Below, in pieces: positions 1 through 64,000 of a stretch of 64,000 nt of DNA (the first letter of the stretch is position 1; the number at the start of each line of letters is the position of its first letter). The notes below the pieces were generated by a model, which made no database searches, had not been told where the DNA came from, and was given only the letters and a program-made list of their open reading frames with translations. The stretch is taken from positions 2,466,001 through 2,530,000 of the forward strand of contig NC_013960.1 in the NCBI RefSeq assembly GCF_000024725.1, in the 5' to 3' direction. The position numbers and the translations under genes were made by a program. This DNA is from Nitrosococcus halophilus Nc 4 (GTDB lineage: Bacteria; Pseudomonadota; Gammaproteobacteria; Nitrosococcales; Nitrosococcaceae).

Positions 1-458
1 GTCCGGGTATTGTCATTGGGAAGAAGGGCGAAGACATCAATAACTTGCGGCAAGAAGTCTCTGAGATGATGGGGATACCCGTTCATATTAACATTCAAGA
101 GATACGCAAGCCTGAGTTAGATGCCACCCTCGTTGCTGCAAATGTGGCGCAGCAGCTTGAGCGGCGAATCATGTTTCGTCGAGCCATGAAGCGTGCTGTT
201 ACCAACGCTATGCGTGTAGGTGCCCAAGGCATTCGTATAAAAGTCTCTGGGCGCTTAAATGGGGCGGAAATTGCTCGCAATGAGTGGTACCGAGAAGGCC
301 GAGTGCCGTTGCATACGCTGCGAGCTAATATTGACTATGGTTTTGCTGAGGCGAAAACCACCTATGGAGTTCTTGGTGTCAAGGTATGGATATTCAAGGG
401 CGAAGTGTTTGAACAGCCGGATCAGCAAGTTACCGCAGGGAACTCGGCGATAAGCTAA
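1..458 (+). CDS. rpsC: 30S ribosomal protein uS3, C-terminal part
   Basis: Small-subunit protein uS3, which lines the mRNA entry pore of the 30S subunit. The 5' end lies before the window; the frame is already open at base 3 and gives 151 residues, against roughly 215-230 for the whole family. The first residues seen ([11 protein letters not shown]) carry the GxxG loop of the type II KH domain, and the uS3 C-terminal domain follows complete, ending NSAIS. rplP starts 11 nt downstream, in the S10-operon order rpsC-rplP-rpmC-rpsQ. Confidence 0.97.
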
Positions 459-469
459 GGTAATAGACT

Positions 470-883
470 ATGTTACAGCCGAAAAGAACCAAGTTCCGTA
501 AGCAACAAAAAGGCAGAAACCGCGGGCAATCGCTACGGGGTAACCAAGTGGATTTTGGCGAGTATGGATTGAAAGCCATTGGTAGAGGGAAGATTACAGC
601 ACGTCAAATCGAAGCTGCACGTCGTGCTATGACGAGATATGTTAAGCGGGGCGGGAAAATTTGGATCCGGATTTTCCCAGATAAGCCCATTACTCAAAAA
701 CCTCTTGAAGTGCGCCAAGGAAAAGGAAAGGGTAATGTAGAATATTGGGCTGCTAACGTGCAACCTGGGCGTGTCCTTTATGAGATGGAAGGGGTACCGG
801 AAGAGGTAGCACGAAGGGCTTTCGAGTTGGCGGCAGCTAAATTGCCTGTTAAGACGGTATTTGTTACACGGGCGGTCATGTAA
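470..883 (+). CDS. rplP: 50S ribosomal protein uL16
   Basis: Large-subunit protein uL16, near the peptidyl-transferase centre and the A-site tRNA. 137 residues, against 136 in E. coli. The N-terminus [11 protein letters not shown] and the segment [10 protein letters not shown] are typical. Arg82 in PLEVRQGKG corresponds to the arginine that is hydroxylated in E. coli uL16. The stop shares its last A with the start of rpmC (TAATG at 881-885), so the two are translationally coupled. Confidence 0.98.
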
Positions 884-1077
884 TGAAAGCTCAAGAGTTG
901 CGAACAAAGACAGTGGATGAGTTACAGAAGGAACTCCTGGAGCTCTCTCGAGAGCAATTTAAACTGCGTATGCAAAAGGGTACCGGGCAATTGGCGCGAA
1001 ATAGCGAGCTAAATCGAGTGCGACGTAGTATTGCTCGAGTTAAGACAGTGCTAACAGAGAAAGAGCAGGCGCAGTAG
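883..1077 (+). CDS. rpmC: 50S ribosomal protein uL29
   Basis: Small protein uL29 at the polypeptide exit tunnel, near the docking site of trigger factor and SRP. 64 residues in two charged helices ([18 protein letters not shown] and the [13 protein letters not shown] segment), the usual helical hairpin. It overlaps the rplP stop by one base and lies two bases before rpsQ, so it is the middle gene of a tightly coupled trio. Confidence 0.97.
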
Positions 1078-1079
1078 AT

Positions 1080-1340
1080 ATGAGTGATCAGGAGAAATCT
1101 TTACGCACCGTTATTGGTCGTGTAGTGAGTGATAAAATGGATAAGACAATCACGGTGCTTGTAGAGCGTAGAGTTGCGCATCCTCTCTATAAAAAGTATG
1201 TAAAGCGTTTCACGAAGTTACATGCTCATGACGAAAATAATGAGTGTCGAGTGGGTGATGTGGTAGCAGTCTCAGTAACACGCCCGCTCTCCAAGACCAA
1301 GACTTGGAAATTGGTTAATGTCCTTGAACGCACACGCTGA
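1080..1340 (+). CDS. rpsQ: 30S ribosomal protein uS17
   Basis: Primary 16S rRNA-binding protein uS17, an OB-fold protein of the 30S body. 86 residues, close to the E. coli length of 84. Typical segments are [18 protein letters not shown] at residues 13-30 and [10 protein letters not shown] after it. It is the last gene of the S10 operon in the E. coli order; a 41-nt gap with a GGTGGAGAG ribosome binding site follows before rplN opens the spc group. Confidence 0.97.
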
Positions 1341-1381
1341 ATAATGGTCGTTTTCCCGATGATATTAGGTGGAGAGCAATA

Positions 1382-1750
1382 ATGATTCAAATGCAGACCA
1401 GCCTAGAGGCGGCAGATAACAGCGGTGCTCGGCGACTTGTTTGTATTAAAGTGTTAGGCGGATCGCAGCGGCGCTATGCAGGAATTGGTGACGTTATTAA
1501 AGTTGCAGTCAAGGAGGCTATTCCGCGGGGCAAGGTCAAGAAAGGTGAAGTTTATAACGCAGTGATTGTACGGACCAAAAAAGGGGTTCGTCGTGCAGAC
1601 GGATCACTTATCCGATTTGATAATAATGCCGCGGTATTATTGAATAATCAGTTACAGCCTATAGGGACTCGAATTTTTGGTCCTGTGACGCGGGAGCTGC
1701 GTGTCGAAAACTTCATGAGGATAGTTTCTTTGGCCCCGGAAGTGTTGTAG
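1382..1750 (+). CDS. rplN: 50S ribosomal protein uL14
   Basis: uL14, a conserved protein at the inter-subunit bridge next to bL19. 122 residues, within one residue of the family norm. The N-terminus [18 protein letters not shown] and the motifs IKVLGG and [17 protein letters not shown] are characteristic. It is the first gene of the spc operon; an upstream purine-rich ribosome binding site at 1370-1378 fits the ATG at 1382. rplX follows after 11 nt. Confidence 0.98.
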
Positions 1751-1761
1751 GGAGGGTGATG

Positions 1762-2082
1762 ATGCGCAGAGTACGGGTAGGCGATGAAGTTGTCGTTACT
1801 GCTGGTAGAAGTAGAGGGAAGCGAGGAAAAGTTTTACGCGTAGTGGGCGGCGGTGACCGTGTAATTGTAGAAGAGGTCAATATGGTGAAGCGGCACACTC
1901 GGCCTAATCCGGCAGATAATAAGCCAGGAGGAATTGTCGAGCAGGAAGCGCCGGTGCATATCTCCAATGTTATGCTTTACAACCCGGTTACGGAGAAAGG
2001 TGATCGAGTTGGTTTTAAGAGATTGGAAGATGGCCGTAAGGTACGCTATTTCAAGTCAAACGGTGAAGTCGTTGACGCTTAG
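1762..2082 (+). CDS. rplX: 50S ribosomal protein uL24
   Basis: uL24, an assembly-initiating 23S rRNA-binding protein with an N-terminal KOW motif ([19 protein letters not shown]). Three in-frame start codons stand in a row: GTG 1756, ATG 1759 and ATG 1762. The GGAGG at 1751-1755 is best spaced for 1762, giving 106 residues ([10 protein letters not shown]). [20 protein letters not shown] is the typical loop. A 57-nt gap with a hairpin separates it from rplE. Confidence 0.96.
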
Positions 2083-2093
2083 TTTAGAAAAAT

Positions 2094-2124
2094 AGCCGAA
2101 GTTACTTGGGCTTAATCCAAGGCT
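2094..2124 (+). promoter_or_regulatory. Hairpin at the rplX-rplE junction, possible S8 operator
   Basis: CTTGG at 2105-2109 pairs with CCAAG at 2117-2121 and AGC at 2094-2096 with GCT at 2122-2124, leaving an asymmetric bulge of 8 nt (2097-2104). In E. coli uS8 represses the spc operon through a bulged hairpin at this junction. Position and shape fit that, but I did not match the S8 consensus base by base. Confidence 0.35.
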
Positions 2125-2139
2125 TAGTGGTAAATTAGT

Positions 2140-2679
2140 ATGGTAAGGTTACAAGAATATTACCGGGACACCGTTGTTAGCCAATTGCAAGAGCAATTTG
2201 GTTATCGGTCAGTGATGGCAGTGCCCCGTATCGAAAAGATCACCCTGAATATGGGGGTGGGGGAAGCTGTTGGGGATAAAAAAATCCTAGAGCATGCGAT
2301 GGCTGACATGGCTAAAATATCTGGCCAGAAGCCGGTACTCACTCGTGCTCGGAATTCGGTGGCAGGGTTTAAAATCCGCAAGGACTGGCCCATTGGGTGT
2401 AAAGTTACCTTGCGCCGTGATCGGATGTACGAATTTTTAGATCGCTTCATTAACATCGCGATTCCCCGTGTTCGAGACTTCCGGGGGCTTAGCCCCAAGT
2501 CTTTTGATGGAAGGGGTAACTATAATATGGGTATTCGTGAACAGATTATTTTCCCGGAGATCGACTACGACCAGATCGATACCATACGGGGAATGAATAT
2601 CACCATAACGACTACAGCGAAGACGGATGAAGAAGGTCGCGTATTGCTTAGGGCATTTAATTTTCCCTTCAGGACATAG
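2140..2679 (+). CDS. rplE: 50S ribosomal protein uL5
   Basis: uL5 binds 5S rRNA and forms bridge B1b with uS13. 179 residues, the same length as E. coli. Diagnostic segments are [19 protein letters not shown], the [21 protein letters not shown] stretch around residue 88, and the conserved ending LLRAFNFPF. Start ATG 2140. rpsN follows after 24 nt. Confidence 0.98.
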
Positions 2680-2703
2680 ACGGAGCAGGGCTGGAAGTTA
2701 GGG

Positions 2704-3009
2704 ATGTCAAAAAAGTGCATGATTAATCGAGAGTTGAAGCGGGTACGCACGGCGCGTAAATATGCGGCCAAGCGCGCAGAATTAAAAGCACGGATGCAGG
2801 ACGAAAGTCTCAGCCCAGAGGAGCGGGAACAGGCCATGCTTAAATTCCATAGCCTGCCAAGGGATTCTTCGCCTGTGCGCCAACGGAGACGTTGCCGTTT
2901 AACCGGAAGACCCCATGGCTATGTACGTAAATTCGGTTTGTCCCGTAACAAATTGCGTGAGGTAGCGATGCGTGGCGATGTTCCAGGGCTGGTTAAGGCC
3001 AGTTGGTAA
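2704..3009 (+). CDS. rpsN: 30S ribosomal protein uS14, zinc-free form
   Basis: uS14 of the 30S head. 101 residues, the long form usual in proteobacteria, without the CxxC zinc motifs of the 61-residue form. The C-terminal half carries the family signature [19 protein letters not shown], ending KASW. Because it needs no zinc it would serve under zinc limitation; no second copy is present in the window. Confidence 0.98.
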
Positions 3010-3051
3010 CCATCTATAAAAATGTAAGAGCGCAAAGGGGCTAGGAATATC

Positions 3052-3444
3052 ATGAGTATGACCGATCCAATCTCGGACATGCTGACGCGAGTGCGTAACG
3101 GCCAAACTGCGGGCAAGTTAGAAGTCAGTATGCCTTCTTCAAAACTGAAGGAAAATATTGCCCGCGTGTTGAAAGAAGAAGGTTATATTGAAGATTATAA
3201 GGTGGTGGATGATACGAAGCCCGCCTTAGTTGTGCACTTAAAGTATTATGAAGGTAAGCCCGTGATTGATGAAATTCAACGAGTAAGTCGCCCCGGGCTG
3301 CGTATATACAAAGGTAAGGATAGTTTGCCTAAGATCCGTGGTGGGTTAGGTGTTGCCATCGTCTCCACGTCTCGCGGTGTCATGACCGACAAGGCTGCAA
3401 GATCTGCTGGTGAAGGCGGCGAAGTCTTGTGCTACGTTGCCTAA
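3052..3444 (+). CDS. rpsH: 30S ribosomal protein uS8
   Basis: uS8, a primary 16S rRNA-binding protein and, in E. coli, the translational repressor of the spc operon. 130 residues, as in E. coli. [15 protein letters not shown] opens the protein, and the C-terminal signature [13 protein letters not shown] is present. ATG 3052 and ATG 3058 are both possible; the second would remove two residues. Confidence 0.98.
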
Positions 3445-3458
3445 AGAGGTAGGGAAAG

Positions 3459-3992
3459 ATGTCAAGAATTGCGAATAACCCAGTGCCGATCCCTAAGGGT
3501 GTCGAAGTCACGTTTGCCGGAAACAATATTGAGGTAAAGGGAACAAAGGGTTCTCTGGGGCTTGCCATTCACCCCTTAGTACAAATAATCCAGGAAGGGG
3601 AAATATTGTCTTTTGCGCCAAAGGGTGTAGAAAAACAGGCAAGAGCACTCAGTGGGACTACCCGCGCCTTGGTGAGTAATATGGTGCAGGGGGTTAGTCA
3701 AGGTTTTGAGCGGCGCTTACAACTTGTTGGAGTAGGTTACCGAGCGCAGATGCAAGGGCAAAAGCTTGTGCTCAATTTGGGTTTCTCTCATCCTATTGAG
3801 TTCACTGCGCCAGCAAACCTTACCATCGAGGTACCGAGCCCGACTGAAATAGTCATCAAAGGGGCTGATAAGCAACAAGTTGGACAGGTTGCGGCAAATA
3901 TTCGCAGATTTAGGCCGCCTGAACCTTATAAGGGAAAAGGTGTGCGCTATGCAGACGAAATAGTTGTGCGCAAGGAAGCGAAGAAGAAATAG
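3459..3992 (+). CDS. rplF: 50S ribosomal protein uL6
   Basis: uL6, which binds the sarcin-ricin region of 23S rRNA near the factor-binding site. 177 residues, the E. coli length. Two homologous domains are visible, the second containing LQLVGVGYRAQ and the signature PEPYKGKGVRYADE near the C-terminus. ATG 3459 lies 14 nt after rpsH behind an AGGTAGGG ribosome binding site. Confidence 0.98.
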   Translation: MSRIANNPVPIPKGVEVTFAGNNIEVKGTKGSLGLAIHPLVQIIQEGEILSFAPKGVEKQARALSGTTRALVSNMVQGVSQGFERRLQLVGVGYRAQMQGQKLVLNLGFSHPIEFTAPANLTIEVPSPTEIVIKGADKQQVGQVAANIRRFRPPEPYKGKGVRYADEIVVRKEAKKK

Positions 3993-4013
3993 CGAAGGCA
4001 GGAACGTAGCAGC

Positions 4014-4367
4014 GTGGATAAAAAAGTAGCAAGGTTACGGCGTGCGACTAAAGCGCGGCACAAAATCCGTGGGCTGGGAGTAGCGCGGTTAATGGTTCAT
4101 CGCACTCCCAAGCATATTTATGTGCAGATAATCAAGCCGACAGGCGGGGATGTCGTTGCCAGTGCTTCAACGCTAGAGCCAGAGTTAAAGCAGCAGTTGA
4201 AGAATACTGGTAATAAAGAAGCAGCAATCACCGTTGGAAAAGTAATTGCTGAACGGGCTAAGGCGCAGGGTATTGCCAAGGTTGCCTTTGATCGTTCTGG
4301 TTACAAATATCATGGTCGGGTAAAGGCATTGGCAGACGCGGCCCGTGAAGGTGGATTACAGTTTTAA
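4014..4367 (+). CDS. rplR: 50S ribosomal protein uL18
   Basis: uL18, one of the three 5S rRNA-binding proteins. 117 residues, as in E. coli. It starts with GTG ([19 protein letters not shown]) and contains the motif [14 protein letters not shown] and the C-terminal signature [23 protein letters not shown]. Standard spc position between rplF and rpsE. Confidence 0.97.
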
Positions 4368-4379
4368 GGGTTGGAGTTG

Positions 4380-4889
4380 ATGGCACAGACAGATCGGCGG
4401 ATGACAGGAGATGCATTGCTGGAGAAATTAGTTGGCGTGAGACGTGTTGCCAAGGTGGTGAAGGGCGGGCGCCAATTTGGTTTTTCGGCTTTGACAGTGG
4501 TGGGCGATGGTAAGGGACGGGTTGGATTTGGCCGAGGTAAGGCTCGCGAAGTTCCTGTTGCCATTCAGAAGGCCATGGAAAACGCGAGAAAAAACATGAT
4601 TTTTGTTCCCCTAAAAGGGGATACGCTGCAACATCCCATTACTGCTCGCCATGGTGCTGCCAAAGTACATATGCAGCCTGCCTCTGAGGGAACAGGGATT
4701 ATTGCCGGCGGTGCAATGCGTGCTGTTTTTGAGGTGGTGGGTGTACATAACGTCTTGGCCAAGTGTATAGGTTCGGCAAATCCTGTTAACGTAGTGCGAG
4801 CTACGGTTAAGGGGCTTGTAGAGATGTCAAACCCGGAAGGGATTGCAGCCAAACGGGGCAAAACCCTTGAAGATATTATGGGTGAGTGA
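4380..4889 (+). CDS. rpsE: 30S ribosomal protein uS5
   Basis: uS5, involved in decoding accuracy and mRNA unwinding at the entry channel. ATG 4380 ([10 protein letters not shown], 169 residues) is chosen over the in-frame TTG at 4371 because a GTTGGAG stretch lies just upstream. The double-stranded-RNA-binding fold shows [19 protein letters not shown], and the signature [20 protein letters not shown] follows. Its TGA overlaps the rpmD start (TGATG). Confidence 0.97.
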
Positions 4890-5080
4890 TGGCAACGGAA
4901 AAGACAACACTCAAGGTCACGCTGGTAAGAAGTACTATCGGGCGGTTGGCAAAGCATAAAGCATGTGTTGCTGGCTTAGGGCTTCGCCGGATTGGGCAGA
5001 CAGTTGAGGTTATTGACACTCCAGAGAATCGAGGAATGATTCAAAAGGTGTCTTACCTTCTAAGGTTAGAGGAAGGCTAG
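4889..5080 (+). CDS. rpmD: 50S ribosomal protein uL30
   Basis: uL30, a 63-residue 23S rRNA-binding protein. The ATG at 4889 shares its A with the rpsE stop. The family core [20 protein letters not shown] and the closing segment [13 protein letters not shown] are clear. One base separates it from rplO, the usual bacterial arrangement. Confidence 0.96.
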
Positions 5081-5081
5081 A

Positions 5082-5516
5082 ATGCGATTAAATATGATTG
5101 CCTCAGCTCCTGGTGCTAAACAGGCGGCAAAGCGTGCCGGGCGTGGTATTGGCTCTGGTTTGGGCAAAACCTGTGGGCGTGGTCATAAGGGTCAAAAGTC
5201 CCGCTCTGGAGGCTTCCACAAGGTTGGCTTTGAGGGTGGGCAGATGCCTTTGCAAAGGCGTGTCCCTAAAATTGGTTTCCATTCTCGTAAGGCACGCTTT
5301 GCAGCCGAGGTACGCCTCGATCAACTTGCAAAGATGAAAGCTGATACCGTAGACCTGTCAGCCCTTATAAAGGCGGGTTTGGTTCCAAAGCACGCCAAGC
5401 GTGTTAAGGTAATTGCCTCGGGTAAGATTGATAAACCGGTGAATCTGCAGGGCATTGGAGCATCTGCAGGCGCACGTAAAGCTATTGAAGCGGCAGGCGG
5501 CCGCATCGGAGAATAA
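5082..5516 (+). CDS. rplO: 50S ribosomal protein uL15
   Basis: uL15, a late-assembly 23S rRNA-binding protein with a long glycine- and arginine-rich N-terminal extension. 144 residues, as in E. coli. The N-terminal block [20 protein letters not shown] and the following QKSRSGG match the family. Start ATG 5082; secY follows two bases after the stop. Confidence 0.97.
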
Positions 5517-5518
5517 CT

Positions 5519-6880
5519 GTGGCGAAACGCGCCTCCAAAAAGTCATTTGATCAGGGCACTTTGGGTAAATTAACGGAGCTGCGACAAAGGCTACTCTTTG
5601 TTTTGGGTGCCTTGTTAGTTTATCGGGTCGGTACCTTTATTCCCGTTCCCGGGATTGATCCGGTGACTTTAGCTGCTTTGTTTGAGCAGCAGCGTGGTAC
5701 CATTCTAGACATGTTTAACATGTTCTCTGGAGGTGCGTTGGAGCGTCTATCCGTCTTTGCTTTGGGGATTATGCCGTATATCTCGGCCTCCATCATTATG
5801 CAATTGCTGACGGTAGTCCATCCTAAGTTGGAGCAAATGCGGAAAGAGGGTGCTTCGGGACGGCGGAAAATCACCCAATATACGCGTTACGGTACGCTCG
5901 TGCTGGCAACGATACAGGCTATTGGCGTGGCTATTGCTCTGGAATCCCAGCAGGTGGGGGGCGCATCTGTGGTTATTGAAGCCGGCCTGGTTTTTAGGGT
6001 AACAGCGGTGGTGACGTTGGTTACTGGGACTTTATTCCTCATGTGGTTAGGCGAGCAGATTACTGAGCGTGGTATAGGGAATGGGATCTCGCTCATTATT
6101 TTTGCGGCCATTGTCGCTGGGTTACCTTCAGCCCTTGGCGGAACGTTGGAGTTAGCGCGAACTGGTGAGTTGCATACCTTCACAGTATTGGTGCTTTTAA
6201 CATTGGCTTTGTTAGTGACAGCCTTTGTGGTGTTTATGGAGCGGGCCCAACGGCGTATCCCGGTACATTATGCTAAGCAGCAGCATGGAAGAAGAGTCTA
6301 TGGCGGCCAGGTGAGTCATTTGCCGTTAAAAATTAATATGTCTGGCGTTATTCCCCCTATCTTTGCATCAAGCATTATCTTGTTTCCTGCAACGGTGGCG
6401 AGTTGGTTTGGTGCTAGCGAAGGTATGGGTTGGCTCAGAGATCTGTCGGCTACCCTTTCACCAGGGCAGCCTATTTATGTACTGCTGTATGCTGTAGCTA
6501 TTATCTTCTTTTGCTTCTTTTATACAGCGCTAGTGTTTAACCCAAAAGAGACAGCAGATAATCTGAAAAAATCCGGGGCGTTTATTCCGGGAATACGGCC
6601 GGGAGCTCAGACCACTCGGTATATTGATACTGTAATGGGACGACTGACTTTGGGTGGTGCCATTTATGTCACTGCGGTATGCCTTCTACCAGAGTTTTTA
6701 ATTCTGTATTGGAATGTTCCGTTTTATTTTGGCGGTACCTCCTTGTTGATTATCGTGGTTGTGGTTATGGATTTCGTTGCCCAGGTGCAGGCCCATTTAA
6801 TGTCCCATCAGTATGAGAGTTTGCTGAAGAAATCACAGTTGAAGGGAAGTGGAGCGACCACTGGAGGTTTACTACATTGA
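5519..6880 (+). CDS. secY: Protein translocase subunit SecY
   Basis: Channel-forming subunit of the Sec translocon in the inner membrane; partner of SecE, SecG and SecA. 453 residues from a GTG start (MAKRASKKS). About ten hydrophobic segments can be traced. Typical pieces are [11 protein letters not shown] with the plug region [20 protein letters not shown], the cytoplasmic loop [30 protein letters not shown], and [20 protein letters not shown]. Penultimate gene of the spc operon, followed by rpmJ. Confidence 0.98.
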
Positions 6881-6905
6881 TTGGTAAAGGGGCAGGAGTG
6901 GGGTA

Positions 6906-7019
6906 ATGAAAGTTCGCGCTTCGGTAAAAAAAGTTTGCCGCCATTGCAAGGTTGTACGTCGAAAGGGCGTCGTGCGAATCATATGTAAAGACGCCCGCCA
7001 TAAACAGCGTCAAGGGTAA
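6906..7019 (+). CDS. rpmJ: 50S ribosomal protein bL36, zinc-binding form
   Basis: Tiny 37-residue protein that binds the 23S rRNA core. ATG 6906 to TAA 7017-7019 reads [20 protein letters not shown] and ends HKQRQG. The zinc ribbon is intact: Cys11, Cys14, Cys27 and His32. It lies 25 nt after secY, the standard place, and is easily missed because of its size. Confidence 0.95.
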
Positions 7020-7046
7020 AGATTTAGTTGGATTAACTAAGATAGT

Positions 7047-7102
7047 TGTCAGTGTGTTAGCTCATAGAGTAAAATGCGCGGTTTCGCGAAATGCAACTGA
7101 CA
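7047..7102 (+). promoter_or_regulatory. Structured leader of the alpha operon, possible S4 target
   Basis: The 103-nt gap between rpmJ and rpsM can fold: TGTCAGT at 7047-7053 pairs with ACTGACA at 7096-7102, and inside it CGCG at 7077-7080 pairs with CGCG at 7085-7088 around a GTTT loop. In E. coli uS4 represses this operon by binding a pseudoknot in the same gap. The placement fits; the pseudoknot itself was not demonstrated. Confidence 0.35.
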
Positions 7103-7122
7103 GCCTTATGGAGATGAGGTGA

Positions 7123-7479
7123 ATGGCCCGTATTGCTGGAATTAATATCCCGGTGCACAAGCACACGGTAATTGCGCTTACCTCCATTTATGGAGTAGGC
7201 CCAACCCGGGCTAAGAAGATCTGTGAGGCAGCTGGTGTTGCCTCTGACAAGAAGGTTAAAGATCTTTCTGATAGCGAGCTAGAAGGGTTGCGTGCTGAGG
7301 TTGCGAAGTATCCTGTAGAAGGTGACTTGCGACGTGAAATAAGCATGGATATCAAACGATTGATGGACCTAGGTTGTTATCGTGGACTTCGCCATCGGAG
7401 GGGGCTCCCAGTGCGGGGGCAGCGTACCCAGACGAATGCAAGGACACGTAAGGGCCCGCGGCGGTTAGTTAGAAAGTAA
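7123..7479 (+). CDS. rpsM: 30S ribosomal protein uS13
   Basis: uS13 of the 30S head, contacting the P-site tRNA and bridging to uL5. 118 residues, as in E. coli. Typical are [20 protein letters not shown], the helix-two-turn-helix segment [13 protein letters not shown], and the C-terminal [20 protein letters not shown] followed by the basic tail KGPRRLVRK. First gene of the alpha operon, behind a GGAGATGAGG ribosome binding site. Confidence 0.98.
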
Positions 7480-7501
7480 GGCAAAAATCGAGTAGGATTT
7501 C

Positions 7502-7885
7502 ATGGCGAAAGCGAGCGCAAAAAAACGGGTAAAAAGGGTCGTTGTTGACGGCATTGCCCATATTCATGCCTCTTTTAACAATACGATTGTGACAATTACT
7601 GACCGTCAGGGGAATACCCTCGCATGGGCAACATCCGGGGGTAGTGGTTTCCGAGGTTCACGTAAGAGTACCCCCTTTGCTGCCCAGGTGGCTGCCGAGA
7701 AAGCTGGACGGGTAGCCCAAGAGATGGGCATGAAGAATTTGGAAGTGCGTGTTAAAGGACCAGGGCCTGGGCGCGAGTCTGCTGCGCGAGCCCTGAACAA
7801 TGTAGGATTTAAGGTTACCAATATCGCGGATGTCACACCCATCCCCCATAATGGATGCCGTCCCCCTAAAAAGCGAAGAGTTTGA
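7502..7885 (+). CDS. rpsK: 30S ribosomal protein uS11
   Basis: uS11 on the 30S platform, near the E-site mRNA. 127 residues. Core motifs are [19 protein letters not shown] and the C-terminal [15 protein letters not shown]. The Asn-Gly in that tail is the position known in E. coli uS11 to convert to isoaspartate; a pcm gene for isoaspartate methylation is present at 35.8 kb. Confidence 0.98.
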
Positions 7886-7900
7886 GAAGGAGAATTAACG

Positions 7901-8527
7901 TTGGCTAAATATACAGGTCCTAAGCTTAAGCAGGCACGGCGTGAGGGCACGGATCTGTTTCTAAAAAGCGGTGTTCGCCCTATCGATTCCAAGTGCAAGA
8001 TAGAGCAAGTACCTGGACAGCATGGAGCTGGAGCTAGGCGTGCCCGCATGTCGGATTATGCGCTGCAGCTACGAGAGAAACAAAAGCTGCGTCGTATGTA
8101 TGGTGTATTAGAGAAGCAGTTTCGACGCTACTACAAGGAGGCTGCTCGGCGTAGAGGGTCTACGGGCGAGAATTTGCTTAAATTGCTTGAATCGCGTCTT
8201 GATAATGTGGTTTATAGGATGGGGTTTGGTAGTACCCGCGCAGAAGCACGGCAGCTTATTAGTCACAAGGGAATCTTGGTTAATGGAAAGGTGATTAATG
8301 TTCCTTCCTACCAGATACGGGCTGAAGATGTAGTCTCCGTTAGGGAAAAGGCTAAGAAACAAGACCGGATAAAATTTGCGCTTGAGTTAGCCCAGGCTCG
8401 CCCTGAGCTCGATTGGATAGAGATTAATATGGGTAAGCTAGAGGGTACCTTTAAGAGAGTACCGGAACGTAGCGAACTGGCCCCCGATATTCAGGAAAAC
8501 CTAGTCGTCGAGCTTTATTCAAAGTAA
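7901..8527 (+). CDS. rpsD: 30S ribosomal protein uS4
   Basis: uS4, a primary 16S rRNA-binding protein, assembly initiator and, in E. coli, the repressor of the alpha operon. 208 residues from a TTG start ([16 protein letters not shown]) behind a GAAGGAGAA ribosome binding site. It lacks the N-terminal zinc cysteines (only [11 protein letters not shown]), so it is the zinc-free form. The S4 RNA-binding fold lies at about residues 97-160 ([20 protein letters not shown]). rpoA follows after 83 nt. Confidence 0.97.
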
Positions 8528-8610
8528 GGGAATAAAAGACTTTGTTCCATAAAGGGTGCGCCCGTGCCCTAACATACTTCCGGCGTGATATTAACTCTTA
8601 GAGGGGAAGT

Positions 8611-9618
8611 GTGCCACCCATGTCAGTATCTAATTTTCTTAAGCCCAGGATAGTGGATGTCCAACGCGTCAATGATTACACAGCTAAAGTTACGCTGGAA
8701 CCGCTAGAACGGGGTTTTGGGCATACACTTGGAAATGCCCTGCGCCGAATCTTGTTATCTTCGATGCCTGGTTGCGCTATTGTAGAAGCGCAAATTGACG
8801 GCGTATTACATGAATATACCACCAAGGAAGGTGTGCAGGAAGATATGACGGAAATCCTGCTTAATCTTAAAGGGGTAGCAATCAAGCTACATGGCCGTGA
8901 TGAAGTGACCCTAGCCTTGAATAGTAAAGGGCCAGGGGCAGTAACGGCAGGGGAGATACAGCTTGAACATGATGTGGAGATTATTAATCCAGAACATGTG
9001 ATTGCTCATCTCACCAAATCCGGTGAGCTCAATATTACGATGAAGGTGGTTCGCGGTCGAGGTTATCAACCAGCTTCCGTACGAATACCTAAAGAAGAGG
9101 AAGAGCGTCCTATTGGGTATCTGATTCTGGATGCTTCTTTTAGCCCCATCCGGCGGGTTACTTACGAAGTGGATAGTGCCCGGGTTGAGCAGCGAACTGA
9201 TCTAGATAAGTTGATTATAGAGATTGAGACAAATGGTACTATAGCTTCAGACGAGGCGGTACGCAAAGCTGCAACAATCTTACAGGATCAGCTCACGGCT
9301 TTTGTTGAATTGGAAGGCAAAACAGAGACCGCCAAGGAGAAAAAGACGGCTGAGATCGATCCCGTGCTGTTGCAACCGATAGATGATTTGGAGTTGACGG
9401 TGCGGTCGGCAAACTGCCTTAAGGCGGAAAATATTTATTATATCGGTGATCTTATTCAGAGGACGGAGGTGGAGTTGCTGAAGACTCCCAATCTTGGTAA
9501 GAAATCATTGACGGAAATAAAAGATGTGTTGGCATCGCGGGGATTGTCCTTAGGTATGCGTTTGGAAAACTGGCCACCCGCGGGGCTACATGAGGAAGAA
9601 ACTAAAGCTTCTGTTTGA
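8611..9618 (+). CDS. rpoA: DNA-directed RNA polymerase subunit alpha
   Basis: Alpha subunit, whose dimer nucleates RNA polymerase assembly. 335 residues from GTG 8611; ATG 8620 ([10 protein letters not shown]) is an alternative that removes three residues, and spacing to GAGGGG at 8601-8606 does not settle it. The N-terminal dimerisation domain has [20 protein letters not shown]. The C-terminal domain ([33 protein letters not shown]) keeps the arginine of VRSANC that contacts UP-element DNA in E. coli. Usual place between rpsD and rplQ. Confidence 0.98.
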
Positions 9619-9654
9619 AGCTATTCGCTGGGAAACGAAGAGAAGGATAATTCC

Positions 9655-10035
9655 ATGCGTCATCGCTATAGTGGAAGGAAGCTGAACCGGACTAGTTCCC
9701 ATAGAAGGGCAATGTTCCGTAACATGGCTGTGTCTCTGATTGAACATGAAATGATCAATACGACCTTGCCAAAAGCAAAGGAGTTTCGTCGTATTGCAGA
9801 ACCGCTGATTACTTTGGCTAAAGAAGATTCTGTAGCTAATCGGCGGCTAGCATTCTCCCGTTTGAGAGATAGGGAAGCGGTGACTAAATTATTTAATGAA
9901 TTAGGCCCCCGTTATCAAACACGTCCCGGTGGATACCTTCGGATACTCAAGAGGGGGTTTCGGGCAGGAGACAATGCACCGATGGCAATCGTGGAATTGC
10001 TTGATCGTCCCCTCTCTGAGGCACAGGAAGAGTAA
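9655..10035 (+). CDS. rplQ: 50S ribosomal protein bL17
   Basis: bL17 at the exit-tunnel side of the 50S subunit. 126 residues, close to E. coli (127). The N-terminus [20 protein letters not shown] and the signature [20 protein letters not shown] are diagnostic, as is [16 protein letters not shown]. It ends the alpha operon, about 90 nt before a Rho-independent terminator. Confidence 0.98.
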
Positions 10036-10125
10036 AGCTATTTTTTAAGCTAACCTAATTTTTAGCGCTATTTTACCTGACTAAATTCTGTCCTCTGCGA
10101 TGGCGGTGGGCGGTGAGAGTTCTGT

Positions 10126-10168
10126 AAACCCCGAACCTTGTCTGCGAGGTAGGGGTTTGCGGTTTTTC
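10126..10168 (+). terminator. Rho-independent terminator of the alpha operon
   Basis: AAACCCC at 10126-10132 pairs with GGGGTTT at 10152-10158. The stem continues inward with ACCT at 10135-10138 and AGGT at 10147-10150 across a small internal loop. A run of five T at 10163-10167 follows. It lies between rplQ and the next gene, where transcription of the ribosomal block should end. Confidence 0.8.
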
Positions 10169-10232
10169 CTTTTGGGACTGATGCCATCATCACACCAGAA
10201 GCACCTCTAGGTTTGTTCCGAGGTGATTGAAG

Positions 10233-10976
10233 ATGATTGCCCTTTTTACTGACTTCGGAGTTCGGGGTCCCTATCTTGGCCAAGTGGAAGTTGTGCTGCA
10301 TCAGCAGGCGCCGGGTATTCCGGTCGTTAATCTGATGGCAGACGCTCCCCGCTTTTCCCCTCATGCATCGGCTCACTTGTTAGCGGCGTTAGCTCAGTAT
10401 TTACTTCCCGGTACTGTGGTTTTTGCCGTAGTCGACCCTGGCGTAGGTTCTAGTACTCGAGAACCGGTCATGGTTTTGGCAGATGATCGCTGGTATGTGG
10501 GTCCAGGAAATGGATTATTAGATGTGGTGATGGGACGGGCGACAAGCACAGTTTTGTGGCGCATTACTTGGCGTCCCTCTTCACTTTCTGCAACTTTTCA
10601 TGGTCGGGATTTATTTGCGCCAGTTGTGGCCAAGTTGGCTCGAAGCAAAAACCTTCAGGACAAGGAATTGTTAGGTGAGCGCTGGGATGAGGCAGTGGTG
10701 ACTACAGATCCAGGGGATCTTGCAGAAATTATTTATATCGATCATTACGGGAATGCAATGACGGGGATTCGAGCTATCAAGGCCGGGCAGTGTCGACGAA
10801 TTCGATTGCCGAGCGGAGATTTAGTCTCCGCAGCGCAAACTTTCCATGACGTGGCTCCGGGGGAAGGTTTTTGGTATGTGAATTCCCTCGGTCTTATAGA
10901 GATTGCCGTTAATCAGGGGTGTGCTGCCAAGCGTTTCAAGCTAGAGGTGGGAACTCCCATTGAATTTAAAGGCTGA
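10233..10976 (+). CDS. SAM hydroxide adenosyltransferase family protein (DUF62)
   Basis: Member of the DUF62 family, relatives of the fluorinase/chlorinase fold that split S-adenosylmethionine with water into adenosine and methionine. 247 residues from ATG 10233 behind GAGG at 10220-10223; an in-frame TTG lies two codons upstream. Family motifs in order are FTDFGVRGPYLGQ, VVDPGVGSSTR, GPGNGLL, TFHGRDLFAPVVAKLA and DHYGNAMTG; they keep the Asp, Arg and His described as the family triad. The cellular role of SAM hydrolysis is poorly understood. Single gene, convergent with ubiG and 22 nt from it, beside other genes for SAM by-products. Confidence 0.85.
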   Translation: MIALFTDFGVRGPYLGQVEVVLHQQAPGIPVVNLMADAPRFSPHASAHLLAALAQYLLPGTVVFAVVDPGVGSSTREPVMVLADDRWYVGPGNGLLDVVMGRATSTVLWRITWRPSSLSATFHGRDLFAPVVAKLARSKNLQDKELLGERWDEAVVTTDPGDLAEIIYIDHYGNAMTGIRAIKAGQCRRIRLPSGDLVSAAQTFHDVAPGEGFWYVNSLGLIEIAVNQGCAAKRFKLEVGTPIEFKG

Positions 10977-10998
10977 TTTATTCCCTACACTCATACGG

Positions 10999-11709
10999 TT
11001 ATTCCATTTTAGTTCCATAGGCGAGGTAATTTACATTGATATCATTGCCGAGCCAATAGCGGTGGGTGAGAGGATTGTAATGAAGGCCTGTTAAGTCTTG
11101 GAGTTCTAAGCCCGCTATCCGGCACCAAGCCTCTAATTCAGCAGGCTGGATAAACCGCTGGTAGTCGTGGGTGCCTTTAGGGAGCAATTGGAGTGTATAT
11201 TCAGCGCCGATAATAGCGAATAAATAAGCTTTCGGGGTACGATTAAGAGTAGAAAAAAATACTCTCCCATCGGGTTTAAGCAGTCGTCCACAGGCGGCAA
11301 TAACGCTAGCCGGATCAGGAACATGTTCCAGCATTTCCAGATTGGTGACAACATCAAAGGATTCAGCTTCTGTTTCTGCAAGTTGCTCCACGCTTATCTG
11401 CCGGTAATCGATTTCTAAATTCCCTTCTAGGGCATGTAAGCGGGCTACTGTCAAAGGGGCTTCACTGAGATCAATGCCGGTTGTTATGGCCCCGAGCCTG
11501 GCCAGCTCCTCCGTAAGAATACCGCCGCCGCAACCTACGTCTAGCACCCGCTTGCCAGTCAAAGAGCAGCGCTTGCGAATGTACTCAAGACGCAATGGAT
11601 TTATATCGTGGAGGGCCTTGAATTCACCTTCACGGTCCCACCAGCGATGGGCTAGTTGCTCAAACTTGGCAATTTCACCAGGGTCGACATTGATTTGTTT
11701 ATCGCTCAT
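10999..11709 (-). CDS. ubiG: Ubiquinone biosynthesis O-methyltransferase UbiG
   Basis: SAM-dependent methyltransferase for both O-methylations of ubiquinone synthesis. 236 residues from ATG 11709 (MSDKQINVDPGEIAKFEQLA), which has an AAGGA site 9 nt upstream; a longer frame to 11745 exists but would run into mtaD. The SAM-binding motif I is VLDVGCGGGILTEELARLG, and FHAL-type family residues appear as WWDREGEFKALHDINPLRL. Its ATG overlaps the mtaD stop as ATGA, so the SAH made here is produced together with a candidate SAH deaminase. Confidence 0.94.
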   Translation of the reverse strand: MSDKQINVDPGEIAKFEQLAHRWWDREGEFKALHDINPLRLEYIRKRCSLTGKRVLDVGCGGGILTEELARLGAITTGIDLSEAPLTVARLHALEGNLEIDYRQISVEQLAETEAESFDVVTNLEMLEHVPDPASVIAACGRLLKPDGRVFFSTLNRTPKAYLFAIIGAEYTLQLLPKGTHDYQRFIQPAELEAWCRIAGLELQDLTGLHYNPLTHRYWLGNDINVNYLAYGTKME

Positions 11710-13034
11710 ATGGATTTCCTTGTTTCTCTTATCCTTTCTGCCCATGCTTGGGTTTGGGACAGAATGAGTGATTCGTCCAAAGTTGTAAATTGGCGCTTCT
11801 TAAGTACTTGTTGGCCTGCTATCCAAACATCACTGACCCTATCCCGGCCTACGGTATAAACTAACTGGGAGGTGGGCTCATAAAGGGGTTGTGTTTCTAG
11901 CTCGCCGAGATCAACGGCAACGATGTCCGCCACCTTGCCAATTTCCAGAGAGCCAATCTCTTGCTCCAGGCCCAGTGCCTTAGCACCATTCAAAGTGGCC
12001 ATGCGAAGTGCTTGTTTTGCGGGAATGGCACTGGCATCGCCGGCTAATGCTTTCGCTAATAGGGCTGCAAGACGCATTTCTACAAACATGTCTAAGTCGT
12101 TATTACTTGCCGCGCCATCAGTGCCCAAGGCAATATTAACCCCCGCCTGAGAGAGTTTTGCGACGGGACAAAAGCCGCTAGCCAGTTTGAGGTTAGACTC
12201 TGGGCAGTGGATGACATGGGTACCACTTGTTGCTAGGGTCTGAATCTCCCGGTCGGTAAGTTGGGTCATATGGACGGCTAAGAGCTGGGAAGAGAGCAGT
12301 TCTAGGCGCTGCAACCGCTCTAAGGGCCTAACGCCGTATTGGGCTAAACTCCTATTGACCTCCTCTGTTGTTTCATGAAGATGCATATGAACTGGAACAT
12401 TCAGTTCTTTAGCTAAAATAGCAACTTGCTTTAAGGGTTCGTCACTGACAGTATAGGGGGCATGGGGGGCAAAGGCTGTCTTGATAAGAGGATGATCCCG
12501 ATACTGGTCATTTAACTCAAGCCCTTTACGGATATAATCCTCAGGTGTTTTTGCCCAACGACTGGGGAAATCAATAACAATCATGCCGATAACAGCACGC
12601 ATGCCCACTTCAGTTGCTACCTGCGCCACTATTTCGGGAAAGAAATACATATCGTTAAAGCAGGTAATCCCTCCGCGGAGCATTTCAGCAATCGCTAGGA
12701 GCGCGCCGTCGCGAACAAACGTTTCACTGACCCACTTGGATTCCGCTGGCCAGATATGCCCCTCAAGCCACTCCATGAGGGGGAGATCGTCAGCGAGACC
12801 ACGCAGGAGAGACATAGGGCTATGGGTGTGGGCATTGACAAGGCCAGGGATGAGCGCATGTTGTGTCAGCTCGATTAGGTGTGCATCCCGGTAACGGACT
12901 TCTGCTTGGACCCTAGGGAGGCAATCCACGATACGGCCTTGGTGGATGGCAAGACAATGGTTTTCCAGTATTTGATTTTCTGGAATAACGGGAATAATCC
13001 AGGGGGCGTAAATTAAAGTATTAATGTTTTGCAT
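11706..13034 (-). CDS. mtaD: TrzA/AtzA-type amidohydrolase, probable MTA/SAH deaminase
   Basis: Metal-dependent amidohydrolase of the 5-methylthioadenosine/S-adenosylhomocysteine deaminase group. 442 residues from ATG 13034 (MQNINTLIYAPWIIPV). Metal ligands of the family are visible: HTH in LVNAHTHSPMSLLRGL, HMHLHET in the middle, HMTQLTD, and GTDGAASNNDLDMF. It would convert MTA and SAH to the inosyl forms, relieving product inhibition of methyltransferases. Translationally coupled to ubiG. Other amidohydrolases of this family deaminate guanine or triazines, so the substrate rests on motif and context. Confidence 0.85.
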   Translation of the reverse strand: MQNINTLIYAPWIIPVIPENQILENHCLAIHQGRIVDCLPRVQAEVRYRDAHLIELTQHALIPGLVNAHTHSPMSLLRGLADDLPLMEWLEGHIWPAESKWVSETFVRDGALLAIAEMLRGGITCFNDMYFFPEIVAQVATEVGMRAVIGMIVIDFPSRWAKTPEDYIRKGLELNDQYRDHPLIKTAFAPHAPYTVSDEPLKQVAILAKELNVPVHMHLHETTEEVNRSLAQYGVRPLERLQRLELLSSQLLAVHMTQLTDREIQTLATSGTHVIHCPESNLKLASGFCPVAKLSQAGVNIALGTDGAASNNDLDMFVEMRLAALLAKALAGDASAIPAKQALRMATLNGAKALGLEQEIGSLEIGKVADIVAVDLGELETQPLYEPTSQLVYTVGRDRVSDVWIAGQQVLKKRQFTTLDESLILSQTQAWAERIRETRKSI

Positions 13035-13094
13035 GGTGAAGGTAATTATAACCTTTAACAAGAAGACAAGCGGTAATGGTGGTGTGGCTTAATC

Positions 13095-13580
13095 ATGTTT
13101 GATGCTGGAACGATAATCGTATTAGCAATGAGACTGTTGGGACCATTGATGATATTTCAGTGGCCTCTTTTGGGCAGTATTGTCTCAGAATATATATTCG
13201 ATGCCATCGATATTCTGATTTGGGCGGAGATGGGAACAACAGACATAGATTATACTTCTTATGACAAACCCCTCGATGTTTATCAGATTACTATACAAGC
13301 CATAGTGGCGAGCCGATGGGAAAATAAAACTATCCGTAACATCGCATTATTCTTTTATGGATATAGGTTATTGGGGTATGCGCTTTACTTATTTACTGAG
13401 TTAAGGGTCATGTTTTTCTTTTTCCCTAACATCTTTTTTTATTTTTTCATTGGCTATCTGGCGGCGAAAAAACTGGGGTTGCCTGAGTTGTTTGAAGATA
13501 AGCGGCAACTGGCAATTGTGATATTGGTGATCATTTTGCTAAAGCTACCCCAAGAATATATTCTCCACTGGCCCCATTGA
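13095..13580 (+). CDS. Hypothetical integral membrane protein
   Basis: I do not recognise this family. 161 residues from ATG 13095. Four hydrophobic stretches are visible: about residues 7-36, 84-101, 103-126 (very Phe-rich, MFFFFPNIFFYFFIGYLAA) and 141-155 (LAIVILVIILLKLP). Between the first two is a soluble segment with many acidic residues (WAEMGTTDIDYTSYDKPLD). The gene is visibly richer in A and T than its neighbours. It is divergent from mtaD and lies 73 nt before mtnA on the same strand, with a GCCCC/GGGGC hairpin across its stop codon. Confidence 0.7.
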   Translation: MFDAGTIIVLAMRLLGPLMIFQWPLLGSIVSEYIFDAIDILIWAEMGTTDIDYTSYDKPLDVYQITIQAIVASRWENKTIRNIALFFYGYRLLGYALYLFTELRVMFFFFPNIFFYFFIGYLAAKKLGLPELFEDKRQLAIVILVIILLKLPQEYILHWPH

Positions 13581-13653
13581 TGGGGGCAAAAAGAGATAAA
13601 TGACTCAAAGGGGGCTGTTTCTCTTGGTTCTTTAAACTGGACGCGTAAATAGA

Positions 13654-14703
13654 GTGTTGAACACTAAACACGATAGGATCCGGGCGGTGGTTTGGACTGA
13701 AAGAGGAGTGCGGTTGCTGGATCAGCGTCGCCTTCCCCAGGAAGAAACCTACTGGACTGCAACTTGCGCCTTTGAGGTGGCTGAGGCCATTACCAAAATG
13801 GTGGTGCGGGGCGCGCCTGCTATTGGAATCGCCGCCGCCTATGGAGTAGTGCTTGCTGCAAGGGCGCGTTTTGCGGAAGCAAATTCTAATTGGAAAGCGC
13901 TGATTAAGACTGATTTACAAGATTTAGAGGCGGCGCGGCCTACCGCTGTCAATCTTGCTTGGGCATTGAAGCGGATGGCAGCGCTGATTAATGGCCTTCC
14001 CAGTGATGTCGATCCAGAAAACGCGCTGCTCGCCGAGGCCCAGCGTATCCATGAGGAGGATATTGCGGCTAATCGCCGCATGGGTGAGTTAGGCGCAGCC
14101 CTCATTGAAGGACCCGCAAAAGTATTGACCCATTGCAACACCGGTTCTTTGGCGACAGGGGGTTTTGGAACTGCCCTGGGAGTTATTCGTTATGCCTATA
14201 GCGAGGGACAAATTAACGAAGTGTTCGCCGATGAAACCCGGCCCTGGTTGCAGGGGGCACGTCTTACCGCTTGGGAGCTGCTACAGGACGGAATACCGGT
14301 GGTGCTTATTGCCGATAGCGTGGCGCCATATTTGTTGGGGCAGGGGCAAATCCAGTGGGTGATTATTGGCGCCGATCGAATTGCGGCTAACGGCGATATT
14401 GCCAATAAGATTGGATCCTACGGTTTGGCGGTGGCTGCCCGCCATCACCGTGTGCGTTTTATGGTGGTGGCTCCTACTTCAACCATTGACTGGAATTTAC
14501 CTGATGGGATGGGGATTCCAATTGAGCAACGGCCTCCGGAAGAAGTTTTGACTCTAGCAGGCAAAGAGATAGCCATCTCAGGCACTAAAGCTTATAACCC
14601 CGCTTTTGATGTGACCCCTGCTCATCTCATTGATGTGATTGTGACGGAAAAAGGAGTGGTTCACCAGCCTAGTAGTGAGCGCATGAAGACCCTTCAAGTT
14701 TAG
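13654..14703 (+). CDS. mtnA: S-methyl-5-thioribose-1-phosphate isomerase
   Basis: Methionine salvage enzyme that isomerises methylthioribose-1-phosphate to the ribulose form; eIF2B-like fold. 349 residues from GTG 13654 (or TTG 13657). Family motifs are [15 protein letters not shown], the catalytic cysteine in [12 protein letters not shown], and the catalytic Asp in [18 protein letters not shown]. No mtnB, mtnC, mtnD or mtnP lies in the window. It converges with cysB and the two stops overlap by four bases (14700-14703). Confidence 0.95.
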
Positions 14704-15620
14704 GCATGAACGGCTGTATCAACCACTTGGCGGGTAAGCTGGGGAGCAAATAATTCTATGAAGGCATAAATGTACCTCCGCAGATAAGTGCCACGGCGGA
14801 TGCCGATATGGGTCGTGCTGGGCTCAAATAGATGGCTGGCATCAATAGCTTTGAGAGGGGCGTCCTGTTCAGGATCAAAGGCCATGCTGGCGATAATTCC
14901 GATTCCCAATCCTAGATGGAGATAGGTTTTGATAACATCGGCGTCAGTGGCTGTGAGGATGACGTTGGGAATAAGCTCTTTACTGGCAAACGCCTTATCC
15001 AGTTTAGAACGACCTGTAAAGCCGAAGACATAGGTGACAATAGGGTATTTGGCTACAGCTTCCAAGGTGAGGGGGCGGCATGATAACAGGGGGTGATTGG
15101 GGGGAACGACCACGCTTCGGTTCCAGTCATAGCAAGGTAGCATGGCTAGATCTTCAAATAACTCAATGGCCTCGGTGGCAATGGCGAGGTCTACCGTGCC
15201 GGTAGCTGCCATTTCGGCAATTTGATGGGGAGTTCCCTGGAACATCCTGAGGCGAACATTGGGATAGCGGTCCCTAAAGGCTTTGATGACCGGTGGCAGG
15301 ATATAGCGGGCTTGAGTATGGGTTGTGGCAATGGAGAGCATTCCCCGGTGCTCGTCGGTGGCTTCTGCGCTGACTTGTTTGATATTTTCCACTTCGCCCA
15401 GGATGCGTTCAATCATCCCGAGAATAGCACTTCCGGCGGGGGTCATTCCGGTGAGGCGTTTGCCATGACGTTCAAAAATAGGCACGCCTAATTCTTGTTC
15501 CAATTGATGAATTTGGTTACTCACCCCGGGTTGTGTGGCGTGAAGCGCCTCGGCGGCTGCGGATACGTTATATCCTCGTCGTGTGACTTCACGCACGAAT
15601 TGGAGTTGTTGTAGCTTCAT
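14700..15620 (-). CDS. cysB: LysR-type regulator CysB
   Basis: Transcription activator of sulfate assimilation; in enterobacteria it senses N-acetylserine against sulfide. 306 residues, somewhat shorter than E. coli CysB (324). The winged helix-turn-helix is at about residues 1-60 ([37 protein letters not shown]). The ligand-binding domain has the CysB-type [14 protein letters not shown]. It is divergent from the TauE-type gene of the cys cluster, with a 13-bp dyad between them. Confidence 0.92.
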
Positions 15621-15639
15621 GATTGCTTGGGTATAAAAA

Positions 15640-15681
15640 AATATTATATCAATAAATAATAATATATTTTGATATAATATT
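15640..15681. promoter_or_regulatory. Perfect 13-bp inverted repeat between cysB and tauE-type gene
   Basis: AATATTATATCAA at 15640-15652 is repeated inverted as TTGATATAATATT at 15669-15681, with a 16-nt A/T spacer. Each arm contains TATAAT, one read on each strand, so the dyad can be a pair of divergent -10 boxes, an operator, or both. No good -35 box is seen at 17 bp on either strand, which would suit activator-dependent promoters. Binding by CysB itself is inference. Confidence 0.55.
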
Positions 15682-15753
15682 CACCGGACGCTACAATTTC
15701 CATCTACTTCTATTCCCGATCTTTAAAAGGGAATCAACATAGGTTCGAAGCGG

Positions 15754-16554
15754 ATGGAGTTGGGATATATACTCGCCGGGCTGGTGGTCGGTTTCATGGT
15801 GGGGTTGACGGGGGTCGGCGGCGGTTCGCTAATGACGCCGCTTTTGATTTTTGGTTTTGGTATCCCACCCCTAACGGCAGTAGGGACTGATTTACTATTT
15901 GCGGCCTTCACCAAAATGGGTGGCATTTGGGCACACTGGCGTCACCATACTATTCAGTGGCGGGTGGTGGGTCTACTGGCCCTAGGGAGTATCCCTGCCA
16001 CCGTGATTGCCCTACAAATACTAAAACTACTTCAGATCCGTGGCGTACAATTAGAAGGTCTTATCAATACCGCTTTGGGAATAGCATTAGTCTTGACGGC
16101 GTTGGCATTGCCTATGAAAAGTTGGCTGCAGCGAATAGCGGAAAAGGATGGCTTGCCTAGATCGCTGCAACCCATTTATTCCTTGCGCTGGGAGCCTCGT
16201 TTTACTACCGTAAGCACCGTTGTGATGGGGGCGGTGCTGGGTTTTCTGGTGACATTATCTTCCATTGGGGCGGGGGCTTTAGGGGCCGTAGTTTTGTTAT
16301 ACCTTTATCCCGGTCTGCGGACGATACAGGTTGTGGCTACCGATATTGCGCACGCTGTGCCTTTGACCGCTATTGCAGGAATTGGGCATTGGCACTTGGG
16401 CTCGGTGGATGTGGCGCTCTTGGGAAGTTTGCTTTTGGGGTCTTTGCCTGGAATTTATGTGGGCAGCCATGTGGGGGTAAATATTCCGGAGCGGGCGATG
16501 CAGGCAGCTTTGGCAACCTTGCTGATGTTGGTGGGGATCAAGTTTATTTTTTGA
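15754..16554 (+). CDS. TauE/SafE-family membrane permease
   Basis: Membrane protein of the TauE/SafE (DUF81) family, whose members move sulfite, sulfoacetate or other sulfur anions. 266 residues with about eight hydrophobic segments; the family repeat appears as VGLTGVGGGSLMTPLL near residue 19 and again as LVTLSSIGAGALGAVVLLY in the second half. It opens the cluster tauE-type/cysH/cysD/cysN and ends 9 nt before cysH, so a role in sulfate uptake or sulfite handling is likely. Direction and substrate cannot be read from the sequence. Confidence 0.82.
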   Translation: MELGYILAGLVVGFMVGLTGVGGGSLMTPLLIFGFGIPPLTAVGTDLLFAAFTKMGGIWAHWRHHTIQWRVVGLLALGSIPATVIALQILKLLQIRGVQLEGLINTALGIALVLTALALPMKSWLQRIAEKDGLPRSLQPIYSLRWEPRFTTVSTVVMGAVLGFLVTLSSIGAGALGAVVLLYLYPGLRTIQVVATDIAHAVPLTAIAGIGHWHLGSVDVALLGSLLLGSLPGIYVGSHVGVNIPERAMQAALATLLMLVGIKFIF

Positions 16555-16563
16555 GCAGGAAAT

Positions 16564-17283
16564 ATGGTAATGGATACGTCGGTGAGAGAAGATTCATTGG
16601 CAGATAAAGTTGAAGCAGCCCTTTCCCTATTGACCTCAATTGAGCACAGCTATGCTCCCGCCTGTTTAGCTTGTAGCTTTGGGGTAGAGGACATGGTGCT
16701 GGTTGATCTTATTTGTAAGCATGCGCCGAAGATCGAAATATTTACCCTGGATACGGGTCGCCTGCCCCAGGAAACCTATGATGTGATGCAAAAAGTTAAA
16801 GAGCGCTATGCGCGGCAGGTAAAAATTTATTTTCCTGAAACCCAGGCAGTGGAGGCCTATGTGGGAGAGCATGGGCCTAATGGTTTTTATGAGGCCATAG
16901 CGCTACGTAAAGAATGTTGCAGTATTCGCAAGGTAGAACCTTTGAAGCGGGCCCTCACAGGGAAGAGAGCTTGGATTACTGGGGTGCGGCGGGAACAGTC
17001 CGTGACTCGCAAGGATTTACCGCTTTCTGAGTGGGATGCTGAACACGAGCTACAGAAATTCAATCCCCTTATTGATTGGAGTGAAGATGAGGTCTGGGAT
17101 TATGTCCGCCGGCTTGAGCTCCCCTATAATGCTTTACATGATCAGGGCTATGCCAGTATCGGCTGTGCCCCCTGCACTCGGGCGATTACTGTGGGTGAGG
17201 ATGTTCGTGCTGGAAGATGGTGGTGGGAAGATGAGGATACCAAAGAATGTGGTTTGCATCTAAAGCGGCTATCCACGGGATAA
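16564..17283 (+). CDS. cysH: Assimilatory APS reductase (CysH family)
   Basis: Thioredoxin-dependent reductase that turns adenylylsulfate into sulfite and AMP. 239 residues from ATG 16564, or 237 from ATG 16570. It has the iron-sulfur cysteine pattern of the APS-using class: CC in KECCSIRKVEPL and CxxC in GCAPCTRAI. The catalytic C-terminal cysteine is in KECGLHLKR. The PP-loop-like SFGVEDMVLVDL and substrate segment TGVRREQS are in place. Enterobacterial PAPS reductases lack the CC/CxxC pair, so this enzyme should not need APS kinase. Confidence 0.92.
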   Translation: MVMDTSVREDSLADKVEAALSLLTSIEHSYAPACLACSFGVEDMVLVDLICKHAPKIEIFTLDTGRLPQETYDVMQKVKERYARQVKIYFPETQAVEAYVGEHGPNGFYEAIALRKECCSIRKVEPLKRALTGKRAWITGVRREQSVTRKDLPLSEWDAEHELQKFNPLIDWSEDEVWDYVRRLELPYNALHDQGYASIGCAPCTRAITVGEDVRAGRWWWEDEDTKECGLHLKRLSTG

Positions 17284-17349
17284 ATTTGTCCACCACCGAG
17301 TTAAATTAGCCTATAGAGGCATTCGAGATTTATCAATGAGTAAGATATT

Positions 17350-18255
17350 ATGAAGTCGTACAGTCTGACTCATCTGAAACAGCTAGAAGCAGAATCCATA
17401 TTTATTATGCGCGAGGTTGCCGCCACTTTCGAGCGGCCTGCACTGCTGTTCTCTGGGGGCAAGGATTCTATTGTCATGGTGAGGCTGGCTCAGAAAGCTT
17501 TTTGGCCCGCCAAGTTGCCATTTCCTTTACTGCATATTGATACCGGGCATAATTTTCCTGAAACCCTCGAGTTTAGAGATGGTCTCGTGGGACAGATCGG
17601 GGCACGATTGATAGTTCGAACGGTACAAGACTCCATTGACAAGGGGCGTGCCGTGGAAGAGAAAGGTCCTAATGCTAGCCGTAATATGCTACAGACCATC
17701 ACCTTGCTCGATGCTATTGAAGAACTTAAAGTCGATGCGGCCTTTGGGGGCGGACGCCGGGATGAAGAGAAAGCTCGGGCCAAGGAAAGAATATTTTCCC
17801 ACCGGGATGAGTTTGGTCAATGGGATCCGAAAAACCAACGCCCGGAGCTATGGAGCTTGTTCAATGGTCGCAAGCATGTGGGTGAACACTTCCGGGTTTT
17901 TCCTTTGAGTAATTGGACCGAAATGGATGTTTGGCAATACATCGCCCAAGAGAAATTGGATATTCCCAGTATCTATTTCAGCCATGAACGGGAAGTTGTC
18001 CAGCGGGATGGGATGTTATTGGCTAATTCCTCCTATATTAGCTTGATGAGCGGAGAAAACACTGAGCAGCGGCGGGTTCGTTGTCGAACAGTGGGGGACA
18101 TGACCTGCACCGGGGTAGTGGAGTCTGAGGCTGCTACGATCGAGGATATTATTCAGGAAGTGGCGGCGGCTAGGGTCACCGAGCGCGGCGGCCGGGCTGA
18201 TGACAGACGGTCGGAAGCGGCGATGGAAGATCGTAAAAAGCAAGGTTATTTCTAA
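17350..18255 (+). CDS. cysD: Sulfate adenylyltransferase small subunit
   Basis: Catalytic subunit of ATP sulfurylase, which makes APS from ATP and sulfate with CysN. 301 residues, essentially the E. coli length. The PP-loop LFSGGKDSIVMVRLAQKAF is near residue 35; AFGGGRRDEEKARAKERIFS and the C-terminal ERGGRADDRRSEAAMEDRKK are family signatures. It follows cysH by 66 nt and precedes cysN by 13 nt. Confidence 0.97.
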   Translation: MKSYSLTHLKQLEAESIFIMREVAATFERPALLFSGGKDSIVMVRLAQKAFWPAKLPFPLLHIDTGHNFPETLEFRDGLVGQIGARLIVRTVQDSIDKGRAVEEKGPNASRNMLQTITLLDAIEELKVDAAFGGGRRDEEKARAKERIFSHRDEFGQWDPKNQRPELWSLFNGRKHVGEHFRVFPLSNWTEMDVWQYIAQEKLDIPSIYFSHEREVVQRDGMLLANSSYISLMSGENTEQRRVRCRTVGDMTCTGVVESEAATIEDIIQEVAAARVTERGGRADDRRSEAAMEDRKKQGYF

Positions 18256-18268
18256 TATTTAAAAAACT

Positions 18269-19543
18269 ATGAGTGGAACTTTGCAGTCACAATATTTAGA
18301 GATGGATCTGTTGCGGCTCACCACCGCTGGCAGCGTAGACGATGGTAAGAGCACCCTCATTGGTCGTTTGCTCTATGATTCGAAATCCATCTTCGAAGAT
18401 CAATTGGAGTCTATCCAAAGAAGCAGCCAACAGCGGGGTGAGGGCAATATTAATTTGGCATTACTCACCGATGGCCTGCGGGCAGAGCGGGAGCAAGGCA
18501 TTACTATTGATGTGGCTTACCGCTATTTTGCGACACCTAAACGCAAGTTCATTATTTCCGACACCCCAGGGCATGTACAATATACCCGGAATATGGTCAC
18601 CGGGGCTTCCACCGCCAATTTGGCCATTGTGTTAGTTGACGCCCGTCATGGGGTTATTGAACAGACTTGCCGCCACGCCTCCATAGCCTCTCTCTTGGAA
18701 CTTCCCCATCTGGTATTGTGTATTAACAAGATGGATTTGGTGGATTACCAAGAAGAGGTGTTTGAGAATATCAAGAAAGAATTTGAGAATTTTGCAGCCA
18801 AGCTAGATATTCCCGATATCCATTATATTCCCATTAGCGCCTTACGGGGAGATAACGTTGTAGAAAAGTCCGAGAACATGCCTTGGTATCAGGGAGGAAC
18901 TTTGCTCTACACCCTGGAAAATGTACACATTGGCAGCGATTACAACCACATCGATAGTCGCTTTCCCGTGCAGTATGTGATTCGCCCTCAATCAGATCAA
19001 TACCATGATTATCGTGGTTATGCTGGACGAGTAGAGGGAGGCATTTTTCGGCCAGGGGATGAAGTCATTGCGCTGCCTTCAGGGTTTTCTACCCGTATCA
19101 AGTCCATTGATACCATGGATGGTCCCGTTGAGGAGGCCTTTGCGCCGATGTCGGTGACCTTTACCCTGGAAGACGACATTGATATCAGCCGGGGAGATAT
19201 GATTGTCAAACCCGCCAATCAGCCTCAGGTCGCCCAGGATATTGAACTGATGGTCTGTTGGCTCAATGAGGCTCCGTTGGTACCCGGTGGCAAGTATGCC
19301 CTCAAGCACACCACCAAGGAGGCCCGCTGCGTCGTCAAGGAGGTGCGTTATAAATTGGATATTACTTCTTTGAGTCGCCTTGAAGATGGAGCAACATTAG
19401 CACTCAATGATATCGGTCGAATCAAGATCAGGACGACGAGTCCGCTGTTCTTTGATAGCTACCGCAAGAATCGGGGAACGGGCAGCTTAATTCTTGTCAA
19501 TGAATTTACTAATGAAACCGTAGGTGCGGGAATGATTATCTAG
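18269..19543 (+). CDS. cysN: Sulfate adenylyltransferase GTPase subunit
   Basis: GTPase subunit that drives APS formation by CysD. 424 residues: an EF-Tu-like G domain with G1 GSVDDGKSTLIGRL, switch segment GITIDVAYRYF, G3 DTPGH and G4 NKMD, then two beta-barrel domains. It ends at the normal CysN boundary (NETVGAGMII), so there is no fused APS kinase (CysC) as in NodQ-type proteins; this agrees with an APS-using CysH. Last gene of the cluster. Confidence 0.97.
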   Translation: MSGTLQSQYLEMDLLRLTTAGSVDDGKSTLIGRLLYDSKSIFEDQLESIQRSSQQRGEGNINLALLTDGLRAEREQGITIDVAYRYFATPKRKFIISDTPGHVQYTRNMVTGASTANLAIVLVDARHGVIEQTCRHASIASLLELPHLVLCINKMDLVDYQEEVFENIKKEFENFAAKLDIPDIHYIPISALRGDNVVEKSENMPWYQGGTLLYTLENVHIGSDYNHIDSRFPVQYVIRPQSDQYHDYRGYAGRVEGGIFRPGDEVIALPSGFSTRIKSIDTMDGPVEEAFAPMSVTFTLEDDIDISRGDMIVKPANQPQVAQDIELMVCWLNEAPLVPGGKYALKHTTKEARCVVKEVRYKLDITSLSRLEDGATLALNDIGRIKIRTTSPLFFDSYRKNRGTGSLILVNEFTNETVGAGMII

Positions 19544-19586
19544 CCCTTACCCCTTTGGGTGCCTTCTAAATAGGACAAAAAAAGGA

Positions 19587-20594
19587 CTAGGAAGTATTGG
19601 GCAGTTGCATCCGCTCCATTAAATAACAAAGGCAATCCTGGCGAATGACACGGATATCACGAGTCAACATTGAGGGCATTACGGGGCGGCGGGTCCGAAG
19701 CTCGCTGTCCTCAAGATAAAAATAACGCTCACTGACTTCCACATCTTGCTCGTCAGTGACGGTAAGCAGGACATTGGGATCTGAGGGTTGCCACCCCAAC
19801 AAGGTATTGGCGGGCAATTCCTGGAAATTGAGTTGATCGAGATCATCCACCAAGCGTAAGTCCAAGTCTTCCCCATGGAAACCGACCCGCAGTTCGGAAG
19901 GGATTCGGACTACGGCTACCGTATGGAAAAGTTCAATCTCCCGTTTTGCAATGGAATGGGAGGGAAATTCGGCCAGGTGCAAACAAGCGGTGAGGTATTC
20001 ACGGGCGTGAGCCACACCTTGGGGGCAATCGGGCTGGCCACATTCAAGGGTAACCGCCGGCCCTAGCTCCGCAAAGGCCAGGGATTGCACCCCCTGGGGG
20101 CGCACAAAGTAAATCACGGTCCTGCTGAAGAGGGCGGCTAGGTGGAGAAAGGGGGAGGCGAGCTTGTTGACGCAGGCGTAGTGGGGATTAAGGCCAGTAT
20201 TATTATGGATGTCGATACTGGCAAACAAACCGGATTTAGCCATTTCTTCATAAACCTGGGCCGCCATGGCATGTTCCGGGGTGGGGCCTGGAGTCCAAAT
20301 TCGATTATGATCGGGCTGGCTGTCGAGGCGCCGGAGACGATAGCGGGCAGCGGCAACATTACCCACGAAAAGGGATAACGCCCGTGGTAATTCCCGATCT
20401 TGGTATTGACCTAAGAGACTGCGCACCGCCTCCCAGCCGACAGGTTCATTGCCATGGAGTAGGACGGAGACAAACAGAGGGGGGGTGCGCCGTCCTTCCA
20501 GGTGAAACAGGGTCGGCCCTTCTAATTTTTTATAAAGTTCATGGGCTTCTAAGTCCAGTAACCCTTTGGGCACTTCATGTCGTATCGTTAGCAT
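19587..20594 (-). CDS. Succinylglutamate desuccinylase/aspartoacylase-family hydrolase
   Basis: Zinc-dependent hydrolase of the M14 carboxypeptidase superfamily, whose members remove acyl groups or cut amide bonds. 335 residues from ATG 20594 (MLTIRHEVPKGLLDLEAHEL); the frame stays open upstream to 20672, which would overlap the preceding gene. The zinc ligands appear as HGNE in VSVLLHGNEPVGWEAV and a His in FASIDIHNNTGLNPHYAC; a Glu in VTLECGQPDCPQG is a plausible catalytic base. It lies 35 nt behind the GCS2-type gene on the same strand. The substrate is unknown; argST- or nad-type neighbours that would identify it are absent. Confidence 0.75.
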   Translation of the reverse strand: MLTIRHEVPKGLLDLEAHELYKKLEGPTLFHLEGRRTPPLFVSVLLHGNEPVGWEAVRSLLGQYQDRELPRALSLFVGNVAAARYRLRRLDSQPDHNRIWTPGPTPEHAMAAQVYEEMAKSGLFASIDIHNNTGLNPHYACVNKLASPFLHLAALFSRTVIYFVRPQGVQSLAFAELGPAVTLECGQPDCPQGVAHAREYLTACLHLAEFPSHSIAKREIELFHTVAVVRIPSELRVGFHGEDLDLRLVDDLDQLNFQELPANTLLGWQPSDPNVLLTVTDEQDVEVSERYFYLEDSELRTRRPVMPSMLTRDIRVIRQDCLCYLMERMQLPNTS

Positions 20595-20629
20595 AAGCAG
20601 GCTCTTGGCGCCTGGAGTTGGCGCTTTCT

Positions 20630-22075
20630 TTAAACTGTCCAATCGTGCACCGGGTTTCCCCGGTGTTGCCATTCCGTATAGGCGGCGGTGAGGGCATCCA
20701 TGTCGTGGCCATGGGCGGCCACATAGCGTCGTTGCCAGCGGGCTCCCGTTTGGCCCGTGGCGATACGCTGCTGGATGATCCCCAGGTAATGTTGAATATC
20801 ATGTTGATTAAGCTCAAGATGTTCAAGACCTGTTCGAGCCAGGGGAAGTAAGCGTTCGGTGAACAAGGCAGAAGCTTTTCCCCGATTGCCGTCTAACCAG
20901 TAGAGTTCAGCGTCTAGACCCTGCCGCGCAGCGGCGTAGAAATTGTGTCGTGCCAAGTGAAATGGAAGGTTTTTTTCAGGGGGGTCTTCCTTTTCTATCA
21001 GGGCTTCGATCATTCCTATGAATAAAGCCGCATTGGCAATGGTATCCGTGATGCTAGGGCCCGCGGGGACGACCCGGTGCTCGATCCGCAGGTGGGGTTC
21101 ACCCCGAGTATTAAATCCTATGAGCGGCCGATTCCAGCGCCAGATAGTCCCGTTGTGAAGGCGCAGGTGGGCGAGGTTCTCCGGGGGTTCGTCAAATAAA
21201 ACTGGCAGGAGCACTGGGAAGTGGCTTTGGTTTTCCTGAAAACACTCTAGCAGGGACTTTTTGATATACCCGGTACCGAAAGACACTCTCTTGAGGTCTC
21301 CTTCCTCGGAGTTCTTGTGCCCCCCCACGGAGACGGATTGCTCAAATAAAGGAATTCGGGTCTCTTCCCAAAGATCTTTGCCAAATAAGAAAGGGGAATT
21401 GCTGGAGACGGCAACCATAGGGCCTGAAAGGAGGATGGCGGCGTTGAAATAACGAGCAGCGTTGCGGGTGGGCACCTGGAGATGCAGCTGGAAAGAGGTG
21501 GTCGCGGCCTCCAACATCACGTTATTATGGACAGTGCGAAGATGTTCTTGCCCCTTAATATTGATGCGGAGCGGGCGACCGTGTCGCAGGCGCAGGACCT
21601 GCTCATTGAGTGCTCGGTAGCGGGAGAGGTTGGACATATGTTCAAGGGCCAGGTCTGCTTCTCTGAGGCTAGGCAGTATCCCAATGGTTACCAATTCACA
21701 GCCGAGTAAACGGGCTCGGGTGCGGCACTGGCGACAGGTTTTCTCTAAACCCTCTTCCATCCGTTTAAAGACATCTCCGGATAAATACTCAGGAGGGCTA
21801 TTCAGTTCTATATTGAAGCTGGCTAACTCCGGCACGACCAAGGGATTATCGAGCGCCTGTAGAAAGCGTTCATTGATGGGAGCGGGCCGGAAGTTATTAT
21901 CAACCAGCCAGGCTTCAAGTTCATATCCGACCCGCTTTTTATAAGCGAAATGGCCTTGCTTCAACCACTGGCCGATAAGTTGTGTTTCTGCATTGAGGTG
22001 TTCGGTGAATGCTTTAAAGTCCTCTGGACTAAAATGGCTGGAAGGGATTTCACGGCCCATAATGTCGCTGCCCAT
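20630..22075 (-). CDS. GCS2-family glutamate-cysteine ligase-like protein
   Basis: Carboxylate-amine ligase of the glutamate-cysteine ligase (GCS2) superfamily, making an amide bond with ATP. 481 residues from ATG 22075; ATG 22060 is also possible. Recognisable parts are the N-terminal strand GYELEAWLVDNNFRPAP with its glutamate, FNIELNSPPEYL, QLHLQVPTRNAARYFNAA, and LRIEHRVVPAGPSITDT. It is longer than YbdK-type ligases (about 370) and is not the classical E. coli GshA. Whether it makes gamma-glutamylcysteine or another amide is open; the partner hydrolase downstream suggests one product made and cut. Confidence 0.75.
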   Translation of the reverse strand: MGSDIMGREIPSSHFSPEDFKAFTEHLNAETQLIGQWLKQGHFAYKKRVGYELEAWLVDNNFRPAPINERFLQALDNPLVVPELASFNIELNSPPEYLSGDVFKRMEEGLEKTCRQCRTRARLLGCELVTIGILPSLREADLALEHMSNLSRYRALNEQVLRLRHGRPLRINIKGQEHLRTVHNNVMLEAATTSFQLHLQVPTRNAARYFNAAILLSGPMVAVSSNSPFLFGKDLWEETRIPLFEQSVSVGGHKNSEEGDLKRVSFGTGYIKKSLLECFQENQSHFPVLLPVLFDEPPENLAHLRLHNGTIWRWNRPLIGFNTRGEPHLRIEHRVVPAGPSITDTIANAALFIGMIEALIEKEDPPEKNLPFHLARHNFYAAARQGLDAELYWLDGNRGKASALFTERLLPLARTGLEHLELNQHDIQHYLGIIQQRIATGQTGARWQRRYVAAHGHDMDALTAAYTEWQHRGNPVHDWTV

Positions 22076-22277
22076 GAGATAACTAAGAAGTAAGCTAACT
22101 CTAGCTTAAAGTTAGCCGGGAATCATCCTAATAGTCTTGGGGTTTATGATAGGGTTGCTTGAGTGGGGATAAATATCGTCTTTTAGTTAGTGAAGTTGCC
22201 TTGGGGCAAGGGGGGATTGTTAAAAATGGACAATAGGGGTGGCGGTCTGGATATAGAGTCCCTGTGGTGAACGAATT

Positions 22278-22655
22278 ATGTGGCAAAAATTAGCTTGGAT
22301 AGCTTTCGCGGGAGCGGTGGGGACCCTTTCTCGCTATGCCCTGTCAGGATTTGTGCAGAAACTTTGCGGCGAAAAATTCCCTTGGGGAACTTTAGCAGTC
22401 AATGTGGTCGGCTGTTTCCTCTTTGGAATGGTTTGGGCGTTGGCTGAGGAGCGGCTGCTCCTCAGCGGTGAGACCCGTTTTATTGTGTTGACTGGCTTTA
22501 TGGGGGCATTCACGACATTTTCTACCTTTGCTTTTGAGAGTAGCCAACTGGTACGGGATTCTGAATGGCTATTAGCTGCAGCCAATCTTATCAGTCAGAA
22601 TGTTTTGGGATTAGCTTGCGTATTTCTTGGTTTTGCTGTCAGTCGAATGTTTTAG
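22278..22655 (+). CDS. crcB: Fluoride ion channel CrcB/Fluc
   Basis: Small dual-topology membrane channel that exports fluoride as a dimer. 125 residues with four hydrophobic helices. Conserved positions are GAVGTLSRYAL near the N-terminus, the asparagine of LAVNVVGCFLFG, and the phenylalanine-rich motif GFMGAFTTFSTFAFES lining the pore. Start ATG 22278. I looked for a fluoride riboswitch in the 202-nt gap upstream and did not find its core. A DUF190 gene follows after 12 nt. Confidence 0.95.
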   Translation: MWQKLAWIAFAGAVGTLSRYALSGFVQKLCGEKFPWGTLAVNVVGCFLFGMVWALAEERLLLSGETRFIVLTGFMGAFTTFSTFAFESSQLVRDSEWLLAAANLISQNVLGLACVFLGFAVSRMF

Positions 22656-22667
22656 GAGGCAGGGACT

Positions 22668-23009
22668 ATGAAGTTGCAATCGGAGGCCGAACTGCTCCGC
22701 ATTTTCATTGGAGAAAGCGATAAGCACCAGGGCCGGCCATTGTATGAAGTTATCGTAGAAGAAGCTCGCCGTGGCGGCCTGGCGGGTGCCACTGTGCTTC
22801 GTGGCACCTTAGGTTTTGGGGCCAACAGTCGCATTCATACTGCCAAGATCCTCCGCCTTTCGGAAGATTTGCCTATGGTAGTGGAGATTGTGGATCAGCC
22901 GGAGCGGATTGCTGAGTTTCTGCCTGAATTAGACACCCTGATTGGGGAAGGTCTCGTGACCCTGGAACGGGTGCGTGTGATTACCTATCGTCACAGTCAC
23001 TCGGAATGA
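22668..23009 (+). CDS. DUF190 family protein, PII-like
   Basis: 113-residue soluble protein of the DUF190 family, with the ferredoxin-like fold of PII-type trimers. The core reads LLRIFIGESDKHQGRPLYE, followed by RRGGLAGATVLRGTLGFG, the family hallmark, and a C-terminal strand VRVITYRH. DUF190 genes are commonly found beside crcB, as here (12-nt gap), and a role in sensing or tuning anion export is inferred from that only. A GGAGGC ribosome binding site precedes ATG 22668. Confidence 0.85.
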   Translation: MKLQSEAELLRIFIGESDKHQGRPLYEVIVEEARRGGLAGATVLRGTLGFGANSRIHTAKILRLSEDLPMVVEIVDQPERIAEFLPELDTLIGEGLVTLERVRVITYRHSHSE

Positions 23010-23201
23010 GGTAAGGTAACAAAGTCGCTGATTGACCCCTGGCCTACCGATACGTGGTTTCCCAGACGCGTTGAGCCAGCGAAGAGAATATCTGCCCTCT
23101 AGGGTAGGTGAGGATTAATAAACAACTTAACGTATTCCATTAGGATTACCCTGTCGCTAGCGTTTCTCGTCTAGGGATAGAGGTACTTGCATGCAAAAAA
23201 T

Positions 23202-25088
23202 ATGAGTGGAAACTACAACGCCGCCGCAATTGAAGTGCTCACTGGCTTGGAACCGGTGCGTAAGCGGCCGGGCATGTATACCGACACCCAACGACCGAAC
23301 CATTTGGCCCAGGAAGTTATCGATAATAGCGTCGATGAGGCCATTGCTGGTTTTGCCACCCAGATTGAAGTTGTTCTCCATCCCGATGGCTCCTTGTCGG
23401 TGGGTGATGACGGAAGGGGGATGCCGGTTGACCTCCATCCAGAAGAGCAGTTGCCGGGGGTGGAGGTGATCCTCACCCGGCTTCATGCGGGCGGTAAATT
23501 TTCCTCGAAAAGTTATCGCTTTGCGGGGGGATTGCATGGGGTAGGGGTGTCGGTAGTCAACGCCCTTTCCTCCCGCCTAGAGGTCTGGATTCGACGCAAT
23601 GGCTGCGAATATCACATGGCTTTTGCCAACGGCGAGCGGATTTCCGCTTTAAGGGCGGTTAATAAAGTGGGGAAGCGCAATACAGGCACTCTCCTGCATT
23701 TCTGGCCGGATCCGGTATTTTTCGATACCCCTAAATTTTCTGTAGCCCGGCTTAAGCATGTTTTGCGTGCGAAAGCGGTACTGTGCCCAGGTCTTAACGT
23801 AATCTTTAGGGAGGCTGCCACAGGGGAGACGGTCAATTGGTGTTATCAAGAGGGTCTCTTGGCTTATCTCAGGGATGAGTTAGGCGAGACCCCGCGGCTG
23901 CCTGAACAACCCTTTACCGGAGAAATGCAGGGCAATACCGAAGAGGTCTGTTGGGCTCTAGCTTGGTTGCCAGAAGGTGGCGAGGTGGTGGCGGAGAGTT
24001 ACGTTAACTTGATTCCCACGCCCCAGGGTGGGACCCATGTCAATGGCTTGCGGGCGGGACTGCTGGAGGCCATTCGGGAGTTCTGTGAGTTTCGGAATCT
24101 GCTGCCAAGGGGGGTCAAGTTGGCCCCGGATGATGTTTGGGATCGAGTAAGTTATGTTCTTTCGGTTAAACTTCTTGACCCTCAGTTTTCTGGACAGACG
24201 AAAGAACGCTTATCTTCCCGGGAATGTGCGAGTTTTGTTTCGGGAGTCATCAAAGACGCTTTTAGCCTTTGGCTCAACCAGCATGTGATTACTGGGGAAG
24301 CGATTGCGGAGCTGGCGATTAGCAACGCCCAGCGGCGTTTGCGCCAGGCTAAAAGGGTGGTGCGCAAGCGAATCCAGACCGGTCCCGCACTCCCTGGGAA
24401 ATTGGCTGACTGCACCAGTCAGGATGTGAGCCTTACGGAACTTTTCTTGGTGGAGGGGGACTCGGCCGGTGGCAGTGCCAAGCAGGGCCGGGACCGGGAA
24501 TTCCAGGCTATCATGCCCCTCCGTGGCAAGATTCTAAATACCTGGGAGGTGGATCCAGCCCAGGTGTTAGGTTCTCAAGAAGTACATAATGTTGCGATTG
24601 CGGTAGGGGTGGACCCGGGTTCTGATAATCTTGATGGCTTGCGTTACGGTAAAATCTGTATTCTTGCCGATGCTGATTCTGATGGCGCCCATATTGCCAC
24701 CTTACTTTCGGCGTTGTTCTTACGCCATTTCCGCCCCCTAGTTGAAGCCGGTCATGTCTATGTGGCCATGCCACCCCTGTATCGTATCGATGTGGGTAAG
24801 CATGTTTTCTACGCCCTGGACGAAGCTGAGCGGCAAGGGATCCTCGACCGGATTGCCGCGGAAAAGATTAGAGGAAAAATAAATATACAGCGTTTTAAAG
24901 GTCTAGGGGAGATGAACCCCATGCAACTGCGGGAGACGACCATGGCGCCAGAAACACGACGATTGGTGCGTTTGACGGTGGCTCCCCATGATGACACGGA
25001 CCAGTTGCTGGACCGGCTTCTATCCAAGCGACGGGCCGCTGATCGGCGGCAGTGGCTGGAGGAAAGGGGTAATTTGGCCGAGCTATGA
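23202..25088 (+). CDS. parE: DNA topoisomerase IV subunit B
   Basis: ATPase subunit of topoisomerase IV, which separates daughter chromosomes with ParC. 628 residues from ATG 23202 ([20 protein letters not shown]); the frame extends five codons upstream to a TTG. GHKL ATPase motifs are [22 protein letters not shown] and [15 protein letters not shown]. The Toprim domain has [20 protein letters not shown] and the metal-binding [11 protein letters not shown]. The length fits ParE rather than GyrB (about 800). Its TGA overlaps the parC ATG (ATGA at 25085). Confidence 0.96.
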
Positions 25089-27328
25089 GCATATCCATGA
25101 ATACCGATATTGAAGAACGGTCCCTGGGGGATTTTGCGGAAAAGGCATACCTGGATTACTCCATGTATGTCATTTTAGATCGGGCGCTCCCCCATCTGGC
25201 GGACGGGTTAAAGCCAGTGCAACGGCGTATTATTTACGCCATGTCTGAATTGGGCTTATCGGCCAGTGCCAAATATAAAAAATCGGCCCGCACTGTCGGC
25301 GATGTCCTCGGAAAATATCATCCCCATGGAGATAGTGCTTGCTATGAGGCCATGGTGCTCATGGCCCAGCAGTTCTCCTACCGTTATCCCTTAATTGAAG
25401 GGCAGGGAAATTGGGGCTCCCCCGATGATCCTAAATCTTTTGCCGCCATGCGGTACACTGAGGCCCGTTTAGCGCCTTTTGCCGAGCTATTGCTATCGGA
25501 AATCGGGCAAGGAACGGTGGAGTGGGTACCGAACTTCGATGGCACCTTGCGGGAGGTGAGCCTGCTTCCGGCGCGGGTTCCCCATGTGTTGCTCAATGGG
25601 GCCACCGGGATTGCGGTGGGGATGGCCACGGACATTCCGCCCCATAATCTGGGAGAAGTGGTCGCCGCTTGTCTACGATTGTTGGAACGGCCCAAAGCGA
25701 CTGTGGCTGAACTCTGTGATTGCCTTCCAGGGCCGGATTATCCCACCAAGGCTGAGATCATTACGCCGCCAACAGAACTGCTCAAAATGTATCAGACGGG
25801 ACACGGAAGTGTGCGGATGCGGGCCTGCTATACCCTGGAGAAGGGTGATATCGTCATCAATGCCTTGCCTTATCAGGTCTCGGGGGCGCGTATTTTGGAG
25901 CAAATTGCCCAGCAAATGCAGGCTAAAAAGTTGCCTATGCTGGTGGATCTTCGGGACGAGTCTGACCATGAAAATCCCACTCGCTTGGTTTTGGTACCCC
26001 GTACCCGGCGAGTGGAGGTGGAAACGGTGATGTCCCACCTGTTTGCTACCACGGATCTAGAACGTAGCTACCGAGTCAACCTCAATGTCATTGGTCTAGA
26101 TGGCCGGCCCCAGGTAAAAAATCTTCGTGATCTGTTGGCGGAGTGGCTCCATTTTCGCATTGAGATTATACGCCGTCGCCTCCAGCATCGTTTGGAGAAG
26201 GTACAGGATCGCCTCCAAATTTTAGCGGGTCTGCTGATTGCCTATTTGAACATTGATGAAGTCATTGCCATTATCCGCAAGGAAGAGGAACCCAAGCCTG
26301 TTTTGATGGCGCGGTTTGAGCTTTCGGATCGTCAAGCTGAAGCCATTTTAGAGCTAAAATTACGCCATCTCATGCGCTTGGAGGAGACTAAAATTCGAGC
26401 TGAAGATAAAGCCCTGGCGGCAGAGCGGAAACGGCTTGAGAAGATCCTTGGTTCAGAACGTCAGATCAAAGGCTTATTGCGTAAGGAATTGGTTGCAGAT
26501 GTTGAGAAATTTGGTGACGCTCGCCGTTCACCGATAGTGGAACGGCCGTCGGCAACCGCGTTAGATGAGCAAGCCCTGCTGCCGGCGGAGCCCATTACCG
26601 TGGTTTTGTCTGAGAAAGGCTGGGTACGGGCAGCGAAAAGCCATGAGGTGGATCCTACAACCCTTAGCTACCGTACGGGGGATGGTTATCGGGCTTCCGC
26701 CCGTGGCCGCAGCAACCAGCCGGCAATATTCTTAGACTCCACTGGACGTAGCTATACTTTGCCTGCCCATGGCCTGCCTTCGGCCCGGGGACAGGGGGAG
26801 CCCTTGAGTGGACACCTCCAAGTTGTTCCGGGGGCAGAATTTGTCGCCGTATTGTTGGCGGAGCCAGAGATCTTCTACCTGATGGCGAGTGACGCGGGTT
26901 ATGGTTTCCTGTGCCAGGCAAAGCACTTATACGCCAAGAATCGGGCCGGTAAGGCGGTATTGAATTTATCTGCGGGAGCGAGGGCTCTTCCCCCAGTACC
27001 GGTGGCTGACATAGAGGTGGAGCAGATAGCGATTGCGACCAATACCGGCCGCTTGCTATTGTTCCCTCTAGGCGAACTTCCTATCATGACCCGGGGTAAG
27101 GGGGTGAAACTTATTCATATTCCTTCGCCCCGCTCTGCCCAGCGTCAAGAGGCGGTGCGTGCTCTGGCCGTTGTGCCCCCGGGGGGAGCGCTGCAAATCT
27201 TTGCGGGGCGTCGTCACCTAACGCTCAAGTCAGAGGATCTGGAATTCTATCGGGGGGAGCGGGCCCGGCGTGGCCATACTTTGCCGCGAGGCTTTCGACA
27301 GGTGGAGCAAATAGTCCCCGTGGCGTAA
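25085..27328 (+). CDS. parC: DNA topoisomerase IV subunit A
   Basis: Cleavage subunit of topoisomerase IV. 747 residues, near E. coli (752). The quinolone-resistance region reads [20 protein letters not shown], with Ser and Glu as in sensitive E. coli. The catalytic tyrosine is in [10 protein letters not shown] at about residue 123. A coiled-coil tower (residues about 360-470) and a shorter C-terminal beta-pinwheel follow. The parE-parC pair is coupled by ATGA, unlike E. coli where other genes lie between them. Confidence 0.97.
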
Positions 27329-27361
27329 TTTTGCCCGATGAGGGAGGACAGAGACTAAGCC

Positions 27362-29260
27362 GTGCCAAAGAATGGAATCGGCCCTTTTTTGAGAGCCCAA
27401 AAGCGACGGGCGGTGGTGGTTGCCCACGATATCCTGGCCGTCTGCTTAGCCTGGGTGCTTGGCTATCTTACCCGTTACAATTTGTCGCCCTATTGGGTGG
27501 ATTGGGAGTCTTGCCTCAGCGCTTTGCCGGTGATCATCGTGGTCCAGAGTGTGGTTTTGATCTGGACAGGGCTTTATCGAGGTTTGTGGCGTTTTGCCAG
27601 TATTCCTGATTTACTCAATATTATTCGCGCCGTGGGTTACGGGGCCCTTTTAGTTGCGCTCACACTTTTCCTTATCAATCGTTTACACGGGGTGCCCCGA
27701 AGTATACTGCTGCTTTATCCTATCTTTTCCTTGCTTCTACTGGCAGGTCCCCGGCTTGCTTATCGGATGTGGAAAGATCGCCGCCTTACCCTGGCTGCGG
27801 GTCCTCATCGAAAACGAGTCCTGATCTTAGGGGCGGGGCGGGCTGGTGACTTGCTGGCCCGTGATATGTTAGGTGAGGCAAACTACTTGCCGGTGGCGTT
27901 TCTGGATGACCGGCGCGATCTGGTCGGACGGCAGGTGCGGCGGATCCCCGTGGTCGGGGTGTTGGAGCAGTTGCCTGCCAAGGCAGATGAGATGGCTGCG
28001 GATGTGGCCGTGATTGCCATGCCTTCCGCTAATAGCCGACAGATGCGCCGTGCTGTTTCCCTCTGTGAACAGGCGGGTATCCCCTATCGCACTTTGCCCC
28101 GTTTGCAAGACTTGGTCTCGGGTCAGGCAAGTATCAAGGAACTTCGTGAAGTGGCCATTGATGATTTGCTTGGGCGGGACGAAGTATTTTTGGATTGGGA
28201 TCGCATTCGCCAAAGTCTGGCGGGCAAATCCCTCCTGGTTAGTGGCGGGGGGGGATCGATTGGTTCCGAGCTTTGCCGGCAGTTGGCTCGCCTAGGACCG
28301 GCTGCCTTGATTGTCATCGATAACAATGAATATCGACTCTATCGCATTGAGCAGGAACTGCGGCAGGGATTTTTAGCGCTTAATCTCTACACTTATTTGT
28401 GTGATGTCGGCGATGAAACCAGTGTGAAGGAGATCCTCGGGCGCCATCTTCCAGAAGTGGTGTTTCACGCGGCGGCTTATAAGCACGTGCCTCTCCTTGA
28501 ACGGCAAGCACGGCAGGCGGTGGGGAACAATATTTTGGGGACTCGCTGTTTGGCGGAGGCGGCACAACAAATAGGTTGCGGGGCTTTTATTTTAATTTCG
28601 ACTGATAAAGCGGTTAATCCAACCAGCGTTATGGGGGCAAGCAAGCGGGTCGCGGAACTTCTTTGCCAGGGCCTTAACCGGCGCAGTGGCACCCGATTTA
28701 TTGTGGTCCGTTTTGGCAATGTACTAGGATCGGCAGGAAGCGTGGTCCCATTATTTCAAGCTCAAATTACCGCCGGCGGGCCAGTCACGGTAACCCACCC
28801 TGAAATGACCCGCTATTTCATGACTATTCCCGAGGCCTGCCATTTGATTACCCAGGCGGCTGTGATTGGTAAAGGGGGGGAAATATTCGTTTTGGATATG
28901 GGGGAGTCCATTAAGATTACAGAGCTTGCTGAGGAAATGATCCGTCTCTCTGGCCAGGAGTCGGAGGTGGAGATCGTTTATACGGGGCTTCGGCCAGGGG
29001 AAAAACTCCATGAGGAATTATTTTATGAGCATGAAGCCCCTTTGCCTACTGAATCACCCAAAATTTTGTTGGCCCAGCATGGGGTTGTTGAGTGGCAGCG
29101 TTTGGAACGGGAGTTAGCGGAGTTAGAGGGGGTTTGGCGGTTAGGAGATGAATTGCAGGTGAAGCAAGCACTGGAGCGCATATTATCGAAAGTGGGCGCA
29201 GAAGTTGAATTTCAACCGGCGGATTCCAAAGTGATAGCAATCAACAGGAGTCAATTATGA
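27362..29260 (+). CDS. Membrane-anchored nucleotide-sugar 4,6-dehydratase (WbpM/CapD type)
   Basis: Polysaccharide biosynthesis protein of the CapD/WbpM/FlaA1 group, which dehydrates UDP-N-acetylhexosamines for O-antigen, capsule or glycan sugars. 632 residues from GTG 27362. Four N-terminal hydrophobic segments (about 18-125) anchor it. A first Rossmann motif is [18 protein letters not shown]; the catalytic dehydratase domain starts with [18 protein letters not shown]. The active-site stretch [17 protein letters not shown] has Met in place of the SDR tyrosine, as is typical of this family. It ends in ATGA overlap with galU. Confidence 0.88.
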
Positions 29261-30144
29261 CACAACCAATTACTAAGGCCGTGTTTCCTGTGGCGGGTCT
29301 AGGTACTCGTTTTCTTCCTGCGACCAAAGCAAGTCCGAAAGAGATGCTGCCAATTGTGGATAAGCCTTTGATTCAATACGCAGTTGAAGAGGCTATTGAG
29401 GCAGGAATTAAAGTCATGATTTTTGTCACCGGGCGAAATAAGCGACCCATTCCTGATCATTTCGATAAGGCCTACGAGTTAGAAGTGGAATTGGAAAGGC
29501 GTGGCAAAAGCAAGCTACTCGAATTGATACGGGATATTATTCCCAAGGGCGTGACCTGTGTTTATATCCGCCAAGAGGAAACCCTCGGGTTAGGGCACGC
29601 GGTTCTCTGTGCGGCACCAGTCGTGGATGAGCAACCCTTTGCGGTGATCCTTGCCGATGATCTGATTAATGCGGAAGAGGAGGGGTGCCTCTCCCAAATG
29701 ACGAAGCAATTTAGTAAGCATCGTTGCAGCTTAGTCGGGGTGGAGGAAGTGGATCCGGAAAGTACCGATCAATATGGTATTATCCAGCCCGGTTTGGCTG
29801 AGGGGCGAGAGTATAAGGTGGAGGGGATTGTGGAGAAACCCAAACCGGTAGAGGCCCCTTCTTCACTGGCAGTCGTGGGTCGTTATATTTTGACGCCCCG
29901 TATCTTTAATCTATTGCAGGCCACTCCCCGTGGTGTTGGCGGCGAGATTCAATTGACTGATGCACTCGCTACCTTGTTGAGCCAGGAATATATGTTCGCT
30001 TATCGCTTTAAAGGTAAGCGTTATGACTGCGGCAGTAAATTAGGTTATCTTCAGGCCACCGTGGAATATGGTCTTAAGCACGGTGAGTTAGGCGACTCTT
30101 TTAGAGATTATTTGGGCCATCTGCTAGCCCATGAAGAACTTTAA
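29257..30144 (+). CDS. galU: UTP-glucose-1-phosphate uridylyltransferase
   Basis: Makes UDP-glucose from UTP and glucose-1-phosphate. 295 residues. The nucleotide-binding N-terminus is [20 protein letters not shown] with [17 protein letters not shown] after it; [21 protein letters not shown] and the GEIQLTDAL segment are the expected later motifs. Coupled by ATGA to the dehydratase upstream, which fits joint supply of nucleotide sugars for surface polysaccharide. Confidence 0.96.
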
Positions 30145-30238
30145 GCTTTGAGTTAGTGGGGAGGCGAGTATTAGGAACATAGCCATAAAAGAATAAGTCT
30201 AAAGGGCGAAGGTTATTCTGTCCAAAGGGGCATGGCCC

Positions 30239-31933
30239 ATGAGCAAAAAAGATGTAAGCGTACTTAGAAAAGGTCGAGCGCTTCGTAAAGCACGGCCTAC
30301 CCCTAAGGGGCGGCAGGTTGATTTTAAAGCGCTTGAGGAAATAAGGGCTTTACTTGGCGATAGCCCCCGTCGAGCCGATCTTTTAATTGAATTTCTCCAT
30401 CAAATTCAAGATACCTATCATCATATCTCCGCAGCTCATATTGCTGCTCTCGCCCGTGAATTAAAGCTTTCCCAAACTGAAGTTTACGAAGTGGCGACCT
30501 TCTATCACCATTTTGATGTGATCAAAGAAGGTGAGTCTCCACCTCCTCCTCTCACCGTTCGGGTTTGCGACTCGGTGACCTGCGAAATAGGGGGGGCCAA
30601 GACTTTGATCGCCGAATTGAAAGCGGTCTTGGGGGAAGGCGTGCGGGTCCAGAAAGTTCCCTGTGTAGGGCGTTGTGAACAGGCGCCTGTGGCCGTGGTT
30701 GGCGTGAATCCCATCGGTCACGCCAGTGCCGATAAGGTGGTCGCTGCGGTAGCAGCCGGTCACTGTGGTCCTGATCAATTCCCCTCTCTTAGCTATGCTG
30801 AGTATTGCGAGCAAGGGGGTTACCAGTTATGGCGAGATTGTGTGGCTGGCCGCCGGGATCCGGAAAGTATTATCTCCATGCTGGAGGAGTCGGGATTGCG
30901 GGGACTGGGTGGGGCTGGCTTTCCTGCGGGGCGCAAGTGGCGGATCGTCCGCCAGCAGCCGGCCCCCCGGTTGATGGCAGTCAATATTGATGAAGGCGAG
31001 CCAGGGACCTTTAAGGACCGTTACTATCTGGAGCGAGATCCCCATCGGTTCCTGGAGGGGACCTTAATTGCGGCTTGGGCGGTAGGAATTGATGAAATTT
31101 TTCTTTATTTACGGGATGAATACGCGGGATGCCGGCAATTATTAGAGCGGGAATTGGCCTTATTGCATGCTGATCCCCCCTGCCAGCTCCCGCAACTGCA
31201 CCTTAGGCGCGGTGCTGGCGCCTATATCTGTGGCGAGGAATCGGCCATGATCGAGTCCCTTGAGGGCAAGCGGGGTATGCCCCGGTTGCGCCCCCCCTAT
31301 GTGGCTCAGGTGGGATTGTTTGGACGCCCTACCCTAGAACATAACCTGGAAACTTTATATTGGGTTCGAGAGATTGTCGAGAAAGGGCCAGATTGGTTTT
31401 CTTCCCAGGGGCGTCACGGACGCCAGGGGCTGCGGTCGTTTTCGGTAAGCGGTCGGGTCAAGAAGCCGGGTGTCCATTTGGCTCCGGCTGGCATTACCCT
31501 CAAAGAGCTTATTGAGGAATACTGTGGTGGGATGCTGGAGGGACATGAGCTCTATGGGTATTTCCCAGGAGGTGCCTCGGGGGGCATCTTGCCTGCCTCC
31601 ATGGGCGATATTCCTTTGGATTTCGACACTTTACAACCCTATGGCTGTTTTATTGGTTCGGCCGCCATTATCGTCTTTTCTCAGCATGACAGGGCCCGGG
31701 AGGTGGCTTTAAATGCCATGCGGTTTTTTGAAGATGAATCCTGTGGCCAGTGTACCCCCTGCCGAGTTGGAACGGCTAAGGCCTCTAAGCTCATGGAAGT
31801 ATCAACCTGGGATCAGCCCCTTTTGGAGGAATTGGCCCAGGCCATGGCGGATGCCTCCATTTGCGGTCTAGGGCAAGCCGCGCCTAATCCCCTGCGGTGT
31901 GTCATGAAATACTTTCCAGAGGAGGTCGGCTGA
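30239..31933 (+). CDS. NAD-linked formate dehydrogenase, fused gamma/beta (NuoE-NuoF-like) subunit
   Basis: Diaphorase part of a soluble NAD-dependent formate dehydrogenase. 564 residues. The NuoE-like part (about 30-165) binds a [2Fe-2S] cluster through CDSVTC and VPCVGRC. The NuoF-like part follows with the FMN/NADH segment LRGLGGAGFPAGRKW, GAGAYICGEESAMIESLEG, and the [4Fe-4S] motif ESCGQCTPCRVGTA. In Fds-type enzymes these are two proteins, FdsG and FdsB; here they are one chain, as in HoxF. The stop overlaps the next start (TGATG). Confidence 0.88.
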   Translation: MSKKDVSVLRKGRALRKARPTPKGRQVDFKALEEIRALLGDSPRRADLLIEFLHQIQDTYHHISAAHIAALARELKLSQTEVYEVATFYHHFDVIKEGESPPPPLTVRVCDSVTCEIGGAKTLIAELKAVLGEGVRVQKVPCVGRCEQAPVAVVGVNPIGHASADKVVAAVAAGHCGPDQFPSLSYAEYCEQGGYQLWRDCVAGRRDPESIISMLEESGLRGLGGAGFPAGRKWRIVRQQPAPRLMAVNIDEGEPGTFKDRYYLERDPHRFLEGTLIAAWAVGIDEIFLYLRDEYAGCRQLLERELALLHADPPCQLPQLHLRRGAGAYICGEESAMIESLEGKRGMPRLRPPYVAQVGLFGRPTLEHNLETLYWVREIVEKGPDWFSSQGRHGRQGLRSFSVSGRVKKPGVHLAPAGITLKELIEEYCGGMLEGHELYGYFPGGASGGILPASMGDIPLDFDTLQPYGCFIGSAAIIVFSQHDRAREVALNAMRFFEDESCGQCTPCRVGTAKASKLMEVSTWDQPLLEELAQAMADASICGLGQAAPNPLRCVMKYFPEEVG

Positions 31934-34743
31934 TGGCTGCTAATCCTGAAGTGCTCCAGGAAGGAGAATTAATCTCATTTAAGCTGAATGGCAGAAAAAT
32001 GAGCGCCCAGCCGGGAGAAACTATTTTGCAGGTCGCCAAGCGCAATGGGGTTCTCATTCCCCATTTATGCTACCAGGAAAGCATGCGTCCTGATGGTAAT
32101 TGCCGCGCCTGCATGGTGGAAATTAAAGGGGAACGGGTATTGGCCCCCTCCTGTTGTCGTCAGCCCAGCGAAGGAATGGAGGTGGAAACGGACAATCAGC
32201 GGGCCCGCCATTCCCAGAAAATGGTGCTGGAATTGTTGCTCTCGGATATGCCGGAGAAGGCTTATACTCTCCACTCGGAACTGGATCACTGGGCCCGGGA
32301 GTTGAGGCTAGGACCTCCGCGATTTTCTGCCCGCAAGCAAGCCCCGGCGGATCTCTCCCATCCGGCGATGGCGGTGAATCTGGATGCTTGTATCCAATGT
32401 ACCCGTTGTGTGCGAGCTTGCCGTGAGGAGCAGGTTAATGATGTCATCGGCTATGCTTTCCGAGGACCTCATTCAACCATTGTCTTTGACCAGGGCGATC
32501 CCATGGGAGAGAGTACTTGTGTGGCCTGTGGCGAGTGTGTCCAAGCCTGTCCTACGGGCGCTCTCATGCCTGCTGGCGGGGTTGGTCTAATTCAATCGGA
32601 TAAGGCGGTAGAATCCGTTTGTCCCTATTGCGGAGTGGGTTGTCAACTTACTTACAAGATTAAGGAAAATCGGATTCTCTATGTGGAGGGGCGGGATGGT
32701 CCCGCCAACCATGGCCGCTTGTGTGTTAAGGGACGCTATGGGTTTGATTATGTCCATCATCCCCACCGCTTAACCAAACCCCTTATTCGCCGCCAAGAGG
32801 CTCCTCCCAAGTCAGCTGATTTGGTGATGGATCCGGCGAATCCCTACACGGTATTTCGGGAGGCAAGCTGGGAAGAAGCCCTTGAGTTTGCCGCTGCCGG
32901 GTTGAAAAAAATCCGCGGTGAGAAAGGCCCCAAGGCCCTGGCGGGTTTTGGCTCTGCCAAAGGGAGTAATGAGGAGGCCTATTTATTCCAGAAGCTAGTG
33001 CGCACGGGGTTTGGCTCCAATAATGTGGACCATTGCACCCGGCTATGCCATGCTTCCTCCGTGGCGGCCTTGTTGGAGTGTATCGGTTCCGGGGCGGTCT
33101 CTAATCCAGTGGCGGACGTGGGTCAGGCCCAAGTGGTTATTCTTATTGGCGCCAACCCTACGGTTAATCACCCGGTGGGAGCGACTTGGATCAAGAATGC
33201 CATCAAGCGAGGCACTCGGTTGATTGTGATGGATCCTCGGCGTTCCGAATTGGTCCGCCATGCCACTTACTTTTTGCAGTTCAAACCGGGCACTGATGTG
33301 GCCCTGCTTAATGCGTTGATGCACACAATTATTGAGGAGGGCTGGGTAAACCCGTCATTTATCGCGGAACGAACAGAAGCCTTTGAGGAAATGAAACGCC
33401 ACCTCCAGGTCTATAGCCCGGAGGCGATGGCCCCCGTTTGCGGGATTCCTGCCCAGACTCTCAGGGAAGTGGCTCGTCTCTATGCCACTTCCAAGGGTTC
33501 CATGATCCTTTGGGGGATGGGGATTTCCCAACATACTTATGGCACCGACAATGCCCGCTGTTTGATTTCACTGGCTTTGATGACGGGGCAAATTGGTCGG
33601 CGAGGTACCGGCCTACATCCCCTGCGGGGTCAAAACAATGTGCAAGGAGCCTCTGATGCGGGCTTGATCCCCATGGTGTTTCCGGATTATCAACGGGTGG
33701 ATAACGTCGAGGCCCAGGCCAAGTTTGAAGCCCTTTGGGACTCATCCCTAGATGCCCAGCCAGGTCTGACGGTAGTGGAAGTGATGGAGGCTATTACCGC
33801 CGGAAAACTCCATGGGATGTATATAGAAGGTGAGAATCCGGCCATGTCCGATCCCGATGCCCACCATGCCCGGGAGGCCTTGGCTAAGCTGGAGCATTTA
33901 GTGGTGCAGGATATTTTTCTTACCGAAACGGCGTATCTTGCCGATGTGATATTACCCGCTTCCGCCTATCCAGAAAAGACGGGAACTTTTACCAATACGG
34001 ACCGATGGGTGCAGCTTGGGCGCCAGGCCATCAACCCTCCGGGAGAAGCGCGCCAGGATCTCTGGATTATCCAAGAGATGGCCCGCCGTCTAGGGCTTGA
34101 GTGGAATTATTCGGGGCCGGCTACGGTATTTGCAGAGATGCGCCGGGCGATGCCAAGCATTGCGGGCATTACCTGGGAGCGTTTGGAAAGAGAAAGCGCG
34201 GTGGTCTATCCTTGCCGCCAAGAAGGGGATCCGGGTGAGCCGGTGGTCTTTATTGACAACTTCCCGACTTCCAGTGGACGGGGTAAATTTGTTCCTGCCG
34301 ATATCTTACCGCCTGATGAGCGTCCTGATAAGGAATATCCATGGGTCCTCATTACCGGGCGGCAGTTGGAGCATTGGCATACGGGGAGTATGACCCGTCG
34401 GGCTGCGGTGCTTGACGCAATTGAGCCAGAAGCGGTAGCGTCTCTCCACCCCTTGGATTTAGAGGAATTGGGGGTGAAGCCCGGGGGGTGGGTGACGCTC
34501 GCTTCTCGGCGGGGCCAGGTGACTCTTGAGGCTAGGGCCGATGATGCGGTACCTAGGCACGCGGTTTTCATGGCCTTTTGTTACTATGAGGCGGCAGCCA
34601 ACTTGCTTTCCAATCCTGCATTGGATCCCGTGGCTAAGATACCAGAGTTCAAATACTGTGCGATTAAGGTCTCTGCGGGTGGGCAAGCGCCCCGTCTTTC
34701 CAGTTACGGTGGCGGTCAGACAGAGCAAAGTATTCCCCTCTAG
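31933..34743 (+). CDS. NAD-linked formate dehydrogenase catalytic subunit (FdsA type)
   Basis: Molybdenum-dependent formate dehydrogenase, cytoplasmic, with no Tat signal. 936 residues from ATG 31933; a longer in-frame start at 31897 lies inside the previous gene. In order: an N-terminal [2Fe-2S] ferredoxin domain (PHLCYQESMRPDGNCRACMV), two [4Fe-4S] motifs (CIQCTRCVRAC, CVACGECVQACPTGAL), the catalytic-domain cluster VCPYCGVGCQL, and DHCTRLCHASSV, whose second Cys stands where E. coli FdhF has selenocysteine. A molybdopterin dinucleotide-binding domain closes the chain. No fdsC/fdhD or fdsD gene follows. Confidence 0.92.
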   Translation: MAANPEVLQEGELISFKLNGRKMSAQPGETILQVAKRNGVLIPHLCYQESMRPDGNCRACMVEIKGERVLAPSCCRQPSEGMEVETDNQRARHSQKMVLELLLSDMPEKAYTLHSELDHWARELRLGPPRFSARKQAPADLSHPAMAVNLDACIQCTRCVRACREEQVNDVIGYAFRGPHSTIVFDQGDPMGESTCVACGECVQACPTGALMPAGGVGLIQSDKAVESVCPYCGVGCQLTYKIKENRILYVEGRDGPANHGRLCVKGRYGFDYVHHPHRLTKPLIRRQEAPPKSADLVMDPANPYTVFREASWEEALEFAAAGLKKIRGEKGPKALAGFGSAKGSNEEAYLFQKLVRTGFGSNNVDHCTRLCHASSVAALLECIGSGAVSNPVADVGQAQVVILIGANPTVNHPVGATWIKNAIKRGTRLIVMDPRRSELVRHATYFLQFKPGTDVALLNALMHTIIEEGWVNPSFIAERTEAFEEMKRHLQVYSPEAMAPVCGIPAQTLREVARLYATSKGSMILWGMGISQHTYGTDNARCLISLALMTGQIGRRGTGLHPLRGQNNVQGASDAGLIPMVFPDYQRVDNVEAQAKFEALWDSSLDAQPGLTVVEVMEAITAGKLHGMYIEGENPAMSDPDAHHAREALAKLEHLVVQDIFLTETAYLADVILPASAYPEKTGTFTNTDRWVQLGRQAINPPGEARQDLWIIQEMARRLGLEWNYSGPATVFAEMRRAMPSIAGITWERLERESAVVYPCRQEGDPGEPVVFIDNFPTSSGRGKFVPADILPPDERPDKEYPWVLITGRQLEHWHTGSMTRRAAVLDAIEPEAVASLHPLDLEELGVKPGGWVTLASRRGQVTLEARADDAVPRHAVFMAFCYYEAAANLLSNPALDPVAKIPEFKYCAIKVSAGGQAPRLSSYGGGQTEQSIPL

Positions 34744-34770
34744 AATTGGTTAACATTGGGAAATTGACAA

Positions 34771-34800
34771 CGAGGCGCCCGCAGGCGCCTCGCTTATTTC
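34771..34800 (+). terminator. Terminator after the formate dehydrogenase operon
   Basis: CGAGGCGCC at 34771-34779 pairs perfectly with GGCGCCTCG at 34784-34792 around a CGCA loop, a 9-bp G/C-rich stem, followed by a T-rich tail (CTTATTTC). It lies 28 nt after the stop of the catalytic subunit. The tail is weaker than in the textbook form. Confidence 0.75.
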
Positions 34801-34817
34801 TAATGCCTGCTGGTGCT

Positions 34818-34969
34818 AAATAGGGTGCAAGGGTAGCCTATTTCTCGGTGTACCACTTGGTCCCGGAGATATGGTGTCCTTGGTTAAGGAAAGATAAAAT
34901 CCAGCTGTTTCATTTGGACCAGTATTATCTTGAGCGGGACTTTATCCGCCTACGATTAAAAGACGGATA
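34818..34969. other. Hairpin-rich gap upstream of surE
   Basis: Three separate inverted repeats follow each other: AAATAGG 34818-34824 with CCTATTT 34837-34843; AAGATAA 34891-34897 with TTATCTT 34925-34931, enclosing a TCCA/TGGA pair; and TATCCG 34943-34948 with CGGATA 34964-34969. No coding frame of note is present. It could be a surE leader or a small RNA; nothing in it matches a class I know. Confidence 0.35.
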
Positions 34970-35016
34970 GTGAGTGCCTTAGTGGTTAGCAACTAAAATA
35001 TAGTGTTCCTAATAAA

Positions 35017-35772
35017 ATGAGGATACTCGTTAGCAATGATGATGGTTACCTAGCTCCTGGAATCCGCGCGCTTGCCGATGGTTTAGCCGAAATTGCAGAA
35101 GTTATCGTGGTGGCACCGGACCGGGATCGGAGTGGTGCGAGCAATTCCCTCACCTTGGATGCTCCGCTGCGTGCAACTCTTGGGGAGAACGGTTTTTATC
35201 GCGTGGAAGGGACCCCGACTGACTGTGTCCATCTAGGCATTACCGGGTTATTAGAAGAAGAGCCTGACATGGTTGTTTCAGGTGTCAACGGGGGAGCTAA
35301 CCTAGGTGATGATGTTATTTACTCGGGCACAGTGGCCGCGGCCATGGAAGGACGATTCCTGGGGCTGCCTGCCATTGCGGTGTCTTTGACCTCTGCTGAG
35401 CCTGGGCATTTTGATACTGCAGCCTGGGTGGCGCGTCGGCTGGTCACAAGGCTCATGGAAGATCCATTACCTGCCGATACCATCTTAAATGTCAATGTGC
35501 CCAATTTGCCTAGAAGCCAAATTACGGGTTTTGAAGCGACACGCTTAGGCCATCGGCACCGGGCTGAGCCGGTGATTAAAGGTGCCGACCCCCGTGGGCG
35601 CCCCATTTATTGGGTGGGTCCGGCAGGTGAGAGTCAGGATGCGGGGCCGGGTACTGATTTTCATGCCATTGCCCAGGGTGCAGTTTCCATTACCCCTATT
35701 CAAGTGGATCTGACTCGTTATGAAGCCCTAGACAAAGTAGCTGGATGGCTGCGGCGAATCCCTAATCCATGA
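35017..35772 (+). CDS. surE: 5'/3'-nucleotidase SurE
   Basis: Survival protein SurE, a divalent-metal phosphatase acting on nucleoside monophosphates. 251 residues. The N-terminus [19 protein letters not shown] carries the metal-binding Asp pair; [14 protein letters not shown] and [20 protein letters not shown] are the other active-site segments. Its TGA overlaps the pcm start (ATGA at 35769), the classical stationary-phase pair. Confidence 0.96.
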
Positions 35773-36428
35773 AAAAAAATTTGCTTGGCACCGGGATGAC
35801 TTCTCAGCGTAGCCGAGACTGGCTGGTCCAGCGGTTGCGTGAAGAGGGTGTCCGGGATCCTAAAGTGCTCAAGGCAATACAAAAGACGCCTCGCCATATT
35901 TTTGTGGATGAGGCGCTTTCAAGTCGGGCCTATGAAGATACGGCCCTCCCGATTGGTTTTGGGCAAACGCTCTCGCAGCCCTATATTGTGGCGCGTATGA
36001 CAGAGTCACTCCTTGCGGGAGGACCGCTCCAGAAAGTATTGGAGGTGGGTACAGGCTCTGGTTATCAAACGGCAATTTTAGCGAACTTAGCAGGGCTGGT
36101 GTATACGGTAGAACGAATCAAGCCTCTGCTGATGCAGGCCCAAAGACGCTTCAATCGCCTTGGGATCACCAATATCCGACTTAAATGTGCCGATGGTTTT
36201 TGGGGGTGGCCAGCCTGTGGGCCTTATCAAGGTATACTGGTGACCGCTGCGCCTATGGAGGTACCCCAGTCATTACTCAAACAATTGGCTATAGGGGGGC
36301 GAATGGTGATTCCGGTAGGGGCGCAGGGGGCCCAATCCTTAATATTAGTGACTAGAACCTCTGACGATTTCGAAATAGAAACCTTGGAGCGGGTCAGTTT
36401 TGTGCCTCTCGTAGGAGAGCAAATTTGA
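35769..36428 (+). CDS. pcm: Protein-L-isoaspartate O-methyltransferase
   Basis: Repairs isoaspartyl residues in aged proteins with SAM. 219 residues from ATG 35769. The SAM motif is [20 protein letters not shown]; upstream [20 protein letters not shown] and [18 protein letters not shown] are the family's substrate-binding segments. It is coupled to surE before and, by TGATG, to the YqaA-type gene after. Confidence 0.95.
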
Positions 36429-37006
36429 TGCGATTTTTTTCTGTGTTGTATAACAAGGCCATGGGCTGGTCGCGGCATCGCCATGCCTCTCGTTGGTTGG
36501 TTTTGGTCAGTTTTACCGAGTCTTCCTTTTTTGTAGTGCCCCCTGATGTCATGTTGGCACCTATGTCCTTAGCGTGTCCCAATCGGGCTTGGCATTATGC
36601 CATGCTCACCACTGTGGCATCGGTGCTTGGAGGATTGCTAGGGTATGGTATCGGGGCGTTAGCTTTTAGCCTAGTGGAGCCTTTATTGCACCAATTGGAC
36701 TATTGGGATGCCTATTTGAAGGCCCGCCTCTGGTTTGAGAATTGGGGGGGATGGGCCGTGCTTCTGGCCGGTTTTTCTCCCATCCCTTACAAAGTATTCA
36801 CGATTGCTGCTGGAGTGGTGGCCATGCCACTTCTCCCTTTTATTTTAGCTTCTCTAGCCGGTCGGGGGACTCGGTTTTTTTTAGTGGCAACTTTAATGCG
36901 CTGGGGAGGGGTCCGGATGGAAGTTGCACTTCGGAAATATGTTGATGTCATGGGCTGGGGGGCTGTGGTGATTGCGATTGTAGGTTACTTGCTTTTGTCA
37001 AGGTAA
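36428..37006 (+). CDS. YqaA/DedA-family inner membrane protein
   Basis: Membrane protein of the YqaA (SNARE-associated/DedA-like) family. 192 residues from ATG 36428, one base inside the pcm stop. FTESSFFVVPPDVMLAPM near residue 30 and GGLLGYGIGALA are typical, and LLAGFSPIPYKVFTIAAGV matches the DedA re-entrant region. About four to five hydrophobic segments. DedA proteins have been linked to lipid-carrier flipping; for this branch the function is not established. Confidence 0.82.
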   Translation: MRFFSVLYNKAMGWSRHRHASRWLVLVSFTESSFFVVPPDVMLAPMSLACPNRAWHYAMLTTVASVLGGLLGYGIGALAFSLVEPLLHQLDYWDAYLKARLWFENWGGWAVLLAGFSPIPYKVFTIAAGVVAMPLLPFILASLAGRGTRFFLVATLMRWGGVRMEVALRKYVDVMGWGAVVIAIVGYLLLSR

Positions 37007-37102
37007 TCCGTGGCCAATGAAATAAAAAGTAGCATGCTATCGTACTCCAGAAGAGGCTTTGGCTTTTGTTCTTGAAGCCTTGACTACTGTGGGTCTGTTT
37101 CA

Positions 37103-37882
37103 GTGCGTTTTTTACTGGCCTTGACAATGACAGTTTTTCTTGGGGCCTGCAGCGGCGGTGGGAGAATGGCTCCTGTCCATCATCTTGGCGCTGTTCCCCA
37201 CTTGGGTCCTCGTCCATCCTATTATATTGTGAGGAAGGGAGATACGCTGTATTCCATTGGCTGGAGATATGGGGTGCACTACCGCACACTAGCCCATTGG
37301 AATAAAATTCGCCCTCCCTACACCATCTATGTGGGACAGAAATTACGTCTGACCTCCCCTTCTAAGGGGGCTTCTAAGGGTCAATCCGCTGCTTCAACCT
37401 CTAAGCCGAAAAAGGCAGTTGATGATAAAAAGGCCAAGGTTAAATTAGCAGCTTCGCCTCCATTGACTGAGGCAAAGGTATCAACATCTGAGAGAACCGC
37501 GAAGACAGTTCAAGGTATTCGTTGGTATTGGCCTACCGAGGGGGAAGTCATTCGGCAGTTTTCCCATAAGGAATCCGGGCGCAAGGGAGTGGAGATTACA
37601 GGCCGGTTAGGCCAGCCCATAGTCGCCGCGGCGGATGGCAAGGTGGTTTATAGCGGAATGGGGTTGCCACGTTATGGGAAACTGATTATCGTTAAACACG
37701 ATAATAATTTTCTTAGCGCTTATGCCCATAATCAGTTATTAATCAGCAAGGAGGGCGAGTTAGTGAAAGGCGGGCAGAAGATCGCTGAAATGGGACGCAG
37801 CGGAACTGACCGAGTTAAACTCCATTTTGAGATTCGCCACCAGGGCCGGCCCGTGGATCCCTTGCGCTATTTGCCTAAATAG
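37103..37882 (+). CDS. nlpD: NlpD-type lipoprotein with LysM and degenerate M23 domain
   Basis: Outer-membrane lipoprotein that in E. coli activates the amidase AmiC during division. 259 residues from GTG 37103. The lipobox is LGAC with Cys16. A LysM domain follows at about residues 39-84 (SYYIVRKGDTLYSIGWRYG), then a basic linker, then a LytM/M23 domain to the end. The zinc site is not intact: the first ligand region reads GRKGVEITGR and the HxH motif has become KLHFEIR, so activation rather than cleavage is expected. It sits after surE-pcm-yqaA but no rpoS follows. Confidence 0.92.
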   Translation: MRFLLALTMTVFLGACSGGGRMAPVHHLGAVPHLGPRPSYYIVRKGDTLYSIGWRYGVHYRTLAHWNKIRPPYTIYVGQKLRLTSPSKGASKGQSAASTSKPKKAVDDKKAKVKLAASPPLTEAKVSTSERTAKTVQGIRWYWPTEGEVIRQFSHKESGRKGVEITGRLGQPIVAAADGKVVYSGMGLPRYGKLIIVKHDNNFLSAYAHNQLLISKEGELVKGGQKIAEMGRSGTDRVKLHFEIRHQGRPVDPLRYLPK

Positions 37883-37961
37883 GGCTTCTGAAATCTTACT
37901 TCATTCCCCTTGCTGCCCTAAATTTCTAGCGCCATATTCGGGTGAATTTTCCTGTTTCAGG

Positions 37962-37967
37962 TATAAT
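37962..37967 (+). promoter_or_regulatory. Candidate -10 box upstream of prfB
   Basis: A perfect TATAAT lies 56 nt before the prfB ATG in an A/T-rich gap. No convincing -35 hexamer is found 16-18 bp upstream, so this is only a candidate. Confidence 0.3.
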
Positions 37968-38023
37968 TTGAAAATAATGAGCGGCTTTTCTTTTGTTTAA
38001 TCCGTAATTAAAGGGTGTCAGCC

Positions 38024-39122
38024 ATGATAGAACAGGGCGCCGTAATGCAGCGGGCCAGTAACCTCAAAGGGCGTTTGGAGGCCCTGAGGGGGTATCTTTG
38101 ACTTCGCGGCAAAGCAAGAACGGTTAGTGGAAGTCGAGCGGGAGCTGGCCATCCCTTCCGTTTGGAATGAACCGGAGCGGGCGCAACGGCTTGGTCAAGA
38201 GCGGGCGCAGTTGCAGGCCGTAGTGGGTCCCTTAGCAGCGTTGGGTGAGGAAATTGGCCAAATCAAGGAATTGTTTGAACTTGCTGTAGAGGAAGGGGAT
38301 GAAGACACTGCCCGGGAAGTAAGCGCTGAGCTAGAGACGATGGAGCAGCGTTTGGAAAAGTTGGAATTCCAACGCATGTTTGCAGGTGAAATGGACCCTA
38401 ACAATGCCTACTTGGACATTCAAGCGGGCTCTGGGGGTACCGAGGCCCAAGATTGGGCCAATATGCTGCTGAGAATGTACCTGCGTTGGGGGGAAAAGCA
38501 TGGTTTTAAAACTGAGCTTACTGAAGTCTCTGCGGGCGAGGTTGCCGGGATCAAAAGTGCCACTATTCGTTTTGAGGGGGAATACGCCTTTGGTTGGTTG
38601 CGAACTGAAACCGGGGTACACCGCTTAGTGCGGAAATCACCCTTTGACTCGGGTAATCGTCGGCACACTTCGTTTGCCTCGGTATTTGTCTATCCTGAAG
38701 TGGATGAAAGGATAGACATTGAGATCAATCCGGCGGATTTACGTATCGATACCTATCGGGCCGCCGGTGCCGGCGGGCAGCATGTTAACCGGACCGACTC
38801 GGCGGTGAGGATTACCCACTTACCCTCCAATATCGTCGTTCAGTGTCAAAGTGAACGGTCCCAGCATCAGAATAAAGCCCATGGGATGGCTCAGCTTCGC
38901 GCCAAGTTATATGAACTGGAGATGCGCAAGCGCCAAGCGGAGAAACAGGCAGCGGAGGAGGCGAAAGCGGATATTGGTTGGGGCAGCCAGATTCGGAGCT
39001 ATGTCTTAGATCAGTCCCGCATCAAAGACCTCCGCACAGGGGTTGAAATGGGTAATACCCAAGCAGTATTGGATGGGGATTTGGATCTATTTATCGAGGC
39101 GAGTCTCAAAAGTGGGCTCTAG
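38024..39122 (+). CDS. prfB: Peptide chain release factor 2, programmed +1 frameshift
   Basis: RF2, which terminates translation at UGA and UAA. The first frame runs from ATG 38024 for 25 codons to an in-frame TGA at 38099-38101. Skipping one base and reading GAC at 38100 continues to 39122, for a total of 365 residues, the E. coli RF2 length. [13 protein letters not shown] (the SPF anticodon-like motif) and the catalytic [15 protein letters not shown] are present. RF2 therefore senses its own level. lysS follows after 42 nt, as in E. coli. Confidence 0.97.
38087..38102 (+). promoter_or_regulatory. RF2 frameshift signal
   Basis: An internal Shine-Dalgarno AGGGGG at 38087-38092 lies three bases before the slippery CTT at 38096-38098 and the TGA at 38099-38101, followed by C. 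This is the arrangement of the E. coli prfB site: slow termination at TGA C with ribosome tension from the internal site gives the +1 shift. Confidence 0.95.
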
Positions 39123-39164
39123 TTGCTTGTAAAGATAATTCTTTAAGTAGGGTGTTGAGCCGGG

Positions 39165-40700
39165 TTGAAACAAGAAAATATTCTGTATAGAGACGAGATG
39201 GTTGAACAGGAAGAGAGCGAGCTGATTGCCCAGCGGCGGGCAAAATTGGCTGAACTTCGTGCGCGGGAGAATCCCTTTCCCAATAACTTTCGGCGCAATG
39301 TGATGGCCGGTGAGCTGCAGGCGGAATATCACCATAGAAGTGCAGAGGAACTGGAGAAACGGCCCTTGCGGGTCAAAGTGGCTGGCCGCATGATGACCCG
39401 GCGGATTATGGGGAAGGCAAGCTTTGCCCATATTCAGGACATGTCGGGGCGAATCCAGCTTTATATCCGCCGCGACCAGCTACCGGAAGAAGGTTATCGG
39501 GAATTCAAGCGTTGGGATATTGGGGATATTGTAGGGGCCGAAGGTGTGCTCATGAAGACCAACAGCGGTGAGCTTTCCGTCCGGGTCGATGGGTTGCGGC
39601 TGTTGACCAAATCCTTACGTCCTTTGCCTGAGAAATTTCATGGCTTGGCGGACCAAGAAACCCGCTATCGGCAGCGTTATCTCGATCTCATCATGAATGA
39701 GGTGACCCGAGAAACTTTTCGTCGGCGTAGTTATATTATCGATCGGATACGGCGTTATTTAGGGGATAAGGGGTTTCTCGAAGTGGAAACGCCTATGATG
39801 CAGGCAATTCCCGGTGGCGCTGTGGCTCGGCCTTTTATTACCTACCACAATACGCTGGATATGGAGCTGTTTTTACGGATCGCTCCAGAGCTTTATCTTA
39901 AGCGCCTCGTAGTGGGGGGGTTTGAAAAGGTGTTCGAGATCAATCGTAATTTTCGGAACGAAGGGCTTTCCGCCCGCCATAATCCGGAGTTTACGATGCT
40001 GGAGTTTTATCAGGCCTACGCCACCTATGAAGATCTGATGGATCTCACCGAGGCCATGATGAGGGACTTGGCGCAGACGGTGCTCGGTTCGACCGAAATT
40101 ACCTATCAGGGCGAAACTTATGATTTTGGCAGCCCTTTTACCCGGATGAGTCTCAAAGAGTCCATTCTCTCGTTCAATCCCGATATCTTCCCCGCGGATT
40201 TGGAAACCCTTCCCGCTGCCCGTCGTGTAGCCGAGCATCTCGACATTCCCCTTCGGGAAAGTTATGGCCTGGGCAAGATACAGCTTGAGATCTTTGAGAA
40301 GACTGTGGAGTCTAGACTTAAAAACCCCACTTTTATCACTGCTTATCCTACAGAGGTCTCGCCTTTGGCGCGGCGCAATGAAACGGATCCCTTGGTAGCC
40401 GATCGGTTCGAATTTTTTGTTGGCGGGTGGGAAATCGCCAATGGTTTTTCTGAGCTGAATGATGCCGAAGACCAGGCCGAACGTTTCCGGGCCCAATTAC
40501 AAGACCGGGAAGCGGGTGATCAGGAGGCAATGCATTTTGATATGGACTATATTCAGGCCTTGGAATATGGCATGCCGCCCACGGCGGGAGAGGGTATTGG
40601 TATCGACCGCCTGGTGATGTTATTGACCGACTCCCCTTCTATCCGTGATGTCTTGTTATTCCCCCATATGCGGCCGCGGGAGAAGCTAGCAAAATCCTAG
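39165..40700 (+). CDS. lysS: Lysyl-tRNA synthetase, class II
   Basis: Charges tRNA-Lys. 511 residues from TTG 39165 ([15 protein letters not shown]); ATG 39198 would give 500 and is also plausible, E. coli having 505. The OB-fold anticodon domain includes [19 protein letters not shown]. Class II motif 2 is [20 protein letters not shown] and motif 3 is [20 protein letters not shown]. It follows prfB, the conserved pair. Confidence 0.97.
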
Positions 40701-40707
40701 ATTGAGG

Positions 40708-41457
40708 ATGAGGGTTGACCTTCAGCCTGCCTATGTTCTTCATCTACGCCCTTATCGGGAGACCAGCGCCCTAGTCGAAATTTTCACTCAGGATTATGGG
40801 CGGGTCGGATTGGTTGCCAAAGGAGTGAGGCAACGGCGTTCCAAAGCCATTGGTTTATTACAACCATTTTGTCCTTTGTTGCTTTCTTGGGTAGGTCGGA
40901 GTGATTTGGTGACTCTGACTGGAGCGGAGGCAGCGGGTAGGGGACCCGCCTTGACGGGAGAAGGATTGGTCTGCGCCTTTTATCTTAACGAGCTGCTGTT
41001 GCGCCTGCTACCGCGCCGTGATCCTTTTGAAGCCCTATTTTCAGTGTATGCCCATTCACTCCCGCCGCTGGCTAATTCCCAGCAGCGGCAGCAGGCTTTG
41101 CGCTTGTTTGAACGAGATTTGCTGACCTACTTGGGGTATGGGCTAACCTTAACACATGAAGCCGATACCCATCGGCCGATAGACGCGGAGCAATGGTATA
41201 GTTATCAATTAGAGAAAGGCCCGCAGCGATTCCAATCGGAAGATTTGGGAGGGATGAAGGTCCGAGGACGTACTTTGCAGGCTTTGGCCCGGGGAGAGTT
41301 GGCGGATCCTGTGAGTCTGCACGAGGCTAAGCAGCTGCTACGGTGGTTACTAGCCTTTCAGCTAGGGGATAAGCCCCTAAAAAGCCGGGCTCTGTTGGAG
41401 GAATTACGGCAATTAGGTAAAGCAAGCAGAAAGATGAAAGCCCATGACTGCAAGTAA
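40708..41457 (+). CDS. recO: DNA repair protein RecO
   Basis: RecFOR recombination mediator that helps load RecA on gapped DNA. 249 residues from ATG 40708; TTG 40702 would add two. The N-terminal OB fold reads [20 protein letters not shown] followed by [16 protein letters not shown], the family signature. The C-terminal part is helical without the CxxC zinc motif of Gram-positive RecO. It overlaps pdxJ by 14 nt. Confidence 0.93.
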
Positions 41458-42184
41458 CGCTATTTTGCTCGGCGTCAATATTGACCACGTGGCGACTCTG
41501 CGCCAGGCTCGGGGGACCCGTTATCCTGATCCGATCCAAGCCGCCATTGAAGCTGAACAGGCGGGGGCGGAGGGAATTACTCTCCATCTGCGGGAGGATC
41601 GCCGCCATATTCAGGAGCGGGATGTGGCCTTGCTAAGCAATATTTTGCTTAGCAAGATGAATCTAGAGATGGCGGTTACCGAAGAGATGTTGGCGATTGC
41701 TGAGAAATATGGCCCCAAAGACTGTTGTCTGGTACCAGAACGGCGGGAGGAATTGACCACGGAGGGAGGATTGGAGGTGGCCGGCCAATTGGGGCGTATC
41801 ACTGAGGCCTGCGCTCGCCTGAAGGAGGCGGGAATCAGGGTCTCCTTGTTTATTGATGCTGATCCTTATCAAGTGGAGGCCGCCGCCCAAGCTGCAGCGC
41901 CGGTCATTGAGATTCATACCGGCCATTTTGCTGATGCCGAGGATGAACGGAGTCGGCAAAAAGAATTTCAGCGGATTGTCGAGGCAGTGAGACAAGGGCG
42001 AGAAGCCGGTCTCCAGGTCAATGCGGGACATGGACTGAACTACCAGAATGTAGCTGCCATTGCGGCGATTCCGGAAATTGTCGAACTCAATATTGGTCAT
42101 GCCATTATTGCTCGTGCTCTGTTTACCGGGATGCAGGCGGCGGTCAGGGAGATGAAACGCCTGATGAGAGAGGCCCGCGGGTGA
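41444..42184 (+). CDS. pdxJ: Pyridoxine 5'-phosphate synthase
   Basis: Last step of the DXP-dependent vitamin B6 route, joining 1-deoxyxylulose-5-phosphate and aminoacetone-phosphate. 246 residues. [20 protein letters not shown] with its catalytic His, [14 protein letters not shown], and [20 protein letters not shown] are family signatures. Start ATG 41444 lies inside the end of recO; the stop overlaps acpS as GTGA. Confidence 0.96.
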
Positions 42185-42600
42185 TTTTTGGGATTGGCAC
42201 TGACATTGTCCAGGTTTCCCGGATAGTTGCCCTGCTTGAACGCCATGGTGAGCGATTTCCCCGGCGTATCCTTACCGGGGATGAGTTTAAAGAATTTGGC
42301 GTAAGTAAACAGCCGGCGTCTTTTCTGGCCAAGCATTTTGCGGCTAAGGAGGCCGCAGCCAAAGCTCTAGGCACGGGTTTTGGGAGTGGTTTGCGGCCTT
42401 GCCATATTGGGGTGGGCCATACTGAGCGGGGACAACCCTTCTTAATATGGCAGGGCCGAGCTCACGAACTGGTTCAGATCTTAGGTATCGGTCGTGCGCT
42501 GCTCAGTCTGGCCGATGAAAAGGATTACGCGGTGGCCTTTGTCACATTGCTGGTAGCGGGAGGCAACCTGGAATCGATTCCAAATCCGGATAGGGGCTAA
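42181..42600 (+). CDS. acpS: Holo-[acyl-carrier-protein] synthase
   Basis: Transfers 4'-phosphopantetheine from CoA to acyl carrier protein. 139 residues from GTG 42181, slightly longer than E. coli (126). The two family motifs are [14 protein letters not shown] with the metal-binding Asp and [19 protein letters not shown] with the catalytic Glu and Lys. recO-pdxJ-acpS is a conserved gammaproteobacterial run. Confidence 0.95.
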
Positions 42601-42630
42601 ATCTAATACTGGGGTAATCGTGATAGAGCT

Positions 42631-42665
42631 ACGGGTTAGAGGAATAGGGATGAGCAATCCCCCGT
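42631..42665 (+). promoter_or_regulatory. Nested hairpins in the cysM leader
   Basis: In the 116-nt gap before cysM, GGGAT at 42647-42651 pairs with ATCCC at 42657-42661 around GAGCA, and ACGG at 42631-42634 can pair with CCGT at 42662-42665 outside it. It does not match a riboswitch core I know. Without a T run it is not a terminator. Confidence 0.25.
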
Positions 42666-42716
42666 CTCCCCTCCGGGCACCATTGGGGTCCGCCGCCAAC
42701 TTATAGGGGAGTGCAT

Positions 42717-43616
42717 ATGGCGAGGATAAATTATCCTACTATTGAAGATTTTGTTGGCCGTACCCCCTTGGTAAGGTTGCAACGCCTACCAGGTAAGACC
42801 AGCAACACCCTTTTAGTGAAACTCGAAGGGAACAATCCTGCCGGCTCAGTGAAGGACCGACCGGCCTTGAGTATGATTCGGCATGCGGAACAGCGGGGGG
42901 AGATTAAGCCAGGAGATACTCTGGTGGAAGCGACCAGCGGGAACACCGGCATTGCCCTTGCCATGATTGCTGCCACCAAGAACTACCGGATGCGCTTGAT
43001 CATGCCAGAGAACATGAGTGTAGAGCGGCAGGCAGTGATGAAAGCCTTTGGGGCTGAGATTATCTTGGTGTCGCCACAGGAAGGGATGGAAGGGGCCCGG
43101 GACTTGGCTTTAGCTATGCAAGCTGAAGGGAAGGGCCGGGTGTTGGACCAATTTGCTAATCCCGACAATCCCCGTGCCCATTATGAGGGAACGGGTCCCG
43201 AGATTTGGGAAGAGACCGGCGGCACGGTCACCCACTTTGTCAGTTCCATGGGCACCACCGGCACGATTATGGGAGTCTCTCGTTATCTCAAGGCCCAAAA
43301 TCCGGCAGTCCAAATTATTGGTGTCCAACCCACGGAAGGGGCGAGCATTCCCGGGATCCGCCGTTGGCCAGAGGCCTACTTGCCTAAGATCTACGATCCC
43401 AGGGCAGTCGACCGGATTATTGATGTTTCTCAACAGGAGGCGGAAGAAACTACTCGGCGATTGGCCGCGAAGGAAGGGATTTTTGCTGGCATTTCTTCCG
43501 GGGGAGCCGTTGCAGCAGCCCTTCGTCTGGACCAAGAAGTCAGCCATAGTACGATTGTGGTAATTATTTGTGATCGGGGCGATCGTTATCTTTCTACCCC
43601 GGTGTTTCCTCACTAA
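42717..43616 (+). CDS. cysM: Cysteine synthase B
   Basis: PLP enzyme that makes cysteine from O-acetylserine and sulfide or thiosulfate. 299 residues from ATG 42717, six bases after a GGGGAG site; GTG 42711 is in frame just before. The PLP lysine is in NPAGSVKDRPALSMI, the phosphate-binding loop is TSGNTGIALAMIAA, and SSMGTTGTIMGVSRYL follows. The CysM-type loop sequence and length separate it from CysK (about 320). It lies away from the cysH-cysD-cysN cluster but completes the route. Confidence 0.93.
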   Translation: MARINYPTIEDFVGRTPLVRLQRLPGKTSNTLLVKLEGNNPAGSVKDRPALSMIRHAEQRGEIKPGDTLVEATSGNTGIALAMIAATKNYRMRLIMPENMSVERQAVMKAFGAEIILVSPQEGMEGARDLALAMQAEGKGRVLDQFANPDNPRAHYEGTGPEIWEETGGTVTHFVSSMGTTGTIMGVSRYLKAQNPAVQIIGVQPTEGASIPGIRRWPEAYLPKIYDPRAVDRIIDVSQQEAEETTRRLAAKEGIFAGISSGGAVAAALRLDQEVSHSTIVVIICDRGDRYLSTPVFPH

Positions 43617-45750
43617 GAAGAGAGGTTGGCGCTTCTTCCCATTCCCTAGTGTGCTTTTCTCCGCTAGGCTTTTGGGCTTCCTTAACACCCCTTGGCGGTG
43701 GACACTGTTGGGTCTTGGTTGGTTCTTCGCTGGGGGCGCTGTGGCGGTTGATAAACTGACCATCCCGATTGGCTATCTTGGCGAGGCTGGCTGGCGGGCA
43801 GAACAGGTTGGGGCTAATCTTCAGTTCCACGCTGCTGGCGGGCGCTCGCTCCGGCTTCATGTCAACCGTCTGTTACTTCCGCCTCCCTTGGATATTCTGC
43901 ACCAAGTGGACATCCGCTGTGGGCGTATTGAATGGACCGCTTCCCATTTTCAGTGCCAAGAGGGAGTGGCCAGTTTCATTAGTGAAAAATTCTCTGCTCG
44001 AAGTAGCCCATTTAATTTGAGTTATCATTGGGTGACTGAGACGCTTTCCTTTGAGTTCAAGGCACTGAGATTGGCCGGCGGCTCCGCAGTGATCTCTGGA
44101 CGCTTTGAGCAAGGACAATGGCAGTTATCCCTTTCTGGACAGTCTCTCAACCTAGCCCATGTACTTGATCTCTTGGCTCCATGGGGATTGCCATCTGGAG
44201 CCTGGCCCTCGGCATTCTCCTTAAGGGGAACGCTGGGATTAGAGATGAAATTAGCCGGGCAAGGCAAGTTTCTGCATAAGGTCAATCTTGGAGTCCAGTT
44301 TGATGAACTTGGTTTTTCTGATGCAAAGGCCCTCCAGGTGGGGGAGGCGGTGGCCGGCAGAGTTCAACTTAAGGGGAAAAATGCTGAAAGTGGTTGGGAG
44401 ATGACCGCTGAGATGGTGCTCAATGGCGGTGAAGCCTATTTTCATCCCTTGTATTTTGCTTTCTCGGAAACCCCCATCCATGTCGATATGGCACTAGGGC
44501 AAGGAGAGGTTGACGGACAGTGGGAAATCCCCCGATTCAGCCTGAAGCAAACCGGGGTCATGGAGGCCAAAGGGTCCCTCCAGTTGGTCCAGCAAAGAAT
44601 CACTAAAGCCCGGGTTCAGGTGACACAGGTCCCAATGCCCGCTTTGTATCAACACTGGTTGGAACCTTTTTTAGTGGGGACGGCCTTGGGGGATCTGGAA
44701 AGCGGTGGCCGCCTGGCCTTTGTTGTGGAATATCTCTTTCCTGACGGGTGGTTGCTGAAAGCCTTTTTCCACGGGGTGGATATGGTTGACCAACAGGGAC
44801 GGTTCAGTATTGGGGGCCTTGATGGGCAATTTGGCTGGAGTACTCACGCCACTCCACTGATGACAGAGCTGGATTGGCAGGAAGGTCACCTCTACGCTTT
44901 GAAACTGGGTAAGGCGCGGCTAATTGCTGAAAGCAAAAAGAATGGGTTAAGGCTGAGGCAGCCGTTAAAGTTACCCGTGCTTGATGGCTATTTGCTAATG
45001 GATGATTTTGTCCTAAAAAATCCGGGTATCCCCTTAGCCCATTGGGAGTTGGAGGGGGTTTTAAGTCCCCTCTCCATGGAGAAACTCAGCCAGGCCCTGG
45101 ATTGGCCAGTCCTCGCCGGGAAATTATCTGGAGTCATTCCCCGAGTTCGTTACCGGGAGGGGGTCATGGAAGTGGGAGGTGCTTTGATGGTGCGGCTATT
45201 TGACGGTACGATTGTGGCTCAGAATCTGCGCTTAGAAGATCCCTTGGGAGTATTGCCGCAACTTGAAGCGGATATTGATATTAATCGCCTAGACTTGGAA
45301 ACCATGACCCAAACTTTTGCCTTTGGTAAAATTGAAGGTCAGATCAGCGGTCAGATACGGGGACTTCGTCTGGCGAACTGGCAGCCAGTCCAATTCGACG
45401 CAAAATTTGCAACTCCGGAAAATGATCCCTCGCGACATCGTATCAGTCAGCAAGCGGTGGATAGCCTCTCGCGGCTAGGTGGAGGTGCCAGTGGTCTGGT
45501 TTCCCGAGGTTTTCTAAAATTTTTTAAAGATTTTTCCTATGACAAGATCGGCTTGAGTTGCCGCCTGCTTCGCCAGATTTGTAGGATGGGAGGCCTGGGG
45601 CCTGCCAATGGGGGCTATTACATTGTGCGCGGCGGCGGCCTTCCCCGCATTGATGTTATCGGTTATACCCGTCAGGTGGACTGGCCGGTGCTAGTTAAGC
45701 GGTTGAAAAGAGTGACTTCAGCAAGCGGTTCGGTCACGGAACAAAAGTGA
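43570..45750 (+). CDS. Large periplasmic/membrane protein, YdbH/AsmA-like
   Basis: A single N-terminal hydrophobic segment (WRWTLLGLGWFFAGGAVAV) is followed by some 650 residues of alternating short strands without further membrane helices, the aspect of the AsmA-like bridge proteins. C-terminal signs are IDINRLDLETMTQTFAFGKI, IEGQISGQIRGLRLANWQP and the ending PRIDVIGYTRQVDWPVLVKR, which resemble YdbH-family C-termini. The start is uncertain: the frame opens with GTG 43570 inside cysM, while GTG 43651 gives a better signal anchor; neither has a clear ribosome binding site. A DUF1318 lipoprotein follows by 7 nt, as YdbL follows YdbH in E. coli, and this supports the call. Confidence 0.65.
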   Translation: MIGAIVIFLPRCFLTKKRGWRFFPFPSVLFSARLLGFLNTPWRWTLLGLGWFFAGGAVAVDKLTIPIGYLGEAGWRAEQVGANLQFHAAGGRSLRLHVNRLLLPPPLDILHQVDIRCGRIEWTASHFQCQEGVASFISEKFSARSSPFNLSYHWVTETLSFEFKALRLAGGSAVISGRFEQGQWQLSLSGQSLNLAHVLDLLAPWGLPSGAWPSAFSLRGTLGLEMKLAGQGKFLHKVNLGVQFDELGFSDAKALQVGEAVAGRVQLKGKNAESGWEMTAEMVLNGGEAYFHPLYFAFSETPIHVDMALGQGEVDGQWEIPRFSLKQTGVMEAKGSLQLVQQRITKARVQVTQVPMPALYQHWLEPFLVGTALGDLESGGRLAFVVEYLFPDGWLLKAFFHGVDMVDQQGRFSIGGLDGQFGWSTHATPLMTELDWQEGHLYALKLGKARLIAESKKNGLRLRQPLKLPVLDGYLLMDDFVLKNPGIPLAHWELEGVLSPLSMEKLSQALDWPVLAGKLSGVIPRVRYREGVMEVGGALMVRLFDGTIVAQNLRLEDPLGVLPQLEADIDINRLDLETMTQTFAFGKIEGQISGQIRGLRLANWQPVQFDAKFATPENDPSRHRISQQAVDSLSRLGGGASGLVSRGFLKFFKDFSYDKIGLSCRLLRQICRMGGLGPANGGYYIVRGGGLPRIDVIGYTRQVDWPVLVKRLKRVTSASGSVTEQK

Positions 45751-45757
45751 GAACAGA

Positions 45758-46366
45758 ATGATTAAGCTGCTACGTTGGTGGAGTTTGGTGATGGTCGTTG
45801 GATTAGCTGCCTGCGTCACTATCAATATTTATTTTCCTGCAGCCGCGGCAGAAAAGGCGGCGGATAGGATCATCGAGGATGTGTGGGAGCAGGATGCCAC
45901 CACGCCAGCGGCACCGCCCCCCCCTGCTGAGCAAGAGAGCGCGGCACCCCCCCCACCTTCTGCTTGGAGCCGGTTACTTGATTTTTTGTTGACTCCGGCG
46001 GCGGCGGCTGAACCAAATCTGGATATTTCAAGCCCCGCCATTGAACGCCTGACCGCTTCTATGGAGCGGCGCCACCATCAGCTTAGACCTTATTTCCAAA
46101 GCGGCGCTATTGGGCTGACTCATGATGGTTTGGTGGCGATACGGGAGGCTCAAGGGATCCCCCTCAAGGACCGAACGAGGGTCAACCAATTGATTGCCGC
46201 CGAAAACAATGATCGCAATGCTCTTTATCGAGAGATTGCCCGGGCTAATGGCCATCCTGAGTGGGAAGCCCAACTTCGAGGTACTTTTGCCCGTCGTTGG
46301 ATCCAAAAGGCACCCCCGGGTTGGTGGTATCAGAATGCCCAAGGGCAATGGGTGCAAAAGCGCTAG
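45758..46366 (+). CDS. Lipoprotein with C-terminal DUF1318 (YdbL) domain
   Basis: 202 residues. The N-terminal signal ends in the lipobox LAAC with Cys19, directly followed by VTINIYFPAAAAEKAADRI, then a Pro/Ala-rich linker (about residues 45-75), then the DUF1318 domain at about 100-200: GLVAIREAQGIPLKDRTRVN, NDRNALYREIARANGHPEW and the closing KAPPGWWYQNAQGQWVQK. In E. coli the small lipoprotein YnbE and the periplasmic YdbL are separate partners of YdbH; here the lipid anchor with a YnbE-like strand and the YdbL domain are in one chain. The fusion reading is inference; the DUF1318 domain is clear. Confidence 0.8.
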   Translation: MIKLLRWWSLVMVVGLAACVTINIYFPAAAAEKAADRIIEDVWEQDATTPAAPPPPAEQESAAPPPPSAWSRLLDFLLTPAAAAEPNLDISSPAIERLTASMERRHHQLRPYFQSGAIGLTHDGLVAIREAQGIPLKDRTRVNQLIAAENNDRNALYREIARANGHPEWEAQLRGTFARRWIQKAPPGWWYQNAQGQWVQKR

Positions 46367-46377
46367 CAAGATAATTA

Positions 46378-47145
46378 ATGAACGTTTTTGTTTTTGATAT
46401 TGAGACCGTTCCGGATGTGGAAGGCGCACGCCGCCTGTATGATTTAGGGGATCTGGATGCGGCTGCTGTGGCCGAAATCATGTTTTCTAAGCGCCGCCAG
46501 GAGACGGGGGGGGATTTTCTGCGTTTACATCTGCACCGCATCGTCGCGATTTCTGTAGCACTCCGCTCCCAGGACAGGTTTAAGGTCTGGTCATTGGGTG
46601 ATTCCTCTTCCCCGGAGGAAGAACTGGTGCAGCGTTTCTTTGATGGCGTTGAAAAATTTGTGCCCACCCTGGTGTCCTGGAATGGGAGCGCTTTTGATCT
46701 CCCTGTGATACATTATCGCGCCCTATTCCATGGCATTCCAGGGCCGCGTTATTGGGAAATTGGTGATGAGGACCAAAGTTTTCGTTGGAATAACTATCTC
46801 AGCCGCTACCATCAGCGTCACTTAGATCTGATGGATGTGCTCTCTGGCTATCAAAGCCGGGCTGCAGCCCCTTTGGATGAAATTGCCACACTACTCGGTT
46901 TTTCCGGTAAGATGGGGATGAGCGGGACGAAGGTGTGGGATTTGTTTCAAAAGGGGGAGCTAGAGGCTATTCGTAACTATTGCGAAACTGATGTCCTGAA
47001 TACTTATCTTATTTTCTTGCGTTTTGAGCTCATACGAGGACGCCTTGATCCAGCTGCCTATCAGCAGGAATGTCAATTGGTACGAGATGTGATCGGGGCT
47101 GAGAGCAAAGCCCATTTCTCGGAATTTTTGCGCCTCTGGAACTAA
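46378..47145 (+). CDS. Predicted PolB-like 3'-5' exonuclease
   Basis: DEDDy-type exonuclease of the small family related to the proofreading domain of family B polymerases. 255 residues. The motifs are FVFDIETVPD (Exo I, Asp and Glu), LVSWNGSAFDLPVIHY (Exo II) and RNYCETDVLNTY (Exo III with Asp and Tyr). No polymerase domain is attached. It follows the DUF1318 gene by 11 nt; its substrate and pathway are not known, and a nucleic-acid repair or RNA-processing role is inferred from the fold. Confidence 0.85.
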   Translation: MNVFVFDIETVPDVEGARRLYDLGDLDAAAVAEIMFSKRRQETGGDFLRLHLHRIVAISVALRSQDRFKVWSLGDSSSPEEELVQRFFDGVEKFVPTLVSWNGSAFDLPVIHYRALFHGIPGPRYWEIGDEDQSFRWNNYLSRYHQRHLDLMDVLSGYQSRAAAPLDEIATLLGFSGKMGMSGTKVWDLFQKGELEAIRNYCETDVLNTYLIFLRFELIRGRLDPAAYQQECQLVRDVIGAESKAHFSEFLRLWN

Positions 47146-47224
47146 ACCTCCTATAAACTGATGGGTGACCGGAAAACGGTTTCATCCCCTAGGTCTCTGG
47201 ATTTTTTCTTTTTCCATCTCTGCA

Positions 47225-48565
47225 ATGGTACAGCATCCTAAACGGAAAAGGCTCTCCCAAGAGCCCCAGATTGGCTCCATCGAGGCTTTGACCCATGAAG
47301 GTCGCGGTGTCGCCCGCATCGATGGTAAGACGGTTTTCATCGATGGGACTCTACCGGGTGAAAAAGTCCTGTTTCATTATGTGCGTCGGCGCAGTAAATT
47401 CGATGAAGGCCGCTTGCTAGAAGTATTGCAGCCGGCACCAACTCGGGTGGAGCCGCGTTGCCGCCACTTTGGAGTCTGTGGTGGTTGTAGCTTGCAACAT
47501 TTGAGTCCCGGAGCCCAGTTGCAGCTCAAGCAAGAGACCTTAACAGAACAATTTCGCCACTTTGGTGGGGTTGAACCCGAGCAGTGGCTAACCCCTTTGA
47601 CGGGAACTGATTGGGGATATCGCCGGAAGGCGCGGCTAGGAGTCAAGTTCGTCAAAAAGAAGGATCGTGTCCTCGTCGGTTTTCGGGAAAAAGGGGGACG
47701 TTTGATTGCAGCGCTTGAGTGTTGTGAGGTGCTGCACCCGTCGGTTGGATTGCTGTTGCCAGAACTCGGGGAACTTATCGCTTCTTTAAGTTGCTATGAT
47801 CGTATTCCCCAGATCGAGGTAGCAGTCGGTGATAATGCCACAGGTTTGGTGTTTCGTCATCTAGTGCCCCTGACTACAGCGGATATGGAGCAGCTAGCGG
47901 ATTTTGGCCGGGCCCATGGTTTGCAGATTTACCTCCAAGGAGGAGGGATAGAGACATTGTGCTTGCTGTGGCCTGAAAGTGCGGAGCTAAGTTACTCCCA
48001 GTTCGAGAATCTGGAAATGGTCTTCCTGCCTACCGATTTTATGCAGGTAAACAGGGAGGTGAATAGCAAAATGGTTCAACAGGTTCTGGCGCTACTGGAG
48101 CTTAAGTCCCATGATCGAGTGTTAGACCTATTCTGTGGAGTGGGTAACTTTACCCTGCCATTGGCAAGTTCAGGGGCTGAGGTGGTGGGGGTAGAGGGCA
48201 GTGCGGGGCTAGTTGCTCGGGCAACGGCTAATGCAAAGCATAATCAGTTGGGAAATGTTAATTTTGAAGTGGCTGATCTCAATGAGCTGGATTGGGTTCG
48301 CCATGCTTGGGCTCAAAATGGTTTTTCTAAAGCAGTGTTAGATCCGCCGCGAAGCGGAGCATTGACCGCAGTCCAGCAAATGTCGGCACTGCAGGTGCAA
48401 CGAATCGTCTATGTTTCCTGTAATCCTGCTACCCTTGCCCGGGATGCGGGGGAATTGGTGAACCGGCAAGGCTATCATTTGCGCTATGCGGGGGTGATGG
48501 ATATGTTCCCTCATACCCCCCATGTGGAAACCATTGCTCTGTTTGAACAGGCAAGGAAGAACTGA
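47225..48565 (+). CDS. rlmD: 23S rRNA (uracil-1939-C5)-methyltransferase RlmD
   Basis: SAM-dependent RNA methyltransferase making m5U1939 in 23S rRNA. 446 residues from ATG 47225 (MVQHPKRKRL); the frame extends to a GTG at 47165 with no support. A TRAM domain (SIEALTHEGRGVARIDGKTV) comes first, then the [4Fe-4S] cysteines CRHFGVCGGC and a later CC, then the methyltransferase domain with LDLFCGVGNFTLPLA, DPPRSG and the catalytic cysteine in YVSCNPATLARD. Confidence 0.93.
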   Translation: MVQHPKRKRLSQEPQIGSIEALTHEGRGVARIDGKTVFIDGTLPGEKVLFHYVRRRSKFDEGRLLEVLQPAPTRVEPRCRHFGVCGGCSLQHLSPGAQLQLKQETLTEQFRHFGGVEPEQWLTPLTGTDWGYRRKARLGVKFVKKKDRVLVGFREKGGRLIAALECCEVLHPSVGLLLPELGELIASLSCYDRIPQIEVAVGDNATGLVFRHLVPLTTADMEQLADFGRAHGLQIYLQGGGIETLCLLWPESAELSYSQFENLEMVFLPTDFMQVNREVNSKMVQQVLALLELKSHDRVLDLFCGVGNFTLPLASSGAEVVGVEGSAGLVARATANAKHNQLGNVNFEVADLNELDWVRHAWAQNGFSKAVLDPPRSGALTAVQQMSALQVQRIVYVSCNPATLARDAGELVNRQGYHLRYAGVMDMFPHTPHVETIALFEQARKN

Positions 48566-48667
48566 GGAATAGGGTATCCTAGGAGGAAGTGACCAGTACA
48601 ATATATAGAGGGGGGCAGAGAGCGGCGTAAATGACTCCTGACTAATATCAGATGAACAGAAATATAG

Positions 48668-48712
48668 CGCAATTCCTCCCTCGACTGAAGTCGTGGGTTT
48701 CCTTGCGGAGGA
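48668..48712 (+). promoter_or_regulatory. ribH leader: IS200/IS605-like end hairpin covering the ribosome binding site
   Basis: A core hairpin CGAC 48682-48685 / GTCG 48690-48693 with loop TGAA is extended by CCC 48678-48680 / GGG 48695-48697. Around it two outer stems compete: CGCAA 48668-48672 with TTGCG 48703-48707, or TCCTCC 48674-48679 with GGAGGA 48707-48712. The second hides the GGAGG ribosome binding site of ribH. The hairpin and its flanks resemble right ends of IS200/IS605 (OrfB) elements; no transposase is present. Confidence 0.45.
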
Positions 48713-48715
48713 TTT

Positions 48716-49213
48716 ATGAGGAATAACATCAAAACCATTACTGGAGATTATGCTACCCGGAATCTACGGGTCGGCATTGCTGCTGCCCGGTTTAATGAAT
48801 TTATCGTCGCCAGTTTGCTGGAGGGAACCGTAGATACCTTACTGCGACATGGAGTGGCCTCCAAGGATATTGAAATCGTTCGGGTTCCGGGAGCATTTGA
48901 GTTGCCGTTGGCAATACAGGCCATGGCTCAGCGAGGTGGATTTGATGCTTTAGTGGCTTTAGGGACGGTCATCCGGGGAGCTACTCCCCATTTTGACTAT
49001 GTCGCGGGGGAGTGCAGCAAGGGGCTGGGATCGGTTTCGCTGCAGCATGGCTTGCCTATCGGTTTTGGTGTGTTAACTGTGGACACCATTGAGCAGGCCA
49101 TCGAGCGGGCAGGTACTAAAGCGGGGAACAAGGGGGTGGAGGCCGCACTTTCTGTGATTGAGATGGTCAATGTATTGCGGCAAATTCATAGCTCGAAGGG
49201 CGAAATGGTGTGA
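48716..49213 (+). CDS. ribH: 6,7-dimethyl-8-ribityllumazine synthase
   Basis: Penultimate enzyme of riboflavin synthesis, forming 60-mer capsids in many bacteria. 165 residues from ATG 48716. Substrate motifs are [29 protein letters not shown], the [19 protein letters not shown] stretch with the catalytic His, and [17 protein letters not shown]. Other rib genes are not upstream; ribH opens a group with nusB, thiL and pgpA. No FMN riboswitch precedes it. GTGA couples it to nusB. Confidence 0.96.
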
Positions 49214-49662
49214 GTAATAATCGTTCTAAGGCTCGGGCGGCAGCGCTGCAGGGCCTTTACCAGTGGCAGTTGACGGGACAGGATGTGGACACGATCGATG
49301 TTGGATTCATCTTCCAAGGCACGCGGGGTATTGATCAAGCTTATTTCCAAGAGTTGCTCCAAGGGGTACCCCAACAGCAACAGGCGTTAGATGAGTGTCT
49401 CGGGCCATTTCTGGATCGGCCTATTAACGAAGTGGATCCAGTGGAATGCACTATTTTGAGGATAGGGGCTTTTGAGTTGCTTTTTCGCTCCGATATTCCC
49501 TATCGGGTCGTGTTAAACGAAGCCATTGAACTGGCCAAGCGCTTTGGGGCTGAGCATGGTCATCGTTATGTCAATGGCATTCTTGATAAAGTAGCTCGCA
49601 AAGTTCGTGCTATTGAATTTCAAGCTCAAGCTTCAAGACGGCGGCTGCAAACCCAGCGGTAG
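49210..49662 (+). CDS. nusB: Transcription antitermination factor NusB
   Basis: All-helical RNA-binding protein that joins NusE (uS10) on boxA RNA for rRNA antitermination. 150 residues from GTG 49210 in GTGA overlap with ribH. Typical are [19 protein letters not shown] at the N-terminus and [19 protein letters not shown] near residue 100, ending in a basic tail. Standard ribH-nusB neighbourhood. Confidence 0.96.
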
Positions 49663-49710
49663 TTTGGGTTGTGTTGTGCGCCTATTTAGATTTTCTGATA
49701 GCCTTAGGCT

Positions 49711-50670
49711 GTGAATGAGTTTGCCCTAATCGAGGAATTCTTTGCCGATTGTACTCGGCAACGGGAAGATGTCATTTTGGCGGTGGGTGACGATTGTGCC
49801 CTGTTGACTGTCCCGCCAGGCTATGAACTTGCGGTTTCTATAGATACTTTAGTGGCCGGGGTGCATTTTGCTGCTGAAGTGGATCCAGCGGCCCTAGGGC
49901 ATAAGGCTCTGGCGGTGGGACTGAGCGATCTGGCGGCTATGGGGGCAGAGCCAGCTTGGGCAACTTTGGCGCTCACTCTCCCAGAAGCCGATAGAGCCTG
50001 GTTGGCCCGGTTTGCCCAGGGGTTAAGCGGGCTTGCTGGAAGCTATGGCGTGCAATTGGTAGGGGGGGATACCACTCGGGGGCCGTTGACGGTCACTTTG
50101 CAGCTACATGGTTTTGTTCCTCAGGGTAAAGCCTTAAGGCGTGATGGGGCGCGCCCAGGGGATAGAGTCTACGTGACCGGGGCTGTGGGCGATTCTGGGC
50201 TTGCTCTTCAGGCACGGTTGGGAGAGCTCCCGTTAACACCGGAAGTTTTGCGCTACGTCGAGCATCGACTGGATTGGCCACAACCCCGGGTCCGTGAGGC
50301 CTTGGCTCTGCGTCCTTTGGCTCGTGCGGCCATTGATATTTCAGATGGTCTCGCAGCGGACCTGGGGCATATCCTGGAACGCAGTGGTGTCGGCGCAGTG
50401 ATTGAAATGGAGTCTTTACCGCTTTCAGAATCTCTTCAGTCCTCTCTTGAGCCCACCCAAGCTTGGAACTTAGCCCTTGCGGCAGGCGATGACTACGAGC
50501 TGTGTGTCACCGCACCTGCCGAATCCCATGGCCCAATCCAAGCAGTATTGTCGGCCCTAGGTTGTCCTTGTACCCTGATTGGGACAATTGAGGAGGAGCT
50601 AGGCTTACGCTGCCGCCTCCAGGATGGCACTCCATTTATTCCCAAACATCAAGGGTATTGTCACTTTTGA
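49711..50670 (+). CDS. thiL: Thiamine-monophosphate kinase
   Basis: Phosphorylates thiamine phosphate to thiamine diphosphate. 319 residues from GTG 49711. PurM-like ATP/metal motifs are AVGDDCALLTVPPG, SIDTLVAGVHFAAEVDP, GLSDLAAMGAEPAW, GGDTTRGPLTV and IDISDGLAADLGHIL. It follows nusB by 48 nt and precedes pgpA by two bases, the order also found in E. coli. Confidence 0.96.
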   Translation: MNEFALIEEFFADCTRQREDVILAVGDDCALLTVPPGYELAVSIDTLVAGVHFAAEVDPAALGHKALAVGLSDLAAMGAEPAWATLALTLPEADRAWLARFAQGLSGLAGSYGVQLVGGDTTRGPLTVTLQLHGFVPQGKALRRDGARPGDRVYVTGAVGDSGLALQARLGELPLTPEVLRYVEHRLDWPQPRVREALALRPLARAAIDISDGLAADLGHILERSGVGAVIEMESLPLSESLQSSLEPTQAWNLALAAGDDYELCVTAPAESHGPIQAVLSALGCPCTLIGTIEEELGLRCRLQDGTPFIPKHQGYCHF

Positions 50671-50672
50671 TT

Positions 50673-51164
50673 ATGGCTCAAAATATTTCAAAAATTGACT
50701 TACGTCACTTATTGGCCAATCCTGTCCATTTTCTTGCTTTTGGCTTTGGTTTTGGCCTTTCCCCTATCGCTCCTGGCACTCTAGGGACTTTACCGGCGTT
50801 ACCTCTTTATTGGTGGATTCAAGATTGGCCCCTGATGGAGTATCTGTTGTTGGTGTTGGCCTTGTTTCTGGTGGGTGTTTGGGTCTGCCAAGTGACGGCA
50901 AGGGATTTGGAGATTAAAGACCCCTCAGGTGTTGTTTGGGATGAATTCGTGGGTTTCTTGGTAACCATGACGGCAGCACCTAGCGGCTGGGGGTGGATAC
51001 TCGGGGGGTTTATCCTTTTTCGTTTGTTTGACATTTGGAAGCCTTGGCCGATTCGGGTGCTTGACCGTCGACTTTCAGGGGGCTTAGGGATCATGTTGGA
51101 TGACGTAGTAGCGGGCATTTTTGCCGCCCTGGTGCTGGCGGGTTTCAAGGCATGGATGGGCTAA
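50673..51164 (+). CDS. pgpA: Phosphatidylglycerophosphatase A
   Basis: Membrane enzyme removing phosphate from phosphatidylglycerophosphate to give phosphatidylglycerol. 163 residues from ATG 50673; a TTG five codons upstream lies inside thiL. Conserved residues are in GFGFGLSPIAPGTLGTLPAL, VWDEFVGFLVTM, FRLFDIWKPWPI and IMLDDVVAGI. Three to four membrane segments. It converges with glnD across 131 nt. Confidence 0.95.
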   Translation: MAQNISKIDLRHLLANPVHFLAFGFGFGLSPIAPGTLGTLPALPLYWWIQDWPLMEYLLLVLALFLVGVWVCQVTARDLEIKDPSGVVWDEFVGFLVTMTAAPSGWGWILGGFILFRLFDIWKPWPIRVLDRRLSGGLGIMLDDVVAGIFAALVLAGFKAWMG

Positions 51165-51223
51165 CCTCCCTGCTGTGCTGAACCCATTGATGGCATTCCC
51201 CATTTAAATTAGACCCAAATCCA

Positions 51224-51245
51224 ATGGAATTCCATCTAAATGGAA
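51224..51245. repeat. Palindrome and overlapping hairpin between pgpA and glnD
   Basis: ATGGAATTCCAT at 51224-51235 is a perfect 12-bp palindrome; its right half TTCCAT at 51230-51235 also pairs with ATGGAA at 51240-51245 around CTAA. It lies between two convergent genes. No T run follows on either strand, so a terminator role is possible but weak. Confidence 0.4.
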
Positions 51246-51295
51246 ACCGCTTATGGCCCCCTTCTTTCCCGTCTTGGTGTTGTGACCATTTGAGG

Positions 51296-53983
51296 CTAGC
51301 GCTCTAGATAGGTGTGTATGGTGTTCTCTAGCTGTTGTTGCTGTTGCGGGGTTAAAGGTTGATCTTCCTGGTTGCAAATAAAAAAGACATCAACGACTTG
51401 GGTTCCTAAGGTAGTGATTTTGGCGTTCACCAGTTGCACCTGGCAGTTAGCTAGGGCTTGGCTAATCCGGGAAAGTAGCCCAGGCCAATTATTGGTGGTC
51501 AACTCCATTACGGTGCAGCAATTACGGCAATCCTCGGTAAAAGTTATTCTGGTGGGAAATTTAAATACCTTTAATCTTCGCGGTATAAATCTAGAGCGGT
51601 GGGAAGGCACCTGATCAGGTTCGGTTAGCCGGCGGGTAAGGGTCTCTTGGATTTCCCGTAAGCGAAATTCCAGATCGATTTTGGTACTAGCGGCGGTTGC
51701 CTCGCGGACAATAAAGCTTTCCAAGACGAAGCCATGACAGGTGGTAATGATCCGGGCATCCAAAACATCCAGGTCCAGTTGGGCCATAGTTCCCGTAGTG
51801 ACAGTAAAGGTAAGCGCATGGGCTCTGGCGTAGATAAATACTTCCATGGTATCAGCCGTATCAGCCTCCCGATTATGGGGGCGCACTAAAACTCGCGGTG
51901 CCCCGTTGGAGGGTTCTGCCTGGTCGAGAGCCTCAATGTGCCAGCAGATCTCATTGGGCGTATGTCGCAGAAAATAGTCTGCATCAATCTGTTTCCAGAG
52001 GGCATCAAGCTTTTGTTCAGTCCAACCGTTTTTTAATAATGCTTGCCGTGCCTCGTCTTGAACATCGCGGATCCGTTCGGCTTTATCGATGGGGTGTTCC
52101 AACCCCCGCCGCAATGCTTGGTGAGTGGCCGTGTAAAGTTTGCTCAGAAGGGCGTCTTTCCAGCTATTCCAAAGGTTGGGGTTGGTCGCCCGGATATCCG
52201 CCACCGTCAATAAATAAAGGTAGTTCAAGTGCATCTCATCGCTGACTTTAATAGCGAATTCGCGTACCACTTCCGGATCGTTAATATCCTGCCGTTGAGC
52301 TGTCATGGACATTAGCAGGTGATGACTCACTAGCCAGGCGACGAAGCGGGAATCGTAGTGGCTGAGGCCGTGGTGGAGGCAAAATTCTAAGGCATCCTTG
52401 GCTCCAAGCTCACTGTGATCGCCGCCACGCCCCTTGGCAATGTCATGGAAGAGACCGGCTAAATAGAGCAGTTTAGGTTTAGAAATCCGTTGAAATACTT
52501 CTGAACACAAGGGAAATTCATGGGCATATTGGGGGAGGGCAAAGCGTCGCAGATTACGGATGAGGAACAACGTGTGCTCATCAACCGTATATGCATGAAA
52601 CATGTCATATTGCATTTGCCCAACAATTTTACCGAAGGCAGGAAGATAGGCTCCGAGCACGCCATATTTGTTCATGCGCCGGAGCTCGTGAGTGATGCCC
52701 CGGGGTTGGCGAATAATCTCCATAAACAGGTTGCGGTTAGACGAATCCGCCCGAAAGTTATCGTCAATCAGATAGCAATGTTCTCGGATAAGGCGGACGG
52801 TGGAAGCCCGTACCCCTTTTAATTCAGGGTGTCGTTGGAGCAAGAGGAAAACTTCCAGCAGAGCAGAAGGAGTGTGTTTGAATACTTGGGGGTCAGTGAC
52901 CTCTAGAAATTTATTGCGAATCTGAAAGCGTTTATTAATAGGGCGAATATCCACTTTCTCATTCACCAACAGAATCTCTTCCTCGAACAACTGCAACAGC
53001 ATTTCGTTGAGACGCCCTATGTTCCCAGCGGTTCGGTAATAATCTTTCATGAGCTGCTCGACTGCCAAGTGTGGGCCTTGAGCGCGGTAACCAAGTTGTT
53101 TGGCAAGCGCGATTTGATAGTCGAATAAGAGGCGATCTTCCTTGCGCCCCGTCAAAGTGTGCAGACCATAGCGAAGTTGCCAAAAAAAGTCTTGGCTTTC
53201 TAACAGTTCTTTTCGCTCTAAGGGGGTCAAAAACCCATGTTGGAGAAGGCTATCAAAGGACCACGTATTGAAATAGCGCTTCGATACCCACTGGATCATC
53301 TGAATATCGCGCAGCCCACCAGGACCTTCCTTGATATTGGGCTCAAGGTTATAGGCGGTATCATGATATCTATGGTGGCGCGTGGCCTGTTCGGCCCGCT
53401 TGGCGAGAAAAAACTGGCGGCTGCCCCACATTTGCTCTGGAGCGATAGCCACCTGCAAGCGCTTGAATAGGTGTTCGGGTCCAAAGAGCAAGCGAGCTTC
53501 CATCAAGCTAGTAATAAATACAAGATCCTTGCGAGCGGCTTCCTGGCACTCCTCCACCGTGCGCACGCTATGCCCCACTTCCAAGCCGATATCCCATAAT
53601 AAAGAAATAAAGTGGCCGATGGCCTCTTGTAAAACAGAGTCGGTTTCGTCCGCCAGTAGCAGGAGGATATCAATGTCGGAATAGGGGTGCAGCGTACCTC
53701 TTCCATAACCTCCGACAGCAATTAAAGCGACCTGCTCAGCGCATTTTTTGGTATGAAGTCGGCAAGCCTGGATGAGAATTTGATCCACCAGCCAAGCATG
53801 GAGCGGGAGTAGCTCAGTGGCGGGAATCCCCACCAGAAAGCGTTGTTTAAGCGTTTCGATGCCGTCTTTAAGGAAAGAACGGAGTAGGGGTAAGGGATTC
53901 TCGCTGGTATCAACCCAATCAGCAAAAGCGCCGGGATCGAATAAGGCGTCAGGTTGGCTGCAATTTCCCGTGAGATTTGGCAC
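51296..53983 (-). CDS. glnD: Bifunctional uridylyltransferase/uridylyl-removing enzyme GlnD
   Basis: Primary nitrogen sensor: it uridylylates PII proteins when glutamine is low and removes UMP when it is high. 895 residues, near E. coli (890), from a GTG start at 53983. Domains in order: nucleotidyltransferase with GGYGRGTLHPYSDIDILLL near residue 92, the HD domain with LAGLFHDIAKGRGGDHSELG at about 500, and two C-terminal ACT domains (ITTCHGFVLESFIV region and ELTTNNWPGLLSRISQALAN). It lies 23 nt behind map on the same strand. No PII gene is in the window. Confidence 0.96.
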   Translation of the reverse strand: MPNLTGNCSQPDALFDPGAFADWVDTSENPLPLLRSFLKDGIETLKQRFLVGIPATELLPLHAWLVDQILIQACRLHTKKCAEQVALIAVGGYGRGTLHPYSDIDILLLLADETDSVLQEAIGHFISLLWDIGLEVGHSVRTVEECQEAARKDLVFITSLMEARLLFGPEHLFKRLQVAIAPEQMWGSRQFFLAKRAEQATRHHRYHDTAYNLEPNIKEGPGGLRDIQMIQWVSKRYFNTWSFDSLLQHGFLTPLERKELLESQDFFWQLRYGLHTLTGRKEDRLLFDYQIALAKQLGYRAQGPHLAVEQLMKDYYRTAGNIGRLNEMLLQLFEEEILLVNEKVDIRPINKRFQIRNKFLEVTDPQVFKHTPSALLEVFLLLQRHPELKGVRASTVRLIREHCYLIDDNFRADSSNRNLFMEIIRQPRGITHELRRMNKYGVLGAYLPAFGKIVGQMQYDMFHAYTVDEHTLFLIRNLRRFALPQYAHEFPLCSEVFQRISKPKLLYLAGLFHDIAKGRGGDHSELGAKDALEFCLHHGLSHYDSRFVAWLVSHHLLMSMTAQRQDINDPEVVREFAIKVSDEMHLNYLYLLTVADIRATNPNLWNSWKDALLSKLYTATHQALRRGLEHPIDKAERIRDVQDEARQALLKNGWTEQKLDALWKQIDADYFLRHTPNEICWHIEALDQAEPSNGAPRVLVRPHNREADTADTMEVFIYARAHALTFTVTTGTMAQLDLDVLDARIITTCHGFVLESFIVREATAASTKIDLEFRLREIQETLTRRLTEPDQVPSHRSRFIPRRLKVFKFPTRITFTEDCRNCCTVMELTTNNWPGLLSRISQALANCQVQLVNAKITTLGTQVVDVFFICNQEDQPLTPQQQQQLENTIHTYLER

Positions 53984-54006
53984 GCTGAGGAATCGAGTTG
54001 GCTGGC

Positions 54007-54774
54007 CTAGAGGTTATCTCCAGGTCTGACCGTAAGCACCTCGAAACCATCATCGGTGACCAATATCGTATGTTCCCATTGGGCTGAGGGGCTGTGATCT
54101 TTAGTGACGACTGTCCACTTATCCGGTAGGAGTTTTACATGGCGTTTACCCGCATTGACCATCGGTTCAATGGTAAAGGTCATGCCAGGTTCCAACCTAA
54201 GCTTGGTGCCAGGGGTACCATAGTGGAGTACTTGAGGATCTTCATGGAAAGCACGGCCAATACCATGCCCGCAAAATTCCCGCACAATAGAGAAATTATT
54301 AGCCTCGGCATGGGCTTGGATGGCATGACCAATATCTCCTAAATGGATGCCCGGCTTTACCATCTCGATGCCAATGCACATACATTCATAACTGACTTGG
54401 GATACTCGCTTGCCAATGATGCTAGGTTCCCCGACGAAGAACATTTTGCTGGTATCACCATGGTAGCCGTCCTTGATCACAGTGATATCGATATTAACGA
54501 TATCCCCTTTTTTTAGCCGCTTTTTGTTGGGAATGCCATGGCAGACGACGTGGTTGACTGAAGTACAAATGGATTTTGGAAAGCCATGATAGTTGAGAGG
54601 AGCGGGAATAGCTTTTTGTACGTTAACAATATAATCATGGCAGAGGGCATCCAACTCCTCGGTGGTGACTCCAGGTTTCACGTGAGGGTGGATCATATGG
54701 AGGACATCGGCGGCAAGACGGCCGGCGACCCGCATTTTTTCAATTTCCTCTGAAGTTTTGATAGTGACTGGCAT
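54007..54774 (-). CDS. map: Methionine aminopeptidase, type I
   Basis: Removes the initiator methionine from new proteins. 255 residues from ATG 54774, the type Ia form without extension. Metal ligands are the Asp residues in VNIDITVIKDGYHGDTSKMF, His in EFCGHGIGRAFHEDP, and Glu in FTIEPMVNAGK and WEHTILVTDDG; the substrate His is in NHVVCHGIPNKK. It is divergent from rpsB, as in E. coli. Confidence 0.97.
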   Translation of the reverse strand: MPVTIKTSEEIEKMRVAGRLAADVLHMIHPHVKPGVTTEELDALCHDYIVNVQKAIPAPLNYHGFPKSICTSVNHVVCHGIPNKKRLKKGDIVNIDITVIKDGYHGDTSKMFFVGEPSIIGKRVSQVSYECMCIGIEMVKPGIHLGDIGHAIQAHAEANNFSIVREFCGHGIGRAFHEDPQVLHYGTPGTKLRLEPGMTFTIEPMVNAGKRHVKLLPDKWTVVTKDHSPSAQWEHTILVTDDGFEVLTVRPGDNL

Positions 54775-54854
54775 AGGGTTTTAATGCTATGTAATTTTTA
54801 AGAAAATTTAGTTTCCTAGACTTTAGACAGAGGCCAAAGGATAGGGTTCTGCCA

Positions 54855-54884
54855 TTGTCCCAGTAGGGTACTTTATGGTATAAA
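54855..54884 (+). promoter_or_regulatory. Promoter of rpsB-tsf with extended -10
   Basis: TTGTCC at 54855-54860 and TATAAA at 54879-54884 are separated by 18 bp, and TGG stands directly before the -10 as in an extended -10 element. Gammaproteobacterial rpsB promoters are known for a conserved extended -10 ending GGTATAAA, which this matches. Transcription would begin near 54891. Confidence 0.7.
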
Positions 54885-54914
54885 TCCGGCGCTTTTAAAG
54901 CAAATGAAATCACA

Positions 54915-54972
54915 CGCATATCGGCACATGTATCGGGGTGCCTCGGGTTTAGGTCGATATATGGGATATGCG
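54915..54972 (+). promoter_or_regulatory. Structured 5' leader of rpsB
   Basis: CGCATATC at 54915-54922 pairs perfectly with GATATGCG at 54965-54972, and inside it GGCAC at 54923-54927 pairs with GTGCC at 54938-54942. In E. coli uS2 represses rpsB-tsf through a conserved leader in the same place; autoregulation here is inferred from position and fold. Confidence 0.5.
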
Positions 54973-55006
54973 GAGGAATAACCCCAACACAATTGAGGTA
55001 AATGCC

Positions 55007-55816
55007 ATGGCGAATGTGACGATGCGCCAAATGCTAGAGGCCGGGGTCCATTTTGGTCACCAGGCCCGTTATTGGAATCCGAAGATGGCACCCTATATCT
55101 TCGGTAAACGCAATAACATCCACATTATCAACTTAGAAGAAACTCTGCCATTATATAACGAAGCGACCAACTTTCTTGGCCGATTAGCCGCAAATAAGGG
55201 TACGGTTTTATTTGTGGGCACCAAGCGGGCGGCTCAGGAGGCCATTCATGAGGAAGCGGAGCGTTGCGGCATGCCTTACGTTAACCGCCGCTGGTTGGGA
55301 GGTATGCTAACCAATTTTCAGACGGTGCGACGGTCTATCAAACGTCTCCATGATTTAGAGGCCATGATCCAGGACGGTAGCTTGGAACGTCTCAAAAAGC
55401 GAGAGGCGTTAACAGTGCGACGAGAGCGGGACAAGCTTGAGAATAGCCTCGGTGGCATTAAAAATATGACGCATCTTCCTGATGCGTTATTTATTATTGA
55501 TGTAGAGCATGAGCGAATTGCGGTGGATGAGGCAGCTAAGCTCGGTATTCCGGTAGTCGCGGTAGTCGATACCAACAGTAGCCCAAAGAAGGTGGACTAC
55601 ATCATCCCTGGTAATGATGATTCAATCCGTGCTCTCCGTCTCTATGCTCGTGGTATTGCGGATGCGATTGTTGAGGCACGGGCCACCGCTGCCGCGACGA
55701 GTGCCAGTAAAGCCGGCAAAGATGAGTTTGTGGAGATGGAAGAGGCCAGCGAGGGAGGAACAGCCCCAGAATCACTGGGGGGGGAAGCGGCCACAGCAGA
55801 CACTGGTAGTAGTTAG
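55007..55816 (+). CDS. rpsB: 30S ribosomal protein uS2
   Basis: uS2 binds the hinge between 30S head and body together with bS1. 269 residues, longer than E. coli (241) through an Ala/Glu-rich C-terminal tail. ATG 55007 ([20 protein letters not shown]) follows GAGG at 54994-54997; the frame is open upstream but without support. [20 protein letters not shown] and [20 protein letters not shown] are family signatures. First gene of a long run through dxr and rseP. Confidence 0.97.
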
Positions 55817-55925
55817 TCACAAATAATTTAGAGTTAAGTTGGTTTGATAAGAAGGGGGCAAGGCCCTGGCTTTATAGTTGTCCTTGCGTCCGATTCAGCC
55901 CCGATTACCGCAGAGGAATGGAATA

Positions 55926-56810
55926 ATGGCAATCACAGCGGCACAGGTCAAGGAACTGCGTGAGCGTACTGGTTCCGGAATGATGGAATGCAAAAAAGCC
56001 CTGGTGGAAACTGGTGGCGATATCGAAGCTGCCATAGAATGGATGCGTAAGCAAGGATTAGCTAAAGCTGATAAGAAGGCGGGGCGAGTAGCCTCCGAAG
56101 GAATTATTGTTACCGCCATTGGCGATGACGCCCGCAAGGCAGCAATGGTGGAAATTAATTCAGAAACGGACTTTGTCGCTAAGAACGAGGATTTTCGCCA
56201 ATTTGCCGCGGATGTGGCACAAAAAGTGTTAGTTTCTAATCCTGCAGCCTTAGACGATCTCCTTGCCATGGCTTTGGATGATAGTGGCGAGAGCATCAAT
56301 GAGAAACGTCAAGCTCTGATAGCCAAGATTGGTGAAAATATCAATGTGCGTCGTTTCACCTTTATGGAGGCAGAAAACGGACGTATTGGTTGTTATGTCC
56401 ACGGTACTCGGATTGGCGTGTTGGTTGCTGTAGAGGGAGGAGATGAGGCCTTAGCCAAAGATCTTGCCATGCATATTGCAGCAAGTAAGCCTCAGGCCAT
56501 TACGCCGAAAGATATTTCAGCAGAGGCGTTGAATAAAGAGCGCGACATTTTGATCGCTCAAGCCAAGGATAGCGGCAAGCCACCTGAGATCATAGAGAAA
56601 ATGGTTGAAGGGCGTTTGCAAAAGTTTTTAAGCGAGATCACCTTGTTGGGTCAGCCCTTTGTCAAGGATCCAGATATTAAGGTAGAGAAATTGCTTAAAA
56701 ACGCGGGTGCTAGTGTTTGCCGCTTCGTCCGCTTTGAAGTAGGGGAGGGGATTGAGAAAAAAGTAGAGAATTTTGCTGAAGAGGTAAGGTTACAGGCCCG
56801 GGGAGATTGA
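55926..56810 (+). CDS. tsf: Elongation factor Ts
   Basis: Nucleotide exchange factor for EF-Tu. 294 residues from ATG 55926 ([20 protein letters not shown]). The N-terminal UBA-like domain ends near residue 55, followed by the EF-Tu contact [10 protein letters not shown] and core segments [20 protein letters not shown] and [16 protein letters not shown] 109-nt gap separates it from rpsB; pyrH starts 4 nt after its stop. Confidence 0.97.
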
Positions 56811-56814
56811 TCAG

Positions 56815-57546
56815 GTGCCATTGGAGGGTATAGAACCCAAGTATCGGCGTATCTTGCTTAAGTTTAGCGGAGAAGCGCTAATGGGTGAGGCCAACTACGG
56901 TATCGATCCTAAGCTAGTCCAGCAAATTGCTCAAGAGCTGCAGGAATTAAACCGCATCGGCATCGAAATCGGTTTGGTTATTGGTGGCGGCAATATTTTC
57001 CGTGGTGCTGGATTAGCCGCTGCGGGCATGGATCGGGTCACCGCAGATCATATGGGGATGTTGGCGACGGTGATGAATGCCCTCGCCTTACAAGATGCCT
57101 TGGAAAGGTTAGGGGTCTTCTGCCGGGTGATGTCTGCTATTCGGATCAATGAGGTCTGTGAGGATTATTTACGTCGCCGTGCTATCCGTCACCTTGAAAA
57201 AGGGCGTTTAGTCATTTTCGCTGCGGGGACGGGCAATCCCTTTTTTACTACTGATACCGCTGCTAGTCTTCGTGCTATCGAGATCGGGGCGGATTTGCTC
57301 ATTAAAGCGACCAAGGTGGATGGCGTATATTCAGCTGATCCCATGGTGGACCCTAACGCACAGTTTTTCCCCCGCTTGAGCTATGACCAGGTTATAGCAC
57401 GCAACCTTGCAGTCATGGATGCGACCGCTATTATAATGTGTCGAGATCATTCTCTGCCATTGCGTGTCTTTGACATGCATAAGGTGGGATCTCTAACGCA
57501 TATTATCAAGGGCGAAGACGTGGGAACACTGGTTTCCAGAGAGTAA
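56815..57546 (+). CDS. pyrH: UMP kinase
   Basis: Hexameric bacterial UMP kinase of the amino-acid kinase fold. 243 residues from GTG 56815. Motifs are [59 protein letters not shown] and [19 protein letters not shown]. Typical position between tsf and frr. Confidence 0.97.
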
Positions 57547-57551
57547 CAGCA

Positions 57552-58109
57552 ATGATTGATGAGATCTGTGCAGATGCTGCCCAACGCATGCAAAAAAGTC
57601 TTGAGGCTTTGAAACAGGCTTTTGCTAAGTTGCGGGCAAATCGGGCTCATACGAGTCTTCTTGATCACATTACCGTCTCCTATTACGGGACGAATGTTCC
57701 CCTGAATCAGGTTGCCAATGTCGCTGTGGAAGATGCTCGAACTTTGGCGGTGACGCCTTGGGAAAAGCAAATGGTCCCGGCCATTGAAAAAGCCATTAGG
57801 AATTCTGAATTAGGGCTTAATCCGGTCACGGCGGGGATGGTTATCCGGATACCGCTACCCCCTCTGACCGAAGAGCGGCGACGGGAAATGGTCCGTGTTG
57901 TCAGGCAAGAGGCGGAAGCTGCCCGGGTGGCTGTGCGTAATATCCGGCGTGACAGCAATCAGACCATCAAGGAATTGGTTAAGGAGAAAGAAATTAGCGA
58001 GGATGATCAACACCGTGCTGAGGAGGCTATCCAAAAAATCACTGATAGCAATATTGCTAAAGTCGATGAAATTTTAGCAGCGAAAGAGCGAGATCTCATG
58101 GAAGTTTGA
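57552..58109 (+). CDS. frr: Ribosome recycling factor
   Basis: Splits post-termination ribosomes with EF-G. 185 residues, as in E. coli. The three-helix-bundle sequence includes [39 protein letters not shown] and the signature [20 protein letters not shown]. It follows pyrH by five bases. Confidence 0.97.
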
Positions 58110-58156
58110 TACTCTTTAATAGGCCCCCTCTTGTGGGCAAAACGCTAGGCAGTATT

Positions 58157-58915
58157 ATGGATAGCGGACAGGTTGAAGTCCGGTCATCAAAAATACCCCG
58201 CCATGTTGCGATTATCATGGATGGTAACGGGCGCTGGGCTAAGCAGCGGAATCGACCGCGTTTTTATGGGCATAGAGCAGGTGTTGAGGCGGTAGAAGAG
58301 ATCCTGCAGGCATGTACCAATGCAGGTGTGCAGGTGTTAACTCTGTTTGCTTTTAGCAGTGAAAATTGGCACCGCCCGTCTCAGGAAGTTCAGCTTTTAA
58401 TGGACTTATTCAAGTCTGCTCTCTCGAGCCGGTTGGATCGGCTGCAAGAATGGAATGTGCGCCTTCGTATTATCGGTGATCGGAATGGGCTCTCGGAAGA
58501 ACTACGGTCGGAAATAGCGAAAGCCGAGGCTCTGACGGCAACGAATAAGGGCATTACTCTAGTGGTGGCTGCCAATTATGGTGGGCGCTGGGATATTACT
58601 CAAGCTGCAAAACAAGTTGCCGTCAAAGTGGAAAATAAACAAATGACAAGTGACTCTATTACCCCCGAAGTTTTTGCGGCGCACCTCTCTATCGCTGATT
58701 TGCCTGAACCTGATTTGTTTATTCGTACGGGGGGCGAGCAGCGGGTTAGTAATTTCTTATTGTGGCAATTGGCTTATACTGAGTTTTACTTTACGGATAT
58801 TCTGTGGCCTGATTTTGACAAGACGGCTTTCGCTGTAGCTATCGAAACTTTTTTGCAGCGGGAACGCCGTTTTGGTCGGACCTCGGATCAAGTGGAGTCT
58901 TTCCACCGTGTTTAG
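58157..58915 (+). CDS. uppS: Undecaprenyl diphosphate synthase
   Basis: Cis-prenyltransferase making the C55 lipid carrier for peptidoglycan and surface polysaccharide. 252 residues from ATG 58157 (MDSGQVEVRSSKIPRH), like E. coli (253); an upstream TTG at 58106 would overlap frr. The catalytic region is VAIIMDGNGRWAKQR; then FSSENWHRP and the dimer-interface segment RTGGEQRVSNFLLWQLAYTE. It overlaps cdsA by eight bases. Confidence 0.96.
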   Translation: MDSGQVEVRSSKIPRHVAIIMDGNGRWAKQRNRPRFYGHRAGVEAVEEILQACTNAGVQVLTLFAFSSENWHRPSQEVQLLMDLFKSALSSRLDRLQEWNVRLRIIGDRNGLSEELRSEIAKAEALTATNKGITLVVAANYGGRWDITQAAKQVAVKVENKQMTSDSITPEVFAAHLSIADLPEPDLFIRTGGEQRVSNFLLWQLAYTEFYFTDILWPDFDKTAFAVAIETFLQRERRFGRTSDQVESFHRV

Positions 58916-59729
58916 GCAGCGGCTCATTACGGCTGCTATTTTAGTACCCCTCACTGTATGGGCTGTGCTTTTTCTTCCCACCGGAGTAATCGCTTGGCCA
59001 TTGGCATTGGTGATGGGTATTGGGGCTTGGGAATGGGCAGGTCTAGTCCGACTGCAGGCTAAAGGAGCGCGGTTACTTTATGCCCTGGTGGTGTTACTGT
59101 TGCTTTGGGGAAGCCGTTTCCTACCTTTAGCAGGGATAGCGATAGTCGGCGCGATTTGGTGGGGTATTTGTACGATTTTACTGCTGCGGTGGGCACAACA
59201 CAGACCCGCTACCCCCTTACTACAGAACATGCCTGCGCTAGGGTTGATCGCGGGAATTTTAGTCTTGGTGCCTGCTTGGCGGGCTACCATAGGCCTTCAT
59301 GCATTACCCACCGTCGGTCCGAAAATGGTATTGTTTCTCTTTCTATTGGTCTGGCTAGCAGATAGTGCAGCCTATTTAGTCGGACGGCGTTTTGGGCATA
59401 CCCGCCTAGCGCCGGCGCTGAGTCCTGGAAAAACGAAGGAGGGCGTTTATGGCGCCCTTGCTGCGGGTTTGCTGCTTTCATTAATAGGGGGGGAAGTGTT
59501 TGCATTTTCTGGGCTAGCGTGGTGGGGGTTTGTAGGTCTTGGCTTGTTAACCCTTCTTGTTTCTGTGATGGGGGATTTACTGGAAAGCTTATTTAAGCGC
59601 ATGGGTGCGGTTAAGGATAGCGGACACTTGCTGCCAGGCCATGGTGGCGTGTTAGATCGGGTCGATAGCTTAACTGCGGCAGCACCCGTGTTTGCACTAG
59701 GTGTCTGGATACTGGGACAGCTACAATGA
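58908..59729 (+). CDS. cdsA: Phosphatidate cytidylyltransferase
   Basis: Makes CDP-diacylglycerol for all phospholipids. 273 residues from GTG 58908 ([19 protein letters not shown]), chosen because the polytopic membrane protein starts there in relatives; the frame continues upstream inside uppS. About seven or eight membrane segments. The family signature is [20 protein letters not shown] followed by [19 protein letters not shown] couples it to dxr. Confidence 0.95.
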
Positions 59730-60922
59730 TAGGAGTCACCATATTGGGGTCGACCGGCTCCATTGGCATGAGCACCCTCGATGTGTTGGCGCGTTATCCA
59801 GATCACTACCGGGTTCAAGCCCTATCCGCGAATAGTTCCGTGGAACAACTTTATCAGCAGTGCCTTAAATTTTTTCCTGCTCAGGCGGTTATGGCTGATC
59901 CTGATGCTGCTGAACAGTTACGCCAGCGGTTGCGTCCGGTGGCACCGGAGATAGAGGTCAGCAGTGGTAGCGAAGCTTTAGAAACTATCGCCAAGTCTCC
60001 GGATACGGATTATGTCATGGCAGCCATTGTCGGCGCTGCGGGCTTGCTTCCTACCTTAGCGGCAGCGCGAGCAGGGAAGCGGGTTTTGCTCGCCAATAAA
60101 GAGTCGCTGGTGATGAGCGGTGAGCTATTTATGAGCGCGGTTAATAAGAGTGGAGCTGAGCTGCTTCCCATTGACAGCGAGCATAATGCTATTTGGCAAT
60201 GCATGCCGGCGGGGAGGCGCGAGCTCCCCTTGCACCGCAAAGGGATACGGCGCATTTTGTTGACTGCCTCAGGTGGGCCTTTTAGAGACCGGGAACTTTC
60301 CGAGCTGGACAACGTCACTCCAGATGAAGCCTGCGCTCACCCTAACTGGGATATGGGACGTAAGATATCGGTTGATTCGGCTTCTATGATGAACAAGGGT
60401 CTTGAGGTTATTGAGGCCCGCTGGTTGTTTGATGCCCCGGCCCACCAGATCGAAGTGGTCTTGCATCCCCAGAGCGTCATCCATTCCATGGTCGATTATG
60501 TGGATGGCTCTGTCTTGGCACAGCTAGGTAACCCTGATATGCGAACACCTATTGCTTATGGGCTGGCTTGGCCGGAGCGGATAGAACCGGGGGTTACCCC
60601 TCTAGATCTGTTTGCAATAGGCCAGTTAACCTTTAGCCGACCGGATCTGCAACGTTTCCCTTGTCTGGGACTTGCCTATAGTGCATTGGAGCAGGGGGGA
60701 ACCTGTAGCACTATTTTGAATGCAGCCAATGAAGTGGCGGTCCAAGCCTTTCTTGAGCAGCGTATCCGATTTACCCAGATCCCAGAGCTTATTGAGTGGA
60801 CGTTAGGTAGGGTGACGCCCATTGCAGCTCATTCCCTTGCTGCCGTGCTAGAAAGTGATACAGTGGCGCGGCAAGTCGCCGAAGAACAAGTCCAGCGGTG
60901 GTGCCCATGTCCATTGCATTAA
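59726..60922 (+). CDS. dxr: 1-deoxy-D-xylulose 5-phosphate reductoisomerase
   Basis: First committed step of the MEP isoprenoid route, feeding UppS upstream. 398 residues, the E. coli length. NADPH motif [17 protein letters not shown]; substrate and metal segments [35 protein letters not shown] and [20 protein letters not shown] with the following EVIEA. It overlaps rseP by 16 nt. Confidence 0.97.
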
Positions 60923-62265
60923 CGATACTCGCTTTTCTGGTCGCTATTGGGGTGCTAGTCACAGTGCACGAATACGGGCACTTTTGGGTAGCACGGCGAT
61001 CGGGAGTCAAGGTCCTTCGATTCTCCATTGGTTTTGGCCGGCCCTTATGGCGTTGGCGTGGAAAGGACCAAACTGAGTACGTGCTCGGATCGCTTCCCTT
61101 GGGCGGCTATGTGAAGATGCTTGATGAGCGGGAAGGAGAAGTTGCCGAGGAGGATCTTCCTCGCGCCTTCAATCGCCAGTCTCTCGGTGTGAGGAGTGCC
61201 GTGGTTGTGGCCGGGCCTATGGCAAATATTCTGTTTGCTATCGCTGCTTACTGGTTGGCGTTTGTCCTCGGCATTGCCGGAATCAAACCCTTGGTGGGTG
61301 AAGTCACTGCCAACACGCCGGCAGAGAAGGCCGGTTTCCGAGCTGGCGAAGAAATTATTGCTGTAGGGGAGCAAGCCACGCCTACTTGGGTAGCGGTACG
61401 CCATGCCCTATTTGTGGCTTCCCAAGGTGGGCCTCGTGTTTCAGTGACTGTCTCTGGTCCTGAGGGAGAAGAGGTTTTGAGCCTGGATCTGAGCCAGGTA
61501 GAGACTGATCCGGAAAAAATCAGGGATATGTTGCAACAGCTAGGTGTGCAGCCAGTACGGCCGTTGTTGGCACCAGTCATTGGAAAGGTGTTGCCTGATG
61601 AACCTGCAGTACAGGCAGGCTTTCAACCGGGGGATCGAATTCTTTCAGCTGGGGGCCAGCCCATTGATAGCTGGGATGAATGGGTGGAGTTTGTGCGAGA
61701 TCGTCCCGGCGAATCCTTCAATGTTGAGATTGAGCGGGGAAGGGAGCGTCTCGTTCTAACCTTGCAGCCGGCAGCAGTAGAGGGGGAGGAAGGTTCCGTT
61801 GGTCGTATTGGTGCGGCGCCGCAGCCGCCGGGCGAATTACCGGAGGAACTCCAAGCCACTTTAAAATATTCCCCTTTAGCGGCGATATCCCAGGCGGTTG
61901 AGAAGACTTGGGAAATTGGATCACTGACTCTGGTAATGTTAGGAAAAATGCTGTCAGGGGAGGTATCGACCAAATCTATTAGTGGTCCTATAACGATTGC
62001 CCAATATGCAGGATATAGTGTCCAAATCGGCTTTGTGCCTTTCCTAAACTTCCTTGCGGTAGTCAGCATTAGCCTCGCAATACTAAACCTTTTGCCGGTT
62101 CCCGTATTGGACGGGGGGCATTTGTTATATTATTTCATTGAATGGATACGCGGCCGGCCTTTGTCAGAGGAGGCCCAAGCGCTGGGACAACAAATCGGTA
62201 TTTTGGCGCTAATTGGGCTGATGTGCCTAGCTTTTTACAATGACCTAGCCCGTTTGTTTGGATAG
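60907..62265 (+). CDS. rseP: Site-2 protease RseP
   Basis: Intramembrane zinc protease that cuts RseA in the sigma-E stress response and clears signal peptides. 452 residues from ATG 60907, near E. coli (450). The metal motif HEYGH is at residues 21-25 in the first membrane helix. Two periplasmic PDZ domains follow ([20 protein letters not shown] and [15 protein letters not shown]). The second active-site motif [15 protein letters not shown] is near the C-terminus. Confidence 0.97.
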
Positions 62266-62267
62266 TT

Positions 62268-62359
62268 ATACCAATTTAATCAAAGAATGCAATTTATTAA
62301 GGCTTCAAGTGCTTGTTTAGACTGCATCTATACAATGCAAAATTACATGAAATTGGTAT
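62268..62359. repeat. MITE-like element with 10-bp terminal inverted repeats
   Basis: ATACCAATTT at 62268-62277 is repeated inverted as AAATTGGTAT at 62350-62359, enclosing a 72-nt A/T-rich noncoding interior. It starts two bases after the rseP stop. The size and termini look like a miniature inverted-repeat element; no transposase and no clear target duplication are seen. Confidence 0.45.
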
Positions 62360-62543
62360 TAAAGCGGATATGGGCTTGGTTTTTTTGAAGCAGCCTACCT
62401 GTTTTCTTGGGAGAATTCACTTAAGTTTTTAGCGGAAGGGAATTAAAACAAAATATTATCCAGGGATTAAAACCGCTGAAGGCTAAGTTTTAAAAAAATA
62501 TATAGTTTTTCCTGTTATTTTTTTCAAGCACATAAGCTACAGG

Positions 62544-62585
62544 CCCAAGAAGTAAACCCCAAGAAGTAAACCCCAAAAAGTAGAG
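62544..62585. repeat. 14-bp tandem repeat, about three copies
   Basis: CCCAAGAAGTAAAC occurs at 62544-62557 and 62558-62571 exactly, and a third degenerate copy (CCCAAAAAGTAGAG) fills 62572-62585. It runs into the terminator-like hairpin before bamA. Confidence 0.8.
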
Positions 62586-62604
62586 CCTTGATAAAAGGCT
62601 TTTT
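62584..62604 (+). terminator. Terminator-like hairpin just upstream of bamA
   Basis: AGCCTT at 62584-62589 pairs with AAGGCT at 62595-62600, followed by T at 62600-62604. It ends only 18 nt before the bamA ATG at 62623, so it either stops read-through from rseP or attenuates bamA transcription. Confidence 0.6.
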
Positions 62605-62622
62605 AGTAATCAAAAAAAATAA

Positions 62623-64000
62623 ATGGGGGCGCCTTTGAACTTTGTAAAAAAGCGAATAACGATTGCTATTTTGGGGTTGGCTTTAATTAGCCGGGTACTG
62701 GCAGCAGAATTTGAAGCATTTGTAGTTAAGGACATTCGGGTTGAAGGGCTTCAGCGGATCTCGGCTGGCACCGTCTTCAATTATCTTCCAGTTAAAGTAG
62801 GTGATACAGTTGATAGCCAACGGGTTAAGGATATCATTCAGGAATTATTCAAGACCCGATTTTTCAAGGATGTGCGGGTGGAACGTGAAGGCAATATTTT
62901 GGTCGTGGTGGTGGTGGAACGGCCTACGATTACCAACATCCAATTTATAGGTAATAAAGACCTTAAAGGTGATCAGCTTTCACAAGCACTTAAACAGGTG
63001 GGATTTGCAGAGGGTCGAGTTTTTGACCGATCACTGCTGGAAAAAGTAGAACTAGAGCTGCAACGCCAGTATTTTAGTCGTGGTAAATATGGTGTCAAAA
63101 TTGATACGACGGTAACGCCTCTGGCACGTAATCGGGTGGCTATTAAAGTGAATATTAAGGAGGGGGCAGTTGCCAAAATTGGTGGTATTAATATCGTAGG
63201 TAATCAGGCTTTTAGCGAAGAAGAACTTCAAGGCGCATTCCAACTGAGTACTACCAATTGGTTATCGTTTTTTACCCATGATGACCAGTACTCCCGACAG
63301 AAATTGGCAGCAGATCTTGAGGCTTTACGTTCTTATTATTTGGATCGAGGCTATATCAACTTTAATATTGATTCCACCCAAGTTTCCATAACCCCTGATA
63401 AAAAGCGGGTATTTATTACAGTCAACATTACCGAAGGGGATCGCTATCAGATTGGAGAAATTAAGTTAGCCGGAGATTTGGTGCTGCCCCGTGAGAAGCT
63501 ATTTGATGCTTTAACTATAGCTTCAAGCAAAGTTTTTTCACGCAAAGCTGTTGCGGAAAGCACAACTCATATTACCGATCTGTTAGGAAATAAGGGGTAT
63601 GCGTTTGCCAATGTAAATGCTGTGCCGGAGGTGGATGAGGAAGGGAAGAAGGTAAATTTGACTTTTTTCGTTGATCCAGGAAAGCGTGCTTATGTTCGGC
63701 GAGTCAATATTTCTGGGAATACCAAAACCCGGGACCAAGTCATTCGTCGAGAGATACGCCAGCAGGAAGGGGGTTGGGTCGCGACCGAACTCATTAATCG
63801 TTCCCGGTTACGAATCCAACGCTTAGGCTATTTTGAAGATGTTAATGTGGAGACGGTGCCTGTTCCGGGAACAACGGATCAAGTCGATGTAAATTTTAGT
63901 GTCGTGGAACGCCCCTCCGGATCCCTATCGGCAGGTTTAGGTTTCTCCCAGTCCCAAGGTTTTATTTTTAACACCAGTGTTACCCAGCGAAATTTTCTAG
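62623..64000 (+). CDS. bamA: Outer membrane protein assembly factor BamA, N-terminal part
   Basis: Core of the BAM machine that inserts beta-barrels into the outer membrane. About 459 residues are visible and the frame runs off the window; the family has about 750-800. After a signal peptide ([19 protein letters not shown]) five POTRA domains follow, starting with [20 protein letters not shown], later [20 protein letters not shown] and [20 protein letters not shown]; the barrel begins at about [22 protein letters not shown] 62623 lacks a ribosome binding site; in-frame TTG 62635 is preceded by GGGGGC and may be the true start. Confidence 0.95.

Follow-up and report, generated by a model that had tools for sequence, protein, structure and literature searches.

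We analyzed a 64,000-nt window of the Nitrosococcus halophilus Nc 4 genome (NC_013960.1), in which reading frames were catalogued for both strands. Two adjacent genes lie on the + strand, to which all coordinates below refer: a ydbH-like gene (43570..45750, GTG start) and a lipoprotein-YdbL fusion gene (45758..46366, ATG start), which encodes 202 residues and recurs in relatives. They are separated by 7 nt (45751..45757), as an earlier reading of the sequence alone had noted. A chance arrangement of this gene pair is excluded, as the pair recurs in many genomes. No DNA similarity to E. coli was found, and an NCBIfam search returned no match for either protein.

The GTG at 43570 is located inside the 3' end of a cysM-like frame that ends at 43616, and the body conserved among relatives starts at approximately residue 60 of the frame in the alignment. 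Therefore, the true start of the ydbH-like gene is probably GTG 43651 or TTG 43672. The 726 residues assigned to the protein from the sequence alone are the length of the open frame, but only an upper bound for the product. The segment 43651..43746 resembles a signal peptide, ending with AVA before VDKL (A59|V60 in the 726-aa frame). We aligned 64 N-terminal rows, including that of the window; three of them had no signal-peptide-like part. An Ala motif at (−3, −1) closes this part in 51 of the 56 scored window-type rows, with a strict AxA in 27. The median of the N-terminal hydrophobic stretch was 18.5 in window-type proteins versus 22.0 in canonical YdbH, and a second rule separated the two groups more weakly (44/56 versus 18/32). 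The single N-terminal helix described previously is thus better read as a signal-peptide-like start and, because of this start, an inner-membrane anchor for the large protein appears doubtful.

Searches of the large protein against Pfam and NCBIfam, and of the whole genome with PF11739 (YdbH), gave no match at E ≤ 10. Its relationship to YdbH was detected by hhalign between family alignments. The window-type set NSXM matched the canonical set EZA with 97.7% probability (E 1.7e-12) over 230 columns in the C-terminal half of YdbH, and the N set matched the E set with 94.5% (E 7.5e-8); several set pairings placed the homology over 204–248 columns. Of the canonical YdbH sets, the A set gave 47.6% and the Z set 17.7% when compared with window-type proteins alone. 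Used as one sequence, E. coli YdbH scored 3–6%, and therefore the link depends on family alignments. The controls TamB, AsmA, YhdP, YicH, and YhjG were single sequences and hence weak; they gave at most 2.8% with the window type alone, and the best scores, from equally weak controls, were 19.4% (TamB) for the pooled window type and 37.9% (AsmA) for the M group. Profile comparisons that used E. coli YdbH or one of the five other AsmA-like proteins as a lone sequence were set aside as uninformative in both directions. The matching part corresponds to 44707..45420, carried over by hand from one relative (about ±10 nt), and ends with WQPVQFDAKFAT at the position of the canonical C-terminal strand. 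A YdbH-like frame precedes the lipoprotein gene at 67 of 80 loci. These alignments support common descent of the large protein with canonical YdbH, as a remote relative, in line with the sequence-only reading. In further agreement with it, no separate ynbE and no second ydbH were detected in the genome with Pfam profiles; TamB, AsmA, and YhdP are encoded there separately.

The predicted structure of the relative at locus L188 (pLDDT 89.7, pTM 0.81) consists mostly of long strands over residues 3–554, at high confidence. The strand-rich body expected from the sequence was thereby recovered, and it is read as an elongated repeating beta-groove. Foldseek placed elongated ApoB100 first for the groove part (E 6.8e-5, TM 0.15) and TamAB (9xdc_B) at rank 8 (E 0.04). 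We did not assign a family by Foldseek or VIA-align, as the matches were just general elongated or barrel beta proteins. YdbH was missing near the top of these matches, to which we attach little weight. An extra C-terminal module (45421..45747), delimited by the sequence and the consensus of relatives, lies past the canonical YdbH end and carries a Cys pair and GYYIVRGGGLPRIDVIGY...VDW. AlphaFold models of relatives predict strands followed by a C-terminal helix for this module.

The second gene begins with a lipoprotein signal peptide and the lipidated Cys19 (45758..45814; Cys codon 45812-45814), read as MIKLLRWWSLVMVVGLAAC-VTINIYFP with the lipobox LAAC and Val at +2. The lipobox Cys is invariant in 12/12 rows of the alignment, as are V, T, N, Y, F, and P of VTINIYFP (residues 20–27; 45815..45838). 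The following AAAAEKAADRIIEDVW (45839..45886) is a predicted helix in AlphaFold models of the relatives L188 (helix 697–712, touching 10-residue blocks with means of 79, 95, and 79) and L171 (helix 271–286).

YnbE extends the C-terminal edge of YdbH by a strand, and the sequence-only reading had suggested that the anchor is YnbE and that VTINIYFP might pair as a strand with the C-terminus of the large protein in the same manner. The identification with YnbE was not supported: PF13617 found no match in the genome at E ≤ 10, and profile comparison of the anchor with YnbE gave 2% over 5 columns, the short sequences limiting its power. Docking by an added strand is favored by the YnbE precedent and by the conserved VT[IV]N[IV]YFP adjoining the lipid anchor, with its alternating hydrophobic pattern. 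It is disfavored by the missing YnbE homology and by the extra module, which ends in a helix, so that the edge differs from that of canonical YdbH. VTINIYFP formed a strand in neither of the two models, where its 10-residue block means were low (37 and 79 in L188, 52 in L171) and, in L171, its first three residues merged into the signal-peptide helix; both are weak negatives, coming from read-through constructs modeled as one chain with no positive control alongside. We regard strand docking as rather unlikely.

The C-terminal part of the lipoprotein is a DUF1318/YdbL domain (46064..46360). PF07027 matched residues 103–201 with 86.7 bits (cut-off 27; E 1.5e-24), which confirms the earlier description of a Cys19-VTINIYFP start with a full YdbL domain behind it. 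The YdbL domain of L188 superposed on E. coli YdbL (28oj) with Z 8.6 and an rmsd of 2.0 Å over 85 residues at 27% identity; a direct phmmer comparison of 28oj with the lipoprotein gave a weak match (E 0.0031). No other DUF1318 was found in the genome.

The fusion occurred as a single frame in 20/20 fetched near relatives, in 51 of 274 sampled Gammaproteobacteria, and at 74 of 80 loci in a scan built on the fusion family's own motifs. Thus, it is widespread and not special to N. halophilus Nc 4. Split relatives, with a short CVTINIYFP gene ending in a stop codon and a separate YdbL gene, were found in Methylobacillus, Nitrosomonas, and their relatives (L194, L206, L214, L219, L229, L069, L072, and L073), and the short anchor gene is also present at L244. 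A single in-frame stop codon divides the anchor from YdbL at L194, L206, L214, and L219. Seven split loci formed one clade nested among fused forms in two trees. An AU test did not reject a single clade of all 40 fused gammaproteobacterial rows (p 0.47); the tree behind this test had been pruned of near-duplicate and long-branch rows (20 of 64) and of two of the four outgroup rows. As the outgroup is fused too, a single fission would be the most economical account of the split forms.

A hydrophobic segment, AWSRLLDFLLTP followed by AAAA (45962..46009), lies directly N-terminal of the YdbL domain and resembles a signal peptidase I site. The (−3, −1) Ala motif is kept in 96/96 fused rows, with strict AxA in 92/96; shuffled linkers contained them in 41% and 14% of cases, respectively. 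The best 9-residue hydropathy averaged 1.86 at the motif versus −0.96 elsewhere in the linker (90 rows long enough). The −1 Ala is 7–10 residues from the conserved Pro of PAI in 94/96 fused rows, matching the candidate signal-peptide sites of the eight split forms inspected (6–10 residues from this Pro). Fused proteins from another class, five rows in all, carry the motif too, four of them as strict AxA. A relic of an old signal peptide was considered for this segment and is possible; the fixed pattern favors a present role. That anchor and YdbL domain form one chain, as stated earlier, is correct for the reading frame, and split relatives show that the two pieces also occur as separate genes. 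Because of this conserved motif, however, the mature products may be separate, and the word "merged" may thus fit the gene better than the mature protein.

Two accounts of the exported chain have to be weighed, each of which we place somewhat short of an even chance. Signal peptidase I may cut at LLDxLhPxAxA and so part a short anchor lipoprotein from a YdbL-type protein that is set free; the fusion would then be real at the gene level only. The conservation of the motif well above that in shuffled linkers, its hydropathy, its recurrence in another class, and its agreement in spacing with the split forms argue for this cleavage. On the other hand, a normal signal peptide looks different: the stretch here is short, with D, N, or E mostly interrupting its hydrophobic center (LLDWL), and the fixed LLDWL-type pattern could instead mean a binding helix. 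Alternatively, the chain may stay intact, its YdbL domain capping its own anchor until the large protein is met and thereby blocking uncontrolled self-assembly of the anchor. The many genomes with a single frame are consistent with such a tether, as is the finding, reportedly made by Kumar, Davis and Ruiz in 2024, that E. coli YdbL acts on YnbE like a chaperone, with which the PDB name of 28oj agrees. The conserved cleavage-like motif and the seven YdbH-carrying loci in the tree without a tether argue against it.

We consider it fairly probable that the gene pair is a divergent lipid-transport operon of the ydbH type. In E. coli, YdbH provides one of three mutually redundant routes by which phospholipids reach the outer membrane. 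By analogy, the large protein would be exported to the periplasm and shield phospholipid acyl chains in its groove. From the second gene, a single precursor would arise that contains both an outer-membrane anchor and a chaperone-like domain of the YdbL type; its one reading frame would fix their ratio at 1:1. Through the anchor, the groove protein is probably kept at the outer membrane, and the YdbL part would guard the anchor while tethered or be freed at the internal motif. An operon with a non-lipid role, such as envelope polymer assembly, in which likeness to YdbH says little on function, appears improbable. The signal-peptide-like start in place of a clear inner-membrane anchor would suit it, and TamB, AsmA, and YhdP of the same genome are other candidates for lipid transport. 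Against it stand the YdbH homology, the fact that a YdbL domain is linked directly to the operon, and the redundancy of AsmA-like proteins reported for E. coli and P. aeruginosa (PMC8593681, PMC10900882).

Joining the parts of the lipid-transport reading, many Gammaproteobacteria may export anchor and chaperone as one precursor that is guarded in cis and then cut by signal peptidase I. Its partner would be a soluble, YdbH-derived groove lacking an inner-membrane anchor and held at the outer membrane, not a bridge fixed in both membranes. We regard this combination as rather unlikely. If the inner-membrane anchor is truly absent, the picture of a bridge through both membranes would fail for a large bacterial group. 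The natural fusion is independent evidence that anchor and YdbL act on each other and offers a ready 1:1 construct for the chaperone idea, and the conserved cleavage-like motif allows a clear and cheap test. Among the matches listed in a literature search, no paper dealt with a lipoprotein-YdbL fusion.

The closest known system is E. coli ydbH-ynbE-ydbL (K-12 b1381-b1383), which shares the order of groove protein, outer-membrane lipoprotein, and YdbL domain, the tight packing, the homologous C-terminal half of YdbH (by family alignments), and the YdbL fold. Here, by contrast, a single chain holds both anchor and YdbL, and the anchor is not detectably YnbE; compared with E. coli YdbH, the large protein starts in a signal-peptide-like manner and is longer by a C-terminal module of about 110 residues. 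The anchor resembles YnbE (PF13617, Lipoprotein_19) as a short lipid-anchored beta-like segment encoded between ydbH and ydbL, but its strand-like motif directly follows the Cys, whereas that of E. coli YnbE lies about 12 residues after it. Unlike YdbL of 28oj (PF07027), the domain here is joined to a lipid anchor via a Pro/Glu-rich linker and the conserved hydrophobic AxA segment. TamB, YhdP, AsmA, YicH, and YhjG of E. coli have an elongated beta-groove architecture like that predicted here, and as single sequences gave no convincing profile match. The Methylobacillus/Nitrosomonas split form has the CVTINIYFP anchor and YdbL subtype in common with the fusion, but consists of two genes, its YdbL having its own signal peptide.

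Two consecutive reading frames on the plus strand form the locus. The first (43570-45750) encodes the large protein, and the second (45758-46366), beginning seven bases later, encodes a lipoprotein of 202 residues with a DUF1318 domain, as the sequence-only reading had observed. The lipoprotein consists, in order, of a lipobox (LAAC19), VTINIYFP, a helix-like AAAAEKAADRIIEDVW, a linker rich in Pro, Ala, and Glu, a hydrophobic segment ending in AAAA, and, just after it, DUF1318, which was located by profile search at residues 103-201 (PF07027, E 1.5e-24). Judging by their sequences, the flanking genes are cysM-like (plus strand, ending at 43616) and 3'-5' exonuclease-like (after 46366). This neighbourhood is partly common to relatives: of 68 related loci, 42 have a cysM-like C-terminal motif on the upstream side, and 23 of 78 have an exonuclease-like motif on the downstream side. 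The ydbH-like frame as listed overlaps the 3' end of the cysM-like gene (43570-43616).

This DUF1318 match is the only one in the whole genome, and TamB, AsmA, and YhdP were all found. Neither PF11739 (YdbH) nor PF13617 (YnbE) gave a match in the genome at E<=10. The PF13617 search is noisy at this threshold (11 of 14 control genomes match, 2 above the cut-off), and thus a very divergent YnbE may be encoded elsewhere in the genome.

We compared the large protein with canonical YdbH by profile-profile comparison. The window-type alignment matched canonical set E with a probability of 94.5% (E 7.5e-8), but sets A and Z at only 47.6% and 17.7%. When window-type, split, and other-class relatives were pooled and compared with all canonical sets, the probability was 97.7% (E 1.7e-12, 230 columns). 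The match ends where window-type WQPVQFDAKFAT meets canonical C-terminal GRPINLSVNLEE, and the window type has approximately 110 extra residues beyond this point; this extension contains strands, ends in a helix, and carries a conserved pair of Cys residues. The large protein has a Cys pair at each end, at 45548-45590 and about 43905-43965 (CRLLRQIC; CGRIEWTASHFQC), and both are kept in the consensus of relatives, as expected for periplasmic disulphides. The N-terminal hydrophobic stretch is shorter than that of canonical YdbH (median 18.5 versus 22.0), and an Ala motif at positions -3 and -1 lies at the aligned start of the beta-body in 51 of 56 window-type rows (27 with strict AxA). A second scoring rule divides the N-termini less well (44/56 window-type versus 18/32 canonical). 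The N-terminus is probably a signal peptide, and the groove protein may have no inner-membrane anchor.

The interpretation of the pair as a YdbH bridge was partly right: the remote likeness to YdbH held, whereas the anchor showed no detectable homology to YnbE in profile comparison (2%). Some canonical YnbE proteins (L155, L259, L261, and similar loci) start with CITVNAPEEPIVIELNVNI, placing ITVN directly after Cys like the fused anchor. This could be a hidden relationship that the profile comparison missed. YnbE reportedly adds a strand to YdbH with YdbL as a chaperone (the model of Kumar, Davis and Ruiz 2024), and residues 20-27 (VTINIYFP) had been proposed to pair likewise with the YdbH C-terminus. 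We predicted the structure of a Methylophaga MAG construct (L188), in which ydbH and the lipoprotein were read through one natural stop (pLDDT 89.7, pTM 0.81). The predicted groove part is long and rich in strands, with ApoB100 as its best Foldseek match (E 6.8e-5, TM 0.15), and residues 780-873, the YdbL part, match the structure of E. coli YdbL (28oj) on superposition (Z 8.6, rmsd 2.0, 85 residues, 27% identity). CVTINIYFP (688-696) formed no strand, at low to middling confidence, and was followed by a helix (697-712) with a confident core. Residues 262-270 of a shorter construct (L171; pLDDT 78.8, pTM 0.63) were strandless as well. Both predictions, read as strand assignments and confidence values, come from single artificial chains in which the lipoprotein signal peptide bridges the two proteins, with no positive control, so they weaken strand docking but do not refute it.

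DUF1318 was found in 122 of 398 sampled Pseudomonadota, and 121 genomes (excluding that of the window) were classified by motif. A separate YnbE-like lipoprotein and YdbL were found in 95, the VT[IV]N fusion in 10, a split VTIN form in 4, another lipoprotein start in 1, and a second, unrelated-looking fusion, C..PLLEVT.VDERTALENQVLGSYAEL joined to DUF1318, in 11 (L063, L079, L080, L081, L102-L106, L272, and L273). The large frame directly upstream of this second fusion is 960-1,336 residues from stop to stop in six loci and is cut by the contig end in two more; no AxA segment was seen by eye in the second fusion. In L064 (genome G022), DUF1318 is joined to the start CATTQPQFNSDP and preceded directly by an NAD-binding dehydrogenase-like frame, not a ydbH-like one. 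Two genomes carry two DUF1318 copies: G259 (C15 and C39) and G068, whose second copy matches in two pieces (C60:4279-4546). Among near relatives (genus to order), DUF1318 was present in 48 of 59, and all 20 fetched from these had the fused form. Two motifs of the family, run against genome contigs, matched at least 594 stretches (570 confirmed); 80 loci were kept, 74 fused and 6 split. The fused-lipoprotein model matched 66 of 274 Gammaproteobacteria. Of these, 51 match almost end to end in a single open frame, another 2 are broken into two pieces, and 13 match only the YdbL part (manual count).

In the split loci L069, L072, L073, L194, L206, L214, L219, and L229, a stop codon closes the CVTINIYFP gene and YdbL starts with a signal peptide of its own; in L244, a short anchor gene was read and the match runs past its end. 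Only one stop codon separates anchor from YdbL, both in the same frame, in L194, L206, L214, and L219. In L219 (84-2618), ydbH, the anchor lipoprotein, and ydbL are all in one frame, divided only by TGA and TAA. The seven split rows having YdbH form one clade inside the fused rows in YdbH-part trees (SH-aLRT 99 and 100), and other placements stay compatible (AU test, p 0.47). Fission is the simplest account of the split forms.

The hydrophobic segment of the fused lipoprotein, often resembling LLDWLIPPAHA, ends in a (-3,-1) Ala motif within the last nine residues ahead of the YdbL domain in all 96 fused rows (strict AxA in 92, V at -3 in the other four), compared with 41% of shuffled linkers (strict AxA, 14%). 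The -1 Ala lies 7-10 residues from a conserved Pro in 94 of the 96, and candidate signal-peptide sites of the split forms lie at 6-10 (eight checked). Signal peptidase I could possibly cut here, and mature YdbL would then start at nearly the same residue as in split species, but the hydrophobic stretch usually holds D, N, or E.

In the titles and abstract openings of the papers listed, we recognised no description of the anchor-YdbL fusion. In the literature, the ydbH-ynbE-ydbL locus is named, and with a plasmid carrying it the tamB yhdP mutant can grow on MacConkey agar (PMC8593681); YdbH works together with the outer-membrane lipoprotein YnbE (PMC12977461, PMC11784454); translational coupling of ydbH and ynbE is strong (PMC6728339); redundancy is reported in P. 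aeruginosa (PMC10900882); and GspN is likened to YdbH (PMC12802150). The locus in the window is a widespread variant of this YdbH system. Two features of it stand out as odd and testable: signal peptidase I may have an internal site in the lipoprotein, and the groove protein may not be anchored in the inner membrane.
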